A stretch of 34,489 nt of DNA, taken from the NCBI GenBank assembly GCA_012034615.1, contig JAAUPA010000020.1, forward strand, positions 1-34,489, read 5' to 3'. This DNA is from Leptolyngbyaceae cyanobacterium CSU_1_4 (lineage in GTDB: Bacteria > Cyanobacteriota > Cyanobacteriia > Elainellales > Elainellaceae). Positions 1 through 34,489 of this stretch are shown here, one piece after another. How positions within the stretch are numbered: the first letter of the stretch is position 1; every line of letters begins with the position of its first letter. The notes beneath the pieces are model-generated. The model did no database searches, was not told where the DNA came from, and saw nothing but the letters and a program-made list of their open reading frames with translations. The translations under genes and the position numbers were made by a program.

Positions 1-582
1 CTTCCAAAATTTGCAGCCATTGCTGAAAAGAAGAACCCGGAATGCGATCGCCACCAATACTCACCACTAACGACTGCCCTAAACCGCCTTAGTCAACTCA
101 TGCGCCACCTCATAGGTCAAGCTGCCGCTGCGGCTCACCACTCCCACCGTTCCAGGTCGATACAGCGCTGCCGGATGAGTCCCCAACAAAATCTTTCCAG
201 GCACAATCACCCCTGGACAGCTAGGCCCCACCACCAGCGTTTCCGTGGCTTCAGCTTTACGCAACAGATGGACAATATCTAGCGGTGGCACGCCTTCAGT
301 AATTAAAATGAGCTGCCGAATGCCCGCCGCGATCGCCTCTAATGCTGCATCCAGCACTTCATAAGGCGGCACAAAAATCACGCTAACATCCGCCGCAACA
401 GTCGTCAGTGCTTGTTCCACCATATCGAATATGGGAATGCCATGCAAAGACTCGCCCGCGTGCCCCGGACTCACTCCAGCGACCACCTGCGTGCCGTAGT
501 CTTGCATGAGCGGCGCATAAACCGAACCTAACGGCTCTTTGATGCCTTGTACAATTACTTTGCTATCAGACGTGAAAAGCAT
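1..582 (-). CDS. sucD: Succinyl-CoA synthetase alpha subunit, partial, one frameshift
   Basis: The alpha subunit of succinyl-CoA ligase carries the phosphohistidine and binds CoA in the TCA cycle step between succinyl-CoA and succinate. Visible family motifs are TEGVPPLDIV, GPSCPGVIVPG and GVVSRSGSLTYE. The frame stops at 79-81, just after LTKAV, but the next frame continues with GLGQSLVSIGGDRIPGSSF, the expected continuation. One missing base in a G run (C84-C85 on the + strand) explains the break. The C-terminal part, including the active-site histidine region, lies beyond the left edge. It follows sucC by 66 bases on the same strand, so the two form an operon. A sequencing error is more likely than a true pseudogene, because the downstream frame is fully conserved. 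Confidence 0.9.
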
Positions 583-648
583 GGAAATCTAAAGTATGAG
601 GAAGTTTAATCAGAGAAAAACCAGAGAAAATCTAAATTAGCCAGAAGC

Positions 649-1801
649 TTAAGACTGGGACAACACCACAGTTTTGGCGATCGCATCTTCTAAGCTATCG
701 GTCATAGGAATTTTGCTTTTTGCCAATAGTTCAGCAGCTTGTTCCAGCCGATCGCCCACCAGCCTCACCACAATGGGCGGCGTATTTTTGCGATTTCGTA
801 AATAAAAGGTCATCCCCTCCGCCACCTGACGGCAAGAAATCACGCTGCCCAAAACATTCACCAGCACAGCCTTGACCGTTTTATCAGCAAGGATGAGATC
901 TAAGCCTTGCTGCAATCGTTCTTGCAACGTCTCAGGCGGGCAATTATGGCGATACTCACCGCCAATATCAACAAAGCTAGCAGTTTTACCCTTGGCGCTC
1001 TGAATTAGATCTAACGTTGCCATCATCAGACCCGCCCCATTGCACAAAACGCCAATACTCCCTTCGAGTTGAACCCGCTTCAGATCGGAGGTTAACTTGG
1101 CTTTTTCGTTTCCAGCTACGCTAGACGGGGCAGTATCAGGAAGCGTAGCAATGAATGCTGCAATGTTCGATCGCCGACCCAAGGCCGCATCCTCTGCCAC
1201 AACCCGCCCATCCAACGCCATCAGCTCACCCGTTGTACTAACCGCCAAGGGATTAATCTCAATGAGATCTAAGTCTTGCTGAATAAACAGGTTATACATC
1301 TTTTCCAACACCGAACTCACCGATTGAATCAACTCGCCCTCCAGTCCCATTTTCAACGCCAAGCGCCGAGCATAAAAACGACGAGAACTCTTGATCCACC
1401 ACGACCTGCTGCATATGCTCTAGCTTCGATTCCACATCCACTCCCCCCTGCCGAGACCCCAGCATCAGAGGACGACGAGTTGAGCTATCTAACAGAATTG
1501 CCAAATAAAACTCGCGATCGGGGTTGTACTTCGCTTCTGCCAGGAGTACTTCAGGATAGCACCCCATAATTGGCAGGTGAAAAATGGCTTGAGCCGCCGC
1601 CACCGCATCGATCGTATTTTCGACAAATTTTATACCGCCTGCCTTACCCCGCCCCCCTGTGCGCACCTGCGACTTCAGTACAACCGGGTATGAAATTTTC
1701 AATCCCTTCAAATCTCGGGGATGGGCAATGCGCTGGGAGGGCAACACTGGAATGCCCATTTGGCGGAATAATTCCTTTGCTTGATACTCTAGCAAGTCCA
1801 T
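649..1801 (-). CDS. sucC: Succinyl-CoA synthetase beta subunit, one frameshift
   Basis: The beta subunit supplies the ATP-grasp nucleotide site of the SucCD complex. The N-terminus MDLLEYQAKELFRQMGIPVL is classic for the family, followed by SQVRTGGRGKAGGIKF (grasp fold), LIEINPLAVSTTGELMALD, and the C-terminal ligase domain with GSIGVLCNGAGLMMATLD and FVDIGGEYRHNCP. The reading frame is lost after VVVDQEFSSF; the neighbouring frame continues YARRLALKMGLEGE. One extra base in the A5 run at 1374-1378 explains this. The repaired protein is 383 aa, near the usual length. Translation starts at the ATG at 1801. It is divergent from ald across a 365-base spacer and upstream of sucD. Presence of sucCD implies a succinyl-CoA route in the TCA cycle, which not all cyanobacteria are described as using. 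Confidence 0.92.
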
Positions 1802-2166
1802 AATTTTATACTGTCAAGGGAAACAACCCTGAATTGAATAGACTAAAAGATACAGGTTAAGAGAAGGTCAAGACATGATCTCTAAGCGTAGCTGTTATTT
1901 GAAATACTGATTGCAACAAAAGATGCAGTCTACCGAAGATTGCCCATCAGCCGCCAACCCCCTAGGGTGGAAGTCAGACCTGCGCATTGCTGAGAGAGGG
2001 TTCAATCCGAGACTCAATCCGGGGCTCAACCGGGGTCAGGATCTCAGTTAGCCCAAAATTACTCTGCTCATTGCTAACCGATTGAGAAAGATTTTTTAGG
2101 GTAAATATAGAGAAGCGGAGCATGGGTTGCCCGTTAGTCCCAATCACAGAATCATTGAGGTAGTCC
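1802..2166. other. Divergent spacer sucC / ald
   Basis: This 365-base spacer separates two divergently transcribed genes and should carry both promoters. I see no convincing coding sequence. A minus-strand frame at 1974-2195 overlaps the ald start and has no recognisable motifs. A short internal near-repeat (gactcaatccggggctcaac, around 2010-2035) is visible. A candidate ald promoter is listed separately. Confidence 0.6.
2082..2111 (+). promoter_or_regulatory. Candidate sigma70-type promoter of ald
   Basis: TTGAGA (2082-2087) and TATAGA (2106-2111) are separated by 18 bases and lie 55 bases upstream of the ald ATG. Each box matches the consensus at four or five of six positions. This is a pattern match only. 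Confidence 0.3.
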
Positions 2167-3255
2167 ATGGAAATTGGTGTGCCAAAAGAAACCAAAGATC
2201 AAGAATTTCGGGTTGGGCTCAGTCCTACAAGCGTGCGATCGCTCTCAGACAGCGGACACACGGTAGCCGTAGAAACAGAGGCAGGCGTTGGAGCAGGCTT
2301 CTCCGATGCCGACTATATTCAAGCAGGAGCCAAAATCGTTGCCGATGCGCCTTCAGCCTGGAACCGAGACTTAGTGGTCAAAGTTAAAGAACCCCTAGCG
2401 GCTGAGTACCCCTTGCTTCAAAAAAAACAAATTTTATTTACTTATCTTCATTTAGCAGCCAATCGGGAACTAACCGAACATTTAATCAATTCTGGGATAA
2501 CCGCGATCGCCTACGAAACGGTAGAACTTCCGAACCGGAGCCTCCCCCTCCTCATCCCCATGAGTATCATTGCTGGGCGGCTATCGGTTCAATTTGGAGC
2601 GCGTTTTTTAGAACGTCAGCAAGGGGGACGCGGAGTACTCTTGGGCGGTGTGCCAGGGGTCAAACCTGGAAAGGTCGTGATTTTGGGGGGAGGCGTTGTG
2701 GGCACCGAAGCCGCAAAAATGGCAGTGGGTCTGGGGGCACAAGTACAAATTGTCGATGTTAACGTAGAGCGGTTGAATTACCTGGAAACCCTGTTTGGCT
2801 CGCGGGTTGAGCTCCTTTACAGCAGTACTTTACAAATTGAGGCGATCGTCCCCGAAGCCGACCTCTTAATTGGTGCCGTTCTCGTCCCCGGTCGCAAAGC
2901 GCCTATCCTGGTGCCCCGCGCCCTCGTCGAAAAAATGCGTCCTGGCTCGGTGCTAGTAGATGTGGCAGTGGATCAAGGCGGCTGCATCGAAACCCTCCGC
3001 CCCACTTCCCATACCCAACCCACCTATATCGAAGCAGGCGTAGTTCACTATGGCGTTCCGAATATGCCCGGAGCCGTCCCCTGGACTGCCACCCAAGCCC
3101 TGAACAACAGCACTTTCCCCTATGTTCAACAACTCGCCCATCAAGGTTTGACCGCCCTAACCTCCAGCGTAGCTTTAGCAAAAGGCTTAACGGTTCAAGA
3201 CTGCAAACTGGTTCATCCGACGATCCGTGAAGTGTTTGCCGACCTGGCAAGCTAG
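2167..3255 (+). CDS. ald: Alanine dehydrogenase
   Basis: NAD-dependent alanine dehydrogenase interconverts L-alanine with pyruvate and ammonium in the cytosol. The 362-aa product has the family N-terminus MEIGVPKETKDQEFRVGLSP, the substrate-binding VKVKEPLAAEYPLL lysine region, FTYLHLAAN with the catalytic-region histidine, the Rossmann motif VVILGGGVVGTEAAKMAVGLGA at about residues 170-190, and VLVDVAVDQGG with the conserved aspartate. Length and motif order fit a complete enzyme. The ATG at 2167 gives the canonical N-terminus. In filamentous cyanobacteria this enzyme has been linked to nitrogen metabolism and heterocyst function; nothing here shows heterocyst formation. Confidence 0.95.
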   Translation: MEIGVPKETKDQEFRVGLSPTSVRSLSDSGHTVAVETEAGVGAGFSDADYIQAGAKIVADAPSAWNRDLVVKVKEPLAAEYPLLQKKQILFTYLHLAANRELTEHLINSGITAIAYETVELPNRSLPLLIPMSIIAGRLSVQFGARFLERQQGGRGVLLGGVPGVKPGKVVILGGGVVGTEAAKMAVGLGAQVQIVDVNVERLNYLETLFGSRVELLYSSTLQIEAIVPEADLLIGAVLVPGRKAPILVPRALVEKMRPGSVLVDVAVDQGGCIETLRPTSHTQPTYIEAGVVHYGVPNMPGAVPWTATQALNNSTFPYVQQLAHQGLTALTSSVALAKGLTVQDCKLVHPTIREVFADLAS

Positions 3256-3420
3256 CATTCTGTATCACTTGTTACAGTTAAGAAATATGAGGATGTCTAC
3301 GCAGCAGCTCTGATATTTCTCTACCATAGCGATAATAGATGTCTCCAAAGCAACGGAGATTTAGGGATTTAGGATGCGATCGGCATCAACACCACCATCG
3401 ATTTTATGGAGACTAAAGCC

Positions 3421-3621
3421 ATGGCAGACCAAACTTCTTCGGCTTCAATACCCACCACGCCTCAAGAGCTAGAACAGGCGCTTCAGCGCTATCGAAATAG
3501 TGACCTCAGCGACTTCAACAATCCTGAGTTGTTTAATCAGTGGCTGGCTATTCGGACGGCAGCCCTGGAACAAAAAGTCCCTGATATTGAAGATCAAGTC
3601 CCTGGAGAGGATAGTTATTGA
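3421..3621 (+). CDS. Small conserved-type hypothetical protein
   Basis: A 66-aa acidic, soluble product that I do not recognise. It has no membrane segment or signal peptide; the first 15 residues are Ser/Thr/Pro-rich and the remainder looks helical (ELEQALQRYRNSDLSDFNN, then WLAIRTAALEQKVPDIEDQVP). An in-frame ATG also exists at 3406, but the ATG at 3421 has a GGAG ribosome-binding site about nine bases upstream, so I choose 3421. It ends 40 bases before a strong inverted repeat and stands alone between ald and a convergent lipoprotein gene. Confidence 0.65.
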   Translation: MADQTSSASIPTTPQELEQALQRYRNSDLSDFNNPELFNQWLAIRTAALEQKVPDIEDQVPGEDSY

Positions 3622-3661
3622 GAGCTGCACTGGTCAGCTTTAAGCTTTAATTAGTAAAAAT

Positions 3662-3696
3662 CAAGGGAGGCACGATCGGCGATCGTGCCTCCCTTG
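3662..3696. terminator. Bidirectional hairpin terminator
   Basis: The arms CAAGGGAGGCACGATCG (3662-3678) and CGATCGTGCCTCCCTTG (3680-3696) are perfectly complementary, with a single base between them; the innermost bases would open to form the loop. Read on the minus strand the stem is followed by ATTTTTA, a U-tract that would terminate the SH3 lipoprotein gene. On the plus strand the following sequence is less U-rich. The position between two convergent genes fits a shared terminator. Confidence 0.75.
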
Positions 3697-3751
3697 GCTT
3701 TAAAGCTTGACTTCGGCAATTACTTGAGGAAAAAGCTCCCAATGCTCAACC

Positions 3752-4888
3752 TTAATTATCAATAAAGTCGCTGCGTACCCATCCCGATGCACCCGATTCA
3801 AACTCTACCTTGTACCAAGTTTGCCCATCATCGCCTTGTTGGCTGTCAGTAATTTCAATGCGATCGCCCCCATAGGCAACGTCTTGCACTTCGGCATCAG
3901 TTCCTGCTCCCGACCGGACATTGATCGGCGAGTCAGGGTCGCTGCTGGCGATCGTTGCCGTGCGTCCACCCGAGGGAGTCGTAGCACGGGTTTCCGCAGT
4001 CGAACCAGTTGAGTCAGTTGCCGGAGACGAAGCAGTCGTGGTTGAAGAGCCAGAACTTGAGGTCGGTGCAGAGGCGATCGTGGTCGATGCCGCATCACTT
4101 GGGGTCGAAGTCGCTGTCGAAGTTGCCTCTCGACCTGTTTCTCGACCTGTCTCTCGACCTGCCTCCCCAGATGGACGAGCGCTGACATTGCTAGATGCAC
4201 TCGTAGCACTAATCAAGTCACTCCGCACCCAACCCGATGCTCCAGAATCCAACTCAACCTTATACCATGTGTAACCATCAGTCCCTTGGGTTTTAGAGGC
4301 AACTTTAATAGCATCACCCGAATAAGCCACTTCCTGCACCGAAGCATCAGTACTGGCACTTTGACGAATATTAATAGGCGAACCCGTCTCAGCAGAAGCA
4401 AGCGTAGCAGTTTTACCAGTTGTCAATCCCTCTGAATTGGCGCTGTTCCCTTGACTGCTACCGGGCTTCGCTCCCAATGCACTCCCCACCACATCCACCT
4501 CACCCCCCACGGCGGCGGCAAACTTCTTCGCCTTCTCATAGCTGGTAAAGCTAGCCACCTGCACGGTGGGCGCACCCGTTTTACTGCGTATTTCACTGAT
4601 CGCATTGCCACAATATTGGCTGCGAATTGCGCTCAGTTCTGCCCCATCAATAAAGACCGGATACCAGTTTTCGCTGGGCGTTGAAGCTTCCTCACCACAA
4701 GTTGCTTGGGGAAAGGTTAATGCTCCAGCCGCCTTTTCTTGCTCGGTTGCTCCCGTCGTCTTAGCCGATGTTTTTGCTGAGGGCTTAGTCACTGAGCTAC
4801 AAGCTGTCAGCAGCATTATCCCTAAAGCAGCGGGAAGCAAAAGCTTTGCGGCAAGCCGGGGACGAGTGTTTGAATTTCTAGTTGCCAT
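3752..4888 (-). CDS. Lipoprotein with two bacterial SH3 domains
   Basis: The 378-aa product starts with a signal peptide ending in the lipobox LLTAC (Cys30), so it should be a membrane-anchored exported lipoprotein. A conserved stretch at about 55-135 (QATCGEEASTPSENWYPVFI, then VQVASFTSYEKAKKFAAAVG) has a SPOR-like look, though I cannot assign it firmly. Two SH3-type domains follow at about 160-228 and 310-378, each with SPINxR, a VQxVAY stretch, TWYKVE and SGASGWVRSD. They are near duplicates. The linker between them is Ser/Thr-rich with a RET-G tetrapeptide repeat. Such SH3 domains usually bind peptidoglycan or surface ligands, so a cell-wall role is likely but unproven. The gene is divergent from the RmlD-like gene. 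Confidence 0.85.
   Translation of the reverse strand: MATRNSNTRPRLAAKLLLPAALGIMLLTACSSVTKPSAKTSAKTTGATEQEKAAGALTFPQATCGEEASTPSENWYPVFIDGAELSAIRSQYCGNAISEIRSKTGAPTVQVASFTSYEKAKKFAAAVGGEVDVVGSALGAKPGSSQGNSANSEGLTTGKTATLASAETGSPINIRQSASTDASVQEVAYSGDAIKVASKTQGTDGYTWYKVELDSGASGWVRSDLISATSASSNVSARPSGEAGRETGRETGREATSTATSTPSDAASTTIASAPTSSSGSSTTTASSPATDSTGSTAETRATTPSGGRTATIASSDPDSPINVRSGAGTDAEVQDVAYGGDRIEITDSQQGDDGQTWYKVEFESGASGWVRSDFIDN
4129..4164 (-). repeat. 12-bp tandem repeat in the SH3 linker
   Basis: There are three copies of a 12-base unit (ctcgacctgttt, ctcgacctgtct, ctcgacctgcct). On the coding strand they encode a repeated G-R-E-T/A tetrapeptide between the two SH3 domains. Copy number could vary between strains. 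Confidence 0.85.
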
Positions 4889-4994
4889 AGGGATTGTCTC
4901 TGTCGGCGAATAAAAAAGTGAAGATACTATTCAGCTAAATGTCAGGTTAAGGATAGAACATGTTTTTAGATTTGGATCTGCAATTTCAAAACAA

Positions 4995-5887
4995 ATGAAA
5001 AAACTTTTAATCACTGGCGCTAGTGGATTTCTAGGCTGGCACCTTTGTCGGCTGGCTCAAGCAACCTGGCAGGTTTATGGCGATCTTGCCATTATCAGGC
5101 AGAGGCTCCGAAAGATCTGCAAGAAGCCGCCCGTCCTCCAGTCGTCTCCATTCCGCTCGAACTCACCGACCTGGCAGCACTCACAACCCAATTTCAAATC
5201 CTCAAGCCCGATGCTGTCATTCACACCGCAGCCATCTCCAGCCCTAACGCTTGTCAAGAAAATCCGATCCAATCCTACGCCATTAACGTCCAGACCTCAT
5301 GGCACCTCGCAGAACTCAGCGCTGCTGCCCAAGTTCCTTATCTTTTCACATCTTCAGAGCAAGTTTTCAATGGCTTAAACCCGCCTTACTGTGAAACCGA
5401 TCCGGTCTGCCCCATCAACCACTACGGCGAGCAAAAAGTCGCTGCTGAGGTCGGCATTTTAGAACGCCACACCACTGCGACTGTCTGTCGAATGCCGCTG
5501 ATGTATGGAGTTGCTCCCCGTCCTAGTTTCATTCAGCCTTTTATGGAAGCCCTCCAGTCAGGGCAGGCGCTCAATTTATTCACTGACGAAATTCGCAACC
5601 CGGTTAGCGGTACAGCCGCTGCGCAAGGCATTTTAATGGCGCTAGAAAAGCAGGTGACAGGCTATTTGCACTTAGGGGGCAAGGAACGACTTTCGCGCTA
5701 TGAAATGGGGCTGCTGTTGGGAAATATTTTGCAGATTGAAAACCCCAAACTGAATGCTTGTCGCCAAGCGGATGTGAAAATGTCTGCGCCTCGACCTCCA
5801 GATGCTTCGTTGGATAGTTCGATCGCGTTTAGCCTGGGGTATGCGCCGCGATCGATGCGGGAAGAATTGAGGGAACTGCTAAATTGA
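4995..5887 (+). CDS. RmlD-like NAD(P)-dependent sugar-nucleotide reductase, one frameshift
   Basis: This is an extended short-chain dehydrogenase of the RmlD (dTDP-4-dehydrorhamnose reductase)/MAT2B type. The N-terminus MKKLLITGASGFLGWHLCRL has the GxxGxxG cofactor motif; later come HTAAISSP, the SSEQVFNG stretch and the catalytic pair in HYGEQKVAAE (Tyr144, Lys148 after repair). The frame breaks after WQVYGDLA and resumes as HYQAEAPKDLQEA; one missing C at 5089-5090 explains it. The repaired protein is 297 aa, normal for the family. The substrate is not evident, and no other rhamnose genes are nearby. The N-terminal fragment carries the cofactor loop and the downstream one carries the active site, so neither alone would be functional. 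Confidence 0.88.
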
Positions 5888-5896
5888 GGGAGCCAT

Positions 5897-6373
5897 TTAG
5901 TTATTCTCTGCCTGCTTCTGGTTCAGTTCTTTGCACTTTGCCTCTGCCACCTTGAAAGCCGCCTGATATTCTTTGCCACCCAACATTAGGTTACCGTAGT
6001 ACTCGTAGGGCGATGAACCATAGGTGGGCAGGGGGTCATCTTCTGGATAGTCTTCTTTTGCCTCTTCTACGATCGCCTTCAATTTCTTAACGCTCAAACT
6101 CTGCGCTGCAAAGTAGTGTAGCCCTTCTGGCTTTTGTTTAAGGTGGGGCAAAGAAGGATCAAGAACCTCGTCTTGGCTCTCAATCCAGGCGTGTTCCACT
6201 GGCTTGTAGGGCTGTCCGGCAAAGACTAAAAAGCCCTGAACATAAAGTGATCCTTCGGTGGCTAGAGCAGCACGGTAAGCATTATCAAACGGGGTTTTTG
6301 CCTTGCTTTTTACATTTTGGGCAAGGGCAACAGAGAGGGCTTCATTGAGAGGCTTTGACGAAGGCTGTGTCAT
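5897..6373 (-). CDS. Hypothetical protein
   Basis: A 158-aa soluble product with no motif that I can name. It shows a compact middle section (GSLYVQGFLVFAGQPYKPVE, then HAWIESQDEVLDPSLPHL), a proline- and acid-rich turn (EEAKEDYPEDDPLPTYGSSP) and a charged helical C-terminus ending NQKQAENN. The 'HAWIE...VLDPS' pattern resembles small proteins that handle a modified residue or peptide, but I do not assign a function. It is convergent with the RmlD-like gene, with nine bases between the stops, which leaves no room for an independent terminator. Confidence 0.75.
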   Translation of the reverse strand: MTQPSSKPLNEALSVALAQNVKSKAKTPFDNAYRAALATEGSLYVQGFLVFAGQPYKPVEHAWIESQDEVLDPSLPHLKQKPEGLHYFAAQSLSVKKLKAIVEEAKEDYPEDDPLPTYGSSPYEYYGNLMLGGKEYQAAFKVAEAKCKELNQKQAENN

Positions 6374-6471
6374 GGGAAGCCGAGGCTAAAAATCATCCCA
6401 TCTACTATAACAACCCTCGTGCCCTTCAAAACTCTTGCCTTTGACTCTGGCTCTCTCAAAGATAAACAAAG

Positions 6472-6509
6472 GCGATCGCGGATGCATTATCTAGAGATAG
6501 GGCGATCGC
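6472..6509. repeat. Pair of HIP1 octamers
   Basis: GCGATCGC occurs at 6472-6479 and again at 6502-6509, exactly 30 bases apart, in the spacer before the DUF2887 gene. HIP1 is the abundant palindrome typical of many cyanobacterial genomes. It is listed here as a clear example; many more copies occur in genes and spacers across the window (for example 44-51 and 329-336). Confidence 0.9.
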
Positions 6510-6559
6510 TCAGTAGCTCTCCTAACTCTAATGTTCACTCCCAACCCTAATTTTCCTCC

Positions 6560-7450
6560 ATGCGCCGAGACTCAATTTTCTACAAGATTTTCCAACAAGC
6601 CCCAATCTCGCTGTTCGAGCTCCTGCCAAACCCACCCATCAATGCCCAAGACTATCGTTTTGATTCAGTTGCTGTCAAAGAGCCAAAATTTGAGATTGAC
6701 GGAGTATTTCTACCTCCTAACACTGGAACGCCAGGCGTAATTTATTTTTGTGAGGTACAGTTCCAAAAAGATGAACAGCTCTATGAACGAGTATTCGGCG
6801 AATCATTTTTATATTTTTATCGCAATCGATCACGTTATTATGACTGGCAGGCCGTTGTAATTTATCCGTCTCGCAGTTCAGAGCAAAGTGAGTTGCATCC
6901 TTATCGAGCCCTACTAGACAGCGACCAGGTACATCGCATCTACCTAGATGAATTAGGCGTTATTCGTCAGTTGCCTATTGGCGTAGCCTTAATGGTGCTA
7001 ACAACGCTAAATCGCCAACAAGCCCCGGTTGAAGCACGCCATCTTCTGAGCAGAACAGAACAGGAAACGACCAGTGAAGCAGAGAGTCGCGCCATAATGG
7101 AGGTAGTGACAACAATTATGGTTTATCAGTTTGCTGAGTTAAGCCGAGTAGAGGTGGAAGCCATGCTAGACATGCGATTAGAGGAAACCCGGGTTTATCG
7201 AGAAGCCAAGAACGAGGGCAGAGAAGAGGGCAGAGAAGAGGGCAGAGAAGAGGGCAGAGAAGAAGGACGACTGGTAGAGGCTACAAATTTGGTTTTGCGA
7301 CTCTTGACCCGCCGATTGGGACAACAGATTTCACCAGAGCTAAGAACTGCGATCGCTGCTTTACCCTTGCCCCTTTTAGAGGAACTGATTGAAGCACTGC
7401 TCGATTTTGAAACCGTAGCACAGCTAGAAGAGTGGCTTGCAGCTCATTGA
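6560..7450 (+). CDS. DUF2887 (Rpn/PDDEXK-like) protein with EGRE repeats
   Basis: This 296-aa protein matches the cyanobacterial DUF2887 group, related to Rpn/PD-(D/E)XK nuclease-like proteins often annotated as putative transposases. The N-terminal half begins MRRDSIFYKIFQQAPISLFE and contains a candidate nuclease core: FEIDGVF (Asp47) followed by FCEVQFQKD (Glu65, Gln67). A helical region (about 150-215) leads into four EGRE units, and the C-terminus (from about 240, LVLRLLTRRLGQQISPELRT) looks like the DUF4351 domain common in these proteins. There are no transposase ends nearby. These genes are typically multi-copy in cyanobacterial genomes; their in vivo role is poorly known. Confidence 0.85.
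   Translation: MRRDSIFYKIFQQAPISLFELLPNPPINAQDYRFDSVAVKEPKFEIDGVFLPPNTGTPGVIYFCEVQFQKDEQLYERVFGESFLYFYRNRSRYYDWQAVVIYPSRSSEQSELHPYRALLDSDQVHRIYLDELGVIRQLPIGVALMVLTTLNRQQAPVEARHLLSRTEQETTSEAESRAIMEVVTTIMVYQFAELSRVEVEAMLDMRLEETRVYREAKNEGREEGREEGREEGREEGRLVEATNLVLRLLTRRLGQQISPELRTAIAALPLPLLEELIEALLDFETVAQLEEWLAAH
7214..7261 (+). repeat. 12-bp tandem repeat (EGRE-coding)
   Basis: Four perfect copies of gagggcagagaa lie in frame within the DUF2887 gene and encode Glu-Gly-Arg-Glu. The unit is a multiple of three, so slippage would change repeat number without breaking the frame. Confidence 0.95.
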
Positions 7451-7717
7451 CAGAGCGCTCCTTCAAAGCGAGTTAAGCAGAATACCCTAAACCTCAGCAG
7501 GGGTTCATTCTGAGGGGCTTCGTACATTGCTGGGGGTTACCTCACTAATCCAAGGGGATGGGAGGACATCCTCAAGCAATTTTCTGCTGAGTCATTGAGA
7601 GGAATTCTCTTAGCTAAAGGCAGTTGTTTCTGACCTTGTGGGAATACTGTGGACAGGATTTTACGTCTGAGTTATCTAGCAAGCTTACCGCTAGGGCAAG
7701 TGGGGCAACAGATCGGC

Positions 7718-8101
7718 ATGAGCACAGTTCTAATTGTTGATGATAGTCATACCTTGCGGCAAATGATTGCTGAGATTTTGCAGAGCAACGGGCTAGTGGT
7801 CATTGAAGCCATCAACGGCGTTGAGGCGAAAGGAAAAATTCAAAGTGAAGCGCCCGATTTAGTCATTACTGACCTGATTATGCCGTTGATGAATGGCTAT
7901 GAGTTGTGTCGCTGGATTAAAACCGACCCCCATACCCAAAATATTCCCGTGCTCATGTGTTCAACCAAAAGTGAGGAGTTCGATCGCTATTGGGGCATGA
8001 AGCAAGGAGCCGATGCCTATATGACGAAGCCTTTTCATCCTCAAGATCTGGTTAAGGCGGTTAAGCAGCTTCTCAAGACGAGAGGCAAATTACTCTCCTA
8101 A
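7718..8101 (+). CDS. Single-domain CheY-like response regulator
   Basis: A stand-alone 127-aa receiver domain, [17 protein letters not shown]..., with acidic pair Asp8/Asp9, phosphoacceptor Asp52 (ITDLIMP), Ser82/Thr83 (CSTK) and Lys104 (TKPF). It resembles PilH/CheY-type regulators of cyanobacterial motility and chemotaxis pathways. A GTG start at 7649 would add 23 residues without receiver character, so I prefer the ATG at 7718. No partner kinase is adjacent. Its stop codon overlaps that of the convergent ridA gene by four bases. Confidence 0.92.
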
Positions 8102-8490
8102 TCTTTCACAGCAATACATTCAATTTCAACCTGCACATCTTTGGGCAGGCGCGACACCTCAACACAGGCGCGAGCCGGGGCGATCGCTTCGTCAAAATGT
8201 TGAGCGTACACGGCATTCATTGCCGCAAAATCGTTCATATCGGCTAAAAAAACCGAGGTTTTGACCACATCTGCCAGGGTGACTCCGGCGGCAAGTAGGA
8301 TGGCTTTGAGGTTGGCGATCGCTTGCTCGGTTTGTTGCCCCACATCTCCTTCTCCCACGACTGCTCCGGTGGTTGGATCAAGAGCAATTTGCCCTGCCAC
8401 AAAAATCAGAGTTCCGGTCGCGGCGATCGCCTGATTGTAGGGTCCTACCGGAGCAGGAGCCTGATGGGTCTGAATAATTTCACGGGTCAT
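8098..8490 (-). CDS. ridA: RidA family reactive imine/enamine deaminase
   Basis: The 130-aa product is a full-length RidA (YjgF/YER057c/UK114) protein. RidA hydrolyses reactive enamine/imine intermediates such as 2-aminoacrylate in amino acid metabolism, as a cytosolic trimer. It has the family GPYNQAI segment near the N-terminus, [20 protein letters not shown], and the [12 protein letters not shown] segment containing the conserved arginine. Its start overlaps the stop of the upstream NUDIX gene as ATGA, so the two are co-translated. Its stop overlaps that of the convergent response regulator. Confidence 0.94.
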
Positions 8491-8921
8491 ACGTAAAGCC
8501 TAGGGCGAAAACCATATCGCCGATAGTAGCAGTAATCTTGCAAAATGCGATCGTGATCGAAGCAAAGATTCGTGGGCAGTTGCCAGAGGTCAAAAATTCC
8601 TAGATTCTGGGCATCGTCTCCGGCTTTTGGGTCTCCTTGAGCGATCGCAATTAACACAATACTGAGGGTATGCTGTCGGGGATCACGGGCAGGATCAGAA
8701 TAAACCTGAAACTGCTCCACCAATTGCACCCCTAACCCCACTTCCTCCTCGGCTTCGCGTTTTGCTGCGGCTTCCACCGATTCGCCATAGTCTACAAAGC
8801 CTCCAGGTAATGCCCAGCCGTGGGGTAGATTGAGGCGATCGATCAGCACAATGGGGCGATGGGGGCGATCGCTCAGTTCAATAATAATATCAACGGTTGG
8901 AGCAGGGTTTTTGTAGGTCAT
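8487..8921 (-). CDS. NUDIX hydrolase
   Basis: A 144-aa NUDIX enzyme with an exact signature: the stretch from GGFVDYGE through [10 protein letters not shown] matches GX5EX7REUXEEXGU. Such enzymes cleave nucleoside diphosphates linked to another moiety. [13 protein letters not shown] and the C-terminal [20 protein letters not shown] resemble ADP-ribose/sugar-type NUDIX proteins, but substrate cannot be assigned. It overlaps ridA by four bases and is likely the first gene of that pair, suggesting a metabolite clean-up operon. Confidence 0.92.
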
Positions 8922-9291
8922 GAAGGAGGCCTGAATCGTGAAAGTTGCACTAGAGAAACGTACGCGCTCAGCAAAAACCGTCTGCCTGAGAAACAGGGAA
9001 CGATCGCCCTCTCATTCAACACCATCCTGCCCAAGATTTAGGCGAATCCAGAACCTAAACTTCAGACCAGAAGATAGAGAACAAAAAGCGCTAAAAATGG
9101 TTAACTCATGAAAGTTTAGTCTTGCCTAACAGGATTCAAGCAGATGCATCAGAGCCAACCCGCCATTAGACTCACGCTGGCGATCGCCCTCGGCAACCAC
9201 GTTGCCGTTCCAGTTGAAACATTCAGATCATGATACAGTCGAATGTTGGACAAATGATTCTTGCCTCCCTCCTTTCTAATCTCTAACCCGT
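8922..9291. other. Divergent spacer NUDIX / malQ
   Basis: This 370-base spacer lies between the divergent NUDIX and malQ genes. I see no coding sequence, tRNA or convincing hairpin. It presumably holds both promoters. A pyrimidine-rich stretch (9260-9285, ttgcctccctcctttct) directly precedes malQ, and there is no clear Shine-Dalgarno sequence before its ATG. Confidence 0.55.
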
Positions 9292-10788
9292 ATGCCTTTT
9301 CCCAGAACCAGCGGTATTTTGCTCCATCCCACTTCGTTGCCCAGTCAATTTGGTATTGGTGACTTAGGCAATCAGGCTTACCGATTCGTTGATTTTCTAG
9401 TTGAGAGTAACCAACAGATTTGGCAAATTCTACCCCTAGGACCCACGGGCTACGGCGATTCTCCGTACCAATGCTTTTCAGCAATGGCGGGCAATCCGTT
9501 ACTGATTAGTTTAGAAGAGCTGCAAGCACAGGGGTTACTGAGTAGAGACGATTTATCTAACCCGCCTGATTTTCCCCTATCTATCGATTTTGGGTGGGTG
9601 ATTCATATCAAAATGCCGCTCTTACAAAAAGCTTGCGATCGCTTTCGGATGCAGCCTGATCCCCAGAAATATCAGGCATTTGAGGCATTTTGTCAGTCTG
9701 CCGATTGGCTCGAAGATTTTGCTTTGTTCATGGCGCTGAAAGAAATTCATCGGGGAGCCAGTTGGCAAACGTGGGAACCCGAAATTGCCCAGCGTAAACC
9801 TGAGGCGATCGCCCACAAGCAACAAGAGCTAGCCGCCGAAATTTTCTACCACAAATTTCTTCAGTTCGAGTTTGCTCAACAATGGTCAAGCCTCAAGCAA
9901 TACGCCAACGAAAAAGGCATCCAAATCCTAGGCGATTTACCCATTTACGTTGCCCATGACAGCGCCGAAGTTTGGGCACACCCTGAATACTTCCACCTTG
10001 ACCCCGAAACCGGGGAACCGGCTCTCATGGCAGGTGTTCCCCCCGATTACTTCAGCGAAACCGGGCAACTCTGGGGCAACCCCATCTATAACTGGGATCG
10101 CCTTCAGCAAGAAAATTTTAGCTGGTGGATGCAGAGGTTTCAGGTCATGCTCAACTCTGTTGATCTAATTCGCATTGACCACTTTCGGGGATTCCAAGCT
10201 TACTGGGCAGTGCCTCAAGGCGAAACAACAGCCATTAAGGGCGAATGGGTAGAAGCCCCCGGCACAGAACTCTTTCTCCAACTCCAGAAAGAATTGGGCA
10301 GCCTGCCCATCATTGCCGAAGACTTAGGATTCATCACACCAGAAGTAGAGGCACTTCGAGATCAGTTTGACTTTCCGGGCATGAAAATCCTTCAGTTTGC
10401 CTTCGATGGCGGTGCCGATAACCCCTATTTGCCCTTTTGCTATACTCCCAACACGGTGGTTTACACAGGCACCCACGACAACAACACGACCGTGGGCTGG
10501 TTTGAAGCGCGATCGCCCGAAGAACAGCAGAGCGTCACTCAATACTTCAGCGCTCCAACGTCCGCCGAGATTCACTGGGATCTCATTCGTCTTGCCCTCA
10601 GCTCTGTGTCGAACCAAGCCATCACGCCCCTGCAAGATATTCTGGGACTAGGAACTGCCTCGCGGATGAATTCACCCGGACAGGCAGAACACAACTGGGG
10701 GTGGCGTTACGAGGCAGGTGCTTTGACTGCTGAAATGAGCGATCGCCTCCGCACCCTCACCCAAATCTACGGACGCAATCCTAAATAG
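9292..10788 (+). CDS. malQ: 4-alpha-glucanotransferase (GH77, amylomaltase)
   Basis: The enzyme transfers alpha-1,4-glucan segments between maltooligosaccharides and serves glycogen/maltodextrin turnover in the cytosol. The 498-aa product has the GH77 N-terminus (RTSGILLHPTSLPSQFGIGD), the substrate region LPLGPTGYGDSPYQ, the nucleophile segment DLIRIDHFRGFQAYW, the acid/base segment IIAEDLGFITPEV and the third acidic motif YTGTHDNNTTVGW. Length is normal for bacterial and plant-type (DPE1) amylomaltase, and no residue appears missing. It is a single-gene unit ending at a strong hairpin shared with the convergent RodZ-like gene. Confidence 0.96.
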   Translation: MPFPRTSGILLHPTSLPSQFGIGDLGNQAYRFVDFLVESNQQIWQILPLGPTGYGDSPYQCFSAMAGNPLLISLEELQAQGLLSRDDLSNPPDFPLSIDFGWVIHIKMPLLQKACDRFRMQPDPQKYQAFEAFCQSADWLEDFALFMALKEIHRGASWQTWEPEIAQRKPEAIAHKQQELAAEIFYHKFLQFEFAQQWSSLKQYANEKGIQILGDLPIYVAHDSAEVWAHPEYFHLDPETGEPALMAGVPPDYFSETGQLWGNPIYNWDRLQQENFSWWMQRFQVMLNSVDLIRIDHFRGFQAYWAVPQGETTAIKGEWVEAPGTELFLQLQKELGSLPIIAEDLGFITPEVEALRDQFDFPGMKILQFAFDGGADNPYLPFCYTPNTVVYTGTHDNNTTVGWFEARSPEEQQSVTQYFSAPTSAEIHWDLIRLALSSVSNQAITPLQDILGLGTASRMNSPGQAEHNWGWRYEAGALTAEMSDRLRTLTQIYGRNPK

Positions 10789-10806
10789 GCTCAAGCAATA
10801 GGGTCT

Positions 10807-10851
10807 AAACCGCAAAGAGGTAGGGTATTCAGACCTACCTCTCTGCGGTTT
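10807..10851. terminator. Hairpin terminator between convergent genes
   Basis: Eighteen-base arms (aaaccgcaaagaggtagg and cctacctctctgcggttt) pair with one mismatch around a nine-base loop. The plus-strand stem ends in TTT then AATT, and the minus-strand one ends in TTT then AGACCC. It lies between the stops of malQ (10788) and the RodZ-like gene (10877), so it probably serves both. Confidence 0.75.
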
Positions 10852-10876
10852 AATTGAATTAAACCCGGACAAAATC

Positions 10877-11689
10877 CTATGGAATTGGGACGGTCGCCGA
10901 GTCTGGTAAACTTGCCGAGTCTTGGCTGACCGAAAAGACTTTCTCTTCAACTGCCCCCGGATCGCCCATTGGCTTTGCCTGCTTGCCGTTGTAACCCACC
11001 ATGACGCCGCCCGCATTGCCCGATCGCACCCGAATTAAGCTTTTTGCCGACCAAGAACGCTCCGTTCCTTCCGCCAAAACCCCCTCATAATCAGGCTGAC
11101 CGTCTACCTCAACCTGCAACCACGATTGAGCCGTCAATTTGACATTAATTCTGACAGGCTTATCAGCGGTGGGACGGCTGGCGATCGTTTGAGAATCAAC
11201 ACGCTTCTCAGCACTACTTGGACTGCTTTGCACATTAGAAGGGCTAGCTTCGAGACGAGTCACTCCGCCCGGAACAGGTGCAGAACGATTAACGACATAA
11301 GAGAGCAAGCTCACAGATGCCACAATTAGCCCCACATAAGCCACATATAAATGTAGGGGACGCAGTTGGGCAGCCGCCGAATCATTCCAAGACGACTCCA
11401 CCTGGCGGGCATTGCCCTCCACTGGAAACGCCTCTGCAAACTGCGTCCCATCTAGCCCTAATGCCTCTGCATAGCGCTTAATAAATCCTTGAATATAAAC
11501 AGGCTCAGGCAACTGCTGTAACTTGCCCGTCTCGATCGCCCGCAGCAGCCGAGGCTGAATTAGCGTTTTGGTAGAAACCTCTTCGAGAGACAACAAATTC
11601 TCCTCACGAATCTGCCGCAAATAACTGCCTATCTGCGTAAGTTGCTCTGCCTGCTCATTTCTCTGTAGGAGGGAAATCTCTGTAGTCAT
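10877..11689 (-). CDS. RodZ-like helix-turn-helix membrane protein
   Basis: The 270-aa product has the RodZ layout. A cytoplasmic Cro-type HTH at about 20-90 (IGSYLRQIREENLLSLEEVS, then TLIQPRLLRAIETGKLQQLP and VYIQGFIKRYAEALGLD) precedes one transmembrane helix at about 113-133 and a C-terminal DUF4115-type domain at about 180-260 (LTAQSWLQVEVDGQPDYEGV, GTERSWSAKSLIRVRSGNAG). In rod-shaped bacteria RodZ links MreB to the cell-wall elongation machinery; here this is inferred from architecture. Its start overlaps the stop of the upstream pseudouridine synthase as ATGA, indicating translational coupling. Confidence 0.85.
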   Translation of the reverse strand: MTTEISLLQRNEQAEQLTQIGSYLRQIREENLLSLEEVSTKTLIQPRLLRAIETGKLQQLPEPVYIQGFIKRYAEALGLDGTQFAEAFPVEGNARQVESSWNDSAAAQLRPLHLYVAYVGLIVASVSLLSYVVNRSAPVPGGVTRLEASPSNVQSSPSSAEKRVDSQTIASRPTADKPVRINVKLTAQSWLQVEVDGQPDYEGVLAEGTERSWSAKSLIRVRSGNAGGVMVGYNGKQAKPMGDPGAVEEKVFSVSQDSASLPDSATVPIP

Positions 11690-12501
11690 AGCTTGTGACC
11701 TTTACTTTCACTCACACCAATCTTCAAATCTGGTTCACTTATCCTTAAGTCTGGCAGTGCCTGTTCAATGGCTTCAGCCTGAACCTGCAAAAACTTAATT
11801 TCAGACTCCCTTAGATAACGATACTGCCCACTCTGCAATTTTCCTAGTCGAATTGAACCAATCGCAGTCCGGTGCAGTAGACGAACTGGATGCCCCAATT
11901 GTTCAGCCACCCGACGAACCTGGCGGTTTCGCCCCTCTCGAAGTACGATTTCTAACTCCGTTTGGTTTCGACCTGGATTCAGCACCCGAACTTCGGCAGG
12001 CAGCGTCATTTTCCCTGCTAACATTACGCCCTTGCGCCACTGCTCAAGGGTGCTGGCATTGGGCAACCCCTCGACCCAAACTTGATAGGTCTTGGGTACT
12101 GCGTGACGAGGATGAGTTAAACCAAACGTAACCGCTCCATTATTGGTCAAGATCAGCGCTCCTGTGGAGGCTACGTCCAGTCGCCCGACGGGGTGAACCC
12201 CCGCATCAACGCCGATGGATGGGGCAATGAGATCAATCACTGTAGAACGTCCCTCCGGATCATGGCAGGTAGAAACAGTGCCTACAGGCTTATGGAGCAG
12301 CAAATAAATGGGAGCGGGACGATGAGTCGGATGGATGCGCGTTCCATCTACCTCAATCCAATCTTGTTGCGGGTTTGCTTTCTGTCCAAGTTGAACCACT
12401 TCCCCGTTCAAGCAGACTCGTCCATCCAAGATCATTTGTTCGGCCTGACGACGTGAAGCAACTCCCCATTGGGAAAGAATCTTTTGTAGCCTTTCAGTCA
12501 T
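11686..12501 (-). CDS. RsuA/RluB-family pseudouridine synthase
   Basis: The 271-aa protein begins with an S4 RNA-binding domain (MTERLQKILSQWGVASRRQA, residues 1-60), followed by the catalytic domain with LLHKPVGTVSTCHDPEGR, the motif VHPVGRLDVASTGALIL containing the catalytic aspartate, and GRNRQVRRVAEQLGHPVRLLHR. This is the RsuA/RluB/E/F branch that modifies 16S or 23S rRNA. The S4 domain and length suit RluB or RsuA, but the exact uridine cannot be read from sequence, so no symbol is given. It lies directly upstream of, and overlaps, the RodZ-like gene. Confidence 0.93.
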   Translation of the reverse strand: MTERLQKILSQWGVASRRQAEQMILDGRVCLNGEVVQLGQKANPQQDWIEVDGTRIHPTHRPAPIYLLLHKPVGTVSTCHDPEGRSTVIDLIAPSIGVDAGVHPVGRLDVASTGALILTNNGAVTFGLTHPRHAVPKTYQVWVEGLPNASTLEQWRKGVMLAGKMTLPAEVRVLNPGRNQTELEIVLREGRNRQVRRVAEQLGHPVRLLHRTAIGSIRLGKLQSGQYRYLRESEIKFLQVQAEAIEQALPDLRISEPDLKIGVSESKGHKL

Positions 12502-12645
12502 AGGCTTTCAGTCATAGGTAAGGAGGGCGATGAACCCAGAGAGGGAGTTGGGGCAAAACCACCCTTCTGTGTTTAGATTCAGTAGGTGTGCATATGTACA
12601 AATATTACAGGATTGGAAGACTTTTGCGGGATCCAATCCGCTGAT

Positions 12646-14007
12646 TTAGGTGGGTAAAGTGTGTAGAGACTCTGAGCTGCCCATGGGAAGACGGACTTGT
12701 AGCCATGCGCCGCCTGTCTCGGGATGGTTGCTGGCAGTAATTGAACCTTGATGGATTTCGACAATTTGCCGAGCGATCGCCAATCCTAACCCACTGCCGC
12801 TGGGTAAGTCAGGCTGGTTGGCATAGCGATCGCCCTGTCTCCTCTCACGGGTTGTTTCTGATAACAGTGTGACCTGGCGCGATCGCGAAGGATCAGCCCG
12901 ATAAAAGCGCTCAAACACATGGGGCAACGCTGCCTCTGGAAAGCCAGAGCCCGAATCAATCACCTCAATGCAAACCTGAGCGGGTTGCGAAGGCTTGAGG
13001 GCTTCCTCAACCTGAACGGTGACACAAATAGGCTGGTGGTCATGGCTAAATTTAATGCCATTATCCAAAAGATTAACTAATAAGCGATGAATCCGCGCAG
13101 CATCCATCGGCATCCAAAGCTGGGCAGGTCCATGGTAGTCAATTTGTACTCCTTTGCGTCTTGCCAAGGGTTCTAGGCTGTGCCAAACCGAATGAATTAA
13201 ATCCACTAAGTTATTAGGCTGAAGTTGAATGCCTTGAAAAGAGTGCTGATCCACTTGGCTTAAGTCCAACAAATCTTGAACGAGCGTACTCAGGCGAATC
13301 GTTTCTTGAATGAGGCGATCGATCCAAGTCCGCAGAGCCGGATCAACCCGGGTTTGCAACGTTTCGGCAACTAAACGGATAGAAGTCAGCGGCGTTTTTA
13401 ATTCGTGAGCCAGGTCAGAAGCCCAGCGATCGCGCTGCTGCATCAAGGTCAACGATTCTTGACGATTTTCCAAAAAGATACCAACTTGACCTTCCATCAA
13501 CGGAAAAGCGTATCCCCGCAATGCGTAAGACTGCTGCTCTGAGAGCTGAGCCGGATCATGGCTGACGGAGTAAAACATCCAATCTTGTTGACACCGCCGA
13601 TCGACATTTCGAGCTTGGTCAATCAAATCGTCTAATTCGTAGGAGCGCACTAGCTCCAGCAACAAGCGGGGCTTTGCCGATCGGGTTTCCTCATCAATCC
13701 CCAACAGCGTTCTGGCTTGTAAATTGGACTCCATCAGCCGATTTTCATCATCCACTTTTAGGTAGCCAATTGGGGCACGCTGTAAAATTTGCTGATAGCC
13801 CTCTATCCTTTGCTCTAGGTGATATTGCACCTCTTGCAGTTGAGCGATCGCCATGCCCACTTGTGACAGGGAAGACAACGAATTATCGACCACATCTGAA
13901 CCCAGCTTTCTGGCAAAAGCCTTCAGCCTTAAATTAAAGCGCGATCGCTGCCACAGCAATAGACCTATGCCAACGGTTAACCCTAAGAGAAATCCTAAGA
14001 CTGCCAC
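12646..14007 (-). CDS. sphS: Phosphate-sensing histidine kinase SphS
   Basis: The 453-aa PhoR-type kinase has an N-terminal hydrophobic segment (residues 1-19), a PAS-like region (about 75-185, RAPIGYLKVDDENRLMESNL), the H-box WASDLAHELKTPLTSIRLVA with His201, and the ATPase with LLVNLLDNGIKFSHD (N box), VIDSGSGFP (G1) and SGLGLAIARQIVEIHQGS (G2). In cyanobacteria SphS senses low inorganic phosphate and phosphorylates SphR. It lies 73 bases after sphR on the same strand, so it is second in a two-gene operon. Assignment as SphS rather than another PhoR-like kinase rests on the short single N-terminal membrane segment and the adjacent SphR-like regulator. Confidence 0.85.
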   Translation of the reverse strand: MAVLGFLLGLTVGIGLLLWQRSRFNLRLKAFARKLGSDVVDNSLSSLSQVGMAIAQLQEVQYHLEQRIEGYQQILQRAPIGYLKVDDENRLMESNLQARTLLGIDEETRSAKPRLLLELVRSYELDDLIDQARNVDRRCQQDWMFYSVSHDPAQLSEQQSYALRGYAFPLMEGQVGIFLENRQESLTLMQQRDRWASDLAHELKTPLTSIRLVAETLQTRVDPALRTWIDRLIQETIRLSTLVQDLLDLSQVDQHSFQGIQLQPNNLVDLIHSVWHSLEPLARRKGVQIDYHGPAQLWMPMDAARIHRLLVNLLDNGIKFSHDHQPICVTVQVEEALKPSQPAQVCIEVIDSGSGFPEAALPHVFERFYRADPSRSRQVTLLSETTRERRQGDRYANQPDLPSGSGLGLAIARQIVEIHQGSITASNHPETGGAWLQVRLPMGSSESLHTLPT

Positions 14008-14080
14008 GATTTGATTCCATCTGAAGAAGTTCAGAGCACAGCAGATAGAATAACCCGAAATCTATCCCCTAAAGTTGCGC

Positions 14081-14842
14081 CTAACCAAACCGATAACCAA
14101 AACCTCGCACCGTTAAGAGATACATAGGATGACTGGGATCAACCTCTAGCTTTTCCCTCAGCCAGCGGATATGAACATCCACGGTTTTGCTATCGCCCAT
14201 AAAATCAGGACCCCAAATTCGCTCAATTAACTGATCTCGCGACCAAACTCGTCGGGGATAGCTCATAAACAGCTCGAGAATACGGAATTCTTTGGGAGAA
14301 AGGTTGATTTCGTCTCCTCGAACCGTCACTCGGCACTCTTGGGGATAGAGGGAAATATCATTAAATTTCAGCGTCGTCTCCTGAGCTTGGAGTTGAGCAT
14401 GACGGTGGCGACGCTGCAAAGCACGGCACCGAGCAATGAGCTCTCGCATTCCGAAGGGCTTGGTCAAATAATCATCTGCACCCACTTCTAAGCCCACCAC
14501 GCGATCGGTTTCGCTGCCTTTCGCGCTCAAAATCAAAACCGGGACGCTGTTCCCTTCGCGCCGAATCAAGCGGCACAAGTCTAACCCATTGACGTAGGGC
14601 AGCATTAAATCTAGGATGATCAGGTCGAAATTTATCAATTCAGGGCGGTTCGACTCTCCCGATCGACAAACTAGCTCTAGCCCTTTACGTCCGTCTTCGG
14701 CAGTCACTACTTCGTAGCCCTCTTCAGACAAAGCTAAAGCGATCGTCTCTCTAATCAGCTCTTCGTCTTCGACCAAAAGCACTCGACCGAGCCTTGTCTC
14801 TTGCTGAAACCTCGTTTCTTCGGGCGTTAGAGTAATGGGCAT
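14081..14842 (-). CDS. sphR: OmpR/PhoB-type phosphate response regulator SphR
   Basis: The 253-aa regulator has a receiver domain (RVLLVEDEELIRETIALALS; phosphoacceptor Asp78 in LIILDLMLPY; conserved Lys in DDYLTKPFGMREL) and a C-terminal winged-helix DNA-binding domain (INLSPKEFRILELFMSYPRR, then SKTVDVHIRWLREKLE and TVRGFGYRFG). SphR activates the phosphate regulon. An upstream ATG at 14875 would add 11 residues (MCLTHSFTGSS); MPITLTPEET at 14842 looks like the more natural start. It heads the operon with sphS. I saw no clear Pho-box repeats in the short upstream region. Confidence 0.87.
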   Translation of the reverse strand: MPITLTPEETRFQQETRLGRVLLVEDEELIRETIALALSEEGYEVVTAEDGRKGLELVCRSGESNRPELINFDLIILDLMLPYVNGLDLCRLIRREGNSVPVLILSAKGSETDRVVGLEVGADDYLTKPFGMRELIARCRALQRRHRHAQLQAQETTLKFNDISLYPQECRVTVRGDEINLSPKEFRILELFMSYPRRVWSRDQLIERIWGPDFMGDSKTVDVHIRWLREKLEVDPSHPMYLLTVRGFGYRFG

Positions 14843-15028
14843 AGATGAGCCTGTAAAGCTGTGTGTCAAGCACATCCTATCAGATTAAAGCTCGATCGCT
14901 GAATAAAGAAATTGGGTCAGATGAAATAATTTCTGTGGTTTCTGATACACCCTTGGGCTTTCAGCTCAGATTCGCAGCCGATCACCACAGCCGATCTCTG
15001 CCTCCAACAGCCTATTCTCTGCAACAGC

Positions 15029-15358
15029 CTATTGCCCGCAACAGCGATCGATGCCCAAGCTATCCAACAACAAATCGCTCACCGCATTGGCAACAGCAAA
15101 CTCGCTGTAAAAGCTTCTAGAGAAATCAAACGCCTGCATTTCAGTAATAATTGCCATAACCAGCGAACTCACATCATTCTCACCTTCCATTCGCTGCCGG
15201 ACAAACACCTGAGCTGCCCGTTGCGCAATGCCCTCATTCACAGCTTCAGGTATAAACTCTTGGTCAAGCCATTGATGGAGCGATCGCTGTAACCACTCTC
15301 CCTCTTGCTGTGCATCTCGGGCAGGCGGCAATGTAATGGATGGAATCGGCTCAGCCAT
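15029..15358 (-). CDS. Hypothetical protein
   Basis: A 109-aa soluble product, not recognised by name. The first 20 residues are Pro-rich and probably flexible (MAEPIPSITLPPARDAQQEG); the rest looks all-helical (WLQRSLHQWLDQEFIPEAVN, IAQRAAQVFVRQRMEGENDV, SLVMAIITEMQAFDFSRSFY, then FAVANAVSDLLLDSLGID). There is no signal peptide. The gene is upstream of sphR on the same strand, with 186 bases between, and divergent from aat. Confidence 0.75.
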   Translation of the reverse strand: MAEPIPSITLPPARDAQQEGEWLQRSLHQWLDQEFIPEAVNEGIAQRAAQVFVRQRMEGENDVSSLVMAIITEMQAFDFSRSFYSEFAVANAVSDLLLDSLGIDRCCGQ

Positions 15359-15533
15359 TGCGTCCTCCCCTGGGTGTCTCTCTCATCTGCATAAAGGCTA
15401 TGCTATCTGATTAAGCAATTTAGCCGCTTTGTCGTTCAAGATAATATACGTTTCAATTCCCCCATCCATTCTCCGATTCCCTTTCCAAAGCCGGGTCTTT
15501 CTAGCCGGATATTCTATTAGCCACGACCCATCT

Positions 15534-16109
15534 ATGCAATTCGATATTTCTACCATCCTTCAGGGATACGCTCAAGGCTACTTTCTGATGGCAGACGGGG
15601 ACAATGAGGCGTTAGGCTGGTATTCTAGCCGCGAACGGGCTTTAATTCCTCTAGATCATCGGTTTCGATATCCGCGATCGCTCCAACGCATTCTGAACCA
15701 AAATCGTTTCACCGTCGCCATCGATCGAGACTTTCAAGCGGTGCTAGCAGGCTGCGCTGAGCGAGAAACAACCTGGATTTCGGCAGAATTGAAAGCAATC
15801 TATGGAGCGCTGCATCAAGCTGGCATCGCTCACAGTTTCGAGACTTGGCAAGGCGAAACCCTGGCAGGCGGCGTTCTGGGCATCGTCATTGGCGGAGCCT
15901 TTATCGGAGAGTCGATGTTCTACCGCATTCCCGAAGCCTCGAAAGTGGCAATGGTCAAGCTGGTTGAACACCTGCGATCGCGCCAGTTTCTGTTATTCGA
16001 TGCCCAAATTATGAACCCCCACCTAGAACGCTTTGGGGCGTACGTTTTGCCGAATCGAGACTACAGTCGGCTGCTGCAAAAAGCGATCGCCCGTCCCTGC
16101 ATTTTGTAG
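15534..16109 (+). CDS. aat: Leucyl/phenylalanyl-tRNA-protein transferase
   Basis: Aat transfers Leu or Phe from aminoacyl-tRNA to the N-termini of proteins with basic N-terminal residues, marking them for ClpS-ClpAP degradation (the bacterial N-end rule). The 191-aa product carries the family segments [85 protein letters not shown] and [18 protein letters not shown] chose the ATG at 15534 ([16 protein letters not shown]); an open frame extends to 15429 but that part has no family similarity and reads as leader sequence. Length suits the short cyanobacterial form. Confidence 0.92.
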
Positions 16110-16140
16110 CTAAAACCCAGCAACCCAAAACTAGAAAAGG

Positions 16141-17042
16141 CTAACGCAAAGAAAACCGTCGGACTGCAAACAAACTTCCCATTAAGCCAACAGAGCCGCC
16201 CAACGCCAACAGCAGTAGGGGCAAAGCAAGCGACTCTCGAGCCGTTAACTGCATTCCATCGGTTAAAAACTTAATAAACTCGGGTTGCTGCGCCAAAAGA
16301 CTAGCTAAAAAGCCCTGTACCCCTGCCATCAGCCCCCAAGCAAACAACGCGCCAACGCCACCTAAAATTAAACCTTGCAAACAAAGGGCAGGTAAATCCA
16401 GGTTTCGGTTGCACCCACCAACTGCATCACCTCAATCTCGCGACGACGAGCCATCACAATCAAGCGGATAGTGGTGTTGATTACCGCGATCGCCGTCAAA
16501 GTCAGCATCGTCGTGATCCCCAAACTCACCCAATTCAACCCTTGGTTTAATTGAGCCAATCGGTTCACCGCCTCATCCACATATTTCACCGCCTCCACTC
16601 CCTGCACCTGCTTCAGCTTCGCCGCCAAAATGGGCACCGCCTCTGAGCTTTTCGCCTTCACCGTCATTTGATCCACCAATGGATTGCCATTCAATTGCTC
16701 ACTAGCGCCCCGAATGTCCGACAAGCCCAAATCCTTGACCAGCTCCCCCCAAGCCTCTTCCTTAGGAATCGAGATCACCGAAGTCACTTCTGGGATCGAT
16801 CGCACGAGCAGCTTCAAGTCATCGGCTTGTACGCCTGTCTCCAAGTAAACAGACACTTCTAGCTGGCTACCAAATTGGTTAACCAAACCATCTAACTGCC
16901 AAGAAGCCTGCAAGCTCATGCCAAACAAAAATAATAGTACAGTTACCGTACTCACTGCCGCCCAATTCATCCAGCCACTTCGCTTTAGCCCGAGCAGGGT
17001 TTCTCGGAGTAAATAGTCTGATTTTGTAAAAATTTGCAGCAC
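16141..17042 (-). CDS. ftsX: Cell division permease FtsX, one frameshift
   Basis: FtsX is the membrane part of the FtsEX ABC complex, which activates septal peptidoglycan hydrolases. The N-terminal section has LRETLLGLKRSGWMNWAAVS, a first membrane helix, a periplasmic domain (about 50-165) with SVYLETGVQADDLKLLVRSI, and a second helix followed by MARRREIEVMQLVGATETWI. The frame then ends at LPFVCKV, while the next frame continues as LQGLILGGVGALFAWGLMAG and the last two helices. One missing base in the A3 run at 16379-16381 restores LPFVLQGLILGG and a 300-aa protein with four helices. FtsE is not adjacent, as the upstream sequence is a long spacer. Confidence 0.9.
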
Positions 17043-17503
17043 GTTATAAAACTCTCCAATTGCTCGTTGCTAGACTCTCTAGCCAGACTCTTAATGAGCC
17101 ATGATAATTCCCTCAGTAAGAATTCTAAACAGCTTAAAGAAAATTAGATAAAGACTACCAGATTTCTCGTAGGTTTTAAAAGCTAATGAAGAGCGCGATC
17201 GTAGATTTACGGAAGCTTTTAATAATAGCTTCCAGTCCCAAAGTTTTTATCTCTTTTCTAGGTTTTATCCTCAGTAAAATAATTGATTTTTACTACGAAA
17301 ATTGACTAATTTTGAGGCTATTAGTTATCTGAAATTTCTTAAACAATGCCATCTCAGAAGACGTTCCTTCACAATTTAAAAGCCAGAATTATCCCAGTCG
17401 AGGAAAAAACTACTTCCAATTTTCTCCTGATCTAAAAGAACCATCTACCCATGAGTGGGTTCTAACAAAGAATCTCTCACAAGACCCAATAACTCTAAAT
17501 TCT
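17043..17503. other. AT-rich spacer ftsX / PEP-CTERM gene
   Basis: This 461-base spacer separates divergent ftsX and the PEP-CTERM gene. I see no coding sequence. A weak hairpin (GGAAGCT...AGCTTCC, 17211-17233) and a second short one (ACCCA-TGAG-TGGGT, 17447-17460, about 44 bases before the PEP-CTERM start) are visible. It is AT-rich compared with neighbouring genes and may hold long untranslated leaders or regulatory sites. Confidence 0.5.
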
Positions 17504-18364
17504 ATGCAATTTCAAATTCTTAAAACTCTTCTCAGTGCTGTTGCGATCGCTGGCACACTTGCCATTACAGGACAGCAAGCCCAAGCCGGAACAATGCACA
17601 ATGGCTGGAACTACTCCATCGACTCTTTCAATGATGGAACAGAAGGCAACAAAATTGGCAAAAAGAGCAAATTTGAGTTTTATGGCATGGCATTCAAGCA
17701 AACTGCCGACAAAGTAATTTTTGCATTTAACTCCAACCTAGCCAAAACTGGCTACGCCTCTGCCCACGCAGCCGGTGGCAACATCGGCTACGGCGACCTG
17801 ATGCTGGACTTTACAGGCAAAGGAAATCTCAAAACAGCCAATGGCGGTTTGCAGGCTGTTCACTTTGCCCCTAACGATATGAACCGAACAGTCGGTTTAT
17901 ACGACGGCGTTACTGCAAAAAGCGTATCCACAGCCAACTCGGGCTACTACAGCACCGACTATCACACCTCCAGAGTTAACAATGTCCTTAAAGGAAAAGC
18001 CTCCTACGGAGATATGGCTTCAAACACAACCTACTTTAACGGCAAGGAAGCAGCGCTCAACGTAATTAATACGGGAACCTACAAGGGAAGCGTGACCGAG
18101 GTTTCTGACTTCACCAGCCTCGGGTTAGATTTTGGTCACTTCAAAGCAGCCGGAACTCATACGTTTGGCTTTAGCATCGACAAGTCTTTGCTGCCTAAGG
18201 GAAGCTTTGTGGCAAGTCTGTTTGCCGAGTGTGGCAACGATGGTGTGGTTTTGACGGGCAAAATTCCTGAACCTTCGACCCTGATAGGCTTAGCGACTGT
18301 GGGGCTAATGGTGGGTGGCAGCCAACTCCGCAAGCGCCGTCAGGCTGCCTCGGTAGCAGCTTAA
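17504..18364 (+). CDS. PEP-CTERM exosortase-dependent surface protein
   Basis: The 286-aa product has a signal peptide ending AQA at residue 29 (MQFQILKTLLSAVAIAGTLA, then ITGQQAQAG) and a C-terminal PEP-CTERM sorting tag: KIPEPSTLIGLATVGLMVGG, the hydrophobic stretch and a basic tail KRRQ. Between them lies a Gly/Asn/Ser-rich beta-type domain, with FAECGNDGVVL near its end, which resembles cyanobacterial exosortase-dependent (XDD-type) surface proteins; I am not certain of the subfamily. Such proteins are exported and processed by a cyanoexosortase, often for extracellular matrix. No exosortase is in this window. It ends 83 bases before a clear terminator and is probably monocistronic. Confidence 0.88.
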   Translation: MQFQILKTLLSAVAIAGTLAITGQQAQAGTMHNGWNYSIDSFNDGTEGNKIGKKSKFEFYGMAFKQTADKVIFAFNSNLAKTGYASAHAAGGNIGYGDLMLDFTGKGNLKTANGGLQAVHFAPNDMNRTVGLYDGVTAKSVSTANSGYYSTDYHTSRVNNVLKGKASYGDMASNTTYFNGKEAALNVINTGTYKGSVTEVSDFTSLGLDFGHFKAAGTHTFGFSIDKSLLPKGSFVASLFAECGNDGVVLTGKIPEPSTLIGLATVGLMVGGSQLRKRRQAASVAA

Positions 18365-18447
18365 TTGCTAGTTCGCAGCTCCATCAGTCGGCGTGAGTGC
18401 GCCGCATTCAAGCTCATAAGTTCACAAAACCAAGGTAAATCTGGAAT

Positions 18448-18487
18448 AAAGGAGTTGGGGCATGTCTGCTCTGACTCCTTTGTTTTT
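18448..18487 (+). terminator. Rho-independent terminator of the PEP-CTERM gene
   Basis: A 15-base-pair stem (aaaggagttggggca with tgctctgactccttt, including three G-U pairs) closes a four-base loop TGTC and is followed by a T-tract at 18483-18487. This is a textbook intrinsic terminator on the plus strand. Confidence 0.85.
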
Positions 18488-18591
18488 GGGCAATAGTGAT
18501 AGTCTAAATCAAGATAGTTTAGGTCAAGACAAATTGAGAGTTAGCTATTAATCGTTGATTGAAGCCTGAGCAGATAGGAGTGTTGCACAGG

Positions 18592-19347
18592 ATGAATATT
18601 GCTGCCTATTTGCAACGCATTCAGTATGGCGGAGCGGGAGCGGTGACAGTTGAGACCCTCAAAAATTTACAAAAATCTCACCTACTCACTGTGCCTTTTG
18701 AAAACCTAGACATTCATTTGGGCAAGCCCATTAATCTTGCTGTGGGGGCTTTATTTACCAAGATTGTAGAGCAGCAGCGGGGTGGCTTCTGCTATGAATT
18801 GAATGGGCTCCTAGCAGAAGTGCTGCGTCAATTGGGCTTTGAAGTGTCTCTCCTTTCAGCCCAAGTTGCTCGAAAACAGGGCGGGTTTGGAGAGGACTTT
18901 GATCACCTGGTCTTACTCGTCCATCTTGAAGAGGATTGGTTGGTAGATGTAGGATTTGGAGAGTCGTTTCCCGAACCTTTGAGCTTGAGCCGCGAAGGGG
19001 TACATGGCGGGTATCGGTTGAGCCACGATGGATCCTATTGGCTGGTGCAGGCGCTTAAAAAAGATCATTGGCAAACTCAGTTTCGCTTTACGCCAGAGCC
19101 TCATCAGTTCTCTGAATTTCAAAGGATGTGCATTTACCATCAGACTTCGCCAGAATCGAAGTTTACGCAACGTCGGCTCTGTAGTCGAGCAACCTGGGAA
19201 GGGCGGATTACGTTGGTAGACCGACGATTGATCTTGACGCGATGGGGCGATCGCCAAGAGCGCCGGATCAGCACTGAACAAGAGTACCGACAGGCGCTTG
19301 CTCATTACTTTTGCATCAATATTCCAGAGATGGGCAGGATTTACTAA
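18592..19347 (+). CDS. Arylamine N-acetyltransferase
   Basis: The 251-aa NAT enzyme transfers an acetyl group from acetyl-CoA to arylamines, hydrazines or related substrates. It shows the Cys-His-Asp triad: Cys67 in QQRGGFCYELNGL, His105 in EDFDHLVLLV and Asp119 in WLVDVGFGES. The N-terminal segment HLLTVPFENLDIHLGKPI is diagnostic. A TTG start at 18559 would add 11 residues; the ATG at 18592 is preferred because it begins the conserved MNIAAYLQRI helix. The natural substrate is unknown; some relatives act in secondary metabolism. It precedes def by 55 bases. Confidence 0.93.
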   Translation: MNIAAYLQRIQYGGAGAVTVETLKNLQKSHLLTVPFENLDIHLGKPINLAVGALFTKIVEQQRGGFCYELNGLLAEVLRQLGFEVSLLSAQVARKQGGFGEDFDHLVLLVHLEEDWLVDVGFGESFPEPLSLSREGVHGGYRLSHDGSYWLVQALKKDHWQTQFRFTPEPHQFSEFQRMCIYHQTSPESKFTQRRLCSRATWEGRITLVDRRLILTRWGDRQERRISTEQEYRQALAHYFCINIPEMGRIY

Positions 19348-19402
19348 GATGGATAGAGGAATGTAGTTCAATGTTAAAAGGTCGTTTGCGAGTTTCTAGG
19401 TC

Positions 19403-19963
19403 ATGACTGCTCAAATTTTGGTTGAAAAGAAGAAGTTGGGTAAACCGCCCTTAGGGCTGCATTATTTGGGCGATCGAGTCCTTCGCCAGCCCGCCAAACG
19501 AATTGCTAAGGTGGATGACGACATTCGCAAATTGGCAAGGCAAATGCTCCAGACGATGTACAGTGAGGAGGGCATTGGTTTGGCGGCTCCTCAAGTCGGG
19601 GTTCATAAACAGATCTTGGTGGTGGATTGTGACACTGAGAATGCAGCAACGCCGCCGTTGGTGTTGATTAATCCGGTGATTCTGAGTTCTAGTCAAGAGG
19701 TGTCTGTTGTTCAGGAAGGTTGCCTTAGCATTCCTCAAGTGTTTTTAGATGTGACCCGCCCCGAAATGATCGAAGTGTCGTATAAAGACGAGCAGGGCAA
19801 ACCCCGAAAGTTAGTGGCAAAGGATCTGCTAGCACGGGTGATTCAGCACGAGATCGATCATTTAAATGGCGTTTTATTTGTTGATCGAGTGGACAATGTT
19901 TTGGCGATGAACCAAGAGCTAGTCAAGCAAGGGTTCGCCATAGATGCCGTTAAGCCTGTTTAG
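19403..19963 (+). CDS. def: Peptide deformylase
   Basis: The metalloenzyme removes the formyl group from the N-terminal Met of nascent proteins at the ribosome. The 186-aa product has all three signature motifs: GIGLAAPQVG, EGCLSIP (metal Cys) and QHEIDHLNG (two metal His and catalytic Glu). Length and sequence are normal for the type-1 bacterial enzyme. A small membrane-protein gene follows 17 bases later and is probably co-transcribed. Confidence 0.97.
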   Translation: MTAQILVEKKKLGKPPLGLHYLGDRVLRQPAKRIAKVDDDIRKLARQMLQTMYSEEGIGLAAPQVGVHKQILVVDCDTENAATPPLVLINPVILSSSQEVSVVQEGCLSIPQVFLDVTRPEMIEVSYKDEQGKPRKLVAKDLLARVIQHEIDHLNGVLFVDRVDNVLAMNQELVKQGFAIDAVKPV

Positions 19964-19980
19964 TAAAGAGAAGAAATCGA

Positions 19981-20178
19981 GTGACTCCAAAAAGTGGTGC
20001 TTTGTTAGCAGGCTCCTGTGTGGCGGCGATCGCTGCTGTGGGCTGTATATTTGAACTTTCTTCAGGAACCCCCCAACTGGGTGGGCTAATCACTGGAATG
20101 ATCTTGGCACTGAGTACCCCTCTAACGGGTATCTTCTTTTACGCAGCCGTCCAAGATGCTAGAGCTAATGGGCAGTAG
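19981..20178 (+). CDS. Small two-helix membrane protein
   Basis: A 65-aa product starting at GTG, 17 bases after def, with two likely transmembrane helices (about 5-27, GALLAGSCVAAIAAVGCIFE; about 32-55, GGLITGMILALSTPLTGIFF) and a short hydrophilic end (QDARANGQ). I do not recognise a named family. A purine-rich stretch (aagagaagaa) before the GTG can serve as ribosome-binding site. Position suggests co-transcription with def, but no shared function is implied by sequence. Confidence 0.7.
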   Translation: MTPKSGALLAGSCVAAIAAVGCIFELSSGTPQLGGLITGMILALSTPLTGIFFYAAVQDARANGQ

Positions 20179-20207
20179 CACAAACCCTTCGTTTCCTCCC
20201 TAGAATA

Positions 20208-21566
20208 ATGACCGGATTACCTCCCCTGCCCGCAGTGCTCCGGCAAGTCTCTCGGGACGGCGATGTGGCTGCCTCGTATTCACTGGTCGCGCCTGAAGGA
20301 ATGGTGATGGGGCGCGATCCTCAATGCCAAATCCTCCTGGATTCGGAAAGCTATGGGGGGCGTGTCTCGAAAGCACGCTGAGGTGCGCCCGTCCTCGACC
20401 TCAGCCACCGGCTGGCAGGTCTGTGATCTGAGTAGTGCCAATGGAACGTATGTTAATGGGCATCCGTTGAGCGGGTGCCGGGGTTTAGAAGTGGGCGATC
20501 GCATCTCGTTGGCGCAAGCCGGTCCCCATTTTATTTTTGGGCTTCAATCTAGTCCTGAGTGGGTTGAGCTGCCGACTAATCCCTCGTGGGTTGCTCAAAA
20601 TAGGGGGTTCAGAATCTTTCTGCACTTCCCGTTCATCCTGCCGGGGTTACAGATGTCACCTTTAGTCAGTTATTCCCCATCCTTTCGACGGGAAGAGACT
20701 TAACTCAAAAGGCGTATTTATTGCCCGGGATCGTGACGATCGCCTTTGTGGTTTTGATGTTTACTGCCATTGGTCAGTCAGATTTGTTCAATCTGCTATT
20801 GGCAGCCTACATTGCTGGAATTGCTTACTTTTTTGTCTATCAGCTCTGTGGCAAACGCAAGCCTTGGTGGGTATTGGCGGGGTCTGCGATCGTGACGGTG
20901 CTGGTGCTCATCAGCCCCCTTCTAGATTTATTTGTGCTAATATTCCGAGACTTTCTACCTGGAAAGGTTCCTCAAAGCACGGCATCCGAGAACTTTTTGT
21001 GGGTTTTAGTGCGAATGTTCTTTGGAGCAGGCTTAATGGAGGAACTATTAAAGGCGATCCCTATTTTGCTGGCGTACAGCGTGGGTGCAACGTTGCGATC
21101 GCCTTGGCGTGAAAAGATTGGGGTTTGGGAGCCGCTGGATGGCATTTTGCTGGGCACTGCCTCAGCCGTAGGCTTCACGCTCCTCGAAACCTTAGGACAA
21201 TATGTACCCTCAGCAGCCCAAGACTTAACGCTTCAAGGGCAAGGAGCAGTGGTGGGGCTACAGCTATTAATTGCCAGAATTCTTGGTTCCATCTCTGGGC
21301 ACATGGCATATAGCGGTTATCTGGGCTATTTTATTGGCCTCAGTGTTCTTAAGCCCTCAAAACGATGGCAGATCCTGGGGGTGGGGTATGTGACAGCGGC
21401 AGGGCTACATGCGTTGTGGAATGCAACAGGAGCCTTGAACTTACTGGTGCTAGCGCTGGTGGGAGTAGCTTCTTACGCATTTTTAGCGGCGGCAATTTTG
21501 AAAGCGAGGGCTTTATCTCCTAACCGATCGCAAAATTTTGCGACTCGTTTCACAAATTTACCCTGA
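20208..21566 (+). CDS. FHA domain fused to PrsW-family intramembrane protease, two frameshifts
   Basis: Repaired, this is one 452-aa protein. An N-terminal FHA domain (about 10-115) has GRDPQC, GVSRKHAEV and SSANGTYVNG, the residues that bind phosphothreonine. A linker (GVTDVTFSQLFPILSTGRDL) leads into a polytopic membrane domain from about 172 with PrsW features: EExxK in LMEELLKAIPIL (Glu278, Glu279, Lys282), FxxxE in VGFTLLETLG (Phe323, Glu327), His365 and His401 in LHALWNATG. In Bacillus, PrsW cleaves an anti-sigma factor in the membrane. Two breaks occur: one extra G in the run at 20355-20360 and one missing G in the run at 20603-20607. With both repaired the frame runs from the ATG at 20208 to 21566. 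Coupling FHA to PrsW suggests phosphorylation-dependent substrate recruitment, which is an inference. Confidence 0.87.
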
Positions 21567-21598
21567 CTCTGTAATTCCAGGCTGTTGGATTTCAGACT

Positions 21599-22198
21599 CT
21601 AGGATTCCAGAGCATCGGAGCTTTGAGAGAGCGTATATCGTGCGACTGCCAAGCTTAATCGAGCTTGTTCAATGCTGGATAAGTCATCCCAATTGGCACA
21701 GCGAACTGATTTCAAAACTGACTCTAGGCTCTCATCCGAACCCCGCATAGCATAGGCAAAAGGACGGGCAAGGACTTGCAAATCATCAGTATCCCAAGTC
21801 GGTAAGATATCTTGAACGCACTGAACCAATTGATCTGCCAAAGACAGATTAGCAGAGGCAACTTGCTGTGCCTTGCGAAGAATGCCCTCTAGGAAATGGG
21901 GGGGAACTTGCAGGGCAAGGCGTTGGAACAAATCGGCAGCCAAACCGTTGACAGCCGGAACCGTTGCCCAAACCTGCTCTAAATGAGTCGCAAAAATTTG
22001 TCCTTGCTCGGTCAACTCTTCGGTCGTCCAACCCGCGTTTAAAACTTCCTGCTCTAGGTCGGCAAAATAGGAGGGTGCGGTAAGACTGGCGGGATCCCAA
22101 AGGTAAGACGGTTGCTCTTGCAAAATTTGTCTGAGAAGTTCCATCTCGGCTTGAGCTTGGAAGGCTGAAATGCTAGGTCGTTGAGGATCTTGGGTCAT
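21599..22198 (-). CDS. Hypothetical protein downstream of the CHAT-FHA gene
   Basis: A 199-aa soluble product, probably all alpha-helical, with no family that I can name. It begins MTQDPQRPSISAFQAQAEME and has helices such as LADLFQRLALQVPPHFLEGI, ASANLSLADQLVQCVQDILP and a C-terminal EQARLSLAVARYTLSQSSDA. I prefer the ATG at 22198; an open frame extends to 22273 but the added residues look non-coding. It is downstream of and on the same strand as the CHAT-FHA and PP2C genes, with 93 bases before it, so it may be a fourth component of that locus. Confidence 0.72.
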   Translation of the reverse strand: MTQDPQRPSISAFQAQAEMELLRQILQEQPSYLWDPASLTAPSYFADLEQEVLNAGWTTEELTEQGQIFATHLEQVWATVPAVNGLAADLFQRLALQVPPHFLEGILRKAQQVASANLSLADQLVQCVQDILPTWDTDDLQVLARPFAYAMRGSDESLESVLKSVRCANWDDLSSIEQARLSLAVARYTLSQSSDALES

Positions 22199-22291
22199 CA
22201 ATTTACTCCCGAATGTTTTGACGGTGGCGATTGGATATGCATGACTACATCTACCTTCAAGCCAGTTCCGCAATTGTCTGTAGCTTTTTGC

Positions 22292-23891
22292 TCATTCGAC
22301 GACAAACTCTAAGGCTTGACTGCGAGGATTGCCAAAGCGGAGTTGGGTTTGAGAGCGCAGAGGCACTTCTTGCTGATGAACTTTGTGCCAGCCCTCGTCG
22401 CTCGAAATCCAGGTGCCGTACCGAGAGCGATCGCGCAGTAAATAACTAGGCTCTAGGTCATCCATTCGCGAAGAATCTCGATAGAAAATCTCAGCATGAT
22501 CCCGAGAAACGCCGGGATGCTGCAACACCAAATCATTGCCCTCTCGACTGCCAACTCGCATAATGCCGCCCCGAACTGACCAAACCTCAGGTGGACTTTC
22601 TAGCGATCGCAGGTAAGCCGAAGGAGTGCGCTGTTCTCCCATCCAAGTGGCAGAGTACTCAGGAATTTCAGTCACATTGCCAGCAAAAGGACGAAGGAGC
22701 TCACCATTAAACTGAGGGTGCATGTAAAGGACAGGCAACGTCCAGGCAGGTTGATTAAATTTATACAGCGTTAAAAGATGCTGACGGGCAATGGCAACGG
22801 CTTCATCAACGGGCGATCGCTCTGCTAAGGCTTGGGTAAACACTTGGATGAAACTGAGCGCTTCCTGATCGGCGATCGAATCTCGCATCCCCAGCACCGC
22901 CGGCACGCCATGGTGAATCAGCACCTCTGCCAGGCTGCTCCGAGGCACGGCTTGATGAGCCTGCTGATAGGGCTGTGCGCCCCAGCACGCATTAAAAACA
23001 GCCAGCTTAACCTGGCATCGCACTAAGACTTGCGCCAGTTCTGTGCCATTCATGGCTTCTCCAGGGCGCAAAAACAGAAGCCCCCCGTCGGGTGCAGAAA
23101 CCCCATGTCCGGCATAGAACAAAACGTTGTAGTCTCCAACTTCTAGGGCTTGAACCAGTTCGCCCGGAGTCGGTTGAATCAGCGCTGTGACTTGGCAAGA
23201 GGCGGGATTGATGGCGCGGCGCGGCGACGCTTCGGCAACGCTCTCTAAAATTTTTGCCAGGGAAGCTGCTTCTTGATCAAGATTGAGTTGTGCCAACCCC
23301 CCCAGTTGCCGATTCTTGCCCCAGCACCAACAAGATCTTGACGAAATATTCGGAGCGGAGCGGCGGCAACGGGTCAACATCGGTGGTGGTGCGGCTAAAC
23401 AAAAGCTGCTGGCTGAGGGAAATGGCTTGCTTCCCAGCTTGGGACTGCATAATTTCCCACGGAACTGCAATTAATTCTGGATCACGAATTTCCATTCGCA
23501 CCCGCAACGGACGACCTTGACCAATGGCAATGCCTTGGCTCTGATTAAAGCTGCCTTGAATGCTGCCATCCAGCAGCCATTGCCAGAGGCTCATGCCTAA
23601 ATGTTGCATTAAGCGCCCGGTGTAGCTAGTGGGCTGTCCTTCTGCCTTAGCGTCAGGAATGAGGGGGGGTAAGGTGACCGGAAACCGAGGCACTTCGGGC
23701 AAGTCTCGGAGTGAAAATAGTCCTTGCCAGGACTGCCACGTTTCAGTCAGTGCGGGCGACCAGAGGCGGTCATGGTGAACATATCCCCCTGGATAGGGAG
23801 ACTGCAAAACCCAGACGGCGTAGTGCTGCGGTTCGACCGCTGTTAACCGAGCGATCGCCAAACTAAGACAAGGAATATCCAACGAAGCCAT
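22292..23891 (-). CDS. CHAT-domain (caspase-like) protein with C-terminal FHA domain, one frameshift
   Basis: The repaired protein is 532 aa. A CHAT (caspase HetF-associated with TPRs) protease-like region spans about 125-400: MEIRDPELIAVPWEIMQSQ, the catalytic histidine in VLFYAGHGVSAPDGGLLFL (His262) and cysteine in VKLAVFNACWGAQPY (Cys302), then VPAVLGMRDSIADQEALSFI. A C-terminal FHA domain (about 440-530) shows MRVGSREGNDLVL, PGVSRDHAEIF and RSRYGTWI. The frame is lost in the seven-C run at 23297-23303, where one extra base is present; removing it joins LVLGQESATGG to LAQLNLDQEAASL. The start is the ATG at 23891 (MASLDIPCLSLAIARL). It lies downstream of the PP2C gene. Whether it is an active protease is unknown, but the dyad is intact. 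Confidence 0.88.
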
Positions 23892-24015
23892 GAAGCGCGT
23901 ACTAATCCCTCTAAGTAAGTAATTCAAAATAACTAAGATGCCATCCCTAATGTATCAGTCCCTTTCCAACTCGGCTCTCTCCAGGAGCGTTCCTCCCAAA
24001 ACCTCTTATGGAGAA

Positions 24016-26280
24016 TTATGGAGAAGCTGGGGGAGAAGGTGTTTTTCTGCAAGCGCCCTGTTGCACAACAGTAGCTTGAGCAATGGGCGCAACCCAGGCA
24101 CTAATGGCGGGCTCCCGAATCCAGCCCTCCTGACCGGGCACCAATGAAGGGTCAAGTTCTGTAATGGGGATAGAACACACCCTAAATTGCACCCACTGCC
24201 CTTGCTGAGCTGTGCCTCGCTTGCTGATAACCTCCAAGACAGCAGCATCAGGAATAGTGCCGATCGCCCTGGGAGAGTTGGAAGCGGTTGGAGAAAGCAG
24301 AGCACCAGGAATTGGATTAGAGGCAGGAGTCAGAGGCTCGGAGAGCAAGACCAGAGGGGGGAGAAGGGCGGGGTTTCTGGGGTTTAATTGCACCCATGAG
24401 CCGATTCTTAAAGGCGTAACCCTTGGACTGGCGGAGGCAGTGGGGCTGCGCGGAGGAGTGGCAGAAGGAGAGGCTTCAGGGACGATCGCCTGTTTGGTGC
24501 CCGACCACCAGAAAAGAAACCCCAATAATCCTGCAATGCCTAACAGCGCCCCAATGCCCAGCAGCAGCAGCCTAGGAGTTTTGGGTTGAGCAGAAAGAAT
24601 TTGGGTGGTAATTCCAGATAGAACAGGTTCTGCTGCGGCTGGCTGGCTGACCTGCGCCCCAACTGGGGCAGTTGGGCTGGGATAAGGGATTTCTGACCAT
24701 TGTTCTGAAAGGGCAGGAGATGAAGCGGGTGAAGGCGTAACTTGAACATAGATCAAGCCCACCGTGACGTTATCGTGACCATTTTGAGTATTGCCAATCT
24801 CGACAAGGCGCTTACTGACGGTTTCAACATCAGTCTTTCCTTCGAGCAAAGGCAGAATTTCAGTTTCCCAATATTCCTCCACGCGATCGCCATCGCTCAA
24901 GCCATCAGAACAGAGCAAGAACACACTGTCTTCATCCAACATCAATCGCTGCACATTAGGATAAAGCAGACTAGACGCGCTCATTCCTAAAGCTTGCACC
25001 AAAGACCCAGACCCAGGTTGCTGAAGGGCTTGTGGATAGGTGCAATACCCTAACCGCACTTCCCGCGAGGCAACGTCATCATCTAAAGTAACTTGATGAC
25101 AGCCGTAGCGAGTAATCCAGTAGGCGCGACTGTCGCCCACATGGGTAATGTAAAGCTCGTGGGCACGAATCAGCCCCATCACTAGAGTTGTGCCCATGCG
25201 CTGACGATCTAGGCGCTGCTCGCTGTCATTCCGACGGCTGATCTGATCGTTGGCAAGGCAAGCGGCTTTTTCTAGCTCCACCATCAAAGTGGCAGCATTG
25301 GAGCTTTTGAGATCCAGGGGATGCAATTTGATGCTGAATTGCTTCGATCGCCAAGTTCGATGCCACGTCTCCCCCCTGATGCCCCCCAATGCCATCACAA
25401 ACCACCACTAGGGGGTCTTCAGCCGAGAGCAAAGTCTGAACAGTGCCGCTGGGCGGATAACACGCATCTTCATTGCGCTGGCGCGTCGGACCTTGGTCGG
25501 TACGGGTAGCAGTTTGTACATGTCGAGCCTGAGCTTGCCCCACCCGGGCGATCGCCTTGTCAAGATAATCGATCAACAATTCAATGTTATAAATTTCGCC
25601 TTGAACCAACTGCGGACAAATTTGTTGTAAGAAAGACGCAACTCCAGGCTGGCGATCGCCCCCCAAGACTGCCAAAGCTGCCCCAGTTGTGCCAGAGAAG
25701 GCTCATCCCCGCGATCGAGCCGCAACTCTAGCAGCCGAAACAACGAGCCTTCTACTTTAAATAACTCAGGCTTCAGCAAACTCGACCCCACCTGCTCACT
25801 GTGCAACGGCTGCCACAAGTTCGCCATCTGCCACAGCCAATTGAATTGACGCAGGGCAGTTGCTTTTCCCCATTCATCTGTTAGGGCAGGCAAAAGCCGG
25901 ACATTGGGAGCCTGCCCCTCCAATCTTTCTACCCAAAGAGCAGCCTGTTCTAGCAGGAGCAGAGGACTGGCAGCCTGTCTTTCCAGCCAGTCATACACCT
26001 GAGGCACATGAAGTTGCCAAGGGGAAAGGCGGAGGTAAGGCACAACTTGAGCGGGAACCTCGGCAGAATTGTTGGGAAGCAGCCCTGGTTTCGTATCGAG
26101 AAAAATGTTTTTAGATTTGCAGAGATATCGCCCCGCCAGCACTTCATCAGGGTCATAGCGACCTTCACCCATTGCCCACAAATATCGCCTTATTAAAGGC
26201 ATACGACAGTTCTGACAGAACTGATTACCTTCAAAATTAGACGTTTGACAAGCAGGGTTATGGCAGTCAAGCATTGCCAT
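24016..26280 (-). CDS. Zinc-ribbon PP2C-type phosphatase with a transmembrane segment, two frameshifts
   Basis: Repaired, one 754-aa protein. The N-terminus MAMLDCHNPACQTSNFEGNQ, then FCQNC, is a four-cysteine zinc ribbon like those on cyanobacterial Ser/Thr kinases. A variable region (40-255) precedes a PP2C phosphatase (about 255-515): TDQGPTRQRNEDA, VVVCDGIGGHQGGD, MGTTLVMGL, YITHVGDSRAYWI, FLLCSDGLSDG and GHDNVTVGLI, with metal-binding acidic residues intact. A membrane helix at about 570-593 (LLLLGIGALLGIAGLLGFLF) is followed by a Pro/Ser-rich exported tail with an SH3-like stretch (IGSWVQLNPRNPALLPP). Two breaks occur: one C missing from the run 25659-25664 and one extra G in the run 25317-25320. 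The catalytic domain should face the cytosol, opposing Ser/Thr kinases. It is first in a likely operon with CHAT-FHA. Confidence 0.87.
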
Positions 26281-26329
26281 GGGTAAGGGAGCCAGGAATA
26301 CAGCAGTTTCATCAGGATATCGTATCTAG

Positions 26330-26392
26330 ATTTTAGATTTTGAATTTTACATTTTAGATTTTGAATTTTTTAGAGATCAATTTAGAGATCAA
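26330..26392. repeat. AT-rich short tandem repeats between PP2C and ndhM
   Basis: Two copies of attttagattttgaatttt (26330-26348 and 26351-26369, period 21) abut two copies of tttagagatcaa (26369-26380 and 26381-26392). The second unit crosses the stop codon of ndhM. This sits downstream of ndhM and upstream of the PP2C gene on the same strand. No stem-loop is obvious; it may be a slippage-prone spacer or regulatory sequence. Confidence 0.8.
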
Positions 26393-26750
26393 GGTGATGG
26401 GCGGCACCGTTATCATCGGCAGCGCGGGATAAGCCCAGGCTATAGTTTTTGACGCGGCTGTTGAGGTTGTAGGAAATGCTGCCAGATTGGAGGAGCGATC
26501 GCACAAAGTGCTCTAAATCTGACCCAATTCGACGCAAGTTGTAATCGGTCAACTCTGCTGATTCAGAAGCATCTACCAGTTCGTCAAACTTACGATAGAC
26601 CTGCTGAAGGGCGCTGTCATTCCAAAGCAACTCGTTGTCAGGATCAATATCTAGGGTCAGGGTGTCGGTACTGGGCACCAGTTCATTATTGGTGTTCTGA
26701 ATATTAGCCGCAAAAATGCGAACATGACGGGTTGTAGACTTGAGCAGCAT
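26382..26750 (-). CDS. ndhM: NAD(P)H-quinone oxidoreductase subunit M
   Basis: NdhM is a peripheral subunit of the cyanobacterial/plastid NDH-1 complex, which serves respiration and cyclic electron flow around photosystem I at the thylakoid. The 122-aa product matches closely: MLLKSTTRHVRIFAANIQN, VPSTDTLTLDIDPDNELLWN, LQQVYRKFDELVDASESAEL, TDYNLRRIGSDLEHFVRSLL and SGSISYNLNSRVKNYSLGLP-like ending. Length is normal. This is the best single marker that the window is cyanobacterial. It is upstream of the PP2C gene on the same strand, and divergent from the DUF4230 gene. Confidence 0.96.
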   Translation of the reverse strand: MLLKSTTRHVRIFAANIQNTNNELVPSTDTLTLDIDPDNELLWNDSALQQVYRKFDELVDASESAELTDYNLRRIGSDLEHFVRSLLQSGSISYNLNSRVKNYSLGLSRAADDNGAAHHLDL

Positions 26751-26802
26751 AGGGATTTAGGGCTTTGAAGGACAAGGCTTTGCAAAACAGTATTCGGACT
26801 AT

Positions 26803-26808
26803 AGTATA
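26803..26808 (-). promoter_or_regulatory. Candidate -10 element for ndhM
   Basis: On the minus strand the sequence reads TTATACTATAG about 55 bases before the ndhM ATG, giving a good -10 box (TATACT). I see no convincing -35 box at the expected distance, so an activator or different sigma factor may be used. Confidence 0.35.
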
Positions 26809-26928
26809 AGTCGAATTTCCAAGCGATCGCCGTTCTCCTTCATAGCGTTGTTTGATGGTTTCCAGAGTTTTGGTTTCTAGGGTTTTAATTGGCTGCTCCC
26901 AAATTTCTGACAGGCGCTATGCTTGGGG

Positions 26929-27780
26929 ATGTCAAACCTGCCCATGCCTAAAAGAGGACGCGATCGCATGAGAATTTCTAAATCTACAGATCAGCATAAG
27001 CCCGATCATCGTGCCCCGACCCCCAAGGCTCGACCGGGAACAAACCGCACTCTAGCCCACTTAAGCGGCATTCTCAAAACCGTGTCGGTCATGACTACCG
27101 GTGGAGCGATCGCCATGGGGTTCCTCATTTTGGCGGGCATGTGGCAAACCGGAAACCAATTTTTCGGCAACCTCTCTGGTTTGTTCAATGCGCCCCAACC
27201 CGAACCCCAAGTTGATGTGCGATCGATGGTGGTGCAGCAAATCCGCAATGCCAGTGAGCTAACCACCGCAATTTTCACCATGGAAACAGTGGTGCCCGCT
27301 AGCCGCGATCGCACCGTGGGCGGCTATGTCATTGGCAAAACCACGCTCCTCTACATCGCCTATGGAGAAGTCCGAGCAGGCGTTGACCTCTCCGAGCTAA
27401 AACCCGAAGATGTGCAGGTCAACGGCGACACCACCCGCCTTCGCCTGCCGCCGCCCCGGATTTTAGACAGCAAAATTGATGTCAGCCGCTCTAAAGTTTA
27501 CGACTACGATCGAGGCTTTCTAGGCTTAGGTCCTGATGCCGCACCACAGCTACAGGATCTAGCACAGCGGCAGACCCTCGATAAAATCGTCGCTTCTGCC
27601 TGCGCCCATGGCATTTTGCAATCAGCAAGCGATCGCGCCCAAATGACCGTGAACCAACTCCTCACCACCGCAGGCTATCAAAAGCTAATCGTCGAGAACC
27701 AACCTCCCCTAACAGACTCGTGTCAGCTCAGTACGCCCGTAGAAGCACCGCCACAATTAGCACCTCAACCCGCAGGCTAA
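26929..27780 (+). CDS. DUF4230 membrane-anchored protein
   Basis: The product has a basic cytoplasmic N-terminus (about 55 residues, many Arg/Lys/Pro), one membrane helix (VMTTGGAIAMGFLILAGMWQ) and an extracytoplasmic DUF4230-type domain: VVQQIRNASELTTAIFTMET, VIGKTTLLYIAYGEVRAGVD, LSELKPEDVQVNGDTTRLRL, PPPRILDSKIDVSRSKVYDY and DRGFLGLGP. The domain function is unknown. A TTG at 26923 is also in frame; I prefer the ATG at 26929, but the ATG at 26944 (MPKRGRDRM) is possible. The C-terminal ~30 residues are Pro-rich. It is upstream of the 880-aa surface protein with 157 bases between. Confidence 0.85.
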   Translation: MSNLPMPKRGRDRMRISKSTDQHKPDHRAPTPKARPGTNRTLAHLSGILKTVSVMTTGGAIAMGFLILAGMWQTGNQFFGNLSGLFNAPQPEPQVDVRSMVVQQIRNASELTTAIFTMETVVPASRDRTVGGYVIGKTTLLYIAYGEVRAGVDLSELKPEDVQVNGDTTRLRLPPPRILDSKIDVSRSKVYDYDRGFLGLGPDAAPQLQDLAQRQTLDKIVASACAHGILQSASDRAQMTVNQLLTTAGYQKLIVENQPPLTDSCQLSTPVEAPPQLAPQPAG

Positions 27781-27937
27781 TGTAGGCTTCAGCAAAAGCC
27801 GCAAAGGCAAGGGGAGAAGAATTACAGAGGGAAAAGCGATCGAATTAAGCTTCTGTAAACACTGCCCACAGGAGTTGCTCCTCACCCCAATTCGGGAAAA
27901 CTACCCTAGTCGTAAAGCTTAACTGGGGTGAAAGGGA

Positions 27938-30580
27938 ATGCCTGGGGATAATCAACTCAATGGTGCTATCAATGTCGCACTCTCAACCAATCGGAACGGC
28001 AAAGTCGGCAGAAGAGATCTAGATGATTTGTATCGATTTAATTTATCCGGACGAAGCAGCCTGGGGGTCAATCTCTCTAAAATCTCTAAAAAAGCCAGGG
28101 TTGGAGTTGAAATTTACAAGCTTAAGCTCCCGCTCGAAACCGTCAGAGGAAATGTTGGCAACATTGATTTTAGCCTCATCGATCGCTCAGATCTCAGCAC
28201 CAATTTCGAGCTCATTCGCGCTATCAAAGCACGTAACCCCAAAGGCGCAAACATTGCCCTCAATCCACTCGAATCCGGCGATTACGTCATCAGAATTCGC
28301 CAAAACGGCAAGATAGACAGCAAATACCGCCTCTCCCTGTCCGGCGCACTCATCGAAGAGCCAACCCTGCCCCTGCCTCCGGTTCCGCAAACCCCAATTG
28401 TAGATCCCACACTTCCCAATCCCGTCCCCGTCCCTGTCCCCATTCCCCCACCCCCACCCATTCCCATCCCTGAGGATGGCAACTCTTTAGCAGGTGCCCG
28501 TCCTCTAGGTTTCCCCTTCACCGCCCAAAGTGGGTTTGTTAACGATGGTGACCAACAAGACTATTACAAATTCTCAGTGCCCAGCACCAGCGCTGGCGAC
28601 TATAAGTTTGACCTCTCAGGGCTAACGGCTAATGCCAATGTTGAGATTCTCGATGTTAACGGGGGGTTGATCAAAACCACAACGACTCTTGGCAGCCAGA
28701 CTGAATCGCTGCTGGTTCCTTTAAACGAAGGAAGCTACTTTGCACGGGTGTTTCAGGGCACCCCGGGCGCAACAAGTAACTATAGCCTTAGCCTGTCTTT
28801 GTTGACAGACGGTTTTACAGGAACCCTTGCAGGTGGAGAAAGTACGGCTTCACTGCTAACGCCTACAACCGTTTTGGGAGTACTGGCATCCAACTATGTG
28901 TTAGAGGGTGCCAAGAATTCTACCGAAGACTTATTCAAGATCGTGGTTGCTCCGGGCGATCGCAAATTCTTGAATCTAGAACTCAAAGGCATTTCTGGCG
29001 GCAGCTTGACGGGCAACTTGGATGTTGAGCTATTTGGGGCAGACGGGTTTACTCCAACTGCCAATACTTCCATCTTGACCTCTTCGCGATCGGGCAACAG
29101 CGCCGAAGTTTTTGGCGGAACTTTAGACGAAGGCACATACTATATTCGGATTAAGCCCGGAACAGTCGGAACACGAGAAGGCTCAGAATACAGCCTATCC
29201 CTATCCCTCAACCCCAAGAACAGCGTTCCCACCATCACCCGAGACATCAACTACGGAAAAACCCAGATTCTCGATGCCAACGACAATGTCATTGGAGAAA
29301 GCGGCAACAGTTCTGATGCCAAGCTGCTCACGAAGGTCGGCGGGTTAGCATACTTCTCTGCCAATGATGGTGGCGATACAGCGCTTTGGAAAACGGATGG
29401 AACCCTAAAAGGGACTCAGAAGCTCAAGACTTTTTCCGGTTCTTTAAGCAACTTTACCGAAGCAAATGGCTTCCTGTACTTTGCAGGAGATAACGGCTTA
29501 AGCGGGACTGAACTTTGGAGAAGTGATGGAACTGCCAGTGGCACAGTCTTGGTGAAAGATCTGCGGACAGGTAGCAGTGGTTCTAGTCCCACAAGTCTCA
29601 CGTCTACAGGAGGACGGCTCTATTTCCTCGCCAATAATGCCTCGGATCCCAACGCCCAGCAATTCTATAGGACGAACGTAGCGGGCACAGATGTTGAGCT
29701 TGTCCCGCTCACTACTGATCCGACAGATCCTGTCTATGGTGTTGGCAACCTTGCTTTCTACAACAACACCCTCTACTTCTCGGCAGAACAGGGTGCTGAT
29801 AGTAGCTCTATTGGCAAAGAGTTATGGAGAATAGACAATCCCGGAGATGCGTCGCCAGGAGCGCCAATCAGTCAGGATCTTAGAGCGTCAGGAAGTTCCA
29901 ATCCTAACGGGTTTGTGTTTGCAAACGGCAAGCTGTATGCATCTGCCATTCTTTCTGGTAGTACCTCTTCTTTAGTGAAAATTGACGGTAGTGGTGCCAC
30001 TTCGGTTCAGACTGGTTTAAGAATGCCTAAGAATTTTGTGGCGGTCGGTAATACGCTCTACTTCTCAGGGAACACCAGTGATGAAGGAACAGAACTTTGG
30101 AAATTGGATACCACGACTGACCAAGCATCTCTCCTGAATATTGCTTCTGACATAACAGAGTCAGGAACCCTGAGTTCAAATCCCAATAACCTAGTGAAGG
30201 TGGGCACCTCAGTTTATTTCTTTGCAGATGCAAACGATGGCACAGGTGAGGGGCTATGGAAGGTTGACGACGGTTCTATGGCTCCAACCCGGGTTAGCAT
30301 TACGGATATTTCTAATGGACTCGGCACGAATCCTGAGGAGTTGGTGGCGATCGACGGGACTCTTTACTTCTCAGCAGACAATGCAACAAAGGGTAGAGAG
30401 TTGTGGTCTTACAACACTGCCACCTCAGCGATGAAGCTAATCGACATCAACATGAAAGCTGATCCGGAGTTTGTGGGTAATACCTTTGGCTCTAACCCTG
30501 GGCGTTTGACCAATATTGGCGGGGCGCTGTACTTTATTGCCGACAACGGTTTGGATGGGATTGAGCTGATGTCTCTTTAA
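27938..30580 (+). CDS. ELWxxDGT-repeat surface protein with PPC-like domains
   Basis: This 880-aa protein has PPC-like (pre-peptidase C-terminal) beta domains in its first half: LDDLYRFNLSGRSSLGVNLS, LESGDYVIRIRQNGKIDSKY, then QDYYKFSVPSTSAGDYKFDL and EDLFKIVVAPGDRKFLNLEL. A proline-rich linker (about 145-180, PVPVPVPIPPPPPIPIPEDG) separates the first. The second half (about 460-880) is a propeller-like array of ELWxxDGT repeats: TALWKTDGTLKGTQKL, GTELWRSDGTASGTVLVKDL, GKELWRIDN, GTELWKLD, GLWKVDD, GRELWSYN, each with an LYF-x-A strand. No classical signal peptide is visible, so export may be by type I secretion or another route. Adhesion or matrix function is plausible but inferred. It ends at a terminator at 30622. 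Confidence 0.85.
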   Translation: MPGDNQLNGAINVALSTNRNGKVGRRDLDDLYRFNLSGRSSLGVNLSKISKKARVGVEIYKLKLPLETVRGNVGNIDFSLIDRSDLSTNFELIRAIKARNPKGANIALNPLESGDYVIRIRQNGKIDSKYRLSLSGALIEEPTLPLPPVPQTPIVDPTLPNPVPVPVPIPPPPPIPIPEDGNSLAGARPLGFPFTAQSGFVNDGDQQDYYKFSVPSTSAGDYKFDLSGLTANANVEILDVNGGLIKTTTTLGSQTESLLVPLNEGSYFARVFQGTPGATSNYSLSLSLLTDGFTGTLAGGESTASLLTPTTVLGVLASNYVLEGAKNSTEDLFKIVVAPGDRKFLNLELKGISGGSLTGNLDVELFGADGFTPTANTSILTSSRSGNSAEVFGGTLDEGTYYIRIKPGTVGTREGSEYSLSLSLNPKNSVPTITRDINYGKTQILDANDNVIGESGNSSDAKLLTKVGGLAYFSANDGGDTALWKTDGTLKGTQKLKTFSGSLSNFTEANGFLYFAGDNGLSGTELWRSDGTASGTVLVKDLRTGSSGSSPTSLTSTGGRLYFLANNASDPNAQQFYRTNVAGTDVELVPLTTDPTDPVYGVGNLAFYNNTLYFSAEQGADSSSIGKELWRIDNPGDASPGAPISQDLRASGSSNPNGFVFANGKLYASAILSGSTSSLVKIDGSGATSVQTGLRMPKNFVAVGNTLYFSGNTSDEGTELWKLDTTTDQASLLNIASDITESGTLSSNPNNLVKVGTSVYFFADANDGTGEGLWKVDDGSMAPTRVSITDISNGLGTNPEELVAIDGTLYFSADNATKGRELWSYNTATSAMKLIDINMKADPEFVGNTFGSNPGRLTNIGGALYFIADNGLDGIELMSL

Positions 30581-30621
30581 TCAGAACTATTTCTCAAATA
30601 AGGTAGAGTCATAAACTCTAG

Positions 30622-30655
30622 GTCCCCGGCTTCTTCAAGAAGTCAGGGGACTTTT
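30622..30655 (+). terminator. Rho-independent terminator of the ELWxxDGT gene
   Basis: Complementary arms gtccccggcttctt and aagaagtcaggggac (with a small internal mismatch/bulge) close a short loop and are followed by TTTT at 30652-30655. It lies 42 bases after the stop codon. Confidence 0.8.
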
Positions 30656-30702
30656 CTATTCCGCCCTATTCCGCCATTCTTCTGCTCCACTAATTCGCTC
30701 TA

Positions 30703-32664
30703 TTAATTCGATAGGGGGCTGGAGGGTTGCTTGTTAAAGTCGGGCAATTCAACCATTGCCAAAGATTGACGTTTTTTGAGCGGTCGCAGGGGATAAACCA
30801 AGGGCGAGGGCGAGTTTTGAGAATTTGCCACAAATGCTGGCACCGAACTTTGAGGCATTGGGTTAAGAGGGGGCTGAACTGCCATAGGCTGTCGCGCCGC
30901 AGAAGAGTGGTTGATCTTGGGTGCAGGAGCTTTGATGGGCGGAAATTCAGGAACTTGAACTGATGCTTCTGCTTTGGCGGAAATTGCTGGAGCAGGTGCT
31001 GCTGGAGCAGGGGTTGCCGGAGAGGATGTTGCCGGAGAGGATGTTGCCGGAGAGGATGTTGCCGGAGAGGATGTTGCCGGAGAGGATATTACAGGTAGAT
31101 CCCAGGGGTCTTGCTCGATAGGGGGGGGTGGAGCAGACTTTTCTAGGGCAGCAAAGTCGATCGCCTCAAAGGCGGCAAAATCTCCAGAAAGGCTAGCCTT
31201 TACCACATCTTCGGTGGACACATCAATCAGCCGAGCCAGGTCTTGCCACAAAGCATCTTCTGCATCTGCCATGGGCAACTGTGAGGGCAGCGGGACATCG
31301 GTGGGTTCGGGGGCGATCGCTGGGGCAGGTTCATTCATCAATTCATCGGCAACCTCTGGGCTGGCAAGCGCTGGGCTGGCAAACGCATTAACGGCTGAAA
31401 CAGCGGCAGTTTGAACGTTAGGCGGCTCAGCGATCGCGGGTTGCAGGGCATCAACTGGGAACGGTTCAGCCAACATGGCTTCGGCAATTAAGTCGGCTAG
31501 AGGCTGCACGATCGAGTTGATATGCGCCATCAGAGCTGGGTCGTCAGCGACGGGATCGATCGGGGGCTGGCTGGAGGAATTGCTGGGGAAATCGGTTGGG
31601 AACTGGGTGGGAGAATCGCTGGGTAAGTTGAGAGAGGAAGGGGCGATCGCTTCTTCAGCCAGATCTTCTGCTGAAACTTTTTGGTCAGGAGTTGAACCAG
31701 ACTGCCCGGAAGGCACAGGAGGCATTTGCAGTTCGGGCAGCGTGAAGGTGGGAAGATGTAGATTTTCGTTGGCTTGAAGCTGCGATCGACAATCTTCGGC
31801 TGACAAGTGATCCAATGCACCCGGAGTGATATTCATCCAAGGCATTTTTCCTATAACTGTATGAGGCTGTGCCGCCCAAGGCTTAATGCGCTGAGCTTTG
31901 GGCAAGAACAGGTAATCACCTGCTGTTTGGGCAGAGGGTAAGTCCTGACCTTCGTATTGGGGCACAGGAACTTCTAAGCATTTTTCTAGGGCTGCCTTGA
32001 ACTGAAGGGTGTAGCGCTGCTGCCGACAGAGGCGAGTTTGCAAGTCTCGGCAGTTGCCCTCGGTTTGGGCAAGGCTTTGAGATTGCTCGGTGTAACGCTG
32101 TTGCAGAAGAGAGGTTTCTCGCTCTAGTTGTGCCACCCGCTCTTGGCTAGCTTGAAGCTGATCGGTGAGGGTTTCAAGCAAAATCTGCTGCCTTTGATGG
32201 GTTTGATGGGCAAATTCAAGTTGGTTGTAAAGTGTGGTGATTTGCTCCTGCGCCTTGGGAAGGTTCTGGGGCATCGGTTCAGTGGACTCGATGGGCGCGC
32301 GGGAATTATGGCTTTGCTCTAATGCTTCTTCAAGTTGGGAGACTCTATCTAATAGGGCGCTATTACATTGGTTAAGTTCTTGAATCAGGCTGACCAGGTC
32401 GGCAAGTTCTGGAGGGTCGGCTGGAGGGATAGAGTCTTCAGTCGTAGCGGATTCAGAGCGAGGGGCGATCGCCGCTGATCCCGTCGTTTTGTCAGGCCCA
32501 GTCATTTGAATTTCTGCTAAAGACCCGACCAGAAAATCCACTTCTGAGTCTTCTTGCTCATCCATCCCTGTAAAAGGATCTCTCCAAAGCAAGGGGGCGT
32601 CGTCCATGGGCTTGGATTGATCGGGATCGGGCGGGTGGTTAAAGGGGGCGTTTGATTGACTCAT
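30703..32664 (-). CDS. Large coiled-coil and Pro/Ala/Ser-rich protein of unknown function
   Basis: A 653-aa protein with no signal peptide or membrane segment. After an acidic N-terminus (about 1-80) comes a long coiled coil at about 85-220 (LVSLIQELNQCNSALLDRVS, QITTLYNQLEFAHQTHQRQQ, TDQLQASQERVAQLERETSL). A conserved-looking block follows (VPVPQYEGQDLPSAQTAGDY, LFLPKAQRIKPWAAQPHTVI, GKMPWMNITPGALDHLSAED), then a long Pro/Ala/Ser-rich disordered tail with a repeated SSPAT unit and a basic end (LRPLKKRQSLAMVELPDFNK). I do not recognise the family. Architecture suggests a cytoplasmic scaffold or partner-binding protein. It is upstream of nothing on its strand until csaB, and I see no operon partner. 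Confidence 0.8.
   Translation of the reverse strand: MSQSNAPFNHPPDPDQSKPMDDAPLLWRDPFTGMDEQEDSEVDFLVGSLAEIQMTGPDKTTGSAAIAPRSESATTEDSIPPADPPELADLVSLIQELNQCNSALLDRVSQLEEALEQSHNSRAPIESTEPMPQNLPKAQEQITTLYNQLEFAHQTHQRQQILLETLTDQLQASQERVAQLERETSLLQQRYTEQSQSLAQTEGNCRDLQTRLCRQQRYTLQFKAALEKCLEVPVPQYEGQDLPSAQTAGDYLFLPKAQRIKPWAAQPHTVIGKMPWMNITPGALDHLSAEDCRSQLQANENLHLPTFTLPELQMPPVPSGQSGSTPDQKVSAEDLAEEAIAPSSLNLPSDSPTQFPTDFPSNSSSQPPIDPVADDPALMAHINSIVQPLADLIAEAMLAEPFPVDALQPAIAEPPNVQTAAVSAVNAFASPALASPEVADELMNEPAPAIAPEPTDVPLPSQLPMADAEDALWQDLARLIDVSTEDVVKASLSGDFAAFEAIDFAALEKSAPPPPIEQDPWDLPVISSPATSSPATSSPATSSPATSSPATPAPAAPAPAISAKAEASVQVPEFPPIKAPAPKINHSSAARQPMAVQPPLNPMPQSSVPAFVANSQNSPSPLVYPLRPLKKRQSLAMVELPDFNKQPSSPLSN
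31021..31085 (-). repeat. 15-bp tandem repeat encoding SSPAT
   Basis: Four perfect copies of agaggatgttgccgg run from 31021 to 31080, followed by a partial, diverged copy and preceded by a half unit. They encode repeated Ser-Ser-Pro-Ala-Thr in the disordered tail of the 653-aa protein. The unit is a multiple of three bases, so copy number can change without frameshift. Confidence 0.92.
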
Positions 32665-32857
32665 AGGTTTGACTCTCGGACGGGCTAATATACGACCATT
32701 AGATAAGGGTTCGGGCTAAAAAGGCGGTGCTTCACTACTGAGTTTCGAGTGCTTTAGGAAACCCGTCAATTTAACTCCTAATTTATTAGCACAGAAAAAG
32801 ATTTTGGTGACACCTTTTTAAATTCATTTCGTCGGGTGGAATTTTTGGCGAGGAGGG

Positions 32858-33892
32858 CTAGCTTAAGGCAGTCTGAAGAAACGCTTGATGAGTTGAGGCG
32901 CGATCGACTAAAACCTGAACCCGATTTTTAGAGAGTGGATCGCCATTGGCATAGAGGTCTAGCCATTCTCGACTAATGGCTTGGGGGTCAGGAGGAATCT
33001 GATCCAGGGTCCATCCCGGTAGCTCTAGATCTTGCATCAATTGGCTCACCTTGGGGTCGTAGCTGAGGGCAAAACAGCGACATTCGGCGGCGGCAGCCAT
33101 AATTAGCCCATGGAAACGCATGGCGATCGCCATTTCCACCCCTCGAAATACGCCCATGAGTTGCTTGGGATCGCTCAAGGTCAACACTTTGCTATTGGGT
33201 ACGCGGAACTGGATCGATTGGGCGATCGCCCGATCTTGTACAGGCTGAAATGGAATCAGCAAAATACAGGTTTGGGTCGCCTTTTGAAAACCTATAAGCC
33301 CCAGGGTTAATGCCTCCAGTCGCGCAGGGGTTAACCCCGGATGGGCACGCAGCGCGATCGCCACCCTCGGCGCAGGCAAATCCCACAGATTGGGTACGGG
33401 TTCGGCTTGCAATGCCCAAACCGGATCAGGAGCCAGGGTGAACGGAATTTGCCATTCTGCTAATAACGCCGCCGAGCCGCCATCTCGGACGCTCACCGCG
33501 GTACAGCCTGCAAAAATATGGCGGGTTAGCCAGCGAGTAGAGGCACGCTTGAGCGGCCCAATTCCCTGTGCCCAAGCGATCGTTCGTAAGCCGCGTTGCT
33601 GTGCCAGTCCCATTAAGCCGCCATAGTAGAGAGGGCTGAAGGCACTGGTGGCATCTTGCATCAGGCTGCCCCCGCCCCATATTAAAGCATCAGATTGGCG
33701 CAAAGCCCGCAGCACCTCAAAGGCAGACTGGCGATCGCAAGCTTCCACCGAGTAGCGATCGCGGGTTTCTGCGGGGTTGCCCGATAGCACAATAGGCTGA
33801 ACGTGCTCCGGCAGCATTTGCAGCAGAGTTGCCAACAGCGCCTCATCTCCACCATTTCCCTTGCCATAATAACCACACAAAACTGCCTGCAT
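32858..33892 (-). CDS. csaB: Polysaccharide pyruvyl transferase CsaB
   Basis: CsaB adds a pyruvyl ketal to cell-wall polysaccharide; in Gram-positives this anchors S-layer proteins with SLH domains, and cyanobacteria carry a homologue. The 344-aa product has the family N-terminus MQAVLCGYYGKGNGGDEALL, the segments ALIWGGGSLMQDATSAFSPL and YYGGLMGLAQQRGLRTIAWA, then QGIGPLKRASTRWLTRHIF and a glycosyltransferase-B-like C-terminal half with EMAIAMRFHGLIMAAAAECR and SYDPKVSQLM. All motifs and length are normal. It is divergent from the ycf49-like gene with 54 bases between starts, so the two promoters must overlap or be compact. Confidence 0.93.
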   Translation of the reverse strand: MQAVLCGYYGKGNGGDEALLATLLQMLPEHVQPIVLSGNPAETRDRYSVEACDRQSAFEVLRALRQSDALIWGGGSLMQDATSAFSPLYYGGLMGLAQQRGLRTIAWAQGIGPLKRASTRWLTRHIFAGCTAVSVRDGGSAALLAEWQIPFTLAPDPVWALQAEPVPNLWDLPAPRVAIALRAHPGLTPARLEALTLGLIGFQKATQTCILLIPFQPVQDRAIAQSIQFRVPNSKVLTLSDPKQLMGVFRGVEMAIAMRFHGLIMAAAAECRCFALSYDPKVSQLMQDLELPGWTLDQIPPDPQAISREWLDLYANGDPLSKNRVQVLVDRASTHQAFLQTALS

Positions 33893-33946
33893 TGTTAACC
33901 AAATTCCAGTAACATAACCCTTACAATAATCTGTTTTGAAAACTCC

Positions 33947-34249
33947 ATGAACGCCCTTTCAATTCCAACCTGGATGATTCATGTCTCTAGCGTCCTTGAG
34001 TGGATTGTCGCTATTTGGCTAATCTGGGTTTACAGCGAAGTTACAGAGAATCCGGCATGGCGAAGTCTTTCGTTTGCCATGCTGCCTGCCCTAGTCAGTG
34101 CCATGTGTGCCTGTACCTGGCATTTTTTTGATAATGATCCCTCCCTAGAGTGGCTCGTGGTGGTGCAAGGCGCTACCACTTTAATTGGCAATGGAACCCT
34201 GTGTTGGGCGGCTTGGTGGATTTATCGATCGGGACAAAAAGCCCTGTAG
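33947..34249 (+). CDS. ycf49: Ycf49-like protein (DUF2499)
   Basis: The 100-aa product matches the DUF2499/Ycf49 family found in cyanobacteria and plastids. It opens MNALSIPTWMIHVSSVLEWI, with a first membrane helix (WIVAIWLIWVYSEV), a second helix (SFAMLPALVSAMCACTWHFF) and a third (VVQGATTLIGNGTLCWAAWW). The role is unknown, but its restriction to oxygenic phototrophs suggests a thylakoid or photosynthesis-related function. In many cyanobacteria a DUF3593 gene follows; here the remaining 240 bases show none. Confidence 0.87.
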   Translation: MNALSIPTWMIHVSSVLEWIVAIWLIWVYSEVTENPAWRSLSFAMLPALVSAMCACTWHFFDNDPSLEWLVVVQGATTLIGNGTLCWAAWWIYRSGQKAL

Positions 34250-34399
34250 CCGCTAAGTTTGGTCTATTCTGCTGAACTCCATCCACCCTAAAGTTTTTTA
34301 CAACGATCGAGGATTGCTAGAGTCTCCCTCTCATCAACACTCCGCAATATCTGGTTAATATCTTCACGCGATGTGCAACTTAACCGCCCTCGCCCTAAA

Positions 34400-34429
34400 T
34401 CCCTCTCCCAGAGCGGGAGAGGGACTTTT
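34400..34429 (+). terminator. Hairpin with T-tract, part of a cyanobacterial repeat
   Basis: Arms tccctctccc (34400-34409) and gggagaggga (34415-34424) pair perfectly around a five-base loop and are followed by TTTT at 34426-34429. The surrounding sequence (from about 34387, cgccctaaatccctctccca) is a type that I recall as widespread in cyanobacterial intergenic regions, so it may be both a terminator and a dispersed repeat. No gene is seen in 34250-34489 apart from this. Confidence 0.7.
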
Positions 34430-34489
34430 CTCCCTCTTGCTCCCCGTCTACGGCCTTGGGCTACCGTGTATACACAAGTGATCGAATCT

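Follow-up and report, generated by a model that had tools for sequence, protein, structure and literature searches.

A CHAT-FHA protease gene and its obligate partner in cyanobacteria: a candidate second HetF/PatU-like pair

Which genes of this cyanobacterial locus belong together, and what might they do together? In the window, by which we mean the whole analysed stretch of 34,489 nt, a gene for an FHA-PrsW fusion converges with three genes of the opposite strand. These encode a protein of ~199 aa (U199), a CHAT-FHA protein and a 4-Cys PP2C phosphatase. The initial annotation of this DNA proposed a single phosphorylation-gated proteolysis locus built from the two FHA proteins and the phosphatase; U199 had no place in that model. 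We read the locus mainly as a second HetF/PatU-like pair, CHAT-FHA and U199, with accessory neighbours, and not as a double-protease FHA locus.

Gene content and sequence breaks of the window

A summary of the features is given in Table 1.

Table 1. Features of the locus. Positions refer to the window.
Feature	Position	Strand	Remarks
Peptide deformylase gene (def)	19403..19963	+	conserved flank outside Nostocales; named from sequence and conserved position
FHA-PrsW gene	20208..21566	+	PF00498 + PF13367; separable neighbour, not an obligate member
U199 gene (~199 aa, PatU-like, all-helical)	21599..22198	-	intact ORF; start MTQDP
U199 Arg152 codon	21743..21745	-	P1-like and invariant; followed by Gly (AYAMR-G), R152-G153 being a candidate scissile bond
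CHAT-FHA gene (HetF paralogue by sequence)	22292..23891	-	PF12770 + PF00498; NF045509 (HetF) below cut-off; HetF alignment
FHA domain of CHAT-FHA	22331..22558	-	PF00498, 51.1 bits
Catalytic Cys codon of CHAT-FHA (FNACWG)	22985..22987	-	59/59 orthologues; aligned with HetF FNSC
Catalytic His codon of CHAT-FHA (YAGHG)	23105..23107	-	59/59 orthologues
4-Cys PP2C phosphatase gene, PRK14559-like	24016..26280	-	PF13672/PF00481, NF011149
ndhM	26382..26750	-	conserved flank; PF10664, E 4e-50

Domains, order, strands and coordinates of the four genes agree with the initial annotation, including the convergent orientation of FHA-PrsW. Pfam places FHA (20353-20703) and PrsW (20721-21566) on the plus strand, CHAT and FHA within 22292-23470 and the PP2C domain at 24016-25398 on the minus strand, all above cut-off. 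The PP2C protein moreover carries a hydrophobic segment, probably transmembrane, and its N-terminus scores just short of the cut-off in its match to the 4-Cys prefix domain. The open frame of U199 extends to 22273.

All four genes are real, but FHA-PrsW, CHAT-FHA and PP2C each lack a continuous reading frame here, which the initial annotation had overlooked. In the window each of the three is split by single-base indels, mostly within or close to G/C runs. According to alignments the breaks lie at a G6 run (20355-20360) and at about 20601-20612 in FHA-PrsW, at a C7 run (23297-23303) in CHAT-FHA, and at about 25319 and 25651 in PP2C. A genome of the same genus (G033, locus L119) encodes all three intact, with 452, 532 and 754 aa, respectively. 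The same kind of indel splits ftsX (16378) in the window, and a succinyl-CoA-synthetase-like and an epimerase-like gene are apparently split too. Since housekeeping genes are frameshifted as well, the breaks are most plausibly sequencing or assembly errors, and true pseudogenes were rejected on the same ground. A defence system was also considered and rejected because each gene has a single copy and is conserved within the order; PADLOC returned one weak match only, of the N-terminal piece of PP2C to a CARF-HEPN model (E 4e-4).

Neighbourhood conservation and co-occurrence

The neighbourhood was compared in 85 loci, 80 of them fetched from named genomes by PrsW alone and five from the order of the window. 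FHA-PrsW is accompanied by U199 in 63 loci, CHAT-FHA in 61, PP2C in 53 and ndhM in 51, and by the remoter neighbours NAT, ftsX and DUF4230 in three, eight and 13, all of these counts being lower bounds as contig ends cut some loci. In the common layout U199 adjoins FHA-PrsW and is followed by CHAT-FHA, PP2C and ndhM, with order and orientation kept. It is found in Nostoc-like, Oscillatoria-like and Oculatella-like genomes and spans cyanobacterial orders. The gene grouping is more than chance; the initial annotation had named rare adjacency in other genomes as the sign of a chance grouping, and the genes proved to be neighbours frequently.

Presence and absence give a sharper picture of which genes belong together. 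Among 136 genomes sampled evenly across the class, 63 have both CHAT-FHA and U199, none has CHAT-FHA only, one has U199 only and 72 have neither. In the sole exception (G040) CHAT-FHA is gone from between PP2C and U199, leaving a gap of about 0.7 kb. In 47 further genomes, whose CHAT-FHA status was known when they were selected, 37 have both genes and nine neither, the remaining one (G008) showing a U199 fragment at a contig end. Within families, too, the two genes are present or absent together: in family f5 both are found in g48 and g50 and missing from g25, and in family f14 genome G230 lacks CHAT-FHA as well as U199. The two genes are distant or on separate contigs in 12 of the 63 genomes, part of which may be assembly breaks (e.g. 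G004); in the single-contig genome G145 both are present 1.1 Mb apart. CHAT-FHA and U199 are an obligate pair, a partnership that the initial annotation had passed over.

The other candidates are less tightly bound to CHAT-FHA. In the same 136 genomes PatU, whose spread is similar, and CHAT-FHA occur together in 59, CHAT-FHA alone in four, PatU alone in nine and neither in 64. For FHA-PrsW the corresponding numbers are 50 (both), 13 (CHAT-FHA only), 35 (FHA-PrsW only) and 38 (neither), and the two genes adjoin each other in just 28 of the 50 genomes having both. The genomes are related, and shared ancestry inflates these co-occurrence statistics such that Fisher values overstate the evidence. 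The link of U199 to CHAT-FHA is tighter than that of PatU or FHA-PrsW and hence reflects more than the gene content of large genomes. The neighbourhood is thus conserved, but a place of FHA-PrsW in its core, as in the initial model, is not supported: the gene is missing from 13 of the 63 CHAT-FHA genomes and present in 35 of the 73 without CHAT-FHA. FHA-PrsW is separable from the CHAT-FHA/U199 pair. PP2C of this type is spread more widely than the pair, its best match lying no more than 5 kb from CHAT-FHA in 46 of 61 genomes. Distance correlation between the gene families was high for all of them and did not discriminate.

Relationship of the pair to HetF and PatU

Judged by its sequence, CHAT-FHA is a paralogue of HetF, a CHAT protease that acts in heterocyst differentiation and in cell division. 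It aligns with HetF across the N-terminal and CHAT parts with the invariant His-Cys dyad in register, and it occurs in the same genomes. The HetF model NF045509 matches CHAT-FHA at positions 72-388 of 836 (E 8e-51) with 173 bits, below the cut-off of 1200, under which the full-length HetF of the same genus likewise remains (817 bits). The Pfam CHAT domain (PF12770) scores 75 bits, above its cut-off. A longer relative of CHAT-FHA is present in nearly all CHAT-FHA genomes of the order, and the two that were scanned are HetF-like. The proteins differ in their C-terminal part: CHAT-FHA has its FHA domain where HetF runs on for ~400 residues, the C-terminal region of HetF being absent, and it comprises 524-559 aa as opposed to 819-982 aa. 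The predicted model of CHAT-FHA is weak (pLDDT 68, pTM 0.44), and we take from it no more than a broad resemblance to SAVED-CHAT and FHA folds.

U199 has no fitting family in Pfam, NCBIfam or PDB by sequence search (no reliable Pfam match), and a fold search against PDB gave no match with E < 1. Its AlphaFold2 model is moderate (pLDDT 79, pTM 0.57). A profile search in 13 genomes recovered true U199 in ten. Weaker places (E 0.002-0.12) appeared in six genomes (G058, G076, G053, G031, G064 and G230), all inside PatU, the gene directly after hetZ (HetZ assigned by NF037963), and in G230 this happens without a true U199. A seventh weak match (G033, E 0.63) lies elsewhere in the genome and was taken as noise. 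Reciprocal U199 and PatU profiles score 20.7 and 24.7 bits, compared to at most 6.7 for shuffled sequences. hhalign pairs the two families over ~100 residues (E 6e-5, probability 64%) with an invariant Arg of each aligned. Neither Pfam nor NCBIfam has a model for PatU or for U199. U199 is a distant relative of PatU, the homology being weak by sequence alone.

Both families share, apart from the homologous helical segment, a PW motif near the N-terminus and an invariant Arg plus small residue followed by a variable segment. They differ in that U199 is accompanied by CHAT-FHA, FHA-PrsW and PP2C in the mapped loci and does not lie beside hetZ. Moreover, U199 ends with the shared segment, the C-terminal part of PatU being absent, and the two have diverged far.

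A candidate cut site, its proposed control and rival explanations

PatU3 is cleaved by HetF (PMC12288457, review). Since this relative of U199 is cut by the paralogue of CHAT-FHA, we read U199 as a probable substrate of CHAT-FHA. We consider it probable, though well short of certain, that CHAT-FHA is a protease with U199 as its dedicated partner and, most likely, substrate, and that the two form a second, paralogous HetF/PatU pair. On the economical view, gene duplication would have doubled both the CHAT protease and the PatU-type partner, and the second pair would act like the first, the protease cutting its partner. We found no report of a second, FHA-equipped HetF/PatU-like pair in the open literature searched.

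The bond R152-G153 is a candidate scissile bond of U199. Arg152 is conserved in 62 of 62 orthologues and is followed by Ser (40), Gly (19) or, once each, Asn, Asp or Ala, so that Ser and Gly together account for 59 of 62. The motif reads [A/S/G/P/E]-Met-Arg, then Ser or Gly, then a variable segment. MRS is kept in two orthologues in which the upstream ARPxAY is altered, and the readable unlinked copies of U199 retain Met-Arg. In G040, where CHAT-FHA is lost, the site has become ASATR-N; Met and the small residue are changed in this one case, whereas Arg persists without the protease, a point against the cut-site reading. PatU has a solitary Arg-Ser flanked by variable stretches, the Arg being invariant (35/35) and the Ser present in 33/35. 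The AlphaFold2 model places Arg152 in a loop that separates two predicted helices (137-148 and 154-164). The His-Cys dyad of the caspase-like CHAT domain would cut after Arg152 (AYAMR-[Ser/Gly]) in this loop, leaving an N-terminal piece of ~152 and a C-terminal piece of ~47 residues. R145, P146 and M151 are invariant as well, and Arg152 could thus be structural.

In pairing a CHAT protease with a protein substrate of its own, the arrangement proposed here resembles the TPR-CHAT/Csx30 pair of Craspase, with the difference that Craspase is RNA-guided and CRISPR-linked. Craspase cleaves at non-conserved sites (PMC11106740), and hence a conserved site is not needed for cleavage by a CHAT protease.

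The FHA domain hints that Ser/Thr kinases control CHAT-FHA, and the neighbouring PP2C hints at an opposing phosphatase. FHA would position or activate CHAT-FHA on phospho-Thr proteins, and PP2C, often next door, may oppose the kinase. In FHA-PrsW the phospho-Thr-reading residues of the FHA domain, Arg, Ser and His, are kept in 83 of 83 sequences, and so are the Glu and His residues of the PrsW motifs (EE..K, F...E, H); where HxxxD has its Asp, all 83 carry Ser. In CHAT-FHA the phospho-Thr-reading residues are mostly retained, Arg in 53, Ser in 59 and His in 58 of 59 orthologues, and the usual Asn is absent. Arg is replaced by Ser in five of 59 including the genus of the window, where an adjoining Arg is found. 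The PP2C motifs are conserved. This protein resembles the PRK14559 4-Cys Ser/Thr phosphatases in its N-terminal Cys motif and PP2C domain but scores 275 bits at a family cut-off of 374 and differs in its C-terminal tail. The 4-Cys prefix is a feature of some cyanobacterial kinases. A search for proteins with the same ribbon, as advised by the initial annotation, detected the kinase-type prefix above cut-off at six further places in the genome.

Obligate co-occurrence and usual adjacency would be expected of any tight CHAT-FHA/U199 complex. U199 might hence bind CHAT-FHA as an obligate cofactor, chaperone or inhibitor without being its substrate, with MR-S/G as part of the binding surface, and the conserved block DL.VLARPxAYAMR indeed exceeds the length that a cut site requires. 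We nevertheless regard this as rather unlikely. PatU includes PatU3, which is a substrate of CHAT-FHA's own paralogue, and the conserved Arg-Ser of PatU directly follows variable residues, a pattern more in keeping with a cut site than with a surface.

The model of the initial annotation, in which kinase-marked targets recruit FHA-PrsW as well as CHAT-FHA and PP2C resets the system, draws on the adjacency of the genes in many lineages, on intact catalytic and FHA residues and on the 4-Cys-prefix proteins elsewhere in the genome. It appears improbable in view of the 35 genomes with FHA-PrsW and no CHAT-FHA, the 13 with the reverse and the limited adjacency of the two. Moreover, an account of 2012 already lists fusions of FHA with PrsW among general signalling peptidases (PMC3482391); these have the same architecture, and the locus with its conserved neighbourhood does not figure in the relevant part of that account. 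Gene order might finally be conserved without shared function, the neighbours of ndhM being held by low rearrangement, and ndhM and def, which have no obvious tie to the other genes, are often kept too. NAT, ftsX and DUF4230 are however seldom kept in the same loci, and CHAT-FHA and U199 are found together also where they are not linked. We therefore give this explanation very little weight, and it is unlikely for that pair.

To return to U199 as a substrate, its role may be that of an inhibitor relieved by cleavage, in analogy with PatU3. HetZ is bound by PatU3 (PMC7377430). PatU3 restrains both division and differentiation for as long as HetF does not limit it. HetZ paralogues exist in these genomes and are a lead to what U199 restrains. 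Possibly, and we put this forward tentatively, many larger-genome cyanobacteria run two CHAT protease-PatU circuits that are paralogous, namely HetF/PatU and a phospho-Thr-gated CHAT-FHA that cuts U199 at Arg-Ser/Gly, with the neighbouring PP2C as off switch.

HetF/PatU3 has been described as a proteolytic step that couples cell division to differentiation. The second pair occurs in heterocyst-forming and other cyanobacteria, and the unannotated U199 gains a testable role. One scissile bond is predicted per family in two protein families; if the reading is true, the invariant Arg-Ser of PatU3 would be the predicted HetF cut site. The reading would also connect an irreversible proteolytic step with Ser/Thr phospho-signalling, perhaps in the control of division or stress, and would give cyanobacterial Ser/Thr kinases and PP2C phosphatases, both little understood, a tie to regulated proteolysis.

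Assembly quality and coordinates

The ftsX frameshift, together with the apparent splits in two other genes of the window, points to indel errors in the assembly.

Features of the window and of two related loci (L119, same genus, genome G033; L124, genome G040)
Feature	Coordinates	State
succinyl-CoA-synthetase-like gene	window 649-1801	apparently split
epimerase-like gene	window 4995-5887	apparently split
ftsX	window 16378	single-base frameshift
FHA of CHAT-FHA	window 22331-22558	
FHA-PrsW	L119 7395-8753	
CHAT-FHA loss	L124 (G040:C16:50000-62000) 5733-6445	

Motif substitutions and loss of the protease

In G040, CHAT-FHA (HetF-paralogue protease) is naturally lost from between PP2C and U199 (~199 aa, PatU-like, the proposed substrate of CHAT-FHA), which is retained with TR-N in place of the candidate scissile MR-S/G site. 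In the FHA domain of CHAT-FHA, Ser replaces the pThr-contact Arg in the window's genus (5/59 orthologues), the adjacent next position being Arg. The HxxxD motif of PrsW carries Ser for Asp in all 83 FHA-PrsW orthologues.

Candidate partners and cut site

Six 4-Cys-prefix matches above cut-off in G000 (contigs 191, 267, 330, 287, 108 and 32) are candidate kinases for the phospho-signal. HetZ-family matches number three each in G053, G056 and G033, one of three adjoining PatU; the U199 target could be a HetZ paralogue. Within a variable stretch of PatU, Arg-Ser is invariant (loci L149, L151-L154, L158-L187), which makes it a candidate for the bond that HetF cuts in PatU3.
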